NCBI GenBank assembly: GCA_002086835.1
Contig: MVIG01000007.1
Location: 186,001-250,000, forward strand
Reading direction: 5' to 3'
Origin: Mycolicibacterium porcinum
GTDB taxonomy: Bacteria > Actinomycetota > Actinomycetes > Mycobacteriales > Mycobacteriaceae
Length of the DNA stretch: 64,000 bases
The notes under the pieces are model-generated. The model saw nothing but the letters and a program-made list of their open reading frames with translations, was not told where the DNA came from and did no database searches. Positions 1-64,000 of this stretch are shown here, in pieces. A program made the position numbers and the translations under genes. Numbering within the stretch: position 1 is the stretch's first letter; each line of letters opens with the position of its first letter.

Positions 1-81
1 GTCCTTCAGCATCTTCCCGGCGGTGAGCCCGCTGATGCCCGCGCCGATGATCGCGGTCCGCGGCAGTGAACGCTGCAACAC
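1..81 (-). CDS. Flavin-containing monooxygenase, N-terminal fragment
   Basis: Only the first 27 codons lie in the window; the gene continues past the left edge. They read PRTAIIGAGISGLTAGKMLKD-like (N-terminal part), a Rossmann FAD-binding motif (GAGISG) of the kind that opens flavin-containing monooxygenases and Baeyer-Villiger enzymes. The GTG start at 79-81 has GGAG four bases upstream; the next codon, TTG, is an alternative with better spacing. Two palindromes sit 40-80 bases upstream. The family is clear from the motif and its position at the extreme N-terminus, but the substrate cannot be guessed from so short a piece. Confidence 0.7.
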   Translation of the reverse strand, partial: MLQRSLPRTAIIGAGISGLTAGKMLKD

Positions 82-123
82 AGTGCTCCTTCACGTTGTG
101 ATGCAGAACACTAACAGCGGAAT

Positions 124-159
124 TTGACGAACGTCAATGAATTCTGACAAGTGTCAGAA
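124..159. promoter_or_regulatory. Paired palindromes, probable operator for the leftmost gene
   Basis: Two adjacent perfect inverted repeats: TTGACG-AA-CGTCAA at 124-137 and TTCTGACA-AG-TGTCAGAA at 142-159. Both contain a TGAC-N4-GTCA core, so they look like two versions of one protein-binding site. They lie in the 89-base gap between the flavin monooxygenase start (81) and the hydratase stop (171), in a stretch much richer in A+T than its surroundings. A dimeric repressor such as a TetR or MarR protein is the likely ligand. Its gene is not in view. Confidence 0.55.
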
Positions 160-170
160 ACGCCGCAACC

Positions 171-623
171 TCAGCCGATGAAGCGGACGATCGACTCGGC
201 GACCGCGGCGGGCTTCTCCGAACCCTCGATCTCGACGGTGACCGTCATGGTCGCCTGCACGGCGCCGTCCAACTGGGCGACATCGGTGATCGCCGCACGC
301 GCGCGCACCTTGGCCCCGACCCGAACCGGGGTGATGAACCGAACCTTGTTGTAGCCGTAGTTGACCGCCAACCTGACGTTGTCGACGCGGTACAGCTGAT
401 GGGTGAAATGCGGCAGCAGTGACAGCGTCAGCAGACCGTGCGCGATGGTCCCGCCGAACGGTCCGCTCGCCGCCTTCTCGGGGTCGACGTGGATCCACTG
501 ATGGTCATCGGTGGCATCGGCGAACAGATTCACCCGCTCCTGGGTGATCTCCATCCACTCGGTCGGGCCCAGCTCGCTGCCCTGTGCCGCGACGAACTCG
601 TCGAGACCGCTGAAGACTTTCAC
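171..623 (-). CDS. htdZ: MaoC-like (R)-specific enoyl-CoA hydratase
   Basis: A 150-residue single hot-dog MaoC domain protein that hydrates trans-2-enoyl-CoA to (R)-3-hydroxyacyl-CoA. The hydratase-2 signature is at residues 35-64 (ADATDDHQWIHVD, then GPFGGTIAHG), with Asp40 and His45 in the positions known to be catalytic in M. tuberculosis Rv0130 (HtdZ), which it matches over its whole length. The GTG at 623 is chosen because AGAGGA lies six bases upstream; the GTG at 629 would abut the ribosome-binding site. It follows the purU gene on the same strand after 16 bases, perhaps co-transcribed. Its position upstream of the flavin monooxygenase gives no obvious pathway. Confidence 0.85.
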   Translation of the reverse strand: MKVFSGLDEFVAAQGSELGPTEWMEITQERVNLFADATDDHQWIHVDPEKAASGPFGGTIAHGLLTLSLLPHFTHQLYRVDNVRLAVNYGYNKVRFITPVRVGAKVRARAAITDVAQLDGAVQATMTVTVEIEGSEKPAAVAESIVRFIG

Positions 624-645
624 GCTCACTCCTCTCGAACCGTGG

Positions 646-1542
646 TCAGAAGACTACGGTCTGATTCCCGAACCGGATTACGCGGTCCTCACAGTGCCAC
701 AGCACCGCGCGCGACAACACCAACCGCTCCACGTCCGCACCAAGACGAGCCAGATCGCCGACCGAGTGGCGATGGTCCACCCGTACCACGTCCTGCTCGA
801 TGATCGGTCCCTCGTCCAGATCCCCGGTCACGTAATGCGCTGTGGCACCGACCAACTTGACCCCGCGCTCCTTGGCCCTGCGATACGGAGCCGCACCGAT
901 GAACGCCGGCAGGAACGAATGGTGGATGTTGATCAGCGGGCAGCCGACGGCCTCGAGAAATTCAGGGGTCAGGATCTGCATGTACCGGGCCAGCACCACC
1001 AGATCGACGTTGCCGCGCAACAGCTCCAGGATCCGCTGCTCGGCCTCGGGCCGGTTCTCCCGGGTCGCCGGGACATAGAGGAACGGCACACCGAACGCGC
1101 GCACCTGATCGGCGAGGTCGGGATGGTTCGAGATGACCATGACCACCGACATGTCGAGTTCACCGCGCCGGTTGCGCCACAACAGGTCCAGCAGGCAGTG
1201 ATCCTCGCGCGAGGCCATCAGGGCGACCCGTTTGGGTTTGGCAGCCTCGGTGAGGCGGTAATCCATGCCGAATGGGATCGCCACTTGCTCGCCGAAGTCA
1301 TGCTCCAACTGCTCGCGCCTCGCCGCCAGCCCCGGCAGGTGGAAGATCGTGCGTTGCATGAAGGTGCCGCCGGACGGCTCGGTGGAGTGCTGATCCAGCG
1401 ACACGATGTTGGCGCCGGCACCGGTAAGGAAGCCACTGATCGCCGCAACCAGGCCGGGCCGGTCCGCGCAACGCAGCAGCAGCCGGCCGATGTCGCGCAC
1501 CGGCAGGGTGGTTGCTTTCGGATACTCCTGTGTCATCCCCAC
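646..1542 (-). CDS. purU: Formyltetrahydrofolate deformylase PurU
   Basis: A 298-residue cytoplasmic enzyme that hydrolyses 10-formyl-tetrahydrofolate to formate and tetrahydrofolate, balancing one-carbon pools. An N-terminal ACT domain (about 18-95, [19 protein letters not shown]) is followed by a formyltransferase domain (about 105-290) with ARYMQIL at 185-191, NIHHSFLP at 205-212 and DLDEGPII at 241-248, the catalytic Asn-His-Asp set of this fold. Length and domain order are standard. The GTG at 1542 has AGGTGAG six bases upstream; ATG at 1536 is an alternative lacking a spaced ribosome-binding site. It leads a possible two-gene unit with the hydratase gene. Confidence 0.93.
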
Positions 1543-1997
1543 AAGAATCTCACCTGGGGGCGTGCGCCCGAGCCACTACCCGCCATCACATGGCTTATCC
1601 GAAAGGGCCGGGCCGACGTGTTGTCGAGCGCCATTCAGGTTCGGGCCCGAAACCGGGTAGGGCTGGCTGAGCGACACGACAGCAAAGCGACCGCCCTCCG
1701 ACGCAGCCAAGTGCATTCGACGCTCGCGCAAATAATGAAATTTTGCCACCCGCCGATTTGACACACCTATACGGGCTAAATAGGGGTTCCTGAATTTGCC
1801 AGAATTGCATGTACCCGCGAGTAAATCAGTGGAAGCCACACAGAATTAACCGGGCACCTGGACAAGCTTTCCGGGCTCGCTGGAATTTCCCCGCTCGGCG
1901 GCGCGATACTCATCACACGTATTCGCACAACCCGTGCTGCGCACTAAAATCAGCCGCTCCATCGGACGGTGTGGCTGACCGACGAAATGGATTCCAG
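1543..1997. other. 455-base intergenic region, AT-rich in its right half
   Basis: No convincing gene lies here. The region separates purU from the rightward acyltransferase-like operon. It has a perfect 12-bp palindrome TTCGGGCCCGAA at 1640-1651. TTGACA at 1758-1763 resembles a -35 element, but the nearest TAAATA (1777-1782) is only 13 bases away, so a promoter is possible rather than shown. The stretch 1730-1870 is markedly AT-rich for this genome. Its length suggests a long 5' leader or several regulatory sites for the c-di-GMP operon. Confidence 0.4.
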
Positions 1998-2753
1998 ATG
2001 ACCGCTCCGCAACTCGATGCCGTAGGCCGTACCGCCATCACGCTGGACGAAAGCCCCAGCTGGTGGGACCCGGACAGCGAGTGCACCATCGTCGTGGCCC
2101 AACCCGGCGCGGAGCGCGAACTGTGGAACGAATACGTCCGCGGGGCCGAGACGAATTACCGCAAGCACGGGGTTGAACTGGCGCTCGACGCGAAAGCCCT
2201 AGAGACGGGCGATGATACGGCGCTGTTCTGCGTCGGGATCAACACCTCCGGCCGGGTTGTCGGCGGCCTTCGGGCCAAAGGACCCTACCGAAGCGTCGAC
2301 GAAAGCCATGCGGTCGTCGAATGGAGCGGACAGCCCGGGCTGGATTCGGTGCGCAAGATGATCGCCGACCGTCTGCCGTTCGGAGTGGTCGAGATGAAGA
2401 CGGCATGGGTCTGCGACGACCCCGAACAGAGCCGGGCGCTCACCGATACTCTGGCGCGTATGCCGTTGCATTCCATGACAATGCTCAACATTCAGTTCGC
2501 AATGGCCACAGCGGCGGCATACGTCCTGAAACGCTGGCTGTCATCGGGCGGAGTGCTGGCTGCGAAAATCCCGGCAACTCCATATCCGGACGACCGGTAC
2601 CAGACGAAGATGATGTGGTGGGATAGCCGCACATTCGCCAATCACGCCGACGCCTCTCAGCTGTCGCGGTACTTCACCGAGGCCCAGCGAATCGCCCCTC
2701 GCACGCACGCAACCGACATCGACGCGCTTACCCCCGCAGCAGCGAGCCGATGA
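1998..2753 (+). CDS. Acyltransferase-like protein (GNAT / N-acyl amino acid synthase-type fold), function unknown
   Basis: A 251-residue protein without an assigned function. Residues 84-140 (SGRVVGGLRAKGPYRS, then VVEWSGQPG and GVVEMKTAWV) resemble the central strands of GNAT and LuxI/FeeM-type N-acyl synthases, and TPYPDDRYQTKMMWW at 194-208 resembles the C-terminal acceptor segment of such enzymes. This is pattern-level similarity only. ATG 1998 is chosen because upstream in-frame sequence (to 1809) is low-quality coding. Its stop overlaps the ATG at 2750, and the next gene encodes an E1-like/nitroreductase fusion, so it may supply a small molecule for that enzyme or for c-di-GMP control two genes downstream. 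Confidence 0.6.
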   Translation: MTAPQLDAVGRTAITLDESPSWWDPDSECTIVVAQPGAERELWNEYVRGAETNYRKHGVELALDAKALETGDDTALFCVGINTSGRVVGGLRAKGPYRSVDESHAVVEWSGQPGLDSVRKMIADRLPFGVVEMKTAWVCDDPEQSRALTDTLARMPLHSMTMLNIQFAMATAAAYVLKRWLSSGGVLAAKIPATPYPDDRYQTKMMWWDSRTFANHADASQLSRYFTEAQRIAPRTHATDIDALTPAAASR

Positions 2754-2779
2754 TCCACGACCGCCCGCACGGAGACGAC

Positions 2780-4933
2780 ATGAATTCCGGATTAACAGAC
2801 CTCGACGATCCCGACCAATATCGCGCCATCTTCATCGACGACGAAGGCCATTCAGGCAGCACCATCGACCGGCTGCGCCAGGACCCGCGTATCTCCGTCG
2901 TCGATGAATGCCGGGAACAGCAAGCCGCGCTGCGGGCCCTTGTCCCCGCCGTCGGCCGGGAACTGCTCGACGAACCGACGCGCTGGGCGTACTACCCGTG
3001 GCGTCGGACCCTGGTTCACCTACTGGGGCCGGACGCGTTCAATCGGTTGCGCCTGGACCGCAACCGCAACCTCATCACCGCCGACGAGCAGCGCCGGCTA
3101 TCGGGTCTCAAGATCGGCGTCGTCGGACTCAGCGTGGGCCACGCCATCGCCCACAACCTGGCCACCGAGGGACTATTCGGCGAGATTCGCCTCACCGACT
3201 TCGACGAACTCGAGTTGGCGAACCTCAACCGGGTCCCCGGCACGGTGTTCGATCTCGGGGTGAACAAGGCCGTGGTCGCCGCACGCAGGATCGCCGAGAT
3301 CGACCCGTACCTCACGGTCCGGATCGATCGCGGCGGCGCCGTGGCCGAGTCCATCGACGAGTTCCTCCAGGGTCTCGACATCGTCGTCGAGGAATGCGAC
3401 TCGCTGGACGCGAAAGTCCTTGTCCGCGAGGCCGCCCGGGCCCGGCGGCTACCGGTGTTGATGACCACGAGCGACCGAGGGCTGCTCGACGTCGAGCGGT
3501 TCGACCTGGAACCCGCGCGGCCGGTCCTGCACGGTCTGCTCGGCGATCTCGCCGCGCGCGACCTCGCCGGGCTGAGCAGCAAGGACAAGGTGCCGCATGT
3601 GCTGCGCATACTGGACGCGCCCCAGCTGTCACCGCGGATGGCGGCGTCACTGGTCGAAGTCGGCAAGACGCTGAGCACCTGGCCGCAACTCGCCGCCGAA
3701 GTCGTGCTCGGGGCAACGGTTGTCGCCAACGCCGTGCGACGGATCGGCCTGGGTGAGCCGATGCCGTCGGGGCGGGTTCGCGTCGACGTCGCGGACGCGC
3801 TCGACCGTATGCGCGATCCACTGGTCACCGGGTCCGCGTCCACACCCGCGCCCCCGCCTCCCTCGGACATCCAGGCCGAGCCGGGCGGAATGGCAGACAT
3901 CCTCACCGCCGCGGCAACTCGCGCACCCTCGGGCGGCAACGTCCAACCGTGGCACATCGAGGCCAGTGACAGCAGGATCAACCTGCGGCTGGCGACGAAG
4001 TACACCACGGCCATGGACGTCGGGTACCGCGGTAGCGCAGTCGCGTTGGGTGCGGCCGCGTTCAATGCACGGGTGGCCGCGGCCGCGCACGGTCTGACCG
4101 GGCACGTCCAATGGTCCCGGGGCGACGAGGGCACGCCGCTGTACGGGACCGCGGAGTTCTCCCCCGGCAGTGCACCTGAGTTGGCGGAGCTCTACGAACC
4201 GATGCTGGCCAGGGAGACCAACAGGCTCCGGGGCACGTCGGCTCCGATCGACACCGACGTGCTCGACGGTCTGCGGGCCGCCGCCCGCGACGAGGCTGCC
4301 GAACTGACGATCCTCGATGATCGGGCCGAGATCGAGGCCGCCGCACGCATACTCGCGGAGGCCGACCGGATCCGCTATCTGACCCCGACGCTGCACCGGG
4401 AGATGATGTCGGAACTGCGCTGGCCCGGCGATGCAGACCCGGATGCCGGAATCGACGTGACGACGCTCGGTTTGGACCCGACCGACCTCGTGGTGCTCGA
4501 CATCCTGCGCCGCCCCGAGGTGATGGCGAAGTTGTCGGACTGGGACGCCGGCGCAGCGCTCGGCGACGACACCTACGAACGGGTCACCTCGAGCTCGGCG
4601 CTGGCCGTCGTCTCGATTCGCGGCCGCCGGCTGACCGACTACGCCGTGGCCGGGTCGGCGGTCGAGGCCGTCTGGGTCCGCGCCCAACTCCACGGGCTCG
4701 CCGTTCAGCCGGTGTCACCGGCGTTCCTGTACGCGCACGACGACCGCGACCGCCAGGAGCTCTCCCCTGGTCACGCCGATGCGTTACGCGACCTGCAGTA
4801 CGCTTTTCGCAGGTTGACCGGTGCCGAGCGCGACGAATCACAAGCGCTGGTGCTCAGGATCTCCTACGCGCCGCGTCCAACGGTACGCAGCAGACGTCGG
4901 GCCCGATCGGGTTCGGCGCCACAGTACGGCTGA
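2780..4933 (+). CDS. ThiF (E1-like)-nitroreductase fusion, Rv1355c family
   Basis: A 717-residue two-domain protein. Residues about 95-330 are a ThiF/MoeB/UBA1-type adenylating domain with a nucleotide-binding loop (KIGVVGLSVGH) and TDFDELELANLNR, whose Asp and NLNR match the ATP-binding signature of E1 enzymes. The usual zinc CxxC pairs were not seen. A Pro-rich linker (APPPPSD) leads to an FMN nitroreductase-like domain opening RAPSGGNVQPWHI, as in SagB-type enzymes. The M. tuberculosis homologue is called moeY, but molybdopterin synthesis is unproven and the nitroreductase half argues against it. ATG 2780 has GGAG five bases upstream; ATG 2750, overlapping the previous stop (ATGA), is the alternative start. 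Confidence 0.85.
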   Translation: MNSGLTDLDDPDQYRAIFIDDEGHSGSTIDRLRQDPRISVVDECREQQAALRALVPAVGRELLDEPTRWAYYPWRRTLVHLLGPDAFNRLRLDRNRNLITADEQRRLSGLKIGVVGLSVGHAIAHNLATEGLFGEIRLTDFDELELANLNRVPGTVFDLGVNKAVVAARRIAEIDPYLTVRIDRGGAVAESIDEFLQGLDIVVEECDSLDAKVLVREAARARRLPVLMTTSDRGLLDVERFDLEPARPVLHGLLGDLAARDLAGLSSKDKVPHVLRILDAPQLSPRMAASLVEVGKTLSTWPQLAAEVVLGATVVANAVRRIGLGEPMPSGRVRVDVADALDRMRDPLVTGSASTPAPPPPSDIQAEPGGMADILTAAATRAPSGGNVQPWHIEASDSRINLRLATKYTTAMDVGYRGSAVALGAAAFNARVAAAAHGLTGHVQWSRGDEGTPLYGTAEFSPGSAPELAELYEPMLARETNRLRGTSAPIDTDVLDGLRAAARDEAAELTILDDRAEIEAAARILAEADRIRYLTPTLHREMMSELRWPGDADPDAGIDVTTLGLDPTDLVVLDILRRPEVMAKLSDWDAGAALGDDTYERVTSSSALAVVSIRGRRLTDYAVAGSAVEAVWVRAQLHGLAVQPVSPAFLYAHDDRDRQELSPGHADALRDLQYAFRRLTGAERDESQALVLRISYAPRPTVRSRRRARSGSAPQYG

Positions 4934-4965
4934 GGCCGGTGCAGAGGTACATGCGGAGGTATCAG

Positions 4966-6813
4966 GTGCCAGGCAGCCTCGAACTGCTCGTCACATCGGT
5001 CGCGACGCAACTCATGGCCGTCGACGCCGCCACCTCGGTCTCGGTGAGCCAGCAGGTGCTGGCCGAACTGGTTTCGTTCTTCGACGTGGACGTGAGCTTC
5101 CTGCGGCACAACGATCACGAGACGCACGCGACCCGGCTGGTCGCCGAGTGGCCGCCGCGCCCACCGGACGCCCACACCGATCCGATCGCAGTCATCCACT
5201 TCGCCGATGCCGACCCCGTATTCGCCATGGCCGAGCATCTCAAGGAGCCGGCGGTGTTCCGTCCGGAGCCCGCGACCGACGACTACCAGCGCACGATCGA
5301 GGCCGGACGCCACATCCCCAGCACCTCGATGGCCTGTGTGCCGTTGCTGTCCGGCGACATCACCACAGGCGTCCTGGGGTTCGTCAAGTTCGGCGACCGT
5401 GAGTGGCTACCCGCAGAACTCAACGCACTCAAGGCGATCGCCTCGTTGTTCGCCCAGGTGCAGGCCCGAATCGAGGCCGAGGACCGGTTGCGGTACCTGG
5501 CCGATCACGACCATCTCACCGGGCTGCACAACCGCAGGGCACTCATGGCGCACCTGGAGGCTCGGCTGGCTCCCGGCCAGCCCGGCCCGGTCGTGGTGAT
5601 GTTCTTCGACCTCGACCGGCTCAAGGCGATCAACGACTATCTGGGCCATACCGCCGGCGATGCCTTCATCAGCATCCTGGCCGAGCGGTTGCAGCGCGGT
5701 GACGACCAACCCAAGCTCATCGCGCGACTCGGCGGAGACGAGTTCGTCGTGGTCCCCGCGGCGTCGATGACCGCTGAGGCGGCCACGGCGCTGGCCTACC
5801 GGCTGCAGTCGGTGCTGCGCGAACGGGTGACCATCGACGGCGAGATGCTGACCCGCACCGTCAGCATCGGTCTGGCCCAAGGTATTCCAGGCCGCGACTC
5901 CACCTCCGACCTGCTCAACCGGGCCGACCACGCAGTGCTGACGGCGAAGAACTCCGGGGGCAACCGGGTCGCTGTGTTCTCCGATGCGATGGCGATGGAG
6001 ATCGACTTCCGCAACGACATCGAGCTGCACCTGCAGAGCGTGATCGAGAGCGGCGCGCTGGTCCTGCACTATCTGCCCGAGATCGACATGCGGACCGGCG
6101 AGGTGCTCGCCGCCGAAGCCCTGGTCCGCTGGCAGCATCCGACGCGCGGCCTGCTGTCGCCCGACTCCTTCATCGGGGTAGCCGAATCGATCAATCTGGC
6201 AGGTGAATTGGGCCGCTGGGTGTTGCGTAACGCATGTGCCGAATTCGCCCGGTGGCGGTCCAACGGCGTCGGGCGCAACATCGTGCTCCGGATCAATGTG
6301 TCACCGGTCCAGTTGGTGACCGACGGATTCGTCGCATCGGTGGCGGAGGTGATGAAGGAATTTCGCCTCCCCCGCGGATCGGTGTGCCTGGAGATCACCG
6401 AGAGCATTGTCGTGCAGGACATCGAAACCACCCGCTCGACGCTGACCGGGCTGCACAAGGTGGGCGTGCAGGTGGCGATCGACGACTTCGGCACCGGCTA
6501 CAGCGCGCTGTCGCTGCTGAAGTCACTCCCGGTGGACACCCTCAAGATCGACCGCAGTTTTGTCGCCGGGCTCGGGTCAGACCCGGGCGACCTGCCGATC
6601 GTGCGCGCAGTGATCGCGCTGGCCGGGGCCTTCGGCCTGCAGCTGGTCGCCGAAGGCGTGGAGACGGAGCGGGCCGCGCTGACCCTGTTGCGGCACGGCT
6701 GCTACCGCGCCCAGGGCTTCCTGCTGTCGAAGCCGATCCTCGGCCATGAGATGGCCGCGCTACTGGCCAAAGGCCGGGTACCCGTGCATTTCTCAGCCGC
6801 GCCGCGCACGTGA
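4966..6813 (+). CDS. dcpA: Bifunctional diguanylate cyclase/phosphodiesterase (GAF-GGDEF-EAL), DcpA/Rv1354c type
   Basis: Makes and breaks cyclic di-GMP. About 615 residues: GAF (about 20-165), GGDEF (about 175-335) with intact GGDEF at 256-260 after RL, and EAL (about 350-605) with EALVRW at 384-389, INVSP, EITES, DDFGTGYSAL, KIDRSFV, VAEGVET and QGFLLSKP. All metal-binding EAL motifs are present, so both activities look intact. It matches M. tuberculosis Rv1354c throughout, including LPEID/LPEVD where many EAL proteins have QPQ. GTG 4966 has GGAGG six bases upstream; GTG 4939 is a longer alternative. It begins 32 bases after the ThiF fusion gene, in the same operon. Confidence 0.93.
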   Translation: MPGSLELLVTSVATQLMAVDAATSVSVSQQVLAELVSFFDVDVSFLRHNDHETHATRLVAEWPPRPPDAHTDPIAVIHFADADPVFAMAEHLKEPAVFRPEPATDDYQRTIEAGRHIPSTSMACVPLLSGDITTGVLGFVKFGDREWLPAELNALKAIASLFAQVQARIEAEDRLRYLADHDHLTGLHNRRALMAHLEARLAPGQPGPVVVMFFDLDRLKAINDYLGHTAGDAFISILAERLQRGDDQPKLIARLGGDEFVVVPAASMTAEAATALAYRLQSVLRERVTIDGEMLTRTVSIGLAQGIPGRDSTSDLLNRADHAVLTAKNSGGNRVAVFSDAMAMEIDFRNDIELHLQSVIESGALVLHYLPEIDMRTGEVLAAEALVRWQHPTRGLLSPDSFIGVAESINLAGELGRWVLRNACAEFARWRSNGVGRNIVLRINVSPVQLVTDGFVASVAEVMKEFRLPRGSVCLEITESIVVQDIETTRSTLTGLHKVGVQVAIDDFGTGYSALSLLKSLPVDTLKIDRSFVAGLGSDPGDLPIVRAVIALAGAFGLQLVAEGVETERAALTLLRHGCYRAQGFLLSKPILGHEMAALLAKGRVPVHFSAAPRT

Positions 6814-7671
6814 CCGATACGAGTCACGCGGCGAGTCGTGCACTCCTCCGGATCGGCAGTAGTCCGACCGTCCGGTGTCCGGCTGATGATCGAGCAACTC
6901 GACGCGACCGAATCTGCTGGCGCTGTAGCCGACCAGAGCTACCTGCAGGGGCGTGCCCGGCTCGATGAGCGGACCGTCCGCCGCGGCCGGGGCGGCTGCC
7001 CGGGGTTCGGTCGAGAGAGCCACGCCATGGCGGGCCCGCAGGGCCAGCGGTCCGTCGACGGTGTCGATCACCGCCCCCACAACCTCGCCCTCCTCGAACA
7101 CGATGCGCTGCAGTGCGGCGTTGTCCAGGGTGTGGATCTGCTTACCGAGTGTCTGAGCCGACAGCCAGTCTCCGAGCGCCGAGACGGCGCCGGACTCACT
7201 CTCGACATTCAGCGTCCCGAGCACCTTGACCTGGATCTCCTCGCCGGCGCGGGTCTTCATCGAGGTCGTGGCCCGATCCGCCAGCCGGGTGTATAGCACC
7301 CCGTAGGGGGAGGTCAGGCAATGCCGCGCCCAGTCAAGCAGTCGGGCCCCGTAGAACGGCGCGATCCGGCCGCGTCCGGAAACCGGGGTCCAATCGCTCA
7401 CCGGCCGCACCGTCAGAACGCTGTCGTAGTCGGCATCGTCGACCGGTGGCAGATCCGCCGACAACGCGTCAAGGTACTCACGAGTCTCGGTATCCACGAT
7501 GCCCGCGCCCAACCACGGTGTCCCGCCATCAGGCGTGCCCGGCTGGGCGCTGCCCGCAGTCCCCGGGGTGATCATCTGCACATCGAGCCCGGCATCCGCC
7601 GCCGCGACGGCCGCGGCCAACGCCCCGAAGCCCGAGCCACAGCAAACGACGTCGACTTCGTCATCCCACAT
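6793..7671 (-). CDS. FAD-binding oxidoreductase, short form
   Basis: A 292-residue flavoprotein with an N-terminal dinucleotide-binding motif (CCGSGFGALAAAVAAADAG, residues 10-28) like fumarate reductase/ketosteroid dehydrogenase flavoproteins. It is about half their length (500-570 residues) and lacks an obvious C-terminal catalytic domain. The C-terminus (SASRFGRVELLDHQPDT and a charged tail) is not typical of the family. It may be a reduced member that binds FAD without the standard catalysis. Its 3' end overlaps the 3' end of the c-di-GMP enzyme gene by 21 bases, tail to tail. Confidence 0.7.
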   Translation of the reverse strand: MWDDEVDVVCCGSGFGALAAAVAAADAGLDVQMITPGTAGSAQPGTPDGGTPWLGAGIVDTETREYLDALSADLPPVDDADYDSVLTVRPVSDWTPVSGRGRIAPFYGARLLDWARHCLTSPYGVLYTRLADRATTSMKTRAGEEIQVKVLGTLNVESESGAVSALGDWLSAQTLGKQIHTLDNAALQRIVFEEGEVVGAVIDTVDGPLALRARHGVALSTEPRAAAPAAADGPLIEPGTPLQVALVGYSASRFGRVELLDHQPDTGRSDYCRSGGVHDSPRDSYRSRARRG

Positions 7672-7674
7672 CGG

Positions 7675-7932
7675 CTAGCGACACTCCGACCGAACCGCAC
7701 GGGACCCGATCAAGATCGAATCATGTTGGGGGGAACCGGAAATTGAGGTCGTCATGGCCCGCACCGGGATTCGAGGGGGATTGCCGGTGCAGGCCATGAC
7801 AACGCTTCCAGGATAGCCCTTGGCTACCGCCGACCGCCAAATGGTGGCGCGCGCCACAGCGCCCGCGGCCGCGGCGTGCGCCACTGCCGGGCGGGCGAAC
7901 CGCGACGAACCAAGAGTTATCACGCTAAGCAC
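7675..7932 (-). CDS. Possible small exported protein, 85 residues, divergent from tandem TetR genes
   Basis: A GTG-initiated reading frame with AAAGG eight bases upstream of the start. It begins with a hydrophobic stretch (VLSVITLGSSRFARP, then AVAHAAAAGAVA) that could be a signal peptide, and has a single later Cys. The rest has no recognised domain. It fills the otherwise empty 372-base gap between the flavoprotein gene (ATG 7671) and the first tetR gene, on the opposite strand to the latter. Random open frames are common in GC-rich DNA, so this is a candidate only. Confidence 0.25.
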   Translation of the reverse strand: MLSVITLGSSRFARPAVAHAAAAGAVARATIWRSAVAKGYPGSVVMACTGNPPRIPVRAMTTSISGSPQHDSILIGSRAVRSECR

Positions 7933-8043
7933 GATACATACCTTTAGAATGTTATGCACGTACGGCGAAGACTTTGAGTCTGCTGGTGACGGCGGCGAAC
8001 AGAACACGGCCACCGGCCGAGCAGAGTCAGGAAGGCCCAGAGG

Positions 8044-8754
8044 TTGACCGAGCAGCTCGACAGACGAGCAGAGCTGACCCGTCTCCAGATCCTGCAGGCG
8101 GCGGCGCGCCAATTCGCTCACACGCCCTACAGCCTGGTCAGCCTCGACGACATCCTGGCCGACGCCGCGGTCACCAAGGGCGCGCTGTACTTCCATTTCC
8201 GGTCCAAGCACGCGCTGGCGATATCGATCGTCGAGCACCGCACCGCGCGGGGCAACAAGGCCGTCGAGGAGGTCCTGGCTCGCAACCTGTCCGGAGCCGA
8301 GACCTTGATCGACCTTTCCTGTCTGGTGGCCGCCGAGGACATCGGCGATCCGATGGCCAGGGCATGCCTGAACCTGATCGAATCCATCGGCCGGACCGAC
8401 GGCCTGGGGACCAGGGCGCTCGATCAATGGGTGCAGGGTTTCGCCGGCATCGCCAAACGTGCCATCGGCGAGGGCGATTTCACCGCCGACAGCGACCCGG
8501 AAGCGATCGCCCGGTTGTTGGTGTCGATCTACCTCGGGGTGCGCCAGACCAGCGACCTCGACGATCCCCCGCGGTTCCTGACCGACCTCGAGCACAGCTG
8601 GCGGCTGGCACTGCCCGGATTCGTCGAACCCGAGCGGCTCGCCTACCTCAAGCAGTTCATCCGGCGCCGCACCGCGGTGGGTGTCAAGAAGGTTGTGCCC
8701 CTGCACCCGCACTCGCCGGACACCACGCCCGACGCAGCCGTCGGGCGGACCTGA
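8044..8754 (+). CDS. TetR-family regulator, ScbR/ArpA-like N-terminus
   Basis: A 236-residue repressor-type protein. The N-terminal helix-turn-helix (about 10-60) reads TRLQILQAAARQF, SLDDILADAAVTKGALYFHFRSKHALA, closest in style to gamma-butyrolactone receptor-like TetR proteins. The C-terminal ligand domain is not diagnostic. The TTG start at 8044 is supported by GGAAGG eight to thirteen bases upstream. It is followed after one base by a second TetR gene. M. tuberculosis also has a TetR gene (Rv1353c) beside the c-di-GMP gene, so this neighbourhood appears conserved. Confidence 0.88.
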   Translation: MTEQLDRRAELTRLQILQAAARQFAHTPYSLVSLDDILADAAVTKGALYFHFRSKHALAISIVEHRTARGNKAVEEVLARNLSGAETLIDLSCLVAAEDIGDPMARACLNLIESIGRTDGLGTRALDQWVQGFAGIAKRAIGEGDFTADSDPEAIARLLVSIYLGVRQTSDLDDPPRFLTDLEHSWRLALPGFVEPERLAYLKQFIRRRTAVGVKKVVPLHPHSPDTTPDAAVGRT

Positions 8755-8755
8755 C

Positions 8756-9409
8756 ATGGCGCGCCAGGCGCGGTCCGAGCTGACCCGGCAGAAGATCATC
8801 GCCGCCGCCGTCGACCTGTTCAGCGAGCACGGCTACCCGGCGACCGGGCTCGGCGACATCATCGCGCGCGCCGAGATGACCAAGGGTGCGCTCTACTACC
8901 ACTTCGACTCGAAGGAGTCGCTGGCCGAGGCGATCATCAGTGACGGCGGAACCGCCATGCTCGCCGCGTTCCGTGCGATCACCGAATCCTCGTCGCCGGC
9001 CCTGGAGAACACCATCCACGGGCTGTTCGTGGTGGCCGATTTCGCCCGCTCGGACAAAGTCGCACAGATCGGCATGCAGCTGCTGCGCACGTTCAGCGGG
9101 ATCAATGCGGCCGCCACCCGCGTGTACACGAGCTGGCTCGATGAGCTCAGGCACCAGTTGACCCAGGCTGCCGACGAGGGCGACCTGCGGGAAAACCTCG
9201 ACGTCGCCGGCGCCGCCGAGGTGATTCTGGGGTCCATGCTGGGCGCCGAGGCCCTCTCCCGCGCCAACGCCACCGGCACCGACTTGCGCGAACGGGTCGC
9301 CCGCACCTGGGACCTGTTGCTGCCCTCGATCGTGAGCGGCGAATCGCTGAATTACTTCCGCGAGTTCCTGGCCCGCGAGTCGCTGCGCCGGGCACAGGCC
9401 GCGGGATGA
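8756..9409 (+). CDS. TetR-family regulator, second of a tandem pair
   Basis: A 217-residue protein with a helix-turn-helix (about 8-55: TRQKIIAAAVDLFSEHGY, then TGLGDIIARAEMTKGALYYHF) strikingly like that of its upstream neighbour. The C-terminal half differs, though both end with a similar motif (SLNYFREFLARESLRR here, RLAYLKQFIRRR upstream). ATG 8756 begins one base after the TGA of the first gene. The pair probably arose by duplication and may act as a heterodimer or sense two ligands. No palindromic operator was identified with confidence in the gap before the first gene. Confidence 0.9.
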   Translation: MARQARSELTRQKIIAAAVDLFSEHGYPATGLGDIIARAEMTKGALYYHFDSKESLAEAIISDGGTAMLAAFRAITESSSPALENTIHGLFVVADFARSDKVAQIGMQLLRTFSGINAAATRVYTSWLDELRHQLTQAADEGDLRENLDVAGAAEVILGSMLGAEALSRANATGTDLRERVARTWDLLLPSIVSGESLNYFREFLARESLRRAQAAG

Positions 9410-9412
9410 GCC

Positions 9413-9871
9413 CTACAGTTCTTCGGCCCACAACCGTTCGGTGAGGTCCTGAAAGGTCGCCAGCGCCACCGGATCGTCACCGCGCAGCAGCGCCGACTTG
9501 CTCATCCGCGCCCGCACGATCGAGCCGTCATCGTGGACGAGATCGACCAGCAGCCCGGCATGGGCCCGCATCACCGAGACCGCAGACTCGTCGGCCGGCA
9601 ACGAGTGGAACACCTCAGCAAACTGCATGTTCTTGACCGCATCGGTGTCGCGGCCGACCATCTCGCCGAATGCGGTGTTGGCGAACAGGATCGTGCCGTC
9701 TTCCGCGATTGCCAACACCGGCACCGGGAACCGCTCCAGCACCACCAGCGCCGGAATGTTCTGCAGCAGTGCCATCGGAGATTGAGGGTCCTGACCGCTC
9801 TGGCGACGCTCCACGAGTCCGATTATCGCCTGCGGCCGCAGCCGGGTGCCACCACCGTCCAGCAACGTCAT
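9413..9871 (-). CDS. Single-domain PAS protein
   Basis: A 152-residue protein that is almost entirely one PAS domain (about 40-140): FPVPVLAIAEDGTILFANTAFGEMVGRD, then the FxDLTER-like ending FQDLTERLW. No output domain (kinase, GGDEF, HTH) is attached, so it must act through a partner or as a simple sensor. Its stop is three bases from the stop of the second tetR gene, convergent. It starts 105 bases from the rightward acyl-CoA dehydrogenase operon, with a shared divergent promoter region between. Confidence 0.8.
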   Translation of the reverse strand: MTLLDGGGTRLRPQAIIGLVERRQSGQDPQSPMALLQNIPALVVLERFPVPVLAIAEDGTILFANTAFGEMVGRDTDAVKNMQFAEVFHSLPADESAVSVMRAHAGLLVDLVHDDGSIVRARMSKSALLRGDDPVALATFQDLTERLWAEEL

Positions 9872-9976
9872 GCCACGACCCCCGCCCCCGGGCCGGCACG
9901 CAGGAGGACGGGGTGGCCTACGCCACTTGACTAACTAGGTTTACTCTGTGGAGCGACACCAGCAGAAGGGGCAGGC

Positions 9977-11209
9977 ATGGACCTGAAGTGGTCGAAGACC
10001 GACCAGGAATTCCGCGACGAGGTGCGCGACTTTCTCGCCAAGAATCTGACACCCGAGCTCCGACGTGCGGGCCAGCTGATGACCAGCGTCTATGCCGATC
10101 ACGACGCCAGCATGGCGTGGCAGAAGATCCTCCACGAGCGCGGCTGGGCAGCCCCGGCCTGGCCGGTGGAACATGGCGGCTGCGACTGGAGCCTCACCCA
10201 GCACTACATCTTCAGCCGCGAATCGACGCTGGCCGGTGCCCCGTCGTTGTCACCCATGGGCATCCGGATGGTGGCCCACGCGATCATCAAGTTCGGGACG
10301 CAGGCGCAGAAGGACTACTTCCTTCCCGGCATCCTGACCGGCGAGGTGTTCTTCTGTCAGGGCTACTCCGAGCCCGAAGCCGGCTCCGACCTGGCCGCAC
10401 TCTCGATGGCCGCGGTGTCCGATGGAGACGACCTCGTCTGCACCGGCAGCAAGATCTGGACCACCCACGCCCAGGAAGCCAACTGGATGTTCGCGCTGGT
10501 GCGCACCACCCGAGGCGCCAAGAAGCAGCAGGGCATCACGTTCGTGCTGATCGACATGACCTCCCCCGGCATCGAAATCCGGCCACTGGTCATGACTTCC
10601 GGCGAAGAGGTACAGAACCAGGTCTTCTTCGACGAGGTCCGGGTGCCCAAGTCCAACGTGATCGGCGCGATCGACGACGGCTGGACCGTGGCCAAATACC
10701 TGCTGGAGTTCGAGCGCGGCGGAGGTGCCAACGCGCCGGCACTGCAGGTGCTTGGCGACGAGATCTCCGCGGTTGCCGCCGAAATGCCCGGTCCCACCGG
10801 CGGCAGGCTGATCGATGACCCGGCCTTCAGCCGCAGGCTCGCCGACGCCCGGCTCCGCACCGACGTACTGGAAATCCTGGAGTACCAGGTGCTGGCCGCG
10901 GTGGCCGACGGAGGCCATCCCGGAACGGCGTCGTCGATGCTCAAGATCTTGAGCACCGAACTGAGCCAAACCCTGACCGAGCTGTCCATGGAGGCCGCGG
11001 GCCCGCTCGCCCGCGCCTACCAGCCGCACGCCACCTTCCCCGGCGGCCCGGTGGCCGAGTACGAACCGCCCGCCGACGGCTATCACAGCGGAGCACCGTG
11101 GCAGGCGGTCGCCCCGCTGCGCTACTTCAATGACCGGGCGGGCTCGATCTACGCCGGTAGCAACGAAATTCAGCGAAACATCCTCGCCAAGGCAGAACTG
11201 GGGCTCTAG
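9977..11209 (+). CDS. Acyl-CoA dehydrogenase, first subunit of a FadE pair
   Basis: A 410-residue FAD enzyme catalysing alpha,beta-dehydrogenation of an acyl-CoA. It shows the family landmarks CQGYSEPEAGSDLAAL, GSKIWTTHAQEANWMFALVRT, the VPKSNVIG loop and the C-terminal IYAGSNEIQRNILAKAEL. ATG 9977 is preceded by AAGGGG. Its stop codon (TAG) is directly followed by the ATG of a second, shorter acyl-CoA dehydrogenase. Such adjacent unequal pairs form alpha2beta2 heterotetramers in mycobacterial steroid and fatty-acid breakdown. By length and order it resembles the FadE17 half of the FadE17/FadE18 pair, but the substrate is unknown. Confidence 0.88.
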   Translation: MDLKWSKTDQEFRDEVRDFLAKNLTPELRRAGQLMTSVYADHDASMAWQKILHERGWAAPAWPVEHGGCDWSLTQHYIFSRESTLAGAPSLSPMGIRMVAHAIIKFGTQAQKDYFLPGILTGEVFFCQGYSEPEAGSDLAALSMAAVSDGDDLVCTGSKIWTTHAQEANWMFALVRTTRGAKKQQGITFVLIDMTSPGIEIRPLVMTSGEEVQNQVFFDEVRVPKSNVIGAIDDGWTVAKYLLEFERGGGANAPALQVLGDEISAVAAEMPGPTGGRLIDDPAFSRRLADARLRTDVLEILEYQVLAAVADGGHPGTASSMLKILSTELSQTLTELSMEAAGPLARAYQPHATFPGGPVAEYEPPADGYHSGAPWQAVAPLRYFNDRAGSIYAGSNEIQRNILAKAELGL

Positions 11210-12352
11210 ATGGACTTCAACCTGACCAACGAACAGGAACTGCTGCGCGACGGGCTGACCAAGTTCCTGGCCAGTCGCTACGACCTGACATCAAGCCGTG
11301 CCGCGGCCAAGACCGGCGCCGGTTGGCAACCCGAGATCTGGCGGGGCTTCGCCGAGGAACTGGGCATCCTGGGCGCCACCCTGCCCGAGGAGGCCGGCGG
11401 TATCGGCGGCGGGCCGGTCGAAACCATGGTCATCGCCGAGGCTTTGGGCCACGCCCTGGTGATCGAGCCGTTCGTGGACACCGTGGTGGTCGCCGGTGGT
11501 CTGCTGCACCGGTCGGGGGACGCGGCCGCCGCGGCCCTGCTGGAGGACATCGTGGCGGGTGCGGCCATCGTCGCGCTGGCGGCCACCGAACCGACCTCCG
11601 GGGACAACTGGCGCGACGTTTCCACGACCGCACGCCGGGACGGCGACGAATGGGTGCTCGACGGCACCAAGGTTATGGTCGTCGACGCACCGCTGGCCAC
11701 CCACCTGCTGGTGACCGCACGTACCTCGGGGGAACGTGACGACACCGACGGCATCTCGCTGTTCCTGGTCGATATCGCCTCGTTGTCAACGGAATTCACC
11801 GCACACCCGTACCGCACCGTGGACGACCGCCGGGCATCGGACCTGACATTCTCCGATGTCCGGGTGCCTGCCTCGGCGCTATTGGGGGCCGAAGGACAGG
11901 CGTGGCCGTCACTGGACCTGGCCCGCGACGAGGGAGCCGCGGCGGTGTGCGCCGAGGCTGTCGGCGGCATGCGCAAGGTACTGGCCGACACCGTCGAGTA
12001 CTGCAAACAACGCCAGCAGTTCGGCCTGCCGATCGGCAGCTTCCAGGCGCTGCAGCACCGGATGGTCGACATGCACATGGAGGTCGAACAAGCGTCGGCG
12101 GCGGTCTATCTCGCGGTGCTGAACCTGGATGCCGAACCGGCGCAACGGGCCAAGGCGGTATCGGCGGCCAAGGCCACCATCGGCCGGGCCGCCCGCTTCG
12201 TCGGGCAGAACTCCGTGCAGTTGCACGGCGGCATGGGCATGACCGAGGAACTCGCGATCGGGCACTACTTCAAGCGCCTCACCGCGGTGCAGTACGAGTT
12301 CGGCTCGACCGACTACCACATCGGCCGCTACGCGGAGCTCACCCGCACCTGA
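11210..12352 (+). CDS. Acyl-CoA dehydrogenase, second subunit of the FadE pair
   Basis: A 380-residue partner of the preceding enzyme. It has the N-terminal helical domain (EQELLRDGLTKFL), middle domain (VLDGTKVMVVDAPLATHLLVTART) and C-terminal segment QFGLPIGSFQALQHRMVDMHMEVE, then QLHGGMGMTEELAIGHYFKRL. It starts on the base after the upstream stop, with no gap, so the two must be co-translated. Heterotetrameric FadE pairs bind FAD at the interface between unequal subunits, which fits. No CoA ligase, hydratase or thiolase is adjacent to reveal the pathway. Confidence 0.88.
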   Translation: MDFNLTNEQELLRDGLTKFLASRYDLTSSRAAAKTGAGWQPEIWRGFAEELGILGATLPEEAGGIGGGPVETMVIAEALGHALVIEPFVDTVVVAGGLLHRSGDAAAAALLEDIVAGAAIVALAATEPTSGDNWRDVSTTARRDGDEWVLDGTKVMVVDAPLATHLLVTARTSGERDDTDGISLFLVDIASLSTEFTAHPYRTVDDRRASDLTFSDVRVPASALLGAEGQAWPSLDLARDEGAAAVCAEAVGGMRKVLADTVEYCKQRQQFGLPIGSFQALQHRMVDMHMEVEQASAAVYLAVLNLDAEPAQRAKAVSAAKATIGRAARFVGQNSVQLHGGMGMTEELAIGHYFKRLTAVQYEFGSTDYHIGRYAELTRT

Positions 12353-12378
12353 GCGCGGGCCTGAAACGGTAAGACCGC

Positions 12379-12438
12379 ACCGAAACTGAAGCCAGGGACA
12401 GAATCAGCGCCGATTGTGTCCCTGGTTTCAGTTTCGGT
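12379..12438. repeat. Near-perfect 22-bp inverted repeat, probable transcription terminator
   Basis: Arms at 12379-12400 and 12417-12438 are complementary over 22 bp with one G-T wobble and a 16-base loop. Each arm carries ACCGAAACTGAA and CCAGGGACA. It begins 27 bases after the second acyl-CoA dehydrogenase stop. There is no following T-run, as is usual for mycobacterial terminators. The arms are unusually long and AT-richer than the context, so a REP-like dispersed element is the alternative. Confidence 0.6.
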
Positions 12439-12542
12439 GTTCCGGCCGGGCCTACTTGGTGTTGATGAGGCGGGCGACTCCGCGCCTCACGGCGCGGCTG
12501 GCCTGATGCCGTACCTGCTCCAGCATCCGTAGGCTGGACCGG

Positions 12543-13442
12543 GTGAGCGCACGGGGATGGCTGTTGTTGGGCGCCATGAGCCTCATCTGGGGCATCCCGT
12601 ACCTGTTGATCAAGATTGCCGTCGAGGGTGTCTCGGTGCCGGTGTTGGTCCTGGCTCGCACCGCCGTCGGCGCGGCGGTGCTACTGCCCTTGGTGATGTC
12701 GCGCGCGGCCTGGGCGCCGGTGCTGCGGCACTGGCGGCCCGTGCTGGCCTTCGCGTTCTTCGAGATCATCGCGGCGTGGTTCCTGCTATCGGACGCCGAA
12801 CGCCACCTGAGCAGCTCGTTGACGGGCCTGCTGATCGCGACCGCCCCGATCATCGCCGCGGTGCTCGACCGGCTCACCGGTGGAGAACGGCTGAGCGCCA
12901 AGCGAATCACCGGACTCGGTGTCGGGCTGGCCGGTGTGGCGGTGCTCGCCGGCCCCGGTCTCGCCGGTGGGCACGGCTGGCCGATCGCCGAAGTGCTGCT
13001 GGTGGCAACCTGTTACGCGATCGCGCCGCTGATCGCCGCGCGGTATCTGGGTGAGGTGCCGACCCTTCCGCTGACCGCAGCGTGTCTGACGGTCGCGGCT
13101 CTGATCTACACCACCCCGGCGCTGCTGACCTGGCCCGACCAGATGCCGTCGCGACGCGTGCTGATCGCGCTGACCGCACTCGCCGTGATCTGCACCGCGC
13201 TGGCATTCGTGGTGTTCTTCGCGCTGATCCGCGAAGTCGGAGGCGCCCGGGCGCTGGTGTTCACCTACATCAACCCGGCTGTCGCCCTGGCCGCCGGCGT
13301 GATCGTGCTCGGTGAGCCACTGACGGTGTACAACGTCGCCGGGCTCGCACTGATCCTCGCCGGCTCGATCCTGGCGACCCGGACCCAGCGCGACCCCGAT
13401 CCGCAGATCGAAGCCGAAGTCAGCCGCGCAGGCCCGCGCTGA
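12543..13442 (+). CDS. EamA/DMT-family transporter
   Basis: A 299-residue membrane protein with ten predicted hydrophobic segments arranged as two EamA repeats. The first starts LLGAMSLIWGIPYLLIKIA and the second centres on AEVLLVATCYAIAPLIAARYLG and ALVFTYINPAVALAAGVIVLGEPL, the conserved ending of the second repeat. Members export amino acids, nucleosides or drugs; nothing here tells which. Start is GTG 12543, with a weak ribosome-binding site. The 3' end overlaps the convergent ferredoxin reductase gene by 23 bases. Confidence 0.88.
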   Translation: MSARGWLLLGAMSLIWGIPYLLIKIAVEGVSVPVLVLARTAVGAAVLLPLVMSRAAWAPVLRHWRPVLAFAFFEIIAAWFLLSDAERHLSSSLTGLLIATAPIIAAVLDRLTGGERLSAKRITGLGVGLAGVAVLAGPGLAGGHGWPIAEVLLVATCYAIAPLIAARYLGEVPTLPLTAACLTVAALIYTTPALLTWPDQMPSRRVLIALTALAVICTALAFVVFFALIREVGGARALVFTYINPAVALAAGVIVLGEPLTVYNVAGLALILAGSILATRTQRDPDPQIEAEVSRAGPR

Positions 13443-15018
13443 GCAGCTCCTCGATCGACACGAATTTCACCCGCGGCCGGGCCGCCTGCACACCGCGGTC
13501 CCGTTCGGCGGCGTCGATCGCGCGCCAGCCCGGCCACCCCAGCGGCTCGGCTCCCCGGCCGGCCAACAGCGCATCGAGCGACGCGCGGTCCTCGACCTCA
13601 CGGGTCAGCAGGCCCGCATCGAAGTCCGCCCACAGCTGGGCGACGGTCTGCTCGGCGCACAGCCGGTTCGTCCCGATCACTCCGCGGGGCCCGCGTTTGA
13701 TCCACCCGGTCACGTACGTGCCGGGCAGCGGTGCGCCGTCGACGACGCGGCCAGACTCGTTGGGCACCGTCCCGGAGTCCTCGTCGTAGGGCAGTCCGGC
13801 GACAGGTAGGCCGCGATATCCGATCGACCGCAGGATCAGCCGCGTCTCGATCCGTTCGGTGCCACGCTCACTGATGATCTCCAGTCCTTCGGCACGGTCG
13901 GCGCCGAGGATGGCGACCGGCGTGGTGCCGAAGCGGAACACCACCCGCTTGTTTCCGGGAGTCAGGTTGCGCTGCGCGTATTCACGGGCGATGGCGAGCT
14001 TGAACGAGGTTTCGACGTCGTCGTGCTGGTCATCGGCAGGAAGATCCGCAGGGTCGACGACCACGTCGACGCCGTCGAGGTGCCCCAGGGCCAAGAACTC
14101 CCCCGCCGAGAACGCGGCGTGCCCGATATCGCGGCGGGCCAGGATCACCACCTCCCGGATTGCACTGTCGGCCAACGCATCCAGGGTGTGCTGAGCGATA
14201 TCGGTGGCAGCCAGCGCGGCGCGGTCCATCAACAGCACCCGGGCGACATCGAGGGCGACATTGCCATTGCCGACGATGACCGCCCGCTCGCCGGACAGGT
14301 CGAACTGATGCGCGGCGTGGTCGGGGTGACCGTTGTACCAGCCGACGAACTCGGCTGCGGCGTGGTGCCCCGTGAGGTCCTCGCCCTCGATTCCCAGGCG
14401 CCGGCTGGTGGCCGCACCCACCGCGTAGATCACCGCGTGATGATGGGCCAGTAGTTCATCGTGGTTGATGGTGCGGCCGACCTCGACGTTGAAATGGCTG
14501 GCGAACCGCAGATTGGTGAACGCCCTTTCGAAAATGTCGATGACCGATTTGGTGTGCTGGTGATCGGGCGCCACCCCGGCCCGGATCAATCCGAACGGCG
14601 TCGGCAGCCGCTCGAACAGGTTGATCTCCACCCCGTCGACATCGATCAGCTCGGCGGCGGCATAGCACGCCGCCGGCCCGGATCCGACGATCGCGACCCG
14701 CAGGGATCCCGGTTCGACGCGCGCGCGGGAGGCGGCCACGGATATGGACGCCGGCTCAAGCGGATGGCGCTCGAAATAGGCCGCGTTGAGTTCCTTGAAC
14801 CGCTGTAGGTCGCCGGGCAGGTCCTCTTCGTAGTGGATCGCACCGACCGGGCACTCCTCGAAGCAGGCTCCGCAGTCGATGCAGGATTCCGGATCGATGT
14901 AGAGCATCTCGGCCGACGCGGATTCCAGCCCGTCCTCGGCCGGACGGATGCAATCCACCGGGCACACCGGAACACAGCTGGCGTCCTTGCAGCAGTTCTG
15001 CGTGATCACGTAAGCCAT
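13420..15018 (-). CDS. fprB: Ferredoxin-ferredoxin/NADP+ reductase fusion (FprB-like)
   Basis: A 532-residue electron-transfer protein. Residues 1-60 are a 7Fe-type ferredoxin with cysteines at 9, 10, 15, 19, 23, 46, 49, 52 and 56 (CPVDCIRP and CIDCGACFEECP). The remainder is an adrenodoxin reductase-like flavoprotein with an FAD motif VAIVGSGPAACYAAAEL and an NADP motif AVIVGNGNVALDVARVLL. It would pass electrons from NADPH to its own clusters and then to partners such as cytochromes P450. The domain order matches mycobacterial FprB. ATG 15018 has AAAGGGAGG five bases upstream. A TetR gene is divergent, and matching palindromes flank the intergenic region. Confidence 0.93.
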   Translation of the reverse strand: MAYVITQNCCKDASCVPVCPVDCIRPAEDGLESASAEMLYIDPESCIDCGACFEECPVGAIHYEEDLPGDLQRFKELNAAYFERHPLEPASISVAASRARVEPGSLRVAIVGSGPAACYAAAELIDVDGVEINLFERLPTPFGLIRAGVAPDHQHTKSVIDIFERAFTNLRFASHFNVEVGRTINHDELLAHHHAVIYAVGAATSRRLGIEGEDLTGHHAAAEFVGWYNGHPDHAAHQFDLSGERAVIVGNGNVALDVARVLLMDRAALAATDIAQHTLDALADSAIREVVILARRDIGHAAFSAGEFLALGHLDGVDVVVDPADLPADDQHDDVETSFKLAIAREYAQRNLTPGNKRVVFRFGTTPVAILGADRAEGLEIISERGTERIETRLILRSIGYRGLPVAGLPYDEDSGTVPNESGRVVDGAPLPGTYVTGWIKRGPRGVIGTNRLCAEQTVAQLWADFDAGLLTREVEDRASLDALLAGRGAEPLGWPGWRAIDAAERDRGVQAARPRVKFVSIEELLSAGLRG

Positions 15019-15051
15019 GAGCCTCCCTTTCAGATCTGGAGAGATTCTACT

Positions 15052-15063
15052 GGACACCTGTCC
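15052..15063. promoter_or_regulatory. GGACA-N2-TGTCC operator in the fprB promoter
   Basis: The palindrome GGACACCTGTCC lies 34 bases upstream of fprB. On the fprB strand a TAGAAT -10-like hexamer follows it by three bases, so a bound repressor would sit in the -35/-10 spacer. The same core, GGACA-N2-TGTCC, recurs at 15194-15205 over the start of the divergent tetR gene. The pairing makes this the likely TetR-binding site. Confidence 0.7.
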
Positions 15064-15164
15064 GGTTTATCGACTCGAATGCCACGCCCACCCGCCTACC
15101 AGCACAGAAACCGCACAAGCAACAGAACTAAAAATGTGTTGATACATGCAGTTTCATCAGACGA

Positions 15165-15192
15165 TTGCCAATCGCGGCACATCTCTATATCT
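15165..15192 (+). promoter_or_regulatory. Probable promoter of the tetR gene, leaderless transcript
   Basis: TTGCCA at 15165-15170 and TATCTT at 15187-15192 are separated by 16 bases. The -10 ends seven bases before ATG 15200, which is where transcription would start. No ribosome-binding site precedes that ATG, so a leaderless mRNA, common in mycobacteria, explains both facts. Confidence 0.5.
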
Positions 15193-15193
15193 T

Positions 15194-15205
15194 GGACACA
15201 TGTCC
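15194..15205. promoter_or_regulatory. GGACA-N2-TGTCC operator over the tetR start codon
   Basis: The perfect palindrome GGACACATGTCC contains the ATG (15200-15202) of the tetR gene and shares its ten-base core with the site in the fprB promoter. Placed just downstream of the -10 element and over the likely transcription start, it would mediate negative autoregulation. Confidence 0.7.
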
Positions 15206-15778
15206 AGGCCAGCGGTGGCTACGGTCACTCGCCTACGAGACGCACACGGTCAGCGCGTCCGCACGCACCGCCGTGTCTTCGGTGCGGCCACGCAACTTCT
15301 CGATGCGCACAGCGTGATCTCGGTGCCTGCGCTGGCCGCACACGCGAAGATGGCCCCCGCCGCGCTCTACGCACATTTCCCATCCATCGAAGTGGTGTTC
15401 GCCGAGCTCTACCTGGACCGGGTGATCCAGCTGCCCCTCGTCATAGATCCCGCGGCCAGACCAACCACCCGCGTCACCGAGCAACTCACCGCGCTCACGC
15501 TGTTGATGGCCGATGAGCCGCGACTGGCACGCGCGTGCACCCAGGCGTTGATGAGCACCGACGACGATGTGGTCGAGGATGTCCGCTCCCGGATCGCCGC
15601 CGAGGTCAACCGCCGGATCTCCACGGCGTTGGGCGGCGGAGCCTGGCCGGAAGTGCTCGCCACGCTGGAGGCGGTGTTCTGGGGAGCGTTGTTACAGGCC
15701 CAAACCGGCGCGATGAGCTACCGGCAGATGGCGCGCCGACTCGAGACGATGATCTCGCTGATCGTCCCCGGGGGCTGA
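15200..15778 (+). CDS. TetR-family regulator, probable repressor of fprB and itself
   Basis: A 192-residue protein with a helix-turn-helix at about 20-65 (RTHRRVFGAATQLLD, VPALAAHAKMAPAALYAHFPSIEVVFAEL) and a helical ligand domain. ATG 15200 is preferred to ATG 15146 because a promoter-like TTGCCA/TATCTT pair ends just before it and the intervening codons are not protein-like. It is divergent from fprB, and both genes carry a GGACA-N2-TGTCC palindrome at their promoters, so it is very likely the local repressor. The ligand is unknown; a P450 substrate or lipid would fit its target. Confidence 0.88.
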   Translation: MSRPAVATVTRLRDAHGQRVRTHRRVFGAATQLLDAHSVISVPALAAHAKMAPAALYAHFPSIEVVFAELYLDRVIQLPLVIDPAARPTTRVTEQLTALTLLMADEPRLARACTQALMSTDDDVVEDVRSRIAAEVNRRISTALGGGAWPEVLATLEAVFWGALLQAQTGAMSYRQMARRLETMISLIVPGG

Positions 15779-15798
15779 ATCAGGCTGCGCCGCAGCAC

Positions 15799-17460
15799 TC
15801 AGGCCATCGCGGCCAGCCAACCCCGGTACTCGGTGATGTCACGTCCTTGCGTGGGCGCTATGTGGTCACAACCGAACCCGGTGATCCAGCGGCCGTCGTC
15901 GAGTTCGACCTTCCCGAGCAGCATCGGTGCGGGCAACTCGGCGAGGAACTCCCCCAGCGCGGCCGGGGACAACAGCCAGCGCTCCCCCACGATCGGTGCC
16001 CCACCGTCGCCGACGCGGATCAGGCCAGGTTTGGGCGGAACCGTGTCGAGGGCATAGAGGCGGTAGTGCGGCGCGGTGGTGATCGGGCCCGCCCAACGGG
16101 CCCCCCGACCGGTGAGCTGATGCTCCAGCGGCTGCCCGCGCAGGTGCGCACCGAACACCGCAAGCTCGGTCACCGGCGCGCCGCCCGATTCCGGCCAGGC
16201 GGCGGCCGACGGCACATCGAGGAACCTGGCCGCCAGATCCGCGACGACCGCGTCATGAAATCCCGGTGCCAGCAGGGTGATTCCGAACTGCGCACCATCG
16301 GACACCGTGCCGGCGGGAACCGCGACGGCACACATGTCGAAGAGATTGCAGAAGTTGGTGTACCGGCCCATCCGGGAGTTCACCGCGACCGGGTCGGCCG
16401 CGACCTCGTCGATACGCGGATGCTCAGGAGCCGTCGGGACCATGAGCGCGTGGCATCCTGCGAGCTCCGTCAACGCGGTGCGACGCAACTCCTCGACCCG
16501 CCGCCGGTCACGCAACAGATCTGCCGCCGAATGCGTGCCGGCCGCGGTGACGATGGCTGCCACGGTCGGGTCCAGCTTCGCATCGGGGGTGGCCGCGCTG
16601 ACGAACTCTCCCACCGCGTCCCATCTTTCGGCGACCAACGCGCCGTTGTAGAGAAGGCCGGCCGCGGCGAAGAAATCGTCCATCGGGATCGGTACCGTGT
16701 CGAATCCGGCAGCCTTCGCCTGCCGCACGGCCTCACCGAACGCTGCCTGCCACGCGTCGTCGAGCCCGGCCAAGGTCTCCGGGATGGCGATTCTGGGAGT
16801 CACCGGCGCGGCGAAGGGCACGTCAGCCGGCCACTGGCGTTGCGGTGCACCGGCGGTCATCACGGCCATCGCCGACTGGGCCGTGGCCAGGTCGGCAGCG
16901 AATATCGTCACGCAGTCATAGCTCGCGCATGCCGGGACGACGCCCTCGGTGGAGACGAGGCCGACCGTGGCCTTGATTCCGACGATGCCCTGCAGTCCGG
17001 CCGGAACGCGACCCGACCCTGCGGTGTCGGTGCCGATGGCGATGTCGGCGAAACCGAGCGCAACGGCCACCGCTGACCCTGAACTCGAACCGCCGGATAT
17101 GTATTCCGGCCGACGGGAATCCCGCACGGCGCCATAGGGACTGCGGGTCCCGACCAATCCGGTGGCGAACTGGTCGAGGTTGGTCTTGCCGATGACGACA
17201 GCACCGGCGGCCTTGAGAGCGGTCACCGCCGGTGCGTCGGCATCGGGAATATAGCTGAAATCTGGGCACGCCGCAGTGGTCGGTATCCCGGCCACGTCGA
17301 CGTTGTCCTTGACGGCGAGCACCAAACCGGCCAGTGGGCCGTCATCGGCAAGCGCAGCGCGGTGGTCGTCCTCTACCTCGGCCTGCGGGCGCAGGTGGAT
17401 GAACACCTCGTCGCGTCCACTGGCTTCGATGGTCCGGTAGATCTGGGCGATCTTGCTCAC
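15799..17460 (-). CDS. atzF: Allophanate hydrolase
   Basis: A 553-residue amidase-signature enzyme that hydrolyses allophanate to ammonia and CO2, the last step of urea or guanidine breakdown by the carboxylase route. The Ser-cisSer-Lys triad is visible: Lys51 in AVKDNVDVAG, Ser126 in GGSSSGSA and Ser149 in GTDTAGSGR. A C-terminal domain of about 120 residues (from VFGAHLRGQPL) matches the extra domain of AtzF-type enzymes. The GTG start at 17460 forms a 4-bp GTGA overlap with the upstream carboxyltransferase gene. It is the last gene of a five-gene operon. Confidence 0.93.
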   Translation of the reverse strand: MSKIAQIYRTIEASGRDEVFIHLRPQAEVEDDHRAALADDGPLAGLVLAVKDNVDVAGIPTTAACPDFSYIPDADAPAVTALKAAGAVVIGKTNLDQFATGLVGTRSPYGAVRDSRRPEYISGGSSSGSAVAVALGFADIAIGTDTAGSGRVPAGLQGIVGIKATVGLVSTEGVVPACASYDCVTIFAADLATAQSAMAVMTAGAPQRQWPADVPFAAPVTPRIAIPETLAGLDDAWQAAFGEAVRQAKAAGFDTVPIPMDDFFAAAGLLYNGALVAERWDAVGEFVSAATPDAKLDPTVAAIVTAAGTHSAADLLRDRRRVEELRRTALTELAGCHALMVPTAPEHPRIDEVAADPVAVNSRMGRYTNFCNLFDMCAVAVPAGTVSDGAQFGITLLAPGFHDAVVADLAARFLDVPSAAAWPESGGAPVTELAVFGAHLRGQPLEHQLTGRGARWAGPITTAPHYRLYALDTVPPKPGLIRVGDGGAPIVGERWLLSPAALGEFLAELPAPMLLGKVELDDGRWITGFGCDHIAPTQGRDITEYRGWLAAMA

Positions 17461-19478
17461 GCAGACTCCTTTCGTGCGAATTCTCCTGCTGCTGCCCAAC
17501 GCTCGCGCTCTTCGGACCGTGCCGCCTCCATCGCGGCGCGGGTCGCGGCGATGTCCTCGGCATTGGCGGCGAGGAACTGGTCGTGCTCGGCCAGTGAGAA
17601 CGTTCCGTCGGTGATCTCGACATGACCACGGCCCGCGGCCATGTCGGCACGCAGGTCCAGTAGCTCGTCGGCGGACACCGGATACCACTGGATTCGATCG
17701 AAAAACCGCAACAGCCAAGGGTGTTCGGGATCGAATCCCTGGGCCGTCAGTGGGTGACGGTGGTTCCAGATCTGGGTGGTGCGGCCGACGAACTGGTATC
17801 CGCCCGGCCCCTCCATCCCGTAGATGCACAGGTAGGCCCCACCGATGCCGACCGCGTTCTCCGGCGTCCAGGTCCGGGCCGGGTTGTATTTGGTGGTCAC
17901 CAGGCGGTGCCGCGGATCCAGCGGCGTGGCAACCGGAGCTCCGAGATACACGTCGCCGAGGCCAAGCACCAGATAGTCGGCGTCGTAGACGATTCGGTGC
18001 ACGTCGTCGACCGAGGCCAAGCCGTTCATCCGCCGGATGAACTCGATGTTCCACGGGCACCACGGCGCGTCGGCGCGTACACCGTGCATGTAGCGTTCGA
18101 TTGCCTCCCGGGTCGACGGGTCATCCCAGCTGAGCGGCAACCGTACGGTCCGGCTGGGCACCACGAGGTCCTGCGCGGCAGGCAGCGAGGCCTCGAGCTC
18201 AGCCAGCAGCGGCACCAGCCTCGACTGCGGAAGCCGGGCCGGGTCCACCTTGACCTGCAGCGAACGGATTCCGGGCGTGAGGTCGATCAGCCCGTCCGGC
18301 CGATGCTGTTCCAGCGCGTGGTGCAGGGCATGCGCACGGGCTCGCAATGCCAGGTCCAGTCGCATCTCGCCGTACTCGACGAGGACGTTGTCGTCTCCGA
18401 TCCGGCGGTAGGTGACGGTCGTGCTGCCGTCCGATGAGGTTGTGCCGGCGATAATTCCGTCGTCCTTGTCGCCTCCTGGCGAGAACACCGCCGGGATGGA
18501 GGCACGCCGGGCCGGGCCGACGGTGCCCGGTGCCGGTGCCGCCGACGCGCGGACCGGCACGAACCGGATGGTGGCGCCGGGTGCGAGCTGACCCAGTTTC
18601 CAGCGGTCGGCGGCGGTGACGGTGACCGGGCAGACGAAACCGCCGAGGCTCGGGCCATCGGGACCGAGCAGGATCGGGGTATCCCCGGTGAAGTCGAGCG
18701 AACCCACCGAATAGGCGTTGTCGTGAATGTTCGACGGATGCAGCCCGGCTTCCCCGCCGTCGGGGCGGGCCCATTCCGGCTTCGGCCCGATCAGTCGCAC
18801 ACCGGTGCGGTCGGAGTTGAAGTGCACCTCGTAGTCGTGATCGAGCAGCGTGCCGATGTCGTTGCGCGTGAAGAACTCCGGCGCGGAATGCGGGCCGACG
18901 GTCACCGCGATGTACCAGTGGCTGCCGATCGCCGGTTGTTCCTCGAACAGGATGCGCCGGCGGACACCGCCCACGGCGTCGCGGGTTTCCAGCTTGTCCC
19001 CCACCGTCAGCGTCCGGCCCTCGTGGCCGCCGAACCGGCCCAGGGTGAATGTCGATGCGCTGCCCAGGTATTCGTCGGCTTGCAGGCCGCCCTCGACCGC
19101 GATGTAGATCCGCAGACCCGGGCCGTCGACCATCCCCACGTCAAGGATCTGACCGGCCTCGACCAGGACCGGCACCCACTGCGCGACCCGCGCCCCGTCG
19201 ACGGTCACCGGCGCGGGTGCGCCCGTCACGCATACCCAGGTGTCGGTGTCGAACCGCACCGCCGGTCCGCCCATCGTGGCCTCCAGACCGGGCGCGCCCT
19301 CCGGATTGCCGACCGCGATGTTGGCGAGCCGGAAGGACACGTCGTCCATCGGTCCCGACGGCGGCACCCCGATCTGCCAGTACCCCGTCCGGCCCGGCCA
19401 ATCCTGGACCGTGGTGGCCATCCCGGGCCGAACGATCTCCAGGGTGCGCACGCGAGGATCTGAAGAATATTCCCTCAT
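17457..19478 (-). CDS. Urea/guanidine carboxylase-type carboxyltransferase lacking biotin carboxylase and biotin carrier domains
   Basis: A 673-residue protein with the two cyclophilin-like carboxyltransferase subdomains of urea amidolyase: a KipA/PxpC-type half (about 10-330; VRPGMATTVQDWPGRTGYWQIG and SGPMDD) followed by a KipI/PxpB-type half (about 360-580; DNVLVEYGEM and LTPGIRSLQVKVDP). Full urea or guanidine carboxylases have about 1200 residues, with an N-terminal biotin carboxylase and a C-terminal carrier with an MKM lysine; both are absent here. It ends in a charged tail. ATG 19478 overlaps the preceding stop (ATGA). It must use a biotin carboxylase encoded elsewhere, or perform a different ATP-dependent step. 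Confidence 0.85.
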   Translation of the reverse strand: MREYSSDPRVRTLEIVRPGMATTVQDWPGRTGYWQIGVPPSGPMDDVSFRLANIAVGNPEGAPGLEATMGGPAVRFDTDTWVCVTGAPAPVTVDGARVAQWVPVLVEAGQILDVGMVDGPGLRIYIAVEGGLQADEYLGSASTFTLGRFGGHEGRTLTVGDKLETRDAVGGVRRRILFEEQPAIGSHWYIAVTVGPHSAPEFFTRNDIGTLLDHDYEVHFNSDRTGVRLIGPKPEWARPDGGEAGLHPSNIHDNAYSVGSLDFTGDTPILLGPDGPSLGGFVCPVTVTAADRWKLGQLAPGATIRFVPVRASAAPAPGTVGPARRASIPAVFSPGGDKDDGIIAGTTSSDGSTTVTYRRIGDDNVLVEYGEMRLDLALRARAHALHHALEQHRPDGLIDLTPGIRSLQVKVDPARLPQSRLVPLLAELEASLPAAQDLVVPSRTVRLPLSWDDPSTREAIERYMHGVRADAPWCPWNIEFIRRMNGLASVDDVHRIVYDADYLVLGLGDVYLGAPVATPLDPRHRLVTTKYNPARTWTPENAVGIGGAYLCIYGMEGPGGYQFVGRTTQIWNHRHPLTAQGFDPEHPWLLRFFDRIQWYPVSADELLDLRADMAAGRGHVEITDGTFSLAEHDQFLAANAEDIAATRAAMEAARSEERERWAAAGEFARKESA

Positions 19479-20095
19479 GGGCGCGTCACGATCATTCGTA
19501 CGGCAGTCGGGTCAAACCCGTTGCAGGGGTTGTTGATCTGCGGGCAGTTCGACACCAGGACCAGGGTGTCGATCTCGGCGCGCAGCGACACGGTCTTGCC
19601 CGGAGCGGACAGTCCGTCGACGATGCCCAGCGAGCCGTCAGGGTCCACCGGGACGTTCATGAAGAAGTTGATGTTGCTGACGATGTCGGCCTTGGTCAGC
19701 CCCCAGCGGGCGCCTTCGCCGATGAAGTTCTCCACGCAGGCGTGCTGGTGTTTGGTGTGGTGCCCGTAGCGCAGCGTGTTCGATTCCTGCGAGCAGGCCC
19801 CGCCGAGGGTGTCGTGATTGCCGACCTCGTCGTCGACGATGGTCAGCATCGGCGCGCCGTCGCTGTCGCGCAGCACCGATCCGGTGGTCAGGAAGATGTT
19901 GCCCTGCGCCGCGATCGTGGCCGGTGCGCTGTAGCGCACGGTGTGATCGTCCGCTCCGTAGAACAGCGTGTCCACAGCCTGGTTGCCGTGCAGGTCGACG
20001 ATGGTGAGCACGTCGCCGGCACGCACGACCTTCGACCACGGGGCGCGGGGCGCGACGATTTCATCGACAACGGTGTGGGCGGCGGTGATGGTCAT
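19475..20095 (-). CDS. DUF1989 protein, urea carboxylase-associated protein 2 (carboxyguanidine deiminase-type subunit)
   Basis: A 206-residue DUF1989 protein (urea amidolyase-associated, UAAP2). Landmarks are LHGNQAVDTLFYGADDHTVRYSAP, NHDTLGGACSQESN and QHACVENF, with Cys and His residues suited to metal binding. In bacteria that grow on guanidine, two paralogous DUF1989 proteins form carboxyguanidine deiminase (CgdAB), which converts carboxyguanidine to allophanate. The neighbouring carboxyltransferase and allophanate hydrolase fit that route. ATG 20095 overlaps the stop of the paralogous upstream gene by 4 bp, and its own stop overlaps the next start, so the products are translationally coupled. 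Confidence 0.85.
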   Translation of the reverse strand: MTITAAHTVVDEIVAPRAPWSKVVRAGDVLTIVDLHGNQAVDTLFYGADDHTVRYSAPATIAAQGNIFLTTGSVLRDSDGAPMLTIVDDEVGNHDTLGGACSQESNTLRYGHHTKHQHACVENFIGEGARWGLTKADIVSNINFFMNVPVDPDGSLGIVDGLSAPGKTVSLRAEIDTLVLVSNCPQINNPCNGFDPTAVRMIVTRP

Positions 20096-20919
20096 CGGGC
20101 ACTCCAGACGTCTTCGGAATTCAGGTAGGCACGTTGGTATTCGGGATCGCGCTCGCCGACCGTGGCATCGATCTCGGTCAGGTCGCCGGGGGCCGACCAG
20201 GCCAGCACCTCGAGCGAGCCGACGGTGAACTGCGGCGCAGGGTCCAGCGGATGGGCGGTGTTGGCGATCGCGACGATCAGCGGGAGATGCGTGACCAGCT
20301 CGATCGCGGTACCGGCGCCGGCCGATCCGGTGGACACCAACGCGCCGTCGGCTTCGACCCGTACGCCGTGGAAGAAGGACAGGCTCGGCGCCACGTCGCG
20401 TCGGGTCAGCCCGTTCTTGAGGGCGGCCAGCGCGAGCAGTTCGCGTCCGGCGGGGCTGGCCGACTCCACCTCGCCCGCACCGTACTTGGCCGTGTTGCCG
20501 GACAGGGTGGTGGTGCCGCACAGCGCGTCGTGGTGACCCGAGGTGTCCGACACCAGGGTGGCCAGCACCCGTCCCTGGTCACTGAGCAGCGGGTGGCCTG
20601 CCGAAAGATAGGCCTGCCAGGGCACTTTCACGGTGTCGGCGACGTTGAGCCGTTCCCAGGGTGCGTCGGCGCGCCACAGCAGCAGGTGGGCGCACGCCGT
20701 GCCATCCAGATCGCGCAGACGCAGCCGAGTGCCGCGGGCCAGAACCTTGCTGGTGTAACGGCCGCCGGGAACCGTTTCGGCCCAGGTCAATTGCTCGGAT
20801 GCCACGCCCGGCGGCGGTGTGGGCCAGTTCGATGCCGGTACGACGGGCATCGAGTCGGTGAGGGTGCCGGCCTGGGCCCGCGCGTGGTCGCGGGCGCCTG
20901 CGGTGGTCGCGGTGGTCAT
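20092..20919 (-). CDS. DUF1989 protein, urea carboxylase-associated protein 1 (carboxyguanidine deiminase-type subunit)
   Basis: A 275-residue paralogue of the next gene's product, with a longer N-terminus. DLDGTACAHLLLWRADAPWERLNVADT and GHHDALCGTTTLSGNTAKYG parallel the HGNQAVDTLFY and NHDTLGGACS motifs of the partner, consistent with a heteromeric enzyme. ATG 20919 begins one base after the permease stop at 20921. As with its partner, the guanidine-degradation role is inferred from known CgdAB systems and operon context. A urea-derived or other carboxylated amidine substrate cannot be excluded. Confidence 0.85.
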   Translation of the reverse strand: MTTATTAGARDHARAQAGTLTDSMPVVPASNWPTPPPGVASEQLTWAETVPGGRYTSKVLARGTRLRLRDLDGTACAHLLLWRADAPWERLNVADTVKVPWQAYLSAGHPLLSDQGRVLATLVSDTSGHHDALCGTTTLSGNTAKYGAGEVESASPAGRELLALAALKNGLTRRDVAPSLSFFHGVRVEADGALVSTGSAGAGTAIELVTHLPLIVAIANTAHPLDPAPQFTVGSLEVLAWSAPGDLTEIDATVGERDPEYQRAYLNSEDVWSAR

Positions 20920-20920
20920 C

Positions 20921-22465
20921 TCAGACTCCGATCGTGACGGGATTGGGGTGGGTCTTGCCGCGCGGGAAGCACAGGGCGCCCAGGACTACCGCGGCGGCGA
21001 TGCTGAGCGGTCCGGCCCATTGCAGAATCGGCATGTCGCCGGTGGGGTTGAAGATCTCGGCGCGCGGCCAGCCGAGGTTGACGATCATCACCGCGCCGTA
21101 GAGCACCGCCAGGACATTCACCGCGACACCGAACTTGCCGAGTGAGAACAACGGCAGGCCTTCGGCGTCAACCTGATTGCGCTGGGCGGGCCAGCCTTTG
21201 AGCCGGCGGTACAGCAGCGGCGCGGTCACCAGGAGGTAGGCCAGGTAGATCAGGATGATGCAGACGCTGGCCAGGGTCGCGAAGATGGCCGAGTTGCCGA
21301 CGTTGACCAGTAGCACCCCGATGCACAGCAAGCCGATGAGCACCGAAGGCCAGATCGGCGTGCCGGTGTGGCTGTTGACCCGGGACAGGATCGACGAGGC
21401 GGGCAGCCGCCCGTCGCGCGCCATCGAGAACATCAGCCGGGACGCGGCGGTCTGAATTGCCAAGGTGCAGATCGTGATCGCGATGGATACGTCGATCAGC
21501 AGCACCGTGCCCCATGGAGAGGACAGGACGGTGTCGAGCACGTAGGGCAGCCCTTCGGTGGCCAGGCGTCCGTCGGTCAGGCTCGGGGCGGCCATCAGGG
21601 CGCCCAGGATCATCAGTCCGCCGCCGAGTGCGGAGACCGACAGGGCCAGCCGAATGGTGCGGGGCGCGACGCGACGCGGGTTGCGGGTCTCCTCGGCGAG
21701 TTCGCCGGCAGAACCGAAACCGACCATGACGTAGGCCGCCATCAATCCCGACATGATCCAGGCCCAGACGTAACCGGGCTGTCCACCGGCGTGGCCCGTG
21801 TCGAACACGACCTGGGGGCCGCGCTGGGCATGGGTGAAGAACACCCCGATGACAGCGATGACGCCGACGATCTCGCAGATCACCCCAGCGCTGTTGACGC
21901 GTGACATCCATTTGACACCAAGGCAATTGATCGTGGTGGTGAGCACCAGCAGGACCGTGCCGAGCAGCACCGCATTGGCCGCGCCGCTGGGCGAGGTCAG
22001 TGCCGGGTCCTCCCCGATCACCTGGAAGCCCGACCAGATCGACGGCAACACCACCTGCAGCGCGATCGCGGCGGCCGAGGCGGTGACGATCTGGGCCAGG
22101 ATCATGAACCAGCCACCGAACCAGCCGATCACCTCGCCACCCATCCGCCGGGACCATTGATAGATGGCGCCAGAGATCGGGTAGCGCGCGGCCAGTTCGG
22201 CGAAGCACAGTGCGACGAGGAACTGGCCGAGGAACACCGCGGGCCAGGTCCAGAAGAAGGCGGGGCCGCCGAAACCGAACCCGAGGCCGAACAACTGGAA
22301 GATCGTGGTCAGAATGGACACGAACGAGAAGCCGGCGGCGAAGGATTCGAACTTTCCGAGCCGACGGTGCAATTGCTGGTCATAACCGAATTCGGCGAGG
22401 TCGTCGTGGTCGCTGGAACGGTCGGCGGCCACATCTTTCCGTCGCTCGGTAGCGCTGCTGGTCAT
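20921..22465 (-). CDS. APC-family permease, probable urea/guanidine-type nitrogen compound importer
   Basis: A 514-residue amino acid-polyamine-organocation transporter with about twelve membrane segments. The N-terminal motif (LGKFESFAAGFSFVSILTTIFQLFG) and the SGAIYQWSRRMGG loop are typical of permeases of the UctT/choline/GABA type found with urea-amidolyase operons. It is the first gene of the operon, and its start lies 72 bases from a four-part GlnR-like box, so nitrogen-limited expression is likely. Substrate is inferred from the downstream enzymes only. Confidence 0.9.
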   Translation of the reverse strand: MTSSATERRKDVAADRSSDHDDLAEFGYDQQLHRRLGKFESFAAGFSFVSILTTIFQLFGLGFGFGGPAFFWTWPAVFLGQFLVALCFAELAARYPISGAIYQWSRRMGGEVIGWFGGWFMILAQIVTASAAAIALQVVLPSIWSGFQVIGEDPALTSPSGAANAVLLGTVLLVLTTTINCLGVKWMSRVNSAGVICEIVGVIAVIGVFFTHAQRGPQVVFDTGHAGGQPGYVWAWIMSGLMAAYVMVGFGSAGELAEETRNPRRVAPRTIRLALSVSALGGGLMILGALMAAPSLTDGRLATEGLPYVLDTVLSSPWGTVLLIDVSIAITICTLAIQTAASRLMFSMARDGRLPASSILSRVNSHTGTPIWPSVLIGLLCIGVLLVNVGNSAIFATLASVCIILIYLAYLLVTAPLLYRRLKGWPAQRNQVDAEGLPLFSLGKFGVAVNVLAVLYGAVMIVNLGWPRAEIFNPTGDMPILQWAGPLSIAAAVVLGALCFPRGKTHPNPVTIGV

Positions 22466-22536
22466 AGGCGTTTCTCTCAGGCTCGGGGCGGTGCCGCCAG
22501 CTCCTTAACTGTCACTTGATAGATAAGCGCCTCGGC

Positions 22537-22574
22537 GTGTCCGAGCTGTCACCCGCGTGTTTCGTTCATGTAGC
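22537..22574 (-). promoter_or_regulatory. GlnR-type box upstream of the guanidine/urea-type operon
   Basis: On the minus strand the sequence reads GCTAC-N6-GAAAC-N6-GTGAC-N6-GACAC, matching the known actinobacterial GlnR arrangement of GTNAC-N6-GAAAC repeated with exact six-base spacers. It lies 72 bases upstream of the permease ATG, with TATCTA/TATCAA hexamers between them that could be the -10. The divergent nucleotidyltransferase gene starts 62 bases from the other side, so it may be affected too. Confidence 0.75.
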
Positions 22575-22635
22575 CAGCGGTAAGCATTGGGTTGCCGAAT
22601 CCTCACCGGACCCGTCGCCTGTCACAATCGCCGAC

Positions 22636-23655
22636 ATGGCTGTGGCCCCGTTGGACGATGCCCGCCGGCGCATTGCGGCGGCGGCCACCGAGAGCGACCT
22701 GGTGACAGCGGCTGCCGCCGCCCACGATGCGGTCAAGCAGGTGATCGACACCCGGGTCGGGGCGGCTTCGGTCGCCGAGGCGTGGTCGGCCGTCGGCCGC
22801 GCTGCGCTGTCGACCGCGGCCCGGCTGGTTGCCCCGGGGATGGACTGGTACGCCTCGGGCAGCGTCGGCCGCGGCGACGCACTGCCCGGATCAGACCTGG
22901 AAACCCTCGTGGTCCGCAGCTCCGACGTCACAGTGGAGTCGGCCCTGGCCCAGGCTGCGCATGTCCACGATCTGCTGGCGTGTTGCGGTTTGCGGGCCGA
23001 CGACAACGGCGCGGTCGCTTCACGCGTGCGGTTCAACCGCACCGCCCAGGACTGGGCGATCGGCATCGGGCGGTGGGCCGCCGACCCGGCCGCCGACCGG
23101 GGCGTGGTGATGATCGGTCTGCTGGCCGACGCCGTCCCGGTCGAGCCGGTCCCCGGTGGCAACATTGACCTACGCGATCAGGTCGGCATCGCGGCGCGGG
23201 CGCAGCCTGCCTCGCTGACGGCGATGCTGCAGGATGCCACCTTCGCCCGCGCCTACATCCCGTCCCGGCTGCGCGTGCTGACGTCCGGCGACGGCGGCGT
23301 CGACATCAAGCTCGCCGCCGTCGACCCGGTAGTCCGCATCGCGCGCTGGGCCGCACTCAGTTGTGGGTCCGACGCGCTGCCCACCGCCGACCGGATCGCT
23401 GCCGCGGCGGGCACCCGCTTCCTCGACGCCGATGACGCCCGCGTGCTCGCGAAATGTCACGCCATCGGGTCCAGCATCCGCTGGCGGGTGCGGGCTGCGC
23501 GCTGGGCCTCCGATGCTGACGTCGATGAGCGGGTCGAACTGTCGGAGCTCCCCCCGCAGGACCGCACCGCCCTGCGCAGCATCGGCCGCGAACTCACCGG
23601 AGTGCGACGCAAACTCGACTATCTGGCGTCGACTTCGACGTTTTCCTCGTGGTGA
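22636..23655 (+). CDS. Nucleotidyltransferase-fold protein (GlnD/DUF294-like)
   Basis: A 339-residue protein with a polymerase-beta type nucleotidyltransferase motif at 74-90 (SGSVGRGDALPGSDLET), which supplies the GS and the DxE metal-binding residues. The rest is helical, resembling the substrate-binding half of GlnD/DUF294 proteins. The third expected acidic residue was not identified with certainty. ATG 22636 is chosen over an upstream in-frame ATG at 22516, since the intervening codons look non-coding. The stop overlaps the Fic gene start by seven bases. It is the first of three nucleotide-transfer proteins in a row; the target is unknown. Confidence 0.75.
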   Translation: MAVAPLDDARRRIAAAATESDLVTAAAAAHDAVKQVIDTRVGAASVAEAWSAVGRAALSTAARLVAPGMDWYASGSVGRGDALPGSDLETLVVRSSDVTVESALAQAAHVHDLLACCGLRADDNGAVASRVRFNRTAQDWAIGIGRWAADPAADRGVVMIGLLADAVPVEPVPGGNIDLRDQVGIAARAQPASLTAMLQDATFARAYIPSRLRVLTSGDGGVDIKLAAVDPVVRIARWAALSCGSDALPTADRIAAAAGTRFLDADDARVLAKCHAIGSSIRWRVRAARWASDADVDERVELSELPPQDRTALRSIGRELTGVRRKLDYLASTSTFSSW

Positions 23656-24452
23656 CCTCCGGTGACGCCGGGCGTCACGCGCTGGCCCAGACGGTCGCCG
23701 CCGAACGTCTGGAGGGCTGGCAGCCCACGCCCGAACAGATCGAATCCCTGACCGCGTTGCTCACGGGCGCACAGACGTATGGCGAGTACCTCGGGCCGCA
23801 CCTCCCGACCCCTGCCCCACCGCCCCGGCGTCGGGTGTTCGCTCGCCGACGGCCGTATTTCATCCCGGGAACATCTGTGCTGCGCAACAGCTTCGGCGTT
23901 CAGGACGCCGTCGCGCTCGCGCAGCTGGAGTTCGTGGCGACCGCCGGCCGAATCCTTCAGGTGCACCTGCGCAACCAGGACACGGATCTCGATGTCCGCT
24001 CGCTACATCAGGACGTGTTCGGCGATGTGTACGCGTGGGCGGGCGAGCCCCGCATCGTGGAACTCCGCAAGGGCGACAGCAGCTTCGGGTCGTGTGCCCG
24101 TATTCCCGACGCCCTCGCGGTGCTGCAACGTGAGGTCGGTGGACTGGCCGACGAAGGTCACCAGATCGACGACGGCGCACTCTCCTATCGGCTGGCCCGC
24201 ATCTATGCCGACTACAACCAGATCCACCCGTTCCGTGAAGGCAACGGGCGCACCGGAACCCTGCTGCTACACCTGCTCGCCGGGCGGGCCGGGCGCCGGC
24301 TGCATCTCGATGGCATGTCCCGTTCCGAATGGATCGCTGCGTCCCGGGACTCGATGCCGTTCCGGCGCGATGGGCGGGCCGACCCGCGGCCGTTCGTGGC
24401 GGTGCTGCGCGGACGACTACGGTCGGAGCGAATAATGGACGCCGATGTCTGA
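23649..24452 (+). CDS. Fic-domain protein (probable AMP-transferase)
   Basis: A 267-residue Fic protein. The Fic core spans about 115-235 with LHQDVFGDVYAWAGEPRIVELRKG-type entry and the active-site loop HPFREGNGRTGT at 193-204. The catalytic His193 and GNGR are intact, but the last Arg of HxFx(D/E)GNGRxxR is Thr204, a position that normally contacts nucleotide phosphates. No clear S/TxxxE(G/N) inhibitory helix was found in the protein. GTG 23649 overlaps the preceding stop, and the 3' end overlaps the next ATG by eight bases. Fic proteins AMPylate target hydroxyls. Whether a neighbour restrains it is unknown. Confidence 0.88.
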   Translation: MVTSGDAGRHALAQTVAAERLEGWQPTPEQIESLTALLTGAQTYGEYLGPHLPTPAPPPRRRVFARRRPYFIPGTSVLRNSFGVQDAVALAQLEFVATAGRILQVHLRNQDTDLDVRSLHQDVFGDVYAWAGEPRIVELRKGDSSFGSCARIPDALAVLQREVGGLADEGHQIDDGALSYRLARIYADYNQIHPFREGNGRTGTLLLHLLAGRAGRRLHLDGMSRSEWIAASRDSMPFRRDGRADPRPFVAVLRGRLRSERIMDADV

Positions 24453-25077
24453 CGACCTTCCCCCGGCCGGCCGGCCGATCAGTGCCGATGAGACTGACCA
24501 GCTTTGGGACCCATGGACTCCGGCCGAGGTGGCGCGCCGGCTGGCCGGGGTCGATGCTCCGTGGTGCGTCGCCGCGGGATGGGCCATCGACCTGTACCTC
24601 GGTGATCCGCCGCGGCCACATACCGACATCGAGATCGCCGTCCCCCGCCGGGACTTCCCACAGATCACCGCCGCACTGGACGGATTCGATTGGGACGTGG
24701 CGGGCGGCGGCCGGTTGTGGCCCTACCCGGACGTCAGCGATCACCCAGGCCTGCACCAGACTTGGTGCCGTGAACCGGCCACCGGCCGGTACCGCCTCGA
24801 TGTCTTCCGCGAGCCCCACGACGGCGATCAGTGGGTTTACCGGCGCGACCCGTCGATCACACTCCCCTACGACGAACTCATCCGGGTTCGCGACGGCATA
24901 CCGTATGTGATCCCCGAAGTGGCACTACTTTTCAAGGCACATCGCACAGCACCCAAGGATGAAAGCGATTTTCACCGCGTAGCACCGCGACTCGAAGGCA
25001 ACGCACGGACGCGACTGACCGGCTGGCTGGCCCGCCTTTACCCGGACCATTCTTGGTTGGCCCGGTTACGCGCCTGA
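24445..25077 (+). CDS. Aminoglycoside-nucleotidyltransferase-like protein
   Basis: A 210-residue protein of the AadB/LinB-like nucleotidyltransferase group. Its motif CVAAGWAIDLYLGDPPRPHTDIEIAV (41-66; Gly, then Asp61 and Glu63) is the standard metal-binding signature. FLKAHRTAPKDESDF-like text near the C-terminus (LLFKAHRTAPKDESDF) matches the conserved closing motif. Some relatives modify antibiotics, but many are uncharacterised and resistance should not be assumed. It overlaps the Fic gene by eight bases and ends six bases from a convergent tetR stop. Confidence 0.8.
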   Translation: MSDDLPPAGRPISADETDQLWDPWTPAEVARRLAGVDAPWCVAAGWAIDLYLGDPPRPHTDIEIAVPRRDFPQITAALDGFDWDVAGGGRLWPYPDVSDHPGLHQTWCREPATGRYRLDVFREPHDGDQWVYRRDPSITLPYDELIRVRDGIPYVIPEVALLFKAHRTAPKDESDFHRVAPRLEGNARTRLTGWLARLYPDHSWLARLRA

Positions 25078-25082
25078 GCCGC

Positions 25083-25682
25083 CTACGGATTCGGATCCGT
25101 CAGATACCGATGCACCGTCGGCCCGATCCAGGCCACCAGATCATCGATACTCGCCGAGGCCATCGGTTCAATCTTGAGCTGATACCGCGCGAACGCCAGA
25201 CCGACCAGGTGCACGGTCACCAACTCGGCCCGCAACTCCGCATCGTCGACACCGAATTCGGTCGCGACCCGGTGAGCCACCGGCCCAGCCAGCGAATCGT
25301 GTAAAAGCTTGCGCGCCAACGGTTGAATCTCCGCTGACCGGAACACCGTCAGCAGCGGGTCGAAGGATGCTCCCGCGTCCCACCGCTCGACCACATCGCG
25401 TACCAGGCGGGCACCGATCTCGTCAGTCCCCTCGTCGAGCAGATGCGCCAGCTGATGCAACGGATGCTGAGGAGTATCAAGCACCGAGGCGGTGAACAGC
25501 CCCTCCTTGTTGCCGAAGTGGTAGTAGACCATCGCGACGTCCACGCCGGCGTCGGCGGCGATGCCGCGCACGGTCGCTCGTTCGTAGCCCTCGCGCATGA
25601 AGTGTTCCCGGGCGGCGTCGACGATCCGCTGCTTGTTCTGCTGGCCCGTGCGCCACCGGCCGCTGCGCCCGGACTCTGACAT
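25083..25682 (-). CDS. TetR-family regulator divergent from a methyltransferase gene
   Basis: A 199-residue TetR protein: helix-turn-helix at about 18-65 (NKQRIVDAAREHFMREGY, VRGIAADAGVDVAMVYYHFGNKEGLF) and a C-terminal ligand domain. ATG 25682 lies 89 bases from the divergent membrane methyltransferase gene. The gap holds two TTCAAC-N4-GTTGA inverted repeats, one near each gene, which are almost certainly its operators. The regulator therefore probably represses both itself and the methyltransferase. Confidence 0.9.
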   Translation of the reverse strand: MSESGRSGRWRTGQQNKQRIVDAAREHFMREGYERATVRGIAADAGVDVAMVYYHFGNKEGLFTASVLDTPQHPLHQLAHLLDEGTDEIGARLVRDVVERWDAGASFDPLLTVFRSAEIQPLARKLLHDSLAGPVAHRVATEFGVDDAELRAELVTVHLVGLAFARYQLKIEPMASASIDDLVAWIGPTVHRYLTDPNP

Positions 25683-25696
25683 GCCCAGAAGTTTAG

Positions 25697-25712
25697 TTCA
25701 ACAACCGTTGAC
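25697..25712. promoter_or_regulatory. TetR operator, repressor-proximal copy
   Basis: TTCAAC-AACC-GTTGAC, an inverted repeat with one mismatch, 15 bases upstream of the tetR start. It matches the second copy at 25742-25757 in arm sequence and four-base spacing. Confidence 0.7.
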
Positions 25713-25741
25713 CTATGCGGAAGTCGGGGCGTAGCGTTTTC

Positions 25742-25757
25742 TTCAACAGTGGTTGAA
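25742..25757. promoter_or_regulatory. TetR operator, methyltransferase-proximal copy
   Basis: TTCAAC-AGTG-GTTGAA, a perfect inverted repeat extended by a C/G pair on the flanks, 14 bases before the methyltransferase ATG and directly before its ribosome-binding site. Binding here would block transcription of that gene. Confidence 0.75.
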
Positions 25758-25771
25758 GAAAGAGGTTCGAC

Positions 25772-26326
25772 ATGACGCAACGGCGACTCTGGTGGCGGCA
25801 CACGATCTCGGTGCTGATCGCCCCGGCAACGATGACGATCTTCATTCCGGGCCTGATCATCTGGCTGACCGGTGCACATGCCCCCGACCTGGGCACCACG
25901 TCGGGCTGGCTGCGCGTCGTCGCGGGCGGCGCGCTCATCGCGTTCGGACTGTGGTTCCTGGTGTGGACGGTGATCCTGTTCGACCGCATCGGCAAGGGCG
26001 CCCTGGCCATCGGTTCACCGGTCAACCTGGTGGTGGAGGGCCCCTACCGGCATGTCCGCAACCCGATGATGACGGCGGTGTTCTGCATCCAGCTCGGTAC
26101 CGCCGTCGTCATGGCCTCACCCTGGCTGTTCGGCTGGTTCGCCCTGTTCTGCACGCTGACCGTCATCGCGATTCCGGTCTTTGAAGAACCTCACCTACGC
26201 CGCCGGTTCGGTGCCCCCTACGACGAATTCCGGCGCAACGTTCCGCGATGGATTCCGCGCCCGAGCGCATGGGTCCCCGCCCACCCCGGCCTCGACTCCA
26301 CCTCTGCGCACGGCCAGTCGCGATGA
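25772..26326 (+). CDS. Membrane methyltransferase, isoprenylcysteine/phospholipid methyltransferase family
   Basis: A 184-residue integral membrane protein with four or five hydrophobic segments. The motif VEGPYRHVRNPMMTAVF (about 90-106) and the C-terminal FEEPHLRRRFGAPYDEFRRNVPRW are the AdoMet-binding signature of the ICMT/PEMT family. It probably methylates a small lipid or lipid-linked group. AGAGG lies before ATG 25772. A divergent TetR protein with two operators controls it. The stop overlaps a short ATG-started frame at 26323. Confidence 0.85.
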   Translation: MTQRRLWWRHTISVLIAPATMTIFIPGLIIWLTGAHAPDLGTTSGWLRVVAGGALIAFGLWFLVWTVILFDRIGKGALAIGSPVNLVVEGPYRHVRNPMMTAVFCIQLGTAVVMASPWLFGWFALFCTLTVIAIPVFEEPHLRRRFGAPYDEFRRNVPRWIPRPSAWVPAHPGLDSTSAHGQSR

Positions 26327-26418
26327 CCGCAGAGGTGCTCGACGCCGACGTCCGCGAACTCCGCGACTATCTCGACGACACCTTTACCGCCCCCGCGGCC
26401 GGAGAGCACATCGCGTAG
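26323..26418 (+). CDS. Possible 31-residue coupled peptide or truncated gene start
   Basis: An ATG at 26323 overlaps the methyltransferase stop (ATGA) and opens a 31-codon frame rich in Asp/Glu and Leu (DADVRELRDYLDDTF), ending in TAG. It reads like the N-terminus of a normal protein that stops early. No continuation in another frame was recognised before 26568. It may be a remnant of a lost gene, a coupled microprotein, or chance. Confidence 0.25.
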   Translation: MTAEVLDADVRELRDYLDDTFTAPAAGEHIA

Positions 26419-26503
26419 GCGATACGCCCGAGGATTTCGCATCACCCTGCGCAGATCTCTTCAGGCAGGTCAGACTGGGTTGGACGCGCGCACCCTCCCC
26501 CGC

Positions 26504-26519
26504 CCGGGATTACCCGGGT
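26504..26519 (+). promoter_or_regulatory. CCCGGG hairpin in the leader of the flavin monooxygenase operon
   Basis: CCCGGG-ATTA-CCCGGG can form a six-bp GC stem with a four-base loop, 50 bases upstream of ATG 26569. It lies in a 242-base gap with no clear gene. It could be a terminator for the upstream unit or part of a 5' leader. Confidence 0.3.
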
Positions 26520-26568
26520 GTGTGCTCGCGTTGTCGCCAGAGACCGCGACTGAAAGTGAGAACCGTCG

Positions 26569-27729
26569 ATGGGCACCCCACTGCACCTCGCCGTCGCACT
26601 CGATGGCACCGGCTGGCACCCGGCATCCTGGCGGGAGCCGCTGGCCCGCGCGGGCGAAACGCTCTCGCCGCGGTATTGGACCGACCTGGTGAGCCAGGCC
26701 GAACGCGGCCTGCTGGATTTCGTCACCATCGAAGACGGACTCACCCTGCAGTCCGATCATCCGTTCCGGCCCGATGACCGCACCGACCAGCTACGCGGGC
26801 GTCTCGACGCAGTGCTCATCGCGTCCCGCGTTGCACCCCGTACCCGCCACATCGGCCTGGTGCCCACCGTCATCACCACGCACACCGAGCCGTTCCATGC
26901 GTCCAAGGCTATCGCCACCCTCGACTATGTGAGCACGGGGCGGGCCGGGGTGCGGGTCCAGGTCTCGTCCCGTCGGGATGCGGCGGCGCACTTCGGTCGA
27001 CGCGAGCTGCCCGAGGACCGCGCCGCCCTCACCGCCGAATTGTTCGGCGAGGCCGCGGATTACGTGGAAGTGCTGCGCCGGTTGTGGGACAGCTGGGAGG
27101 ACGACGCCGAGATCCGCGACGTGTCCAGCGGGCGGTTCATCGACCGGAACAAGCTGCACTACATCGATTTCGAAGGTGCCACGTTCTCTGTAAAGGGGCC
27201 CTCGATCACCCCGCGGCCGCCGCAGGGCCAACCTGTTGTGGCCGCACTCGGCCACGTCGACCCTGCCTACCAGCTCATCGCGGGCAGCACCGACGTCGGA
27301 TTCATCACCCCGCACAGTGCCGACGAGGCCAGCGACCTGGTCAGCACCCTCGCCGCGCTCCGGCCCGCGCAGGCCCCGCCGGTGCGGGTGTTCGCCGACC
27401 TGGTGGTGTTCCTCGACGCCACGCGTGATTCAGCGCGAGCCCGACGAGACCGGCTGGACGAACTGGCCGGCGCCGCATTCCGCAGCGACGCAGAGATTTT
27501 CGTCGGTACCCCGGGCCAGCTGGCCGATCTGCTGCAGGCCTGGAACACCGCCGGGGTCGCAGGTTTCCGGCTGCGCCCGGCATCCCTGCCGCACGACCTT
27601 CAGCAGATCACCGATGCGCTGGTTCCCGAGCTGCAACGCCGTGGTCTGTTCCGCGAGTCGTACGAAGCGTCCACGCTTCGCGGCCTGCTCGGACTCACTC
27701 GTCCCGCCAACCGCTACTCGACCGTCTGA
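26569..27729 (+). CDS. LLM-class flavin-dependent monooxygenase
   Basis: A 386-residue bacterial luciferase-like TIM-barrel protein. Landmarks are LHLAVALDGTGWHP at the N-terminus, GLLDFVTIEDG, TRHIGLVPTVITTHTEPFHASKAIATLDYVS and the insertion GRFIDRNKLHYIDFEGATFSVKGP, which is typical of the NtaA/DszA/SnaA subgroup. These use FMNH2 supplied by a separate reductase to oxidise chelators, organosulfur or similar compounds. A related gene follows after 18 bases. No reductase or transporter adjoins, so the substrate is unknown. Confidence 0.88.
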   Translation: MGTPLHLAVALDGTGWHPASWREPLARAGETLSPRYWTDLVSQAERGLLDFVTIEDGLTLQSDHPFRPDDRTDQLRGRLDAVLIASRVAPRTRHIGLVPTVITTHTEPFHASKAIATLDYVSTGRAGVRVQVSSRRDAAAHFGRRELPEDRAALTAELFGEAADYVEVLRRLWDSWEDDAEIRDVSSGRFIDRNKLHYIDFEGATFSVKGPSITPRPPQGQPVVAALGHVDPAYQLIAGSTDVGFITPHSADEASDLVSTLAALRPAQAPPVRVFADLVVFLDATRDSARARRDRLDELAGAAFRSDAEIFVGTPGQLADLLQAWNTAGVAGFRLRPASLPHDLQQITDALVPELQRRGLFRESYEASTLRGLLGLTRPANRYSTV

Positions 27730-27747
27730 CACGAGCAGGAAACGCCC

Positions 27748-29124
27748 ATGAGCAAGCCCGTCAAGCAGATTCATCTGGCCGCGCATTTCCCCGGGGTCAA
27801 CAACACCACGGTGTGGACCGATCCCGAATCCGGCAGCCATATCGAGTTCGATTCGTTCGTGCGGTTCGCGCAGACCGCCGAGCGCGGCAAGTTCGATTTC
27901 CTGTTCCTGGCCGAAGGGCTGCGCCTGCGCGAACAGGGCGGCCAAATCTATGACCTCGATGTCGTCGGACGCCCGGACACCTTCACGGTGCTCGCAGCGT
28001 TGGCCGCGGTGACCGAGCGGCTCGGACTGACCGGCACCATCAACTCGACGTTCAACGAACCCTACGAGGTGGCACGGCAATTCGCCTCACTCGATCATCT
28101 GTCCGACGGCCGGGCCGCCTGGAACGTCGTCACCTCATGGGATGCGTTCACCGGCGAGAACTTCCGCCGCGGCGGCTTCCTGCCCGAGAACCAGCGCTAC
28201 GAGCGGGCCGAGAGCTTCCTGGCCGCCGCCCAGACATTGTTCGATTCCTGGCGCGGTGACGAGATCGTCGCCGACAAGGAAAACGGTGTGTTCCTGTCCG
28301 ACCCTGGAGCGGGCCAATTCTCCTACCGCGACGACCATTTCGACATCAGCGGCCGGTTCAATGTACCGCGCAGCCCACAGGGCCGCCCGGTGATCTTCCA
28401 GGCCGGGGACTCCGACCGCGGCCGCGAATTCGCCGCAGCGGCCGCCGACGCCATCTTCTCGCGATACGGGACGCTGGCGGACGGCCAGAAGTTCTACGCC
28501 GACGTCAAGGGCCGCCTGGCCAAGTACGGCCGCCGTCACGACCAGTTGCTGATCCTGCCCGCAGCCACCTTCGTCCTCGGAGACACCGACGACGAAGCCG
28601 CCGAACTGGCCCACGAGGTGCGACTGGCGCAGGTTTCCCCCGCCACCGCGATCAAATTCCTCGAACAACTGTGGAACCGAGACCTTTCCGATCACGATCC
28701 GGACGGACCGCTACCCACCGTCGACCCCGTGGTCGGAGAGAACACCATCGCCAAGGGCCGGGCCAGCGTGCGGATCCACCGGGATCCGGTCGCGGTCGCC
28801 AACGAATGGCGCGCCAAGGCCGAAGCGGAGAACCTCACCACCCGCGAGCTCATCATCGAGGTCACCGGGCGGCAGAACTTCGTCGGCTCGGCCGGCACGA
28901 TCGCCGAATCCATCAACCATCTGGTGCAATCCGACGCCAGCGACGGGTTCATCCTGGTCCCCCACGTCACTCCGGGCGGGCTCGACCCGTTCGTCGACCG
29001 CGTGGTGCCGCTGCTGCAGGAACGCGGGGTGTTCCGCACCGACTACGAAGGAACAACGCTGCGTGAGCATCTGGGCCTGGCCGTGCCCCAGCCGCGTGAA
29101 GAGCGCACGGCGGCAACGGGTTAG
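27748..29124 (+). CDS. NtaA/DmoA-family FMN-dependent monooxygenase
   Basis: A 458-residue luciferase-fold monooxygenase of the NtaA/SnaA/DszA group: IHLAAHFPGVNNTTVW at the start, GKFDFLFLAEGLRLRE, RQFASLDHLSDGRAAWNVVTSWDAFTGENFRRGG and NVPRSPQGRPVIFQAGDS-type motifs. It is longer than its upstream paralogue by an internal insertion and C-terminal extension. The two genes are 18 bases apart and evidently co-transcribed. In other bacteria pairs of this type work on sulfonates, sulfones or aminopolycarboxylates, using an external flavin reductase. The C-terminal VPHVTPGGLDPFVDRVVP is a standard family ending. Confidence 0.9.
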   Translation: MSKPVKQIHLAAHFPGVNNTTVWTDPESGSHIEFDSFVRFAQTAERGKFDFLFLAEGLRLREQGGQIYDLDVVGRPDTFTVLAALAAVTERLGLTGTINSTFNEPYEVARQFASLDHLSDGRAAWNVVTSWDAFTGENFRRGGFLPENQRYERAESFLAAAQTLFDSWRGDEIVADKENGVFLSDPGAGQFSYRDDHFDISGRFNVPRSPQGRPVIFQAGDSDRGREFAAAAADAIFSRYGTLADGQKFYADVKGRLAKYGRRHDQLLILPAATFVLGDTDDEAAELAHEVRLAQVSPATAIKFLEQLWNRDLSDHDPDGPLPTVDPVVGENTIAKGRASVRIHRDPVAVANEWRAKAEAENLTTRELIIEVTGRQNFVGSAGTIAESINHLVQSDASDGFILVPHVTPGGLDPFVDRVVPLLQERGVFRTDYEGTTLREHLGLAVPQPREERTAATG

Positions 29125-29127
29125 CGA

Positions 29128-29421
29128 CTACCCCGTCTCCTCGTCGGGGGCGGTGCGGTCCTTGTACTCCCAGCTCGCCCCCGCGGTCAACGTGCCGGGT
29201 TCCAGCTCGGTACGCCCGGCGTCGCGGACATGCACCGTCTGCGCCAGGATCTCGTCGGGCTTGCCGCCGATCACGATGACCGGATGGTCATAGTCGATGC
29301 CGTAGAGCTTGAGCGCGGCATGCACCGCGTGTGCAGCGGCCTTGCCGCGCGACATCTTGGCGTTCGAGTTGACCCTGATTACCAGCCGGCGTTCCCGCGC
29401 TTCGACGTCTTCGGCGTCCAT
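29128..29421 (-). CDS. Pth2-like small protein (peptidyl-tRNA hydrolase 2 fold)
   Basis: A 97-residue protein. Residues 11-37 (RRLVIRVNSNAKMSRGKAAAHAVHAA) resemble the opening of PTH2 enzymes, which have a V-[VL]-R-x-D-[LM]-K-M-x-x-GK-xAAQ-xxHA pattern. His replaces the usual Gln after AA. It then diverges (DYDHPVIVIGGKPDEI). It is shorter than classical Pth2 (about 115 residues). It could be a true hydrolase or a relative that binds another ligand. Its stop is three bases from the stop of the convergent monooxygenase gene. Confidence 0.65.
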   Translation of the reverse strand: MDAEDVEARERRLVIRVNSNAKMSRGKAAAHAVHAALKLYGIDYDHPVIVIGGKPDEILAQTVHVRDAGRTELEPGTLTAGASWEYKDRTAPDEETG

Positions 29422-29491
29422 GGACGTCAGCCTAATGCGAATCGGTCGGTGAGCCCCAGAACTTGTCGTACCTCTCTGCTTTGATGGGGTT

Positions 29492-30751
29492 ATGTCTTCG
29501 GCCGCAGCCTCTTTCGATGTTGAGGTGAGTCCTGCGCAGCGGTTGGAGGTGTTGTTCGCCGAGTTGTCGCAGTTGTGCGGTCAACGCAATGCGATCGACG
29601 GCCGCATCGTGGAAATTGTCGCCGAAATGGACCGTGATGAGTTGTGCGGGGCGACCGGTTGCCGCTCGATCCCCGCGCTGGTGGCCTGGAAGACCGGGGT
29701 AACGCCGCACAACGCCGAAACGGTGGTCGCGGTGGCGCGGCGCTTGGAAGAGTTCCCGCGGTGCGTGCAGCAGTTGCGGGAGGGCCGGCTGTCACTGGAT
29801 CAGGTCGGGGTGATCGCCTCGCGGGCTGCCGACGGGTCCGACGAGCACTACGCACAGTTGGCGTCGGTGGCCACGGTGGCGCAGTTGCGGACCGCGGTGA
29901 AACTGGAACCCCACCCCGCACCCGCACCCGATTCCGAGCAGCGGCGTTCATTTAGTTCCACCGAGGGCGACGGCTACACCACCTACCGGATCCGGCTGCC
30001 CCGGGTCGAGGCGGCGAAGTTGGATGCCGGGATGCGGGCCCATCACGACGCGTTGATCGCAGACTACAAACGCGACCACGACACCGACACCGGTGAGGAG
30101 CAAGGACCAGGATTTCCCGACCGGGTGGATGCGTTCATGAGCCTGATCGAAGCGGGCTGGGATGTTGAGGCCGCCCGCCGCCCACACGGTCAGCACACCA
30201 CGGTGGCGGTGCATCTCAACCTCGACAAAGACGGCGACACCCCGGTGGCCGCATTGCATCTGGGCCCGCTGCCGACCGACGAGGAACGTCGTTTCCTGCT
30301 CTGTGACGCCACCTGTGAAGCCTGGTTCGAACGCCGCGGGCAGGTGATCGGCGCCGGGCGGACCACCCGCACCATCAGCCGCCGGTGGCGCCGGGCCCTG
30401 GAACACCGCGACCGGTGCTGTCGAGTACCGGGCTGCGGGGCCACCCGCGGTCTGCATGCCCACCACATCGTGCATTGGGAGGACGGCGGCCCCACCGAAC
30501 TGGACAACCTGGTGCTGCTCTGTCCATATCACCACCGCCTGCATCACCGAGGCGGCATCACCCTCACCGGGCCCGCGCATCGGTTGCGGGTCACCGACCG
30601 CAGCGGGAAACCGTTGGACGGTGGGTCGTTGGCCCGGCCGCCCACGACGCCTCCGCCCGATGTTCCGCCCTACCGCGGGCCGACCGGGGAACGCGCCCAA
30701 TGGTGGTGGTACCCACCATACGAACCCCAACCACCACCCACAGCCGCGTAG
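29492..30751 (+). CDS. DUF222/HNH endonuclease-type protein (13E12 family)
   Basis: A 419-residue member of the mycobacterial 13E12 repeat family. A DUF222 domain (about 20-270) is followed by an HNH nuclease motif at about 305-352 (CCRVPGCGATRGLHAHHIVHW, then GGPTELDNLVLLCPYHH). CxxC-like and CxxxH residues for zinc are present, so the HNH site looks intact. The C-terminus is Pro-rich. These genes are multicopy in mycobacteria, and some copies serve as phage integration targets, but no integrase or repeat border was seen here. Codon use matches the neighbours. Confidence 0.88.
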   Translation: MSSAAASFDVEVSPAQRLEVLFAELSQLCGQRNAIDGRIVEIVAEMDRDELCGATGCRSIPALVAWKTGVTPHNAETVVAVARRLEEFPRCVQQLREGRLSLDQVGVIASRAADGSDEHYAQLASVATVAQLRTAVKLEPHPAPAPDSEQRRSFSSTEGDGYTTYRIRLPRVEAAKLDAGMRAHHDALIADYKRDHDTDTGEEQGPGFPDRVDAFMSLIEAGWDVEAARRPHGQHTTVAVHLNLDKDGDTPVAALHLGPLPTDEERRFLLCDATCEAWFERRGQVIGAGRTTRTISRRWRRALEHRDRCCRVPGCGATRGLHAHHIVHWEDGGPTELDNLVLLCPYHHRLHHRGGITLTGPAHRLRVTDRSGKPLDGGSLARPPTTPPPDVPPYRGPTGERAQWWWYPPYEPQPPPTAA

Positions 30752-30892
30752 CGCCGCGCTCAGGTCCGGGGGGCCAGGGCGCTCTGCCTAATGTGCGAGG
30801 CCAGCAGTTCCGGTGCGCTGACTTGTGGGAAGTGTTTGCACATCAGCGGGCTGATGAAGCAACCGGCTTGGATGCGCTCACCTCACTCAGCC

Positions 30893-31585
30893 CTAGTGCT
30901 CGTCGGAAACCACTTCCCTGAGGAACTCCCCGCCGTGGATGGCGGCCAGCAGCGAGTTCTCCGAAGTGCGATTGGCGGTGAACAGCAGCTCGTCGCCGGC
31001 CTCGAGCACGTCGTCGGGCTTCGGGAAGCGCACCTTGTTGCCGCGGACGACGGTGACCAGCGCGGTGTCGACCGGCAGGTCCAAGCGGTCCACCCGCTGA
31101 CCGACCACGGGGTTGTCTTCGGGCAGCGTGAGTTTGGTCAGCTCGACGCGCCCCCCGCGCAGCGTCATCAACCGCACCAGATGCCCGACGTCGATGGCGC
31201 CCTCGATGCCGGCCACCAGGGATCCCGGCGTCGACACCGCGACATCGATACCCCAGTCCTGGCCGAACAACCACTGGTTGCGGATGTCGTTGATGCGGGC
31301 CACGACCCGCGGCACGCCGAACTCGGACTTGGCCAGCAAGCCGACCACGAGATTGGACTTGTCGTCACCGGTGGCAGCGATCAACACATCGCAGGTTTCG
31401 ATGCCGGCCTCCTCCATCGCCGACAGTTCGCAGGCGTCGGCGAGCAACCAGTCGGCACCCGGCACCGTGTGGGGTTCGTATCGGCGGTGCAGCTGCTCGA
31501 TCAGCAGGACCTTGTGGCCGTTGTCGAGCAATTCGCGCGCCACAGACCGTCCCACGTTGCCCGCTCCGGCGACCACTACTCGCAT
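30893..31585 (-). CDS. TrkA-type K+ channel/transport regulator (RCK_N-RCK_C)
   Basis: A 230-residue cytoplasmic regulator. The N-terminal Rossmann domain binds NAD(H) or ATP (RVVVAGAGNVGRSVARELLDNGHKVLLIE, acidic residue at the end of strand 2), and the C-terminal half is an RCK_C domain (GQRVDRLDLPVDTALVTVVRGNKV to GDELLFTA). It resembles mycobacterial CeoB/CeoC. Only one such gene is present, rather than the usual pair. ATG 31585 fits the family start; GTG 31600 adds five residues. It is divergent from a CPA1 antiporter gene 79 bases away, suggesting joint control of K+ homeostasis. Confidence 0.88.
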   Translation of the reverse strand: MRVVVAGAGNVGRSVARELLDNGHKVLLIEQLHRRYEPHTVPGADWLLADACELSAMEEAGIETCDVLIAATGDDKSNLVVGLLAKSEFGVPRVVARINDIRNQWLFGQDWGIDVAVSTPGSLVAGIEGAIDVGHLVRLMTLRGGRVELTKLTLPEDNPVVGQRVDRLDLPVDTALVTVVRGNKVRFPKPDDVLEAGDELLFTANRTSENSLLAAIHGGEFLREVVSDEH

Positions 31586-31664
31586 GTTCCGTTCCGCCAC
31601 TCAGCCATTTTCGCCTATCCGCCCGGCACACTGGCGGCCCTTCGTCCTGATTAACTGATTCCCG

Positions 31665-33161
31665 ATGAGCCTGAACCAGCTGTACCTGACCTTGCTCACC
31701 GGCGGCATCGTGCTGTTGGCGAGCATCATCGGCACGCGCGTGGCGACCCGGATCGGGTTCCCCAGCCTGCTGTTCTTCCTGCTGGTCGGCATGGTGCTGG
31801 GCGTCGACGGGATCGGGCTGGAGTTCAACAACGTCGAGCTGGCCCGCAACGTCTGCACGACCGCGCTGGCGATCGTGCTGGTCGAAGGTGGTTTGACCAC
31901 CCGGTTCTCCGATATCCGCGGCGTACTGGCACCCGCCTCGGCCCTGGCGACCGTCGGCGTGGTGGTCAGCACCGTGATCACCGCCGTCGGCGCACATCTG
32001 CTGCTGGGCATGGACTGGCAACTCGCGCTGCTGCTCGGGGCGATCGTTGCCTCCACCGACGCCGCCGCCGTGTTCTCGGTGCTGCGGATCCTGCCGCTGC
32101 CACGTCGGCTGGCCGGTCTGCTGGAGGCCGAATCGGGTTTCAACGACGCGCCGGCAGTCATCCTCGTGCTGATGTTCAGTGTGGTGCCGTTCGTGTTCCA
32201 CCCCGAGGGCGCCATCACCGACCTGCTCTACGAACTGGTCACCGGTTCCCTGCTCGGCCTGGGCGTGGGGTTCGCCGGAGCGTTCGCATTGCGCCGGATC
32301 GCGCTGCCCGCCTCGGGGCTCTACCCGATCGCCACCTTCGGACTGGGCTTCATCGCGTTCGCCGCCGCGGGCAGCGCCCATGCGAGCGGGTTCATCGCCG
32401 CGTACTTATCCGCGGTGGTCCTCGCCAACTCGGGTCTGCCGCACAAGTCCGCCACCCGGTCGTTCGCCGAAGGGGTCGGCTGGCTGGCCCAGATCGGGCT
32501 GTTCGTACTGCTCGGATTGCTGGTGAACCCGCACGATCTCGCCGGCGACATCATTCCCGCGATCGTCATCGGGCTGGTGCTGCTGCTGATCGCCCGGCCG
32601 GTGTCGGTGGTGCTGTCGCTGGCCGGATTCCGGATCCCGTTGCGGGAACAGCTCTTCCTGTCGTGGGCGGGGCTGCGCGGTGCGGTGCCGATCGTGCTGG
32701 CCACGTTCCCGATCGTGGCCGGCGTGCCGGACAGCTACCGGTTGCTCAACATCGTGTTCGTCCTCGTGGTGATCTTCACTCTGGTGCAGGCTCCCAGTAT
32801 CAAATTCGTGGCCAACGCGCTGGGGCTGATCACCCGCGACATCACCCGCGAGATCCAGGTCGAAGCCGCGCCCCTGGACGTGCTCGACGCCGAGTTGTTG
32901 ACCATGACGGTGCAGCCCCATTCCCGGTTGCACAACGTGACGATCCTCGAACTGCGGCTGCCCGATCCGGCGGTGATCACGCTGATCATCCGCAACGGCC
33001 GCACCTTCGTCCCGCTACCGGACACCCGCATCGCCGTCGGCGACGAACTGCTCATCGTCACCACCAGCAAGACTCGGCACGACGCCGAGGCCCGGCTGCG
33101 CGCGGTGAGCCGGCGCGGCAAGCTGGCCTACTGGTTCGACGAATACGGTCTCGAGGACTGA
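31665..33161 (+). CDS. CPA1-family K+(Na+)/H+ antiporter with RCK_C domain (NhaP2/CvrA type)
   Basis: A 498-residue protein: about 12-13 membrane segments to residue 390, including the charged core ASTDAAAVFSVLR and EAESGFNDAPAVILVL, the ND pair typical of electroneutral CPA1 exchangers. A cytoplasmic RCK_C/TrkA_C domain follows (about 400-480: ELRLPDPAVITLIIRNGRTFVPLPDTRIAVGDELLIV). This architecture is that of NhaP2/CvrA, which extrude K+ and often respond to nucleotides such as c-di-AMP through RCK_C. It faces the trkA-like gene, so uptake and efflux regulation sit side by side. Confidence 0.9.
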   Translation: MSLNQLYLTLLTGGIVLLASIIGTRVATRIGFPSLLFFLLVGMVLGVDGIGLEFNNVELARNVCTTALAIVLVEGGLTTRFSDIRGVLAPASALATVGVVVSTVITAVGAHLLLGMDWQLALLLGAIVASTDAAAVFSVLRILPLPRRLAGLLEAESGFNDAPAVILVLMFSVVPFVFHPEGAITDLLYELVTGSLLGLGVGFAGAFALRRIALPASGLYPIATFGLGFIAFAAAGSAHASGFIAAYLSAVVLANSGLPHKSATRSFAEGVGWLAQIGLFVLLGLLVNPHDLAGDIIPAIVIGLVLLLIARPVSVVLSLAGFRIPLREQLFLSWAGLRGAVPIVLATFPIVAGVPDSYRLLNIVFVLVVIFTLVQAPSIKFVANALGLITRDITREIQVEAAPLDVLDAELLTMTVQPHSRLHNVTILELRLPDPAVITLIIRNGRTFVPLPDTRIAVGDELLIVTTSKTRHDAEARLRAVSRRGKLAYWFDEYGLED

Positions 33162-33212
33162 GCGCAACCAGCGCCCCGTTTGCCCCGCTGCCAGACGGGT
33201 ACCCCGCGCAGC

Positions 33213-33917
33213 ATGGCAAGTGCGTCGAGCAATCCCCTTGCGGTTCTGTTCGACGTCGACGGAACACTCGTCGACTCGAACTACCTCCACGTGCACGCCT
33301 GGGCGCGCGCGTTCCGCGAGGAGAGCATCGACGTGGAGTCCTGGCGGATACACCGCAGCATCGGCATGGATGGCAGCACCCTGGTCGCGACCCTGTCCGG
33401 AGACGCGAGTCACGCTGTGCAGCAACGACTCAAGGACCACCACGGCAGCTTTTTCCGAGATACCGCGGAGCAGATCGTCCGGCTTCCCGGTGCCCGCGAA
33501 TTGCTGCATCACCTCGCCGAGCACGGAGTGCGGGTTGTGCTCGCCAGTTCCGCACCGGACGACGAGCTCTCAATCGCCCGAAAGGTTCTCGACAGCGACG
33601 ACGCCATCGCGGCTGCAACATCGTCGAAGGACGTCGACACCGCCAAACCTGACCCCGGCATCGTCCGGGTGGCGCTGGAGCGCGCAGGTGTGTCCGCCGA
33701 GCAAGCCGTCTTTGTCGGCGACGCGGTGTGGGACGGGCAAGCCGCCACCCGCATCGGCGTCCCGTTCATCGGCCTGCGCTGCGGAGGCGTCGCCGACAGT
33801 GAGCTCGAAAAGGCAGGGGCGCAAGCGGTTTTCGACGATCCACGGGATCTCCTGCAGCGCCTGGAAACCTCCGTCATCGGCGCCCGAATCGGCGAGGACG
33901 CCCGCTCGGAAAAGTGA
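33213..33917 (+). CDS. HAD-superfamily hydrolase
   Basis: A 234-residue phosphatase-like protein with motif I FDVDGTLVDSN (nucleophile Asp near residue 13), motif II VLASSAP, motif III Lys in SSKDVDTAKPDPGI and motif IV VFVGDAVWDGQAA. A helical cap lies between I and II, as in beta-phosphoglucomutase and phosphoglycolate phosphatase relatives. ATG 33213 is chosen because upstream codons to 33180 are not protein-like. The LexA-type box lies immediately downstream, before the next gene. Confidence 0.88.
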   Translation: MASASSNPLAVLFDVDGTLVDSNYLHVHAWARAFREESIDVESWRIHRSIGMDGSTLVATLSGDASHAVQQRLKDHHGSFFRDTAEQIVRLPGARELLHHLAEHGVRVVLASSAPDDELSIARKVLDSDDAIAAATSSKDVDTAKPDPGIVRVALERAGVSAEQAVFVGDAVWDGQAATRIGVPFIGLRCGGVADSELEKAGAQAVFDDPRDLLQRLETSVIGARIGEDARSEK

Positions 33918-33936
33918 GCGCGCCAGGCGAGTCGAC

Positions 33937-33967
33937 TTGACCACGAAGGTCGAACATGTGTTCTAAT
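33937..33967 (+). promoter_or_regulatory. Promoter overlapped by a LexA (SOS) box
   Basis: TCGAAC-ATGT-GTTCTA at 33950-33965 matches the mycobacterial LexA box TCGAAC-N4-GTTCGA at 11 of 12 positions. TTGACC at 33937-33942 and TCTAAT at 33962-33967 could be -35 and -10 elements, though 19 bases apart. The box overlaps the putative -10, an ideal place for repression. The target gene begins 50 bases downstream. Confidence 0.75.
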
Positions 33968-34016
33968 ACGTGCGACTGCCCGCCCAGCGCAAGCGATGTT
34001 CGAAAAGGAGTTCGCC

Positions 34017-34445
34017 GTGACGATGACTGTAGACGCTCAGGCACCAGAAGCGTTGACCATCAACTCCGACAGCCCCGACGATGTGGCCACCTCACCTGAG
34101 AGCACCACCCCCGCCCCCGAAGCCCCTGCCGACGAGAAGCCCAAGAAGGCGCCGGCCAAGAAGGCACCCGGCAAGAAGGCCAAGACCATCGAGCTGACCC
34201 TCACTGTCACCGGTACCGCCGACGGCGAGTGGCATGCCGAGCTCAAGCAGGGCACCACCTACTTGGCTCGCAACGTCGCGGTCGCGGCCGCTGCCGTCTC
34301 GCGTGCGGCCAAGGAACTCCACGAGGACCTCTCCACTCCGATCGATGAGGTGATCGAGGAGGCACGCTCCCAGCAGGCCGCCAAGGTGGCAGCGTTGGAA
34401 GCCGAACTCGAAGCGGCCCGCAAGGTCTTGTCCGACTTGGAGTGA
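34017..34445 (+). CDS. Small Lys/Ala/Pro-rich protein, DUF6319-like, SOS-boxed
   Basis: A 142-residue protein. Residues about 20-60 are disordered with PKKAPAKKAPGKKAK, like the tails of mycobacterial histone-like proteins. Residues 60-105 form a compact beta-rich section (IELTLTVTGTADGEWHAELKQGTTYLARN), and 105-142 a probable coiled coil (EEARSQQAAKVAALEAELEAARKVL). GTG 34017 has AAGGAG six bases upstream; ATG 33996 overlaps that site and is rejected. I recall the DUF6319 label for such actinobacterial proteins, but no function. A LexA-type box upstream suggests a DNA-damage role. Confidence 0.75.
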   Translation: MTMTVDAQAPEALTINSDSPDDVATSPESTTPAPEAPADEKPKKAPAKKAPGKKAKTIELTLTVTGTADGEWHAELKQGTTYLARNVAVAAAAVSRAAKELHEDLSTPIDEVIEEARSQQAAKVAALEAELEAARKVLSDLE

Positions 34446-34487
34446 GGCTTCAGCAGGCGTTGGGCGGACCGCAAGTGTTCATCCGGC

Positions 34488-34512
34488 CGGTCGTCAAATT
34501 TCTTGACGACCG
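34488..34512 (+). terminator. Stem-loop terminator after the SOS-boxed gene
   Basis: CGGTCGTCAA and TTGACGACCG form a perfect ten-bp stem with a five-base ATTTC loop, 43 bases after the stop at 34445. There is no T-run, as often seen in mycobacteria. It may serve both this gene and the convergent DUF3297 gene. Confidence 0.6.
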
Positions 34513-34634
34513 CGCGGATGTCGTGCCGAAACGTGATGGCTGCGTCGCACTGAAAACAGAACTGACTCGAATCCATGGATTGCGAGTGGTTTTCGCGGTA
34601 CGGCGCCGACGGCTGCAGCAGCCAGGTGGCGTCG

Positions 34635-34892
34635 CTACTCCGCTTGGCGGAAATACGGTTCCACCGTGCCGCTGAGCTTGACGACCATCGGATTCCCGCG
34701 GCGATCCTTGGCGGTAGGGACTTCAACACGCACCCATCCCTCGGCCACGTCATATTCGTGAACGTTGGTCTTCTCGACGCCATTGAACCGAATACCCACG
34801 TCGCGGAGGAGCACCTCTTCGTCATAGAAGGGGCTGCGGGGATCGACGGAGAGGTGATTCGGTGGAACGTCTGCGTTCTGGTCCTCGGGCAT
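34635..34892 (-). CDS. DUF3297 family protein
   Basis: An 85-residue conserved protein of unknown function: PPNHLSVDPRSPFYDEEVL, GIRFNGVEKTNVHEYDVAEGW and the closing KLSGTVEPYF are the hallmarks of DUF3297. ATG 34892 gives the normal family length; the open frame upstream runs through the antisense of a tRNA gene and is not coding. It is probably cytoplasmic. About 190 bases between its stop and the small SOS-boxed gene hold only the stem-loop at 34488-34512. Confidence 0.85.
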   Translation of the reverse strand: MPEDQNADVPPNHLSVDPRSPFYDEEVLLRDVGIRFNGVEKTNVHEYDVAEGWVRVEVPTAKDRRGNPMVVKLSGTVEPYFRQAE

Positions 34893-34990
34893 GATGGCTT
34901 TCGTTCGGATGCTGCGCTGAGCTCGTGGATTTGGATTCTCCAAGAACCTACGCGACGGGTGGCGGCGGCGACAACAATCGCACACAGCAA

Positions 34991-35020
34991 AGAACCCGAA
35001 GCCATATGACTTCGGGTTCT
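34991..35020 (-). terminator. Intrinsic terminator of tRNA-Ala
   Basis: AGAACCCGAAG and CTTCGGGTTCT form a perfect 11-bp stem with an eight-base loop, starting six bases downstream of the tRNA 3' end on the minus strand. It is followed by TTTGCTGTG. Position and strength make it the tRNA terminator. Confidence 0.8.
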
Positions 35021-35026
35021 CAAACG

Positions 35027-35099
35027 TGGAGCTAAGGGGATTCGAACCCCTGACCCCCACACTGCCAGTGTGGTGCGCTACCAACTGCGCCATAGCCCC
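35027..35099 (-). tRNA. tRNA-Ala(GGC)
   Basis: A 73-base cloverleaf. The acceptor stem GGGGCTA pairs with TAGCTCC, with one G-T pair and discriminator A. The D arm is GCGCAGTTGGTAGCGC. The anticodon stem CCACA/TGTGG encloses CTGGCAG, giving anticodon GGC for alanine. The T arm is AGGGG-TTCGAAT-CCCCT. CCA is not encoded. A terminator lies directly downstream. No phage integrase or duplicated 3' end was seen nearby. Confidence 0.95.
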
Positions 35100-35154
35100 G
35101 TTTGTCGTGCCCCACGAAGTTACACCACCGCTACCCCAGGTTCAAAATCGCTGC

Positions 35155-36411
35155 TCAGGGGACCTCTCCGCCGGCCTCCGGGCCCAGCGCACGGGCCGGA
35201 GTGTGCTCTGCGGAGGGCCGTCCGCGGGTCTCCGGAGCGAAGATCCAGCCGACGGCGGCGAGCAGCAGGATCACCCCGCTGATCACGAAGGCCCACGAGA
35301 ACGACAGGTACTGCGCGATCAGCCCGACCAGCAGTGAACCGCCGACCGATCCCACGTCGGCCATCATCTGGAACGTCGCGACCGCGGTGCCGCCGCGAGC
35401 CTTGTTGCCGATGATGTCGGCCACCGCGGCCTGCTGTGGCGCGGTGAAGATCCCGGTCGAGAAGCCCGCGACGTAGGCGCTCACCAGAAACAGCGTGAGG
35501 CCGTCGGTGAAGCCGACCATCACGGTCGATATCCCGGCGGCGGTGAGCCCGACGATCAGCAGCACCCGTCGCCCCGCCCGGTCGGACAGGTAGCCGCTGG
35601 GGATCACCGCGGACACATTGCCGACGGCGAACGTGGCCAGCGCCAGCCCCGCCATCCCGGGCCCGCGGTGCAGCACGTCGACGATGAACAACGGCACCAA
35701 GGCAATTCGGAGTCCGAAGGCCGACCATCCGGTGGCGAAGTTCGACAACAACGCCGCCCGGTAGGCGCGGTTGCGCAGCGCCGCGCGCACGGTCACCTTG
35801 GCGCCTTCGTCCGGCGCGGGCGCGGCCAGCGACGAGTGCCGCAGGCTGATGAACACCACCGCGGCGGCCACCAACAGGGCGGCGCCGTAGATGACGAACG
35901 GGGCGCTCAGGCCGAGCCCCGCGGTGAGGCTTCCGAGCACCGGCCCGCCGACCGAGCCGACCAGGAAGGCCGAGGAGAACATGCCGGCCACGCGGCCGCG
36001 GGCGTCCTCCGGGCTCACGCGGATCATCAGGCCCAGGGCCGATACGAAGAACATCGTCGACCCGACACCGCCCAGGGACCGGAACAGCAGCAGCTGCCAA
36101 TACGTCTGCGCGAATGCGCAGGCACCGGTGGTGACGGCGACGATGAGCAGACCCCACACGTAGATCCGGCGCTCCCCCAGCCGCTGGATCAGGATGCCGG
36201 TGGCCGGCGCGAAACACAGCCTCATCAGCGCGAACGCGGTGATGACGAACGTCGCGGCGCTGATACTGACACCGAAGTGCCGCGCATAGGCCGGCAGTAC
36301 CGGCGCCACGACGCCGTAGCCGAGCGCGATGACGGCGTTGGCGACGATCAGGACCCAGACTTCACCAGGCAGCTTCGACTTGGTCTGACAGTCGCCCTCC
36401 GTAACGCTCAC
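35155..36411 (-). CDS. MFS transporter
   Basis: A 418-residue major facilitator with twelve hydrophobic segments. The loop 2-3 signature is altered ([16 protein letters not shown]), and the second-half equivalent is [16 protein letters not shown]. Substrate is unknown; an exporter role is typical for this subgroup. The GTG at 36411 overlaps the pgm stop by four bases (GTGA), so it is translated with phosphoglucomutase, which may hint at a sugar-related or simply convenient pairing. It ends in a hydrophilic tail. Confidence 0.88.
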
Positions 36412-38042
36412 CCGATGACTGTATTAACCACGTCCTTGGCGGCCTCCTGCACCTCCGCCAGATGGTCGGGGCCGAGGAACGACTCGGCATAGATCTTGTA
36501 GACGTCCTCGGTGCCCGACGGCCGGGCGGCGAACCAGGCGTTCTCCGTCGTGACCTTCAGCCCGCCCAGCGCCGCGCCGTTGCCCGGTGCGGAGGTCAGC
36601 TTCGAGGTGATGGGCTCGCCGGCCAGTTCGGTGGCGCTGACCTGCTCGGGCGACAGCTTGGCCAGCCGGGCTTTCTGCTCGCGGTCGGCCGGCGCGTCGA
36701 TGCGCGCATAGGTGGGCGACCCGTAGCGTTCGGCCAGTTCGGCGTAGCGCTGCGACGGGGTCTTCCCGGTGACCGCGAGGATCTCCGAGGCCAGCAGCGC
36801 CAGGATGATGCCGTCCTTGTCGGTGGTCCAGGTCGACCCATCGGTGCGCAGGAACGAGGCCCCCGCACTCTCCTCGCCGCCGAAGCCGATGCCGCCTCCG
36901 ATCAGCCCGTCGACGAACCACTTGAAACCGACCGGCACCTCCACCAGCTTGCGATCCAGCCCGGCCACCACCCGGTCGATGATCGAACTGCTCACCGCGG
37001 TCTTGCCCACCGCGGTGTCAGCCGGCCAGTTGGGCCGGTGGGTGTAGAGGTAGTCGATGGCCACCGCCAGATAGTGGTTCGGGTTCATCAGCCCGCCATC
37101 CGGGGTGACGATGCCGTGCCGGTCGGAGTCGGCGTCGTTGCCGGTGGCGATCTGATACGAATCCCGGTTCGCGATGAGGGACGCCATGGCATTCGGTGAG
37201 CTGCAGTCCATCCGGATCTTGCCGTCGGTGTCCAGGGTCATGAACCGCCACGTAGCATCCACCAGCGGGTTGACCACGGTGAGGTCGAGGTTGTACCGCT
37301 CGGCGATCGCGCCCCAGTAGTCCACGCTGGCCCCGCCCAGCGGGTCGGCACCGATGCGGATGCCCTCGGCCCGGATCGCGTGCAGGTCCACCACGTTGGC
37401 CAGGTCCGCGACATAGGCGTCGAGGTAGTCATGCCGCTGGGCGATCTGCACCGCCCGCGCCAACGGCATCCGTTTCACGTCCTTGAACCCGTCACGCAGG
37501 ATCTCGTTGGCGCGCTTGGCAATCCATCCGGTGGCATCGGTGTCGGCGGGGCCGCCGTTGGGCGGGTTGTACTTGAAGCCGCCGTCGCGCGGCGGGTTGT
37601 GCGACGGGGTGACCACGATGCCGTCCGCCAGATCCGCATCGCGCCCCTGGTTGAAGGTCAGAATGGCGTGACTGACCGCGGGTGTCGGGGTGTAGCGGTC
37701 AGCCGAATCGATCATCGCCACAACATCATTGGCGGCCAGCACCTCCAGCGCCGACGCCCAGGCCGGTTCGGACAGCGCGTGGGTGTCGCGGCCGAGGAAG
37801 AGCGGGCCCGTGGTGCCCTGCGCGGCGCGATATTCGACGATGGCCTGGGTGGTGGCCAGGATGTGACCTTCGTTGAACGCGGTGTCCAGACTGGAGCCGC
37901 GGTGCCCCGAGGTTCCGAACACCACCTGCTGCGCGATGTCGTCGGGGTCGGGCCGCCGCGTGTAGTACGCGGTCACCACCTGGGCGATGTCGATCAGATC
38001 CTCGGGTTGAGCCGGTTGCCCGGCGCGGGGATTGGCAGCCAT
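36408..38042 (-). CDS. pgm: Phosphoglucomutase, alpha-D-glucose specific
   Basis: A 544-residue enzyme interconverting glucose-1-phosphate and glucose-6-phosphate, linking glycolysis with glycogen, trehalose and wall polysaccharides. The phosphoserine loop is [27 protein letters not shown] near residue 42 binds phosphate; [12 protein letters not shown] binds Mg2+; [12 protein letters not shown] and [14 protein letters not shown] complete the family set. It closely resembles M. tuberculosis PgmA ([16 protein letters not shown] start), supporting ATG 38042. It is followed by a 4-bp-overlapping MFS gene and is divergent from a hemerythrin-domain gene. Confidence 0.95.
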
Positions 38043-38139
38043 GATTCCCGATCTTCCCTCCGACAACTGAACAGCGTTTGACGGTCAGGGCAAGCCTTAC
38101 ACAAGTCGGTTACAAGTGTGGCCCGGCAACGTGGCTGCC

Positions 38140-38838
38140 GTGAACAAACCGATGCAACCCACTCGACTCGTCAACGTCACCGCGCGGCGCCCCGGGGATC
38201 CCGAACCCGACCTGCTCGGCATCAGCCTCGCGCACCGCGCCATGGTCACCGACGTCGGCCGGGTCGCAACGTTGACCTCGGCTTTCGCGGACGGGCAGAT
38301 GACGTGCACGCCCCGACGCGCTCGTGCCGTCGCCCGGTACGTGGAGCTGCTGTGCGATTCGGTCCACCACCACCATGCGACCGAGGACCAGGTGCTGTGG
38401 CCGGTGATCGAAGCCGCCGCGGGCGGGTGTGTCGACCTGACCGAGCTGTCCGAGGACCACGCGGCGCTCGATCCGCGACTGGACCGGTTGCGCGCGCGGG
38501 CGGCCGGGTTCCGGCTGAACGTCGGCGATCGCGAATCCGCGGCGCCGCTGGCCGCAGGCCTCACTGAGCTGCATGCGCTGCTGCACGAACACATCGCCGA
38601 CGAGGAGCGAGAGATCTTCCCGGTGATCCGGCAGTACGTGTCGGTCGACGACTGGGCGGCCGTCGAAAAGACCGCGCAGCGGGGCGGGCGGATGTCGTTC
38701 GACGGACCACGCACCGTGGCGGTGATGACCGAGCACGAGCGCACCGCCCTGTCCGAAACCGTGAGTCCGGTACTGCTCGGGCTGATCAGGGTGCTGTCGG
38801 TGCGCCACCGGCGATTCGACCGTCGGGTGTTCGGCTGA
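38140..38838 (+). CDS. Hemerythrin HHE-domain protein
   Basis: A protein of about 232 residues with a four-helix iron-binding domain: SLAHRAM, HHHHATEDQVLWPVIE, LSEDHAALD and LHEHIADEEREIFPVI supply the His/Glu ligands of an HHE cation-binding site. Such proteins sense or buffer oxygen, nitric oxide or iron. The start is uncertain: GTG 38140 is given, with GTG 38116 and ATG 38152 as alternatives, since none has a clear ribosome-binding site. The C-terminal end overlaps the 3' end of the convergent regulator gene by 53 bases. Confidence 0.8.
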   Translation: MNKPMQPTRLVNVTARRPGDPEPDLLGISLAHRAMVTDVGRVATLTSAFADGQMTCTPRRARAVARYVELLCDSVHHHHATEDQVLWPVIEAAAGGCVDLTELSEDHAALDPRLDRLRARAAGFRLNVGDRESAAPLAAGLTELHALLHEHIADEEREIFPVIRQYVSVDDWAAVEKTAQRGGRMSFDGPRTVAVMTEHERTALSETVSPVLLGLIRVLSVRHRRFDRRVFG

Positions 38839-41800
38839 GCACCTTGGCGGCATCGGCCGCCAGACGCTCACGGAGCGCAGCGGCAGCGGAGCGGTAGCGG
38901 CGCGCCTGCCCGGTGTCGCCGGTCAATTCGGCGACGGCGGCCAGCGCCTCGTCCACCGGCCCGATGAGCAGGGTGCCGTTGTCGAGTCCCGCCATCCGCC
39001 CGGAGTACGGCAGCAGCTCCTCAGCCGTCGCCTTGGCGGCCTGCTCGTCCCCGAGCGCCGCCGCCGCATGCGCCCGCAACGTGGTCATGGCCAGCCAGTA
39101 GTAGGACCGCTCGACCGGCGCGCGCTGGGCCCAAACCTGGTGTGCCTCATCCGCTCTTCCCGCGGCCAGCAAAGCCAGGACCACGGCGTCGGTGACCGCC
39201 TTCGACACCACGTTGTGAACGGCAAGCAACTCGTCCGCCAGCGGAGCGAGATCGTTGCGGCACAGCGCCGCCGTCAGCCGACCGACGAGCGCCATCAACG
39301 CGCCATTGGGGGCTCCGTGTTCGGACAACTGGGCGGCCGCCGCCGCATAGCGGCGCTCGCCCTCGTCGGCCCGGCCCGCCAGCACCGTCAACTGCGCCTC
39401 GAACACGTCCAGCACGCCCAGGAGGTAACCCAGCTGACCGGTGCCTGCCCGCGCCACCGCGAGATCGACATGATCCAGCGCAGCCGCCAGATCCGAGCGT
39501 CCCGCCGCCGACAGGAACAACAGCCACTGCGCGACCGCCTCGTAGTCGACCGCGCCGCACTGCTGCGCGACCGCGAGCAGCTCAGCGGCCGTGGAGTCCC
39601 GCTCGTCGGCGAGATCGGGGCCCAGCGCGGCGAAGGCGCGGGCATTGAGTGCCGCGCACAACAACCGGCCGTTGACGCCGGGGGCCTCGGCGTGTGCCGC
39701 GCGGGCCAACGCGAGCGCCTCCGCACTGGCCAGTAACGCGGCAGGCGTATCCGCACCCTCCAACTCGGCGAACAACGTCGACAACAGCCGCGCCCGCACG
39801 GACACCGGGTGGTCCAGGGACAGGACACGACGAAGGGGCACCACGATGTCCGGGTCGGCGGCATCAGTGACTCGGAGCCGCCACACCAGCGGGGCATCCC
39901 ACCGGGTGAGCGCGCCGACGGTCAACGCGTCGTGGCCTGCTGCCAGTTTCAACGTCCGCTTCTGTTCGTCGCGTGCCGAAACGACGTCGCCGGCCCTGGC
40001 CAGCGCCGCGACCAGTCCACACCGTGCGAGAACCGCCCGCTCGAGCATGTTCGGCTGCGGGCCCGCCGGCCGGGCTCCGGCGAGATCCAGCATCCGAACC
40101 GCCGCGTGCCATTGGCGCGCCGATTCCGCCGGGGCGCCGACGGTGTCGGCCTCGCGCGCTGCGGCCATCGCGAAATCAGCTGCCTCACTTGCCGTATCGG
40201 ACGTCGCCGCGGCCACGGCGTGATAGGCGAGTGAGGAGGAATCAGCCGAACTTCCCGGCCGGCGCAGCAGTGCGAGGGCGGCGGCGTGCAACCTGGTCCG
40301 ACGGAGGACGGACATGTCGTCGTAGATCGTGTCGCGGACCAGGGCGTGGGCAAACCTGACCCGGCCGGGGGCCGGCTCATCGAGAAGCCCCGCCAGCACA
40401 GCCGGTTCGAGCGAGTCCAGTAGTTCCTCGGAGTTGCCGCGGGCGAGGTCGCCGAGGAGGTCGAGATCCACGTCGCGGCCGAGCACCGCAGCCTGCCGCA
40501 GTGCCGTTGCGGTCGGCGCGGGCAGCCGGTCCAGTCTGCGCCGCAACACATCACGTACCCCGACCGGCACGCCGCCCTTGCCGGCTTCCACGCCCTCGGC
40601 AACCATCAGCCTGGCCAGTTCCCTGATGAACAGCGGATTGCCCCCGGTCCGCTCCCGCAGAAGCCGCAGCGTCTCGCCCGCCAATGCCGAAAGACCGTAC
40701 TCGGCAGCGAGTTCCGCAGTCGCCGCCTCGTCGAGACCCGCCAGTTCCAGGTGTGGGGCGGCGTGATTGGCCAGCGCCGCGCGGGCCGCGTCGAGCTCCG
40801 CCCCCGACTCCGAGGACCGGTAGGTGCCGACGATCAGCACGCGATGGGCATCGAGCCGATCGGTCACGAACCGCAGCAGCTCCAGTGTCAGACCATCGGT
40901 ACGGTGCAGATCGTCCAGCACGACGACCAGCGGCCGGTGGGTGGATACCTGCCCGAGCAGGCCGGCGAGCGCCTGGGCCAACCAGAACGTTCCGCCGCTG
41001 CCGGGATTCGCCGCCCCGCCGTCGTGCAACAGCGGGCCCAACGCCCTGACCTGATCGGGTTCGCAGGCGCCCACGAATTCACGGATCACTTCCGTCCACG
41101 CCCAGCCCGGTGGCGCACCGTCCACCTCGGGGCAGCGTCCCGAGGCCACCGCCCACCCCGCCGCGCGAAGCCGCTCGGCGGCGGTATCGACAAGCGTGGT
41201 CTTGCCCAGGCCCGCTTCGCCGGAGACCCACAGCACGCGACCGCCTTCGCGCTCAACCGTTTCCGCGGTCCGTGCGATCGCCGCCAATTCAGCGGTCCGC
41301 CCGCACGACCGTGGCGGTGTCCGTCCGACCCGCGGAATCGCGATCGGCCGCTCAGTGACTGGGATCGGCTCGAGATGGTCGGCCTGTTGCAGGATGTCGC
41401 GTTCCAGGTCCCGCAGCGGACGAGCCGGTTCGAGCCCGAGGTCATCTACCAGGTGTTCGCGGGTGCGTCGCAAGACGTCAAGCGCTGCGGACTGACGACC
41501 GGTCCGGTACAACGCGGTCGCGAGTAGCCCGGCGGCGACCTCCCGGCCCGGGTGGTCGCGGGCGTGGCGCTCCAGAACCCGCACGACCAGCGCATCGCGA
41601 CCCAGCACCGACTGCGCGCGGGCATACGATTCGACGGTGGCCAACCGCAATTCGGCCAGCCGGGCCACCTCCGGCGCCGCCCACAGCGCGTCGGCCACCT
41701 CCGCATAGGGCTCACCCGACCAACCCGCGAGCGCATCCTCGAGCAGTCGTGCCCGCTCGGCAGGATCGGCTTCTTGCTCTGCCGCAGAAACTTTCGACTC

Positions 41801-42154
41801 GAAATGCCACACGTCGACGGCCTCGACCGGCAATCGCAGACAGTATCCGGGGGCAGCGCTGACGATGACACGGGCGACCGCCCGCGGCTCGCGCCCCGGT
41901 TCGAGGACGCGGCGCAGATGAGAGATGTAGGCCTGCAGCGATGACAGCACCTTTGGGGGTGGCTCGCCCTCCCACAGGTCGTCGACAAGCCTGTCGACCG
42001 ACACCACCTCGCCGTGGGCGGATATCAACCGGGCCAACACCGATCGCTGCCTGCGACCGCCGAGTTCCGCCGGTTCGCCGCCCACCCACGCCCGGATCGG
42101 CCCCAGCGCAGCCACCCGCACCGCGGAAACTGCGGAATTCTCAGGGGCCGTCAT
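38786..42154 (-). CDS. SARP-type regulator with AAA ATPase and TPR-like region (AfsR-like)
   Basis: A 1122-residue regulator. Residues 10-105 are an OmpR-like winged helix ([27 protein letters not shown]), and about 110-260 the bacterial transcriptional activation domain ([11 protein letters not shown] to [16 protein letters not shown]). An ATPase follows, with Walker [13 protein letters not shown] (about 310) and Walker [10 protein letters not shown] (about 405). The last 500 residues are Ala-rich helical repeats. This is the AfsR/large SARP architecture, which usually activates secondary metabolism or transport genes. No biosynthetic cluster adjoins. The likely nearby targets are unclear; it is divergent from crcB1 by 48 bases. 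Confidence 0.9.
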
Positions 42155-42202
42155 GGTGAGCCGACCTTAGCTGTCTGGCAGCCGACCGACATACTTTGCA
42201 TC

Positions 42203-42601
42203 ATGACCCGTCACGACGGCCGCGAACTCGCCGCAGTGTTCGTCGGCGGAGCCCTGGGCACCCTCGCCCGCGCCGGTCTGGTTGTGCTCGCGGCACCTCA
42301 ACCCGGGCATTGGCCGTGGCCGACATTCATCGTGAACATCGTCGGCGCGTTTCTGCTGGGCTACTTCACCACGCGACTGCTGGAACGGCTGCCGGTGTCC
42401 AGCTACCGCCGGCCGCTGCTGGGCACCGGTGTATGCGGCGGATTGACCACGTTCTCCACGATGCAGGTCGAGACGGTGACGATGCTCGAGCACGGCAACT
42501 GGGCATTGGCCGCGGGCTATACCGCGGCCAGCATCGCCGCCGGGCTGCTCGCGGTGGCGATCGCGACCGCGATGGTGCGCCGGGCGGCGGTGCGCGGATG
42601 A
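42203..42601 (+). CDS. crcB1: Fluoride channel CrcB/Fluc, first subunit
   Basis: A 132-residue four-helix membrane protein: [23 protein letters not shown] and [15 protein letters not shown] are the conserved Fluc pore motifs (Asn and Phe-box residues, TTFST with the Na+-site). It exports fluoride by passive channel flow. In actinobacteria two Fluc proteins of opposite topology form a heterodimer. ATG 42203 is chosen for length and motif position. Its stop overlaps the second gene's ATG (ATGA). No fluoride riboswitch fits in the 48-base gap upstream. Confidence 0.92.
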
Positions 42602-42966
42602 CGACCGTCATGGTGTGGACCGGCGTGCTGCTGCTGGGCGGCGCCGGAGCGGTCTGCCGGTTCCTGCTCGACCGCGCGGTGTCCGCCCGGCACACCCGGG
42701 GATTCCCGTTCGGCACCCTGGCGGTCAACCTCAGCGGCGCATTCCTGCTCGGGTTCCTGGGCGGCCTGGCCCTCGACCGGCACGCCGCACTGCTGGCCGG
42801 TACCGCATTCGTCGGGTCCTATACGACCTTCTCCACCTGGATGTTGGAGACGCAACGGATGGGTGAGGAGCGCCGGATCTGGCCTGCGGTGGGCAATATC
42901 GTCGTCAGCGTGGCACTGGGCCTGACCGCGGCATGGTTGGGCATGGTGGTGGGAGGCCGGTTGTGA
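42598..42966 (+). CDS. crcB2: Fluoride channel CrcB/Fluc, second subunit
   Basis: A 122-residue four-helix protein with [26 protein letters not shown] and [18 protein letters not shown], the Fluc signatures. It pairs with the overlapping upstream gene. The first subunit has Arg/His residues on the opposite side of its first loop, consistent with inverted topologies. ATG 42598 sits in a 4-bp overlap, and its stop overlaps the next GTG (GTGA). Confidence 0.92.
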
Positions 42967-44030
42967 CCACCACCGATTACCTCAAGCTGACCGCGTACTT
43001 CGCCGAGCGGCTCCGCCACGAGCGTGGCTTCGTCGCCGACGCGCTGTTGGACCTGTACGGGGACAACGACATCGCGATCAGCGTGATGCTGCGCGGGATC
43101 TCCAGCTTCGGCCCGCACCATCACCTACGCACCGACGAGACGCTGAGCGCCTCGGAGGATCCCCCGATCGCCATCGCCGCCGTCGATGCCGCCGACAAGA
43201 TGTCCGCGCTGGCCGAGCAGACCGTGGCGCTGATCCCCCGTGGCCTGGTCACCCTGGAACGCGCGCAATTGATCCGCCGCGAGTCGCCGGCTCCGACCGT
43301 CGCCGACGTCTGCAAGCTGACTGTCTACGTCGGCCGTCATCAACGTGTCGGTGGAGTCCCGGCCTACCGTGCGGTATGCGATCTGCTGCACCGACGCGGT
43401 TTCGCGGGGGCGACCGTGTTCCTCGGAGTGGACGGGACCGCACACGGCCGGCGTCGACGCGCCGCGTTCTTCAGTCGCAACACCGACGTACCGCTCATGA
43501 TCATCGGACTCGGTACCGGCGCCCAGGTCAACGCTGTGCTCGGCGAGCTCACCGAGCTGCTGGAGAACAATCCGCTGCTCACCATCGAGCGCGCGCAGCT
43601 GTGCAAGCAAGGTGGTGAAATGCTGGCCCGGCCTGCCAAGCTTCCGGACACCGATGCCCAGGGCCTTCCGCTGTGGCAGAAGCTGATGGTGCACACCTCC
43701 GAGACAGCGCACCACGACGGAGTGCCGGTACACCGGGCGATCGTCCGCAGGCTGATGCAGACCGGCGCGGCAGGCGGAGCCACCGTGCTGCGCGCGGTGT
43801 GGGGGTTCAGCGGCCAGGACCAGCCACACGGGGACAGGCTCTTCCAGTTCGGACGGCAGGTGCCGGTGACGACCATCGTGGTGGACACGCCGCGGCGGAT
43901 CGCGGCAGCCTTCGAGATCATCGACGAAATCACCCGCGAGCACGGTGTGGTGAGCGCCGAGATGGTGCCTTCCGCAACAGTTGTCGATGCCGGACACCGG
44001 CACGGCGGGACCGGTCTGGCCCGGTTCTGA
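42963..44030 (+). CDS. Triple DUF190 (PII-like) protein in the fluoride channel operon
   Basis: A 355-residue protein made of three tandem DUF190-like domains, at about 4-105, 117-220 and 243-350. Each has the pattern KLT-[YV]-...-LL..G..GA-.VL.G-.-[FSG]...-[VP]-I...D.....-[LI]. Examples are DYLKLTAYFAERLRHERG, DVCKLTVYVGRHQRVGG and LWQKLMVHTSETAHHDG. DUF190 is usually one domain of about 110 residues, with a ferredoxin-like fold related to trimeric PII signal proteins. GTG 42963 overlaps the crcB2 stop by 4 bp. A regulatory or ligand-sensing role in fluoride export is inferred from genome context only. Confidence 0.85.
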   Translation: MTTTDYLKLTAYFAERLRHERGFVADALLDLYGDNDIAISVMLRGISSFGPHHHLRTDETLSASEDPPIAIAAVDAADKMSALAEQTVALIPRGLVTLERAQLIRRESPAPTVADVCKLTVYVGRHQRVGGVPAYRAVCDLLHRRGFAGATVFLGVDGTAHGRRRRAAFFSRNTDVPLMIIGLGTGAQVNAVLGELTELLENNPLLTIERAQLCKQGGEMLARPAKLPDTDAQGLPLWQKLMVHTSETAHHDGVPVHRAIVRRLMQTGAAGGATVLRAVWGFSGQDQPHGDRLFQFGRQVPVTTIVVDTPRRIAAAFEIIDEITREHGVVSAEMVPSATVVDAGHRHGGTGLARF

Positions 44031-44078
44031 AGGTCGGCCGCGTCCCCGGCAAGCGTCGGCCGCCATTGTTAGGGTGAG

Positions 44079-44197
44079 GGAGATAGCGCCTAGGGTTCCG
44101 GTGCGCCAGTGCATGGTGTGCGTCTGGTCCGAGCGGCGCCACCGTAGTCCCGGACGGAGTGCGGTCATCTGAACGGACAAAAGCCTGGAGGATCTCC
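44079..44197 (+). ncRNA. ykkC-class riboswitch, most likely guanidine-I
   Basis: The three hallmark blocks of ykkC RNA occur in order: TAGGGTTCCG at 44091-44100, CTGGTCCGAG at 44124-44133 and GGACAAAAGCC at 44175-44185. The ends pair as P1, GGAGAT (44079-44084) with ATCTCC (44192-44197). It lies just upstream of a TauE/SafE transporter gene. Subtype 1 binds guanidine; subtype 2 RNAs bind ppGpp, PRPP or other nucleotides. Subtype 1 is favoured by the transporter context and by a guanidine-type operon in the same window, but was not proven. Confidence 0.85.
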
Positions 44198-44199
44198 GT

Positions 44200-44216
44200 C
44201 GGCGTGCCCCACGCCG
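44200..44216 (+). promoter_or_regulatory. Hairpin between riboswitch and ribosome-binding site
   Basis: CGGCGTG and CACGCCG form a seven-bp stem with a three-base loop, immediately after the aptamer and just before GAGAAGG, the likely ribosome-binding site. It is well placed to be the expression platform, acting through alternative pairing with the aptamer 3' strand. The absence of a T-run favours translational control. Confidence 0.45.
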
Positions 44217-44232
44217 GCGAGAAGGTCCTGCG

Positions 44233-44961
44233 ATGCTGACTCTCGTCCTGGTTTTGGTTCTCGCCTTGGGCGCCGGCGCACTCGGCGGCCTGGTCGGGAC
44301 CGGATCGTCACTGGTGCTGCTGCCGGTGCTGGTACTCCTCTACGGGCCGCGCGCAGCGGTCCCGATGATGGCGATCGCCGCCGTGATGGCCAATATCGGC
44401 CGAGTGGCCGCCTGGTGGCGAGAGATCCGTTGGGGTCCTGTATTCGCCTATGCGACACCGGGCGCTCCGGCCGCGGTCCTCGGTGCGCACACCCTGCTGA
44501 CGATCTCCCCGAGAATCGTCGATGGGCTCTTGGGCGGGTTCTTCCTCGTGATGATTCCGGTCCGTCGAGCGATGGCCAAGCGCGCATGGCGGGTGCGGCT
44601 GTGGCAGCTCGGTATCGCGGGTGCGGTGGTGGGTTTCCTGACCGGCCTGGTCTTGTCGACGGGACCGCTGAGCGTGCCGATGTTCACCGGCTACGGGCTC
44701 GGGGCAGGTGCCTTCCTCGGATCCGAAGCAGCCAGCGCATTGCTTCTGTACACCGCAAAGCTGGCCACCTTCGGTCAAGGCGGGGTGCTGACAACGGGTC
44801 TCATCGCCAGCGGTCTGGCGATCGGCACGGCGTTGATGATCGGCCCGTTCTTGGTCCGCCGGATCGTGCATCGACTTCAGCCGCAGACCTATGCACGCCT
44901 GATCGACTTGGTCCTGGTTGCCGCTGCGACCGGCATGTTCATCGCCGTCGGTTCCGGCTGA
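44233..44961 (+). CDS. TauE/SafE-family membrane transporter under a ykkC riboswitch
   Basis: A 242-residue protein with about eight hydrophobic segments in two repeats: ALGAGALGGLVGTGSSLVLLPVLVLLYG begins the first and AGAVVGFLTGLVLSTGPLSVPMF the second, the TauE/SafE signature. Members move sulfite, sulfonates or other small anions, often outward. ATG 44233 has GAGAAGG seven bases upstream. The riboswitch in its leader makes its expression depend on guanidine or a related ligand, suggesting a role in exporting guanidine, a derivative or a counter-ion. The usual guanidine exporters belong to the SMR family, so this would be an unusual partner. Confidence 0.85.
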   Translation: MLTLVLVLVLALGAGALGGLVGTGSSLVLLPVLVLLYGPRAAVPMMAIAAVMANIGRVAAWWREIRWGPVFAYATPGAPAAVLGAHTLLTISPRIVDGLLGGFFLVMIPVRRAMAKRAWRVRLWQLGIAGAVVGFLTGLVLSTGPLSVPMFTGYGLGAGAFLGSEAASALLLYTAKLATFGQGGVLTTGLIASGLAIGTALMIGPFLVRRIVHRLQPQTYARLIDLVLVAAATGMFIAVGSG

Positions 44962-45009
44962 GCGGGCTTCCCAGCCGCCGACTCAGTTAGCGACCCCACA
45001 GCCGACCGG

Positions 45010-45028
45010 GTAAGGCTAGCCTACCTTT
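45010..45028. promoter_or_regulatory. IdeR iron box of the mbtLMN operon
   Basis: TAAGGCTAGCCTACCTT at 45011-45027 resembles the IdeR consensus TTAGGNTAGNCTNNCCTAA in its AGG-N-TAG-N-CTA core and AT-rich ends. It lies 26 bases upstream of the mbtL ATG. IdeR-Fe2+ represses mycobactin genes when iron is sufficient. Confidence 0.75.
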
Positions 45029-45053
45029 CCTTCGACGTGTACCGTGCCACCCC

Positions 45054-45323
45054 ATGCAGTCGACAACACCCGAAGCGGTCAGCGCCGCCCTCACCGAGAT
45101 CCTTCGCGACGACATGAACGTCGATGTCCGCCGGGTGACCAGGGAATCCCGCCTCATCGATGACGTCGGCCTGGACTCGGTGGCGTTCGCCGTCGGCATG
45201 GTGGCGATAGAGGACAAGCTCGGGGTCGTCCTGTCCGAAGAGGACCTGCTCAGCTGCGACACCGTCGGCGACCTCGAGGCGGCCATCCTGGCGAAAGTGC
45301 CTGCCGCGCAGAGCAGCCAGTGA
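45054..45323 (+). CDS. mbtL: Acyl carrier protein MbtL
   Basis: An 89-residue carrier with the phosphopantetheine attachment Ser42 in GLDSVAFAV. It carries the fatty acyl chain that becomes the lipid tail of mycobactin. Order and length match M. tuberculosis Rv1344. It is the first gene of the mbt-2 operon, behind an IdeR-like box, and its stop overlaps the mbtM GTG by four bases (GTGA). Confidence 0.93.
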
Positions 45324-46894
45324 GCGTGCTGGCCACGGCGCTCGCCGCGTCGCTGACCACCACCGACACCGACCTCGTGGTCTACGACCTCGAGACCCGC
45401 GACTGGACGCGCCATCCGTGGGGGCAGGTGTTCGCGCGCGCCGAGAACGTCGCCGAACAGATCGGCGAGGACGGTTCGACAGCAGTCGGTGTCGTCGGTG
45501 AGCCCACCGTTGAGAGCATCGCGGCGGTCCTCGGCGCGCTGCTGGCCGGCGCGGCACTGTCGGTACTGCCCGGACCGATCCGGGGCGCGGACGTGGATAC
45601 CTGGGCACAGTCCACCGTGAACCGATTCGCGGGCATCGGAGTGGGCACCGTGTTCAGCCACGGTGGCTACCTGGAACTGCTGCGGACGGTCGAGACCCCG
45701 CTGAAGATCCACGATGGCGCGGTGGTCGCCCACCCTCAGCGCTCCACCACGCTGCCTCTGGGAACCGGGCGGTTCGCCGTCCTGCAGGGCACCGCCGGCT
45801 CGACCGGCACCCCCCGCACAGCGCAGCTGACGCCGGCGGCGGTACTGGCAAACCTGCGTGGGCTCAGCGAGCGGATCAGCCTGTCCCACAGCGATATCGG
45901 CTGCTCGTGGCTGCCGCTCTACCACGACATGGGACTGACCTTCCTGCTGGCCGGCGCGCTCGGCGGCATCGAAGTGTGGCAGGCCCCGACCATGGCGTTC
46001 GCGGCTTCGCCGTTCAGCTGGGTGCGCTGGCTGACCGAGAGCCGCGCCAGCCTGACCGCCGCGCCGAACATGGCCTACGGCCTGATCGGCAAGTACTCCA
46101 AGCGCCTGACCGATCTGGACCTGTCCGCGGTTCGGTTCGCGCTCAACGGAGGCGAGCCGGTGGATTGCCAGGCGACGATCCGGTTCGGCACCGAACTGTC
46201 CCGCTTCGGCTTCAACCCCGGAGCGCTCTCACCCTCGTACGGGATGGCCGAATCGTCCTGCGCGGTCACGGTTCCTGTGCCCGGACTCGGGGTGGTCCTC
46301 GACGAGATCACCGTCGCGACCGACGCCGGGTCCAATCAGCAGCAACTCGCGGTGCTCGGTGACGCCATCCCCGGGATGGAAGTCCGCCTGCGGCCCAGCG
46401 AGGACAACGCCGGCATCGTCGACCGTGAGGTGGGTGAGGTCGAGATCCGCGGCACGTCGATGATGTTGGGCTATCTCGGCCAGCCACCGCTGAACCCCGG
46501 GGACTGGTTCGCCACCGGCGATCTCGGCTATTTCGTCGACGGCGGCCTGGTGGTCTGCGGACGCACCAAGGAACTGATCACAGTGGCCGGGCGCAACATC
46601 TTCCCCACCGAGATCGAGCGGGTTGCCGCTCAGGTCAAGGGTGTTCGTGAAGGTGCCGTCGTCGCAGTCGGTGCCGGCGAGAAGTCGGTCCGCTCCGGCC
46701 TGGTGATCGCGGCGGAGTTCCGTGGGTCCGACGAGGCCGACGCCCGCAGCCAGGTGATCCAGCAGGTGGCATCCGAGTGCGGCATCGTGCCCGCCGACGT
46801 GGTGTTCCTGACGCCGGGTTCACTCCCCCGCACCTCCTCGGGCAAGCTGCGCCGCCTGGAGGTCAAACGACAATTGGAGGCAGCGAAGTCATGA
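45320..46894 (+). CDS. mbtM: Long-chain fatty acid-AMP/ACP ligase MbtM (FadD33)
   Basis: A 524-residue adenylate-forming enzyme that activates a fatty acid and loads it on MbtL. The AMP-binding P-loop [30 protein letters not shown] (the FAAL/FadD signature), [13 protein letters not shown], the hinge-region [25 protein letters not shown] and the closing [14 protein letters not shown] with the catalytic Lys are all present. GTG 45320 overlaps the mbtL stop, and its stop overlaps the mbtN ATG (ATGA). Order matches Rv1345. Confidence 0.93.
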
Positions 46895-48066
46895 CCGCGC
46901 TCACGCCCACGTCGGCGCCGGCCACCACCTCACTCGACGAGTACCGCGATCTGCTGGACCGGGTGTTCGACGGCCAGGTCAAGGCCTGGACCGCCGAAGC
47001 CGAAGAGACCGAGAGCTTTCCGCGCCAGCTCATCGAGCACCTCGGCCGCAACAGGGTGTTCAGCGAGAAGTGGGGCGACGGGCAACAACCCGACGTGGCC
47101 AAGCTGGTCGAACTGGCCCTGGCGCTGGGCCGGAACGGGTCATCGGGCATCGGCGTCGGTGTCAGCCTGCACGATTCGGCGATCGCCCTACTGCGTCGCT
47201 TCGGCAAGTCCGACCACCTGCGCACCATCTGCGAACAGGCCGTCCGAGGCGAAGCTGTGCTGTGCATCGCGGCCTCCGAGGAGTCCGGGGGTTCGGACCT
47301 GCAGATCGTGGAAACCGAGGTCCGCACGGCCCGCGACGGATTCGAGATCAAGGGCATCAAGAAGTTCGTCTCCCTGTCGACGATCGCCGATCACATCATG
47401 GTGGTGGCCCGCAACGTCGACCATGATCCGACCAGCAGGCACGGCAACGTCGTCGTCATCGCGGTCCCGACCACCCAGGTCGAGATCCAGACGCCCTACC
47501 GCAAGGTCGGCAACGGGCCGCTGGCCACGGCCGCCGTGCACATCGACACGTGGGTGCCCGCCGATCATCTGGTGGCCCGGGCCGGCACCGGGCTGGCGGC
47601 GATCTCCTGGGGCTTGGCCCACGAACGGATGTCGATCGCCGGACAGGTCGCCGCCGGATCGCAGCGCATCCTGGGGATCACGTTGGCGCGCATGATGAAA
47701 CGACGTCAGTTCGGTCACACTCTCTACGAGCATCAGGCGCTGCGGATGCGGATCGCCGATCTGCAGGCCCGCGTCGACCTGCTGCGTTACGCGCTGGCCG
47801 GGGCGGCCGCGCAGGGCAAGCTGGATCTGCGCGCCGCGGCCGCCTTCAAGGTCACCGCCGCGCGGCTGGGCGAAGAGGTGGCATCGGAATGCATGCACAT
47901 CTTCGGCGGCTCCGGCTATCTCGTCGACGAGACCCCGCTGGGCAAGTGGTGGCGCGACATGAAGCTGGCCCGCGTCGGCGGCGGCACCGATGAGGTGCTG
48001 TGGGAGCTGGTGGCCGCAGCAATGAAGCCCGACTACGACGGCTACGCCGAATTCGCCGGAGCCTGA
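46891..48066 (+). CDS. mbtN: Acyl-ACP dehydrogenase MbtN (FadE14)
   Basis: A 391-residue acyl-CoA dehydrogenase-fold flavoenzyme that introduces the alpha,beta double bond in the mycobactin acyl chain while it is bound to Mbt[37 protein letters not shown] and [38 protein letters not shown] are its landmarks. ATG 46891 overlaps the mbtM stop and has GGAGG ten bases upstream. Its position corresponds to Rv1346. It converges on mbtK, with only 13 bases between stops. Confidence 0.93.
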
Positions 48067-48079
48067 ACCTATTCTCCGG

Positions 48080-48730
48080 TCACCCGGCGGCGCCGAGGGC
48101 GTCGTCGGGTGTGCGCGGCAGCGCATAGAGGGCCATCCGACGGTTGGACATCTGGTGCTCACCCAGGAATTCGCATCCGGCCCATTCGCACACGCGCCGG
48201 GCGCCGGCGTTGCGGTGGTCCGGATCGAACATGATCCGGCGGCAGGCCGATTCGAGTTCGAACACGTTGGCCACGATGCGCGGCAACAGGATCGGACCGA
48301 TGCCGCGGTTGACGAATCGCAGATCCGCAATCGCGGCGTGCATGCCGATGTCGTGCGGGTCGGCGGCATAGCGGGGCGCGATGGAGTCCTTGGCCGCCCG
48401 GTACAGCTCGATGTAGCCGACAGGCTTGCCGCGGAAGCTCGCGATGAACGGCCGTGAGTACTGACCGTCCAGCTGAGCCTGCAGGTATCGGCGCCAGCGC
48501 TCCGGCTCCCAGTCGTACTCCCAGGCTTCCACGAGGTGCGGACGGTTCATCCACTCCGACACCAGCTCGGCATCGGCGTCGGCATCGGCGACCCGGATGT
48601 CGTAAGGATCGTCCAGGGCCGGGGTGGGCGGAGCGTCGACGGAGCGCACCTCGTCGGTGATGTCGGTCAGCTCGCGCTTGAGTACGGCGGCCCCTGGCAA
48701 GTCGGTCACATCGGTATCGATATCGCTCAT
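48080..48730 (-). CDS. mbtK: Lysine N6-acyltransferase MbtK
   Basis: A 216-residue GNAT-fold acyltransferase that transfers the long acyl chain from MbtL to the lysine N6 of mycobactin or its precursor. [57 protein letters not shown] and the C-terminal [25 protein letters not shown] match Rv1347c and siderophore acetyltransferases, including the His-bearing and pantetheine-binding segments. ATG 48730 has its own IdeR-like box 27-45 bases upstream, so it is co-regulated with the convergent mbtLMN operon. Confidence 0.93.
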
Positions 48731-48756
48731 TTGAGCGCCGAGCCTACCGCACTGAG

Positions 48757-48775
48757 TGAGGGTAGGTTTACCTTC
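48757..48775. promoter_or_regulatory. IdeR iron box of mbtK
   Basis: AGGGTAGGTTTACCTT at 48759-48774 fits the IdeR consensus at about 12 of 16 positions (AGG-N-TAGG-N-T-N-ACCT). It is 29 bases upstream of the mbtK ATG and also lies downstream of the leftward DUF488 gene stop at 48791. Confidence 0.75.
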
Positions 48776-48790
48776 CTCCCGCCGTCGCGC

Positions 48791-49150
48791 TCAGGTCAGT
48801 AGCGTGGCCAGCACGGTCAGGTGGCTGAGCTCGACCTCACGGGTGGCGGTCACCAAGGTCACGGGGCCTGCGTTGACCATCGCCCGCAGCTCGTCGAAGG
48901 CCGCAGCCTCCTCGCCGGACTGCAACTCCTGGGCATAGCGTGCGACGAACTCGTCATAACGTTCCGGCTTGTGGTCGTACCAGTGCCGCAACTCCGTGGA
49001 CGGCGCCACCGCGGGCAACCAGTGCCCCACCCGCGGATCCGCCTTCTTCAAGCCCCTGGGCCAGAGTCGGTCGACCAGCACCCGCTGCCCCTCTTCCGGT
49101 TGGGGTTCGGTGTACACCCGGGCCAGCCGCACCCGGTGTTTCTCGGCCAT
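48791..49150 (-). CDS. DUF488 family protein
   Basis: A 119-residue protein with RVYTEPQPEEGQRVLVDRLWPRGLKK and LRHWYDHKPERYDEFVARYAQEL, the defining motifs of DUF488, a small family of unknown function sometimes annotated as uroporphyrin-III methyltransferase-like without evidence. The ending PVTLVTATREVELSHLTVL is conserved too. ATG 49150 gives the usual length. It is divergent from a small conserved-looking gene, with 26 bases between the two starts. Confidence 0.85.
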   Translation of the reverse strand: MAEKHRVRLARVYTEPQPEEGQRVLVDRLWPRGLKKADPRVGHWLPAVAPSTELRHWYDHKPERYDEFVARYAQELQSGEEAAAFDELRAMVNAGPVTLVTATREVELSHLTVLATLLT

Positions 49151-49176
49151 GACATGCCATGGTAGGAGGCATGAGC

Positions 49177-49377
49177 GTGGATCGGGTGGAGGATTTGCAG
49201 CGCTGGGAGGATTCCGGTGCACACTGGCGCGTGCTCACCCGCACCACGGACAGCCTCACCATCGCGTTGCTGCGATGCGACGGCGGCGAGGAAGTGGACC
49301 GGTTCACCTCCGCCGATCCGCGCCTGCTGCGTTTCGTCGGCGCCCGTACCTGCAGTGAGGACACCGATCCGACGTAG
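49177..49377 (+). CDS. Small hypothetical protein, 66 residues
   Basis: A small acidic protein: VEDLQRWEDSGAHWRVL, TIALLRCDGGEEVDRFTS and DPRLLRFVGART. GTG 49177 has AGGAGG seven bases upstream, an ideal arrangement; ATG 49171 is only one base from that site, though it would add just two residues. Codon bias is strong and the sequence looks like a real folded domain. I do not recognise the family. It faces the DUF488 gene and ends 20 bases before the convergent IclR gene. Confidence 0.65.
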   Translation: MDRVEDLQRWEDSGAHWRVLTRTTDSLTIALLRCDGGEEVDRFTSADPRLLRFVGARTCSEDTDPT

Positions 49378-49397
49378 GCCGTGAGCCGAACCTGCCG

Positions 49398-50183
49398 TCA
49401 GCGCGACGGCCACACAGGCGCGCCGAGTTCACGCGAGATGGTGCGCGCGGTATCGCGCAGCGCGTCGATCGCCTCAGGTTCCAGCGGCCAGCGGGCAGCG
49501 GGTACCACCAGCGCGACCGCGCCCACGGCCTCCGACGAGTTGTCGAAAACCGGTGCTGCTGCGGAGCATTCGCCCAGCACCGCCTCCTCGGACTCAGTCG
49601 CGATGCCGGTCGAACGCACTTGGGCGAGTTGGTCGGCCAAAACCACCGGGTCGGTGATCGTCTCGCCGGTCATGCTGCGCAGCGGCGGTTCCGCGGCGTA
49701 GTCCGGCTGGAACGCCAGCAGCGCCTTGCCGAGGGCACTGGCGTGCGCCGGGATGACGATCCCGACCTCGGGCATCTGCCGGGTGCCGTCGGGGCGGGGT
49801 TCGTGGGCGACGACCACCACCTCGTGGAAGAGCAGGACCGCGGTGCGCACCGCACAGCCGGTCCGTCGAGCCAGGTCCTCGGCCCAGATCGTGACGCGGG
49901 AACGCAGCTCGAGTGACTCCAGGTAGACGTTGCCGAGGCGCAGCGTCGCGGGGCCGAGACGGTACCGGCCCGAATCCGGCTCCTGCTGCACCATTCCGTG
50001 CGCGAGCAGCGTGCGGACGAGCCCGTGCACCGTCGACGGTGCGAGTTCGAGCGCAGACGCGATCTCCCCCAAGCTCATCCGGCGCCCACCTTGCAGCACG
50101 GTCAGGATGCGCAAGGCACGATCCACGGCTTGGATCACCCCGGCCCCCTTTCCCGAATCCAGCTCTTGTGCCGACCGAAGCAT
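49398..50183 (-). CDS. IclR-family regulator, probable regulator of the glpF-dha operon
   Basis: A 261-residue protein: N-terminal winged helix (about 18-80, VIQAVDRALRILTVLQGGRRMSL, then APSTVHGLVRTLLAHGMV) and IclR effector domain (PAHASALGKALLAFQ, GIATESEEAVLGECSAAAPVFDN, ALVVPAARW). GylR, the glycerol regulator of Streptomyces, belongs to this family. It is divergent from a MIP channel and dihydroxyacetone kinase genes, and a perfect palindrome lies between. ATG 50183 is given; GTG 50138 (VIQAVDR) is an alternative start. Glycerol or dihydroxyacetone phosphate is a plausible ligand. Confidence 0.88.
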   Translation of the reverse strand: MLRSAQELDSGKGAGVIQAVDRALRILTVLQGGRRMSLGEIASALELAPSTVHGLVRTLLAHGMVQQEPDSGRYRLGPATLRLGNVYLESLELRSRVTIWAEDLARRTGCAVRTAVLLFHEVVVVAHEPRPDGTRQMPEVGIVIPAHASALGKALLAFQPDYAAEPPLRSMTGETITDPVVLADQLAQVRSTGIATESEEAVLGECSAAAPVFDNSSEAVGAVALVVPAARWPLEPEAIDALRDTARTISRELGAPVWPSR

Positions 50184-50201
50184 AAGCGTATGTTCCAGAT
50201 C

Positions 50202-50222
50202 ACATTCGACATTATCGAATGT
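50202..50222. promoter_or_regulatory. Palindromic operator between iclR-type gene and glpF-like gene
   Basis: ACATTCGA-CATTA-TCGAATGT is a perfect eight-bp inverted repeat with a five-base spacer, in the 102-base divergent gap. A related half, TATCCGACAT, follows at once (50223-50232). The AT-rich composition and location mark it as the binding site of the adjacent IclR protein. Confidence 0.65.
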
Positions 50223-50285
50223 TATCCGACATAGCCGATCATCAGACGGTCATCCGGCCGTACTGCCTCCTCGAGGAGAGCTCTC

Positions 50286-51053
50286 ATGGACGAGGCTTCG
50301 CTGATTCAAAAACTGGCAGCCGAGGCATTTGGAACCGCCTTCCTGGTCTTCGTCGGCGTGGGGTCCGTGCCCGCAACCATCATCGTGAACGGGGACGCAC
50401 CGTTCACGATGGCGGACCTTGGCATGATCTCGCTGGCGTTCGCCACCGTCGTCGTGGCCACCATCTACGCCCTCGGCCACATCTCCGGCAATCACATCAA
50501 CCCCGCGGTCACGCTGGGCCTGGCCGTCACCGGTCAGTTCCCCTGGACGCGGGTCCCGGCATACATCGCCGCTCAGGCCATCGGCGCGATCGCCGGAGCC
50601 GCCGCGATCCTCGGTGTACTCGGAACAGCGGCCCGCGACGCCGGCCTGGGTATCGCCACCTACACCGGTGACATCAGTGCGGTACAGGGGTTTTTCGCCG
50701 AGTTCGTGGGTACGTTCATTCTCGTGTTCACCGTTTTCGGCGTGATACACCGCAAGGCCACCGCGGGTTTCGCCGGTGTGGCGATCGGCCTCGTGGTGTT
50801 CGCCGCGATCATCCCGGTGGCACCGACCACCGGAGCCTCGATCAACCCGGCACGCACCTTCGGCCCGATGCTCGTCCAGCAGATCGCCGGCGGTTCCGTG
50901 TCCTGGCACCAGCTGCCCGTGTACCTGACCGCCGAATTCCTTGCCGGACCGCTGGCCGCCATCACCTACGTCGCGATCTCCCGTACCCGGGCCGACACCC
51001 AGCCCACCCCCGCAGCCGCACCTGCCGTCCAGACCACCACCACCGCAGCCTGA
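50286..51053 (+). CDS. MIP-family channel (glycerol/dihydroxyacetone facilitator-like)
   Basis: A 255-residue membrane protein with six helices and two NPA loops, GNHINPAVTLG and GASINPARTFGP. The second loop has Arg-Thr-Phe, as in water channels; classical glycerol facilitators have NPARD, so selectivity is uncertain. It is the first gene of an operon with dihydroxyacetone kinase, so passage of a three-carbon polyol or ketose is the likely job. ATG 50286 has GAGGAGAG upstream. The C-terminal tail is Pro/Thr/Ala-rich. Confidence 0.88.
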   Translation: MDEASLIQKLAAEAFGTAFLVFVGVGSVPATIIVNGDAPFTMADLGMISLAFATVVVATIYALGHISGNHINPAVTLGLAVTGQFPWTRVPAYIAAQAIGAIAGAAAILGVLGTAARDAGLGIATYTGDISAVQGFFAEFVGTFILVFTVFGVIHRKATAGFAGVAIGLVVFAAIIPVAPTTGASINPARTFGPMLVQQIAGGSVSWHQLPVYLTAEFLAGPLAAITYVAISRTRADTQPTPAAAPAVQTTTTAA

Positions 51054-51063
51054 GGACATCCAC

Positions 51064-52062
51064 ATGAAGAAGCTCATCAACGATCCGGCCGCCGTCATCG
51101 ACGAAGCGTTGCGCGGCATGGCCATTGCGCATCCCGAGCTGCGCATCGACCACACCAACCGGATCGTCTACCGCGGTGACGCACCGGCACCGGGCAAGGT
51201 CGGCTTGGTCTCCGGCGGCGGGTCCGGACACGAACCCCTGCACGGCGGGTTCGTCGGGCCCGGCATGCTCGACGCAGCCTGTGCCGGCGAGATCTTCACA
51301 TCTCCCGTGCCCGACCAGATGCTGGAGGCCACCAAGAACGTCGACAGCGGAGCCGGAGTCCTGCATATTGTCAAGAACTACACCGGCGATGTGATGAATT
51401 TCGAGATGGGTGCGGAACTGGCTGCGGCAGAGGGCATCACGGTCGAGTCGGTGATCGTCAACGACGATGTCGCGGTGCAGGACAGCACTTTCACCGCCGG
51501 GCGACGCGGAGTCGGCGCCACCGTCCTGGTCGAGAAGATCGCCGGGGCGGCCGCCGAGCAGGGCCGCTCGTTGGCCGAGGTCACCGAGGTGGCGCGCCGG
51601 GTCAACGCCGCTTCGCGCAGCATGGGAGTGGCCCTGACGTCGTGCACGGTGCCCGCCGTTGGCCATCCCACGTTCGACCTGCCCGACGACGAGATCGAGC
51701 TCGGCATCGGCATCCACGGCGAACCGGGTCGTCAGCGGGTTCGGATGCAGCCGGCGCGCGCGGTCGCCGAACTCATGGCCGATCCGGTCCTTTCCGACCT
51801 CGACTTCTCCGGTGACGACGGGGTGATCCTCTTCGTCAACAGCATGGGCACCACTCCGATGATCGAGTTGTACGTCATGTATTCGGAATTCGCAGGGATA
51901 CTCGACAAGGCCGGGGTCCGGATCGCCCGCTCGCTGGTCGGCCCGTACATCACCAGCCTGGATATGGCCGGCTGCTCAGTGACCCTGTTGAAGGCCGACG
52001 ACGACCTGTTGCGTTTGTGGGACCACCCGGTGAACACACCTGCACTGCGGAGAGGATGCTGA
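51064..52062 (+). CDS. dhaK: PTS-dependent dihydroxyacetone kinase subunit DhaK
   Basis: A 332-residue subunit that binds dihydroxyacetone covalently as a hemiaminal on a histidine. The [23 protein letters not shown] segment (about 50-72) holds the phosphate/substrate loop, and [12 protein letters not shown] (about 217-228) supplies the covalent His. Length and motifs are standard. It starts ten bases after the channel gene and is followed by dhaL after one base. The ADP for phosphorylation resides on DhaL and is recharged by DhaM. Confidence 0.95.
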
Positions 52063-52063
52063 C

Positions 52064-52699
52064 ATGGATGCGATCACATTGACCCGGTGGATCCGTGAGT
52101 ATGCCCGCGTGATCGCCGAAAACGGGCAGTACCTAAGCGATCTCGATGCGGCGATCGGTGACGCCGACCATGGCATCAACATGGACCGTGGGATGACCGC
52201 GGTGCTCGCGGCGCTCGACGAGGCGCCACCCGCCGACATGGCCGCCCTGTGCAAGCAGGTGGGTATGACGCTGGTGAAATCCGTCGGCGGGGCCAGCGGC
52301 CCGCTGTACGGCACGTTTTTTCTGCGGATGGCCCCGGCGCTGGGCACTGGAGACTCCGTGAGCGATACCGACTTCGCCAAGGCGTTGCGGGCCGGGGTGG
52401 ACGGCGTGGTGCAGCGAGGCCGCGCCGAGGCCGGCGACAAGACCATGTTCGACGCCCTGGCGCCCGCACTCGACGCACTCGACTCCGCACTGTCCTCCGG
52501 TGCGAATCTCGCCGACGGCCTGGCTTCCGCGACCGCGGCTGCCGAAAAAGGCAGGGATGCAACCGAATCGATGCTGGCGCGCAAAGGCCGGGCCAGCTAC
52601 CTCGGGCAGCGCAGTGTCGGGCACGTCGATCCCGGCGCGACGTCGGCGGCCCTGATGATCGCGGCCGCCGCGAGGGCGCTCGAGGGGAGCGCGACATGA
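52064..52699 (+). CDS. dhaL: Dihydroxyacetone kinase subunit DhaL
   Basis: A 211-residue ADP-binding subunit: DAAIGDADHGINMDRGM carries the three Asp residues that coordinate Mg-ADP, VGGASGPLYGTFF binds phosphates, and GDKTMFDALAPALDAL and RKGRASYLGQRSVGHVDPGA are conserved. It passes phosphate from DhaM to DhaK-bound dihydroxyacetone. ATG 52064 starts one base after the dhaK stop, and its own stop overlaps dhaM (ATGA). Confidence 0.95.
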   Translation: MDAITLTRWIREYARVIAENGQYLSDLDAAIGDADHGINMDRGMTAVLAALDEAPPADMAALCKQVGMTLVKSVGGASGPLYGTFFLRMAPALGTGDSVSDTDFAKALRAGVDGVVQRGRAEAGDKTMFDALAPALDALDSALSSGANLADGLASATAAAEKGRDATESMLARKGRASYLGQRSVGHVDPGATSAALMIAAAARALEGSAT

Positions 52700-55125
52700 C
52701 GGTGGGCCTGGTCGTCGTCTCCCACAGCCGCCCGCTGGCCCGGGCCGCGGTCGAACTCGCACAAGAAATGCTGCACGGCAACCAGATTCAGATCGCCGTC
52801 GCGGCAGGTCTGGACGAGAGCACGTTCGGCACCGACGCCGCCGAGATCCTCGACGCCGTTACGGCCGTCGACTCGGGAGACGGCGTGGTGGTGCTGATGG
52901 ACCTCGGCAGCGCGGTACTGTCGGCAGAGCTTGCGCTGGAACTGCTCAACAAGGATGCCCGAGCGCGCACCGTGCTGTGCCCCGCTCCCCTGGTGGAGGG
53001 CCTGGTGGTAGCCGCGGTCGCGGCGGCCGGGGGTGCCCCGCCGGCCGACGTCGCCGCCGAGGCAGCCGAGGCGCTGGCCGGTAAGATCGCCCACCTGGGA
53101 CCCGCATCGCACGAACGGCCCCCGGGCGAACCCGACGGCCCCGGTGAGCTCACCGGTAGCTTCGTAGTCGCCAATCCGCACGGGCTGCACGCCCGGCCCG
53201 CGGCACGGCTCGCCGGTGAGGTCCGGCACCGTGACGCACACGTGCGAATCCGCAACCGGCGCACTGAATCGGCATGGATTGATGCCGGCAGCCTGTCGAA
53301 GATCGCCACCCTCGGGGTGCGCTGCGGCGATGAGGTCGATGTACGGGCATCGGGGCCACAGGCCGCCGAGACCCTGGAACACATTCTCGCGCTGGCGGCC
53401 CGCAACTTCGACGAGTCGACGGCCGACACCGCGCCCCAGCCCGTCCCCGTCACCGCGCACGCACCGATCGGCGCCGGCCCCGGCCTCGGCATCGGACCGG
53501 CACGGTCCCCGCGCCTGGCAACGCTCGCGGTCCCGGACAACCCGGCCGACGAGCCGGAAGCCGAGTGGCGCCGCCTCGGTTCGGCGATCGACGAAGTACG
53601 AAGTGCCATCACCTCTGTACGGGATTTGACCGCGCGCGAGGTCGGCGAAGCCGAAGCGTCGATCTTCGACGCGCACCGACTGCTCCTCGACGACGAGGCC
53701 CTGACGGGTGCCGCGCAGGCGCGAATCACACAAGGCCACAATGCCGCGGCGGCATGGTCGGGCGCGGTATCCGGACTCGCCGCCGAATTCTCCGCTCTGC
53801 CGGATCCCTATCAGCAGGCCAGAGCCGGGGACGTTCGTGCCGTCGGTGATCAGGTGCTGCGGGCCCTCCTCGGCGGCGCGGCCGGAACCGACGCGGTCCG
53901 CGGTGTCCTGGTGGCCGGCGACCTGACTCCGGCAGAGGCTGCCGAACTCGATCCGCAACACGTGCCCGCGGTGCTGCTGGCGTTCGGCAGCCCGCACGCG
54001 CACAACGTGATCCTGCTCCGCGCCAAAGGAATTCCGGTTGTGGTGGGCGCCGGTGCGGCCGTCCTGACAATCCCAGAAGGAACCACCGTCGCGGTCGACG
54101 GGACCCGGGGCGAGTTCATCGTCGATCCGCCCGAGGACGTCCGCTCGGACTTCCAGGCCCGGATCGAGGCATCGGCACAGCAGCAACGCAAAGCCCGTAC
54201 GCGCGCGGCTGAACCCGCCGTCACCCGCGACGGGGTCACGATCGGGGTCGGCGCCAACATCGCGTCGCTCGACGACGCCCGGGCCGCCGCATCGCACGGG
54301 GCGGACTTCGCGGGGCTGGTTCGCACCGAGTTCCTGTTTTTGGGCCGCCGACAGGCGCCCGATACCGAAGAACAGCTCGCCGTGTACCGCAAGATCGCCG
54401 ATTCGCTTGACGGTCATCGCATCACGCTGCGGACACTCGATGTGGGCGGCGACAAGCCGCTGGAATTCCTGCCCACTCCGACCGAGATGAACCCGTATCT
54501 CGGGATGCGCGGCATCCGGCTGTCATTGGCACATCCGAAGTTGTTGTCCGACCAACTGCTGGCGATGGCCCGCCTCGCGCAGCAGACCCCGGTCAGCATC
54601 ATGTTCCCGATGGTCAGCACGCTTGACGAGTTGTTCGCCGCACGCCGGCTACTCGATGACGCGATCGGACGCACCGGGCCCCGGCCACCCGCCGGACTGC
54701 AGGTGGGCATCATGGTCGAAGTGCCCGCAGTGGCATTGAAATCGGCTGCGTTTGCCTCCCACGTCGACTTCATGTCCATCGGCACAAACGATCTGACGCA
54801 GTACGCACTGGCCGCCGACCGCAACAACGATGCAGTCGCCGCGATCGGCGACGCCTTCGATCCAGGGCTGCTGCGGCTGATCGCGGAAACCTGCCGCGGC
54901 GCGGCGGGACGGGCCTCGGTATCAGTGTGTGGCGAGTTGGCCGCCGACCACCGAGCCGCTGCCCTGCTCGTCGGCCTCGGGGTCAACGCACTGAGCGTCG
55001 CTCCTCCGGCCGTTCCGGCGACCAAGGAAACAGTCCGGGCGCTGGACCTGGAACGAGCCGGGCGAGCCGCACTCGCCGCACTGGTCGCCGACGGCCCGTC
55101 CGCAGTGCGGGAACAACTGAGCTGA
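52696..55125 (+). CDS. dhaM: DhaM fused to HPr and complete PTS Enzyme I
   Basis: An 809-residue phosphoryl carrier. Residues 1-130 are the EIIA(Man)-type DhaM domain with His10 (VVVSHSRPLA). Residues 150-240 are HPr with His165 (NPHGLHARPAARL). Residues about 265-805 are Enzyme I: the phosphohistidine segment SPHAHNVILLRAKGIPVVVG, GLVRTEFLFLG, LDVGGDKPLEF, SIGTNDLTQYALAADR and VSVCGELAAD with the catalytic Cys. E. coli DhaM (about 470 residues) has only a truncated Enzyme I; here the PEP-binding domain is complete, so the protein could be phosphorylated directly by PEP. Confidence 0.92.
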   Translation: MTVGLVVVSHSRPLARAAVELAQEMLHGNQIQIAVAAGLDESTFGTDAAEILDAVTAVDSGDGVVVLMDLGSAVLSAELALELLNKDARARTVLCPAPLVEGLVVAAVAAAGGAPPADVAAEAAEALAGKIAHLGPASHERPPGEPDGPGELTGSFVVANPHGLHARPAARLAGEVRHRDAHVRIRNRRTESAWIDAGSLSKIATLGVRCGDEVDVRASGPQAAETLEHILALAARNFDESTADTAPQPVPVTAHAPIGAGPGLGIGPARSPRLATLAVPDNPADEPEAEWRRLGSAIDEVRSAITSVRDLTAREVGEAEASIFDAHRLLLDDEALTGAAQARITQGHNAAAAWSGAVSGLAAEFSALPDPYQQARAGDVRAVGDQVLRALLGGAAGTDAVRGVLVAGDLTPAEAAELDPQHVPAVLLAFGSPHAHNVILLRAKGIPVVVGAGAAVLTIPEGTTVAVDGTRGEFIVDPPEDVRSDFQARIEASAQQQRKARTRAAEPAVTRDGVTIGVGANIASLDDARAAASHGADFAGLVRTEFLFLGRRQAPDTEEQLAVYRKIADSLDGHRITLRTLDVGGDKPLEFLPTPTEMNPYLGMRGIRLSLAHPKLLSDQLLAMARLAQQTPVSIMFPMVSTLDELFAARRLLDDAIGRTGPRPPAGLQVGIMVEVPAVALKSAAFASHVDFMSIGTNDLTQYALAADRNNDAVAAIGDAFDPGLLRLIAETCRGAAGRASVSVCGELAADHRAAALLVGLGVNALSVAPPAVPATKETVRALDLERAGRAALAALVADGPSAVREQLS

Positions 55126-57759
55126 TCACCTGGCCGACCGGGCCGGCCCCGCCGGGCCGAAGCGCGCCAGCCGGGCCAGATGATCGCGATCCTGCACACC
55201 CAGCTTGGCGAACATGCGATAGAGATGCCCGTCGACGGTGCGCACCGACAGGCACAGCTTGCCTGCGATCTGACGATTGCTCATCCCCACGCCGACCAGA
55301 CCGGCGATCTCCCACTCCCGCTCGGTGAGCGGCAACGGGCCGCCGGCACAGCACAACGCGGGCGTCAGCGCACCGCTCTGACCCGACAGCCACAAGGCTC
55401 TGGCAGCAGACTCCAATTCGCCACCCCGGCACCCGGTCTGGGCGAACTGCCGGGCCGCGTGGGCAGCCGCATCGGCGGCCAGTGCCAGCGCGCCGATCGC
55501 CTCGAACCGGTCGGCTGCGGCGACCAGCTGATCAGGATCATGTTGCGCCAGGCCGATGCTGTGCGCGGCGATGGCCTCGGCCAGCCGGCCACCGAGGCGG
55601 CGGGCCAATTGCCGGATCCTGCGGAGAGCTGACGTTTCCCCGAATCTCAGCGCGGTGTGCAGGGCCGTGAGTTCGACTGCGTCCATCTCGTGCGCCTTGG
55701 CGCACTGCGCCGCCCGGGCGGCGTGACCGACGGCTGATCGGGTGTCGCCGTTGGCTGCCGCCGTCCAGGCTCTCGCCAGCTCCAGCTCCGGCCGGAACAC
55801 TTCCAGCGGCCCGACCGCGCCCTCGGCGCGCAGCAACGCCACGCCCGCGGCGGGCCCGTTGCCCCGCATCCCCTCGGCCTGAGCCAGCCATGATGCGACG
55901 ACCATGAGCCACCCCGGTGGGAGTCCCTGAGGGGTCGCCCACACCGCGGCCTGCAACGCTTCACAGGCCGCGGGAAGGCAGCCGCGGGCCAGCGCAACCC
56001 GCCCAGTCAACGCCGTGACAACGGCCTCGGCCTGCGGAGAACCGGCCGCCAGCACGGCGTAGCCGTCGCAGACCCGCTGTGCTCGCCCCAGCTCCCCTTC
56101 GGCCGCCGCGGCAGACATCTGCGCGAAGGCCAGCCAGTACCGCTGTGGCCCTGTCTCACAGTCCTCGGCGGCCAATTCACCCACCTGTGCGACGGCGGAG
56201 ACCTCGTCCCAGCGCCCCGACAGGGCCAGCGCGCTCGAACCTGCCAGACCGGCCCACACGTTGGCCGTCGACAACGCCTCGACGCCGAGCACCCCGGTGC
56301 CCAGCGAGATCGCATCGACAAGCCCGCCGGCGAAGAACGCGAAAACCGCCTCCATCGCCACGACGAGTCCCAACGTCTGCGAGCAGTGCAGCTGCCGGCG
56401 AACCAGGGCGAGTACAGCACGCGCGGCGTCGGGACGGGCACACCCGAAGAACAGGTTGGAGGCCCGCAGGCAACCCCAACGCGCCAGCATCGGCTCGTCG
56501 TCGGCCTGCGGCACTGACCGGGCCAGCAGTTCCTCGGCCTGCTCGCCACGCCCCTGCCAGCTCACCGCGTCGGCCAGCACGATCGCCGCGGGCACCCCGG
56601 CGCCGTGATCCAGGGCATATCGCGCCAGCTCTTCGCCCAGGGCCAGGTTGGACATGGTGACGGCACTGGCCGCCGCGTCGGCGATGGCCTCCGCATCCGC
56701 AGGCCCGTTCCCTCCCGCCATGAATCGCGCCAGCTGGATACGTCCCCGCACGTCAGCAGGCGCGACGGTGTTCGGCGACGCCAGGTGTTCTTCCAACAGT
56801 GAGGCCAGCAGCGTATTGACCTGCCGGGAGCGGGTTTTCGAGCATCGGCTGCGGGCGACCTCGCCGATGATGGGGTGGCCGGGCTGCACGAGGGTGCAGG
56901 TCGCGTCGTTGAGCACCTGGATGGCTCCCCTGCGCTCGAGCCTGGCGATCGCGTCGAGGTCGCAGGCGCCCGCCAGCACGTCCCAGTCGAGTACCTCGGC
57001 GGTGGAAACCACCTCGAGCACATCACGTTCTTTCGGTGTCAGCGAGTCGAATCGTGACTCGATCAGCGCGTGCAGATCGGCACTCGCCCGCAGCTGCCCG
57101 CGCAGCCGCCAACGGCCCTGATCGCAGACGAACGCCGCATCGCCGAGGGCCGCGTTGAGCGCGCCCCGAAGGTAGAGCGGGCTTCCGGAGGAGAACCGGT
57201 GCAGTTCTGCGACCGCGCGCGCGTCGACTTCGCCACCCAGCACGGCCCTGGCCAATTCTCCGGTCTGCTCGCGCGTGAAGGGTTCGAGGTCCAACCGCAG
57301 CAGCAACTGTTCCTTCCACAACGCCGTCACCGCATCGGATGTGGCCGCGCCGTTCCCGATGGTGACGATGAGCCTCGGTGCGCCGTGCACCGCCAGCTGC
57401 TGGATCAGCAGCGCCGACAGCGGGTCCAGGTACTGCGCATCGTCGACCACGATGACCACGGCGGGTTCGGAGGCCAGCATCTGGTGTGCCACGGCGAGCA
57501 TCACGGTCGGGTCATGGGCATCGGTGAGGGTGAGCGCGTGACGAAAAGCCCCCAGTGGCACCGCTTGCCCGGTCTCGGTGCCCAGCACGAACCGGACCGG
57601 GCAGCTGTCCGCCTCCAGGCCCTCGGCCAGCACCCGGGCCAGCGCCGACTTGCCGACTCCAGCCTTTCCGGCCAGGACCACCCCGCGGGAGCCGCCCCGC
57701 AGCGCCTGCGCGGCTTCACGCAGTTCTGCATCTCGTGCGACGAACGGCCAGTCCGACAA
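55126..57759 (-). CDS. LuxR-family regulator with N-terminal AAA ATPase (LAL type)
   Basis: An 877-residue protein: Walker A LAGKAGVGKSALARVLAEG (about 28-46), Walker B AVVIVVDDAQYLD (about 100-112), a long Ala/Leu-rich helical middle and a C-terminal LuxR helix-turn-helix (LTEREWEIAGLVGVGMSNRQIAGKLCLSVRTVDGHLYRMFAKLGV). LAL regulators often control carbohydrate use, such as MalT. It lies between the dha and nag operons, so either could be its target. The TTG start at 57759 is inferred from the usual N-terminal extent; its ribosome-binding site (GGGGGTC) is modest. Its stop abuts the dhaM stop. Confidence 0.9.
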   Translation of the reverse strand: MSDWPFVARDAELREAAQALRGGSRGVVLAGKAGVGKSALARVLAEGLEADSCPVRFVLGTETGQAVPLGAFRHALTLTDAHDPTVMLAVAHQMLASEPAVVIVVDDAQYLDPLSALLIQQLAVHGAPRLIVTIGNGAATSDAVTALWKEQLLLRLDLEPFTREQTGELARAVLGGEVDARAVAELHRFSSGSPLYLRGALNAALGDAAFVCDQGRWRLRGQLRASADLHALIESRFDSLTPKERDVLEVVSTAEVLDWDVLAGACDLDAIARLERRGAIQVLNDATCTLVQPGHPIIGEVARSRCSKTRSRQVNTLLASLLEEHLASPNTVAPADVRGRIQLARFMAGGNGPADAEAIADAAASAVTMSNLALGEELARYALDHGAGVPAAIVLADAVSWQGRGEQAEELLARSVPQADDEPMLARWGCLRASNLFFGCARPDAARAVLALVRRQLHCSQTLGLVVAMEAVFAFFAGGLVDAISLGTGVLGVEALSTANVWAGLAGSSALALSGRWDEVSAVAQVGELAAEDCETGPQRYWLAFAQMSAAAAEGELGRAQRVCDGYAVLAAGSPQAEAVVTALTGRVALARGCLPAACEALQAAVWATPQGLPPGWLMVVASWLAQAEGMRGNGPAAGVALLRAEGAVGPLEVFRPELELARAWTAAANGDTRSAVGHAARAAQCAKAHEMDAVELTALHTALRFGETSALRRIRQLARRLGGRLAEAIAAHSIGLAQHDPDQLVAAADRFEAIGALALAADAAAHAARQFAQTGCRGGELESAARALWLSGQSGALTPALCCAGGPLPLTEREWEIAGLVGVGMSNRQIAGKLCLSVRTVDGHLYRMFAKLGVQDRDHLARLARFGPAGPARSAR

Positions 57760-57901
57760 GAACGACCCCCAGAGGTTCGCGGCTTACCCGGGTGACGGTA
57801 CGCCGGTACAAGAATTCGTAACGGCTAATGATCGCCGCCGCAACACGAATCCTTGCCTCAGAAAACACTTCTCGGGCGCCGCGGCACTCGTGCCAAGCTG
57901 C

Positions 57902-59047
57902 CTAGGATGCCGATCGCGGTTCCCATACACCGCGCCGCATCACGGCGGCGACCTCGAGATCGGAATCGAGGACGACGAGATCGGCTGCGGCACCGGGGAT
58001 CAGGCCGGCGCTGGGAAAGCCCATTGCCCGCGCCGGGTTGAGCGAGGCCTGACGCGCGGCGAGCAGCAGAGCCTCCTCCCGGACCAAACCGCAATGGGCC
58101 ACGGCGAATCGGACCACCCGGTCCATGGTTGCCGTGCTCCCGGCGATGGTGTCGGTACCTCCGACGAACGCGACCCCGTCGACCACATCGACCTGGACCG
58201 GCCCCAAGTGGTACCGCCCGTCGGACATACCGGTGGCCGCCATCGCGTCGGTGATCAGCGACACGCGGTCCGGGCCGACAGAACGCGCGACATGCCGGTA
58301 GATGGCCGGATCGAGATGGACCCCGTCGGTGATGAGTTCAACGGTGACAGACGCGTCTTCGAGCAGCGCGATCACCGGGCCTGGCTCCCGACGGTCGATG
58401 GGGCGCATGGCATTGAACAGATGTGTGCCCACCGTGGCACCGGCCGCGATGGCGGCGCGGGTCTGTTCGTAGGTCGCCTCGGTGTGCCCGACGGCGACGA
58501 CGATGCCGGCATCGACCAGCCGCCGGATCGCGGCCAGGGCACCGGTCCGTTCGGGTGCGATGGTCACCATCCGGATCGTTCCCGCCGCGGCACTGAGCAG
58601 CCGGTCGATCTCAGCCGGCTCCGGGTCACGCATGAGCGCAGGTTGATGGGCCCCGCACCGCATGGTCGACAGCCACGGGCCTTCCAGGTGGATCCCGTCG
58701 ATCAGCCCGTCCCGCACGTTCTCGGCGAGCGCCGCGACCTGACGCAGTAGATCGTCCGGGCTCGCGGTGACGAGGGAGGCGATCATGGTGGTGGTTCCGT
58801 GCGCACGATGCAGTGCCACCGCGGCCGATGTGTCGGCTTCCGATGCCACCGAGAAACTGCCGCCACCACCGCCGTGCGTATGGGTGTCGACGAAACCCGG
58901 CACCACCGTCACCCGGCCGAGATCACGATCGGCGGGCCGGGGCGGCTCACCCGCACCCAGCGCCCGCACCCGGCCGTCGGACACGTCAATCCATCCGGGC
59001 CGCAACAGATCTGCGCCCGTGATCAGCGCGTCGGCGGTCAACAGCAT
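57902..59047 (-). CDS. nagA: N-acetylglucosamine-6-phosphate deacetylase NagA
   Basis: A 381-residue amidohydrolase that removes acetate from GlcNAc-6-phosphate. Metal and catalytic motifs are VPGFVDTHTHGGGGGSF, GIHLEGPWLS (Glu), VAVGHTEAT (His), THLFNAM (His) and SLITDAMAATG (catalytic Asp). Length is normal. ATG 59047 lies one base after the nagB stop, so the two are coupled. It is the last gene of the EIIA-nagB-nagA operon. Confidence 0.94.
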   Translation of the reverse strand: MLLTADALITGADLLRPGWIDVSDGRVRALGAGEPPRPADRDLGRVTVVPGFVDTHTHGGGGGSFSVASEADTSAAVALHRAHGTTTMIASLVTASPDDLLRQVAALAENVRDGLIDGIHLEGPWLSTMRCGAHQPALMRDPEPAEIDRLLSAAAGTIRMVTIAPERTGALAAIRRLVDAGIVVAVGHTEATYEQTRAAIAAGATVGTHLFNAMRPIDRREPGPVIALLEDASVTVELITDGVHLDPAIYRHVARSVGPDRVSLITDAMAATGMSDGRYHLGPVQVDVVDGVAFVGGTDTIAGSTATMDRVVRFAVAHCGLVREEALLLAARQASLNPARAMGFPSAGLIPGAAADLVVLDSDLEVAAVMRRGVWEPRSAS

Positions 59048-59048
59048 G

Positions 59049-59834
59049 TCAGATGCCCTGCCAATCCGGCTTCGACCGGTAGGTCTCCTGGTAGTAGCCG
59101 ATGAGCTGAAGCCGCTGTGCCGCAGCATCATCGAGCAGGACCGTGACATGCGGGTGATGCTGCAGGATGGTCGCCGGCCACATGGCGCTCACCGCCCCCT
59201 CGACGAGGTGGTGCACGGCTTCGGCCTTGCTGCGGCCGAGCGCGACCAGGATCACGTGCCGGGCCGCCATGATGGTGGCCAGCCCCTGGGTCAGGCAGTG
59301 CGTCGGCACGGCGTCGAGGTCGTCGCCGAAGAACCGGGCATTGTCGAGGCGGGTCTGCCGGGTCAGCGTCTTGATCCGGGTGCGTGACGCCAGCGAGGAC
59401 CCGGGCTCGTTGAACCCGATGTGCCCGTCGGTGCCGATACCGAGGATCTGCAGGTCGACACCGCCTGCGGTGCGAATGGCGTCCTCATAGGCCGTGCACG
59501 CCGCCGGAATGTCGGTCGCCAGGCCATCCGGGCCGAGCACCGCATCCGGGGCGAAGTCGACGCGTGAGACGAACACGGTGTCGATCACATTGCGGTAGCG
59601 CTCGGGATGACCGGCGGGCAGGCCGACGTATTCGTCGAGCGTGAACGCCCGGGCCTGGCGGAAGGAGACCTCCCCGGCGGCGTACCGCGCGGCGAGCTCG
59701 TCGTAGATCGCCAGCGGCGACGAGCCGGTCGCCAGACCGAGCACCGCATCGGGTTTGCGGACCAGGAGCGCGCCGATCGCGTCGGCAGCCACGCCACCGA
59801 TCGTGGCGGCGTCAGGCAGGATGATGACTTCCAT
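59049..59834 (-). CDS. nagB: Glucosamine-6-phosphate deaminase NagB
   Basis: A 261-residue enzyme converting glucosamine-6-phosphate to fructose-6-phosphate and ammonia. [14 protein letters not shown] binds phosphate, [10 protein letters not shown] has the catalytic Asp, and [16 protein letters not shown] has the catalytic His and Glu. It begins directly after the TAA of the EIIA gene with no gap and precedes nagA by one base. Confidence 0.95.
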
Positions 59835-60305
59835 TTACTTGTTCGCCGTGAAAAGCTCTGCACCCGAGTTGATGTCGGCCCCCGAGGCGACCGGCGCAGC
59901 CACGGTCACGTTCGCGGGTTCACGCTCGTCCATGACCACGACCGGCACAATCGGATTGAGCCCCTTGGCCTCGATGGCAGGTACGTCGTAGGTGATCACC
60001 ACCTGGCCGGCGTCGACCTGATCCCCCTGGCTCACGTGGGTGGTGAATCCTTCGCCGTTGAGCGCGACGGTATCCAGCCCGAGATGGACCAGGACACCCA
60101 CGTTGTCGGCGGTCATGATGACGTACGCGTGCGGCATCAGCTTCAACAGCGTGCCGCTCACCGGGGCAATCGCGTCGATCACGCCCCGCGTTGGGTCCAC
60201 GGCCGCGCCATATCCCACCATGCCGGCCGAGAAGACCGGGTCCGGAACATCCTGGAGTGCCACCGCACGCCCGGCGACGGGGGCGAGAACTCGCGTGCTG
60301 CTCAC
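59835..60305 (-). CDS. crr: PTS glucose-type EIIA component (Crr-like)
   Basis: A 156-residue EIIA(Glc) domain. The active histidine is in [18 protein letters not shown], and the second conserved His in [13 protein letters not shown]. It accepts phosphate from HPr and passes it to the EIIB domain of the divergent permease, which has no EIIA of its own. GTG 60305 has AAAGGAG eight bases upstream. It leads the nagB-nagA operon. Confidence 0.93.
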
Positions 60306-60452
60306 TGTGTTGGCTCCTTTGCGGCGCGGGGTGCTCGTGCCCCAACAATACGAGGGTGGCCGAAAGACGGCCGCGAGTTCGCGGGTTCTCGTCTAAGCTT
60401 CCGCACAGCTTTGCGGCGGTTCACGCCGAGTGGTCACGAGGACGGTGGGGCG

Positions 60453-62024
60453 ATGAGCGATACGACGAAACCTGAAGGTGTACAGGAGAAGTCCGGGCTG
60501 AACATACCCGCTTTCGCACAACTGCAGCGTCTCGGTAAGAGCCTCATGCTGCCCATCGCCGTATTGCCGGCCGCGGGCATCCTGCTCCGGCTGGGCCAAC
60601 CCGACCTGCTGGGCCGGATCGACTCCCCCGTCATCGGCCCGTTCTTCAAGGCGATGAGCGCGGCCGGTGACGCCCTGTTCACCAATCTTCCCCTGCTCTT
60701 CGCGGTCGGTGTCGCGATCGGCTTCGCCCGCAAGGCCGACGGCTCGACGGCGCTGGCCGCGGTGGTCGGCTACCTGGTGATGGCAGCGGTCTTCAAGACC
60801 ATGTCTCCCATCGTGCTGGCCGGGGAGGTGGACAAGGCGGGCGACCAGGCACAGATCAACTACAGCGTGTTCGCCGGCATCGTGGTGGGTCTGGTGACGG
60901 CCTGGCTGTTCGACCGCTACCACACCATCCAATTACCGTCCTATCTCGGCTTTTTCGGAGGGCGGCGGTTCGTCCCGATCGTGGTGTCGCTGGCGAGTTT
61001 GTTCATCGCCTTCCTGATGAGCTACTTCTATCCGATCTTCGATGCGGGCCTGACCGGTCTGGGCCGGTTCATCGGCGGCAGCGGTGCGTTGGGCGCCTTC
61101 GTCTACGGATTCGCCAACCGCATGCTGATTCCCTTGGGTTTGCACCACATCCCGAACTCGTACGTGTGGTTCATCTACGGCGACTATCAGACCCCGGACG
61201 GCAACGTGGTCACCGGTGAACTCACCCGGTTCGCCGCAGGCGATCCGACCGCGGGCATCCTCACCTCGGGGTTCTACCCGGTGCTGATGTTCGGACTGCC
61301 GGCCGCCGCGCTGGCGATGATCCTCGCCGCGAACAAGAAGCAGCGCAAAGTTGCTGTCGGCATCCTCTCGGCGGCCGCCCTGACCGCGTTCCTGACCGGC
61401 GTGACCGAACCGCTGGAGTTCGCGTTCATGTTCGTGGCGTTCCCGCTGTACGTCATCCATGCGGTGCTGACGGGGCTGTCGCTGGCGATCGCCTACCTGC
61501 TCGACATCCACCTGGGCTTCTCGTTCTCCGCCGGTCTCCTCGACCTGATGCTCTACGGCGGTGCACCCGCGGCGAAGAACATCTGGCTCCTCATCGCGAT
61601 GGGTCTGGCGTTCTCGGTCGTGTACTTCGTCCTGTTCTGGTTCGCCATCAAGAAATGGAACATGCGCACGCCGGGCCGCGAACCCGAGGCCGAATTCGAG
61701 GCCGAGGAGCAGGCCAACCTCGGCGAGGGCACCGATTCGGCGACCACGGTCGCCGCCGGCGGCACCGGCACCCTCACCGCACCCGCCCGTGCCGACACGC
61801 GGGCCGAGCAGATCATCGCCGCGTTCGGCGGCCGGGAGAACCTCGTCAATGTCGACGCCTGCATCACCCGCCTGCGGATGGAGGTGGCCGACAAGGCTAA
61901 GGTTGACCAGGACCGGCTCAAGGCCCTCGGCGCCGCAGGCGTCATCGAAGTCGGCAACAGCGTTCAGGCGGTGTTCGGCACCAGTTCCGAGGCACTCAAG
62001 AACGAGATCGTCGACAGCCTGTAG
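60453..62024 (+). CDS. nagE: PTS EIICB permease, N-acetylglucosamine type (NagE)
   Basis: A 523-residue sugar permease. The EIIC domain (about 20-400) has ten hydrophobic segments with [35 protein letters not shown] and [13 protein letters not shown], the sugar-binding and GITE-like motif. After an acidic linker, EIIB (about 445-523) carries the phospho-Cys in [11 protein letters not shown]. It imports and phosphorylates a hexose; GlcNAc is inferred from the divergent nagB-nagA and EIIA genes. ATG 60453 has GGTGGGG upstream. The 147-base gap has only a half-site for a DasR-like GntR protein. Confidence 0.92.
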
Positions 62025-62036
62025 GACTCTGCGGAC

Positions 62037-62372
62037 TCACACCGACAGCAGCCGCTGGAAGAAATCGCGATAGCGCTGCAGGGCCACCCGCAGGTCCTCG
62101 GTCGAGGCCGCTTCGCCGCGGTCCCATTGCGCCTCAAGGCGAGAACGCGTATCTGCGAAGCTCGCGGTGAGCTCGTCGACGACTTCTGACACCAGGTTGT
62201 CGGCTTTCTGTACGCACCCTTTCGGATCGTCGACGAATGCCGCCTGAACGTCATTCCACCGCGAATGCAATCCGGATCGATGTTCGTCGGCGAACAACAA
62301 CGTGTTGTCCTCGCTCCCCGTCTGGGCTTCGGCAGGTCGGGCCGTCGTCGTGTGTTCGTCGTGCGTGGTCAT
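62037..62372 (-). CDS. Small soluble protein sharing a domain with its upstream neighbour
   Basis: A 111-residue acidic helical protein of unknown function. The section RWNDVQAAFVDDPKGCVQKADNLVSEVV, followed by STEDLRVALQRYRDFFQRLL, parallels the C-terminal domain of the overlapping upstream gene (GVTQAGFIDSPSKSVSEADRLVTEVM and TEAQREAIVHYRALFEQLV). No catalytic pattern is evident. ATG 62372 overlaps the neighbour's stop (ATGA). Its stop is 12 bases from the convergent nagE stop. Confidence 0.8.
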   Translation of the reverse strand: MTTHDEHTTTARPAEAQTGSEDNTLLFADEHRSGLHSRWNDVQAAFVDDPKGCVQKADNLVSEVVDELTASFADTRSRLEAQWDRGEAASTEDLRVALQRYRDFFQRLLSV

Positions 62373-62968
62373 GCCCGCGCCTCCTTGGTCGAATCCGCAC
62401 CGGCGTCGTTCGTGCCGACCTCACTTCCGCCAGCACCGACCAACTGCTCGAAGAGCGCGCGATAGTGCACGATCGCCTCACGTTGCGCCTCGGTGCCGAT
62501 CTCGCCCTTCTCCTGAGCCAGGTGCAGGATATGCGCGGCACGATAGTGCTCGACCACCTTGGGGTGATCCACCGAGATATCGGCGGCACGCTGCTCGAAA
62601 TCGTCTATCGGATAACCACGTTCACGCATCACCTCGGTCACCAGGCGGTCCGCCTCGCTGACCGACTTCGACGGGCTGTCGATAAACCCGGCCTGGGTCA
62701 CCCCCCACGCCTCGATGTACCGGGCCCGAGATTCCGGCGTCAACTCGTTGATCTTGAGCTTGTTGTGCTTGCGTTCGCGCGCAAGCAGCTCCCGCTCCGC
62801 GGCACGTTGACCGCCTGCTGTTTCGACGGCGTGCTCATACTCGGGCCCGAACTGTTCCCTGAGTCGTTCACTGCGCTTCTGACGCATCATCGCTGCCACC
62901 ACTACCACCGCGAGCAGCACGATGACCACGGCAACTACGACGATGACTATCCAACTCCATGTAGGCAT
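62369..62968 (-). CDS. Membrane-anchored protein with the same unnamed domain
   Basis: A 199-residue protein with one N-terminal membrane anchor (WSWIVIVVVAVVIVLLAVVVV), a charged, Arg/Lys/Glu-rich helical middle probably forming a coiled coil (RSERLREQFGPEYEHAVE, RAAERELLARERKHNKL), and a C-terminal helical domain shared with the next gene. No signal for secretion beyond the anchor is seen, and the domain most likely faces the cytoplasm. ATG 62968 has AGGAGG eight bases upstream. Such pairs appear widespread in actinobacteria to my recollection, but function is unknown. Confidence 0.82.
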   Translation of the reverse strand: MPTWSWIVIVVVAVVIVLLAVVVVAAMMRQKRSERLREQFGPEYEHAVETAGGQRAAERELLARERKHNKLKINELTPESRARYIEAWGVTQAGFIDSPSKSVSEADRLVTEVMRERGYPIDDFEQRAADISVDHPKVVEHYRAAHILHLAQEKGEIGTEAQREAIVHYRALFEQLVGAGGSEVGTNDAGADSTKEARA

Positions 62969-63041
62969 TTCCAGACCTCCTGCCGCCAGGAGTACCCGTG
63001 CACCGTCGACAGAAACGTCAATACTCGGATGCGGCCGACGG

Positions 63042-63599
63042 TCAGCGGCAATAAGAGCGGGTGGCGTGCTCCAGCGCCCGCCGGTACAGCGGATCCAGAT
63101 CGCGTGCCGCCGCCACCTCATCGACCGCGCTCGCCAGGTCGGCCCGGCAGGCCGGCGAGTGCAGGGCGGGCCACTGGTTGACGATCTCGTTCACCATCGT
63201 GTGGTTGAGGCCGTCGATGGTGGTCCTCGACCCGGCCAGGTCAGGAGCGCTCGCCGGAGCGGTGCCGGGATCCAGCTTCCACTGGGAGAACAACCCATAC
63301 TCCACCGCGACGGTCGCGTCGATCTGATCCCGGAAAATGTCCCTCACGTAGGCCGGGTCGATATTGCGGTTGTCGGCCTCCGCGGTGGTGGCGTCGATGA
63401 CCTGTTGTTCGCGGCGCGGATCCTCGATGGTCCCGCCTTCTCGAAACTTGTTGGCGGCCACCGGATCCGCGGTCTGCAGGCGTTGCGCGGCGGCGTCGAC
63501 CAGCGGTTGCAGCGGGCTGGAACCTTCAGCTCCCGCGATCGGTGCCAGGGACAGGGCCGCAACTGCGAGGGCAGCGACTGTCGCGATTCGGGTCGGCAT
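63042..63599 (-). CDS. Secreted chorismate mutase (AroQ gamma, Rv1885c type)
   Basis: A 185-residue exported enzyme converting chorismate to prephenate outside the cytoplasm. The signal peptide (about 1-24) ends at PIAGA. The catalytic helical domain includes [31 protein letters not shown] and AVEYGLFSQWKLDP. Two Cys residues (SPAC and the C-terminal SYC) match the disulfide of M. tuberculosis secreted chorismate mutase. ATG 63599 overlaps the stop of the upstream LmeA-like gene by one base (TGATG), so they are coupled. The physiological reason for exporting this enzyme is unclear. Confidence 0.92.
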   Translation of the reverse strand: MPTRIATVAALAVAALSLAPIAGAEGSSPLQPLVDAAAQRLQTADPVAANKFREGGTIEDPRREQQVIDATTAEADNRNIDPAYVRDIFRDQIDATVAVEYGLFSQWKLDPGTAPASAPDLAGSRTTIDGLNHTMVNEIVNQWPALHSPACRADLASAVDEVAAARDLDPLYRRALEHATRSYCR

Positions 63600-64000
63600 C
63601 AGAGCTTGGCGAAGCAGGCGTCGTCGGATTCGTCGTTGGGAATGGACGCATTCTGGCTGGAGAACTTGCCCACCACCCCGGTGTCGGTCACCGCGACGCT
63701 GTCGGCGTGAATACCCAGCGGGTAGGCATCGTTCAGCTTGGTCGTCAGGCCGTCGAGAGCGGCCTGCACGGTGTCCTTCTCGAACGGGCCGCTGACGTCG
63801 GTGACCTGCAAATCGAGATTGCCGTCGTTCACCACCGGCTTCGCCGTCACCTTGGTGTCCCCCACCGCCGCCATCGTGATGGTGCCCGCGGCGGGATCCG
63901 TGCTCACGTCGGTGACCAGTGCACCGACGCCGGGCAGATTCTCGGCCACCGTGTCCTTGATACCGGCCGCCGTCCAACTCAGGGTGGCGCTCAACGATCC
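63599..64000 (-). CDS. LmeA/DUF2993-family protein, C-terminal part
   Basis: The last 133 codons of a gene that begins beyond the right edge. GVGALVTDVSTDPAAGTITMAAVGDTKVTAKPVVNDGNLDLQV and FEKDTVQAALDGLTTKLNDAYPLGIHADSVAVTDTGVVG-type text match the repeated beta/alpha lipid-binding fold of DUF2993 proteins such as LmeA, a periplasmic phospholipid-binding protein needed for lipomannan maturation in mycobacteria. It ends FAKL, with a late Cys. Because the N-terminus is missing, a signal peptide cannot be checked. Its stop overlaps the chorismate mutase start. Confidence 0.75.
   Translation of the reverse strand, partial: GSLSATLSWTAAGIKDTVAENLPGVGALVTDVSTDPAAGTITMAAVGDTKVTAKPVVNDGNLDLQVTDVSGPFEKDTVQAALDGLTTKLNDAYPLGIHADSVAVTDTGVVGKFSSQNASIPNDESDDACFAKL

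Follow-up and report, generated by a model that had tools for sequence, protein, structure and literature searches.

A subtype-2d-type ykkC riboswitch ahead of a TauE/SafE transporter gene in Mycolicibacterium porcinum, and its possible link to phosphonates

A TauE/SafE-family transporter gene of Mycolicibacterium porcinum is preceded by an RNA of the ykkC riboswitch family which, judged by sequence against the published description, fits subtype 2d and not guanidine-I. The RNA lies in a 64,000-nucleotide stretch of contig MVIG01000007.1 (GCA_002086835.1, positions 186,001 to 250,000), here called the window, and all coordinates refer to that stretch unless a locus is named. On balance, and with modest confidence, we favour a subtype-2d-type switch that would turn translation on when it binds a phosphonate-type ligand, with the TauE protein as exporter of that ligand. 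The most likely ligand would be a phosphonate or an aldehyde or acid derived from one, and 2-aminoethylphosphonate, N-methyl-AEP, phosphonoacetaldehyde and phosphonoacetate are the candidates.

The aptamer occupies 44082–44192 (+) with helices P1, P1a/b, P2 and P3, and was recognized by the Rfam family RF00442, by a covariance model of our own (R1) and by covariation in relatives. RF00442 is the sole credible Rfam match for the leader and aligns to 44079–44192 (+) with 48.7 bits (E 9.8e-8 for a 501-base stretch against 4227 Rfam families), and no second match at E ≤ 10 was found across the 6.96-Mb genome. Because this score is under the gathering score of the family (63 bits), a default Rfam scan of the window misses the RNA and returns tRNA only, no ykkC. 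The family search suggested in the initial annotation thus gave a significant match that stays below the curated score. R1, for which 37 relatives but not the window were used, scores 107.6 bits on the window (E 1.3e-22), the runner-up in the 64 kb reaching 7.6 bits. The signature blocks CUAGGGUUCCG, CUGGUCCGAG and ACAAAAGCC are all present, and the P1 stem forms between 44086–44090 and 44135–44139, both as first described.

Relatives were collected by a pattern scan of a species collection, which gave at least 119 loci (80 of them listed), including Mycolicibacterium sphagni (L054) and Plantibacter flavus (L009). With L001 and L005 added, 121 loci were sorted into groups A (50), B (24) and C (47). 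Membership of group A required the linker CATCTGA, which is therefore uniform within it by definition; group B, EamA leaders with a P0-like helix, was separated from group A by eye; and group C, among the matches listed, has long P0 ends as in PRPP/ppGpp aptamers and consists mostly of Firmicutes records. The alignment A1 holds 35 of the 50 group-A loci and two of group B (L019, L113), with the window left out. In its helices, 96.5% of cells are paired versus 83.2% in shuffles, 140 cells are altered on both sides versus 41.5 in shuffles, and two-sided changes are seen in 16 pairs versus 11.5. The structural evidence for the aptamer is comparative, because the aptamer stretch alone folds no better than shuffles (z 0.03). 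The significant covariance match and the covariation of P1–P3 place the RNA on the ykkC scaffold, and sequence comparison confirms that a real riboswitch of this family stands ahead of the TauE/SafE gene, as had been proposed.

The more specific label of guanidine-I, given in the initial annotation, has to be withdrawn. A single position has been described as separating guanidine-I (A46) from its variants, which carry a pyrimidine (PMC6031431), and this A, part of the AG bulge, makes contact with guanidinium (PMC6031431, PMC11661666). The marker is A46 in 5T83 and, by our own consensus mapping, A34 in 5U3G; in the window it is C (44134, +). Further, the P2–P3 linker at 44166–44170 (+) reads CAUCU in sequence and alignment, where guanidine-I has CACGG, and could pair as U168–A192, C169–G191 and U170–G190 (alifold on A1, with one compensatory change in 37 rows). 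In guanidine-I, A34, G63 and G64 contact guanidinium (PMC11661666, numbering mapped here by consensus alignment), and the same mapping places in CACGG both G63, which stacks, and G64, which makes a phosphate contact. The A-to-C change at the AG bulge together with the CACGG-to-CAUCU change would therefore remove all three contacts.

Comparison within the genus points the same way. When R1 was run on 297 genomes of the window's genus, 33 scored above 106 bits, one 73.5 bits and 44 between 31 and 60 bits. The alignment of mycobacterial matches took 50 loci (10 of L126–L155, plus L156–L195), and C at the marker with CAUCU was found in 29/29 aligned loci above 100 bits, all found by R1. The marker is also C in 37/37 rows of A1, partly by construction, since the search pattern required C or T. 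Of 20 ykkC loci with low scores in this genus (L176–L195), 15 have A with CACGG; the others are L183 (A with another linker), L177 and L178 (G), and L182 and L185, which have C yet low R1 scores. The guanidine-I threshold was passed by 11 of the 14 low-score loci scanned with Rfam, including L183 and L177; the marker is thus not absolute, since L177 has G. Across the rows shown of the marker–linker table, in which some loci are counted twice, C occurs with CAUCU in 112/162, A with CACGG in 17/18 and U with CACCG in 17/23. Having neither the A, nor the CACGG linker, nor a score of 63 bits, and differing from the guanidine-I RNAs of its own genus, the window's RNA was rejected as a guanidine-I switch.

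The mycobacterial loci hold two further observations. In 5 of the 14 scanned (L181, L187, L188, L189, L192), a guanidine-III switch lies 113–227 bases from the guanidine-I RNA on the opposite strand, so that two guanidine sensors of unrelated kinds are neighbours. Also, more ykkC variants with C or G at the marker and other linkers occur at L175 (9001–9131, −), which precedes an EamA gene, and at L182 (4914–5035), L177 (2031–2136) and L178 (5081–5185); these are possible additional specificities.

The partner genes agree with an assignment to subtype 2d. Subtype 2d (Nelson 2017 and Sherlock 2018/2019, as cited in PMC7266159) has been described as controlling EamA (phn_DUF6) and TauE transporters, and as an orphan (PMC7266159, PMC5912903), still without a ligand in a 2020 review (PMC7266159); the guess in print is that it responds to a small toxic molecule resembling guanidine (PMC5912903). 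The window's RNA has the pyrimidine at the marker and a TauE partner (PF01925). Among the matches listed, 48 group-A loci were read onward from the RNA: 43 continue with EamA and 3 with TauE (one a fragment), and in 2 the DNA ends before the next gene. The 33 mycobacterial genomes above 106 bits divide into 25 with TauE in this place (one a fragment) and 8 with EamA. The EamA relatives of L007 and L012 match TIGR03340 (phn_DUF6) under its cut-off. TauE is therefore not the unrecognized partner that it was first taken for, subtype 2d with EamA and TauE being already in print (PMC7266159). In a phylum sample of 396 genomes, R1 matches above 100 bits occur in the window's genus and in one family. 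We take the genus to be Mycobacterium in the broad sense and the family to be Microbacteriaceae. In proteobacteria and a number of actinobacteria, EamA-type genes follow a separate set of leaders with C at the marker, in which a helix like P0 (UCGAC/GUCGA or a variant of it) was made out by eye. The leaders are L012, L032, L061, L082, L105, L117, L022, L055 and L087. Because the neighbours of some group-B leaders read as what we presume to be leuA- or hut-like genes, group B may be another subtype, perhaps a ppGpp-type control of an exporter.

The transcript probably begins at the aptamer. A −10 box, TAGGGT, lies at 44070–44075 (+), and TANNNT is found at −22 to −19 from CTAGGG in 84/84 distinct group-A loci versus 0/84 in a control window, among the matches listed. 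We infer from this a start near 44082 (GAUAG). Downstream, the strand GGAUCU at 44190–44195 (+) can place its GGA in P3 or, alternatively, in an anti-Shine-Dalgarno stem, as complementarity in relatives indicates. It is followed by an inner GC-rich hairpin of 10 pairs (44197–44219, +, from the fold of 44186–44232) and by the Shine-Dalgarno sequence AGAAGG (44220–44225, +), which stands 7 nt from the ATG and overlaps the pairing partner AGGUCC (44223–44228), identified by sequence and covariation. The hairpin after the aptamer, first drawn with seven base pairs, is real and longer: it extends over 44186–44232, takes in the Shine-Dalgarno sequence and has a folding energy of −30.6 kcal/mol (z −4.58). 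In relatives, a GGANCC at the 3' edge of the aptamer complements the Shine-Dalgarno region at a near-constant distance, and all 6 pairs form in 59/69 distinct loci (77 collected), whereas 200 shuffles give 36.4 on average and never more than 43. P3 and the anti-Shine-Dalgarno stem are mutually exclusive, because P3 uses this GGA as its 3' strand. This covariation supports translational control, probably in the ON direction. Without ligand, GGAUCU would pair with AGGUCC and the long hairpin would bury the Shine-Dalgarno sequence; with ligand bound, the aptamer would hold GGA in P3, leaving the ribosome site free and allowing the TauE transporter to be made.

The predicted target gene at 44233–44961 (+) encodes a TauE/SafE-family membrane protein of 242 aa, which matches PF01925 over most of the domain with 85.4 bits (gathering score 32.6). 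It stands directly after the riboswitch, as first described, and is very probably controlled by it. No homologue of the protein was found by sequence among solved structures at E ≤ 0.01. Directly upstream of the riboswitch (42014–44030, +) are a CrcB-type gene and a gene for a DUF190 protein (three matched stretches), and a second CrcB-like reading frame, by sequence reading only, seems to sit between them; CrcB serves fluoride export. On the other side, 45054–48730 opens with an acyl carrier protein (PP-binding), followed by a putative AMP ligase and a putative acyl-CoA dehydrogenase, with a putative acetyltransferase on the other strand. These genes, with an IdeR-like palindrome before them, resemble the mycobactin mbtL-M-N-K cluster. 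In mycobacteria, the RNA–TauE unit has no common partner gene, save in one set of 5 related loci.

The evidence on the ligand comes from the Microbacteriaceae. In an even sample of 150 genomes from 85 genera, the RNA was found in 13 genomes of 11 genera, 12 above 100 bits and one (G913) at 68.5 bits. The phosphonate permease PhnE was found at E ≤ 1e-30 in 41/150 genomes, comprising 13/13 RNA-positive genomes versus 28/137 others (Fisher 9.6e-9). With the curated cut-off, the counts are 10/13 versus 25/137 (Fisher p 2.6e-5), the other 3 being below the cut-off. In 11 of the 13 genomes, PhnE lies 3.0–6.2 kb downstream of the RNA on the same strand (3 of these 11 score 204–216 bits, the cut-off being 216.7), and in the remaining two (G943, G868) it is elsewhere in the genome, away from the RNA. 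Among the matches listed, PhnD, PhnC, a double PhnE, HpnW, a PhnX-like hydrolase and HpnZ recur downstream of the group-A EamA gene. Representatives of PhnC, PhnE, HpnW, the PhnX-like hydrolase and HpnZ pass their NCBIfam cut-offs, and the binding protein passes TIGR01098 and fails TIGR03431. PbfD, of the HpnW family TIGR03364, has been reported to oxidise N-methyl-AEP to phosphonoacetaldehyde (PMC10590968). PhnD or HpnW occurs within 8 kb in 19/48 group-A loci, 0/11 group-B loci and 0/60 other subtype-2 loci, again among the matches listed; the 60 controls lie outside the A list and the 11-locus B list and are mostly of other phyla. The other 29/48 group-A loci have neither PhnD nor HpnW in the stretch examined. 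The EamA clade is present in 13/13 RNA-positive Microbacteriaceae genomes, and two genomes have EamA orthologues (57 and 61% identity) without the RNA. EamA itself may thus be the phosphonate-linked part, with the RNA sensing something else, because one of these genomes (G863) has EamA beside PhnE.

The linkage seen in 11/13 Microbacteriaceae genomes is absent from the window's own locus. The genome of the window encodes HpnW and a PhnX-like hydrolase (contig 9) and PhnC and HpnZ (contig 15), all over their cut-offs, together with PhnE on contig 15. When the surroundings of the RNA, in the window and at 20 mycobacterial loci, were searched over 19 kb with actinobacterial queries, weak ABC-ATPase matches turned up but no PhnD, PhnE or HpnW. 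For tests across the genus, the 33 genomes above 106 bits were counted as RNA-positive, G386 (73.5 bits, EamA) as negative, and the 44 at 31–60 bits as a second group. PhnE was found in 15/33 RNA-positive genomes versus 44/264 (p 3.4e-4) and HpnW in 14/33 versus 69/264 (p 0.06), both uncorrected for relatedness; 12/33 RNA-positive genomes have neither. The guanidine-pathway protein UAAP2 is as enriched, occurring in 20/33 RNA-positive, 3/21 low-score-ykkC and 9/26 other mycobacterial genomes (20/33 versus 12/47, p 0.002), so that the PhnE enrichment in the genus does not single out phosphonates. Being unspecific and uncorrected for relatedness, the genus-level co-occurrence was set aside as evidence.

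The binding pocket gives a second line of evidence. The 5-phosphate of PRPP is bound in its aptamer by G48 and C78, and the metal ion of that phosphate by C49 (PMC6031431). By consensus alignment mapping, group A keeps the equivalents of G48, C49 and C78 and loses the guanidine contacts (PMC11661666). A pocket with these changes, as read from the sequence, would fit an oxyanion.

Alternative ligands were weighed against this evidence. A divergent guanidine-I switch would sense guanidinium, with TauE removing guanidine or its carboxylated product in concert with the carboxylase operon about 22 kb upstream. The operon (15799–22465, −) encodes allophanate hydrolase, urea carboxylase, UAAP2, UAAP1 and a permease, and is of the urea/guanidine-carboxylase type by gene content, in agreement with the initial annotation. 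The operon, the over-representation of UAAP2 and the RF00442 match as the only credible one in Rfam speak for such a switch, as does L177, which passes the guanidine-I threshold with G, so that the marker alone does not decide. We nevertheless consider it improbable, given that the A34, G63 and G64 contacts are lost (PMC11661666, consensus mapping), that 15/20 low-score ykkC loci of the genus keep A with CACGG and 5 of the 14 scanned adjoin guanidine-III, and that RNA and UAAP2 are more than 100 kb apart in the 7 other genomes with both on one contig. These distances, and the lack of any Rfam match at E ≤ 1 at 22–23 kb, also leave the proposed coupling of one branch for export with one for catabolism without support. 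A nucleotide-type ligand (ppGpp, PRPP or ADP/dADP, as in subtypes 2a, 2b and 2c) agrees with the pyrimidine at the marker and with the C as fourth base of the CANC linker, as in CACCG, but is about as improbable. PRPP and ppGpp aptamers use P0. The ends of the window's RNA are complementary (GGAGAU/AUCUCC, 44079–44084 with 44192–44197) and resemble that helix, but the complementarity lies partly before the inferred start, and the 5' strand would fall at or before it. In relatives, the positions are 46.5% paired versus 43.5% in shuffles (62/500 shuffles as high), and the helix was rejected as unconserved. The P0 add-on helix of subtypes 2a, 2b and 2c is thus missing, as are their purine, amino-acid and NUDIX/HAD partner genes: the window has TauE and its relatives EamA or TauE wherever read, in 46/48 group-A loci (among the matches listed) and 33/33 mycobacterial genomes.

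A third possibility is that the RNA senses some other small ion or metabolite, for example a sulfonate, sulfite, an amine or a toxic cation, which both TauE and EamA would export; the Microbacteriaceae phosphonate genes would then be mere regulon neighbours. In its favour are the Pfam name of TauE/SafE, sulfite exporter, the mycobacterial RNA–TauE unit with no shared partner beyond the 5 related loci, and the guanidine-like guess in print for 2d (PMC5912903). We regard this as rather unlikely, given that the linkage of PhnE in 11/13 genomes and of PhnD or HpnW in 19/48 loci (among the matches listed) is hard to get by chance. Returning to the phosphonate reading, TauE, like the EamA that replaces it elsewhere, would export the ligand. 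A bolder version, offered tentatively, is that subtype 2d, the remaining orphan among the ykkC RNAs, would be the first class of riboswitch found to respond to carbon–phosphorus compounds and would sense an intermediate of AEP breakdown such as phosphonoacetaldehyde, with the phosphonate held where PRPP places its 5-phosphate, and with TauE and EamA as unrelated, interchangeable exporters.

A literature search that covered few subscription papers listed none that reports a ligand for 2d or a riboswitch responding to phosphonates, and a term search of a 2022 riboswitch review (PMC10043782) found neither TauE nor EamA in its text. The association of the RNA with PhnE in Microbacteriaceae is new here, the pairing of 2d with EamA and TauE being already in print (PMC7266159). 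From the operon linkage and the comparison of pockets, a few phosphonates can be named as ligand candidates. If true, this would add new chemistry to riboswitch ligands, show that a single RNA scaffold can come to bind either cations or oxyanions, and assign substrates to two uncharacterised transporter groups. In addition, a sub-threshold Rfam match to guanidine-I should not be taken for guanidine biology.

Among known systems, guanidine-I (RF00442) shares with the window's RNA the ykkC scaffold, the blocks CUAGGGUUCCG and CUGGUCCGAG, AAAAGCC and P1–P3, whereas in the window the A of the AG bulge is replaced by C, CACGG by CAUCU and GGGAGA by GGAGGA. With the PRPP and ppGpp aptamers (ykkC 2b and 2a), it has in common C49 and C78 (PRPP numbering, mapped by consensus), which contact the phosphate or its metal (PMC6031431); it differs from them in having no conserved P0, U for C77 and other genes. 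The protein of the window resembles TauE/SafE over most of the PF01925 domain. The closest likeness is to the published 2d orphan, which is described as having a non-A marker, an EamA (phn_DUF6) or TauE partner, guanidine-I as its closest relative and no conserved P0, a likeness judged by that description. The 2d ligand suggested in print is guanidine-like, whereas the evidence gathered here points to a phosphonate.
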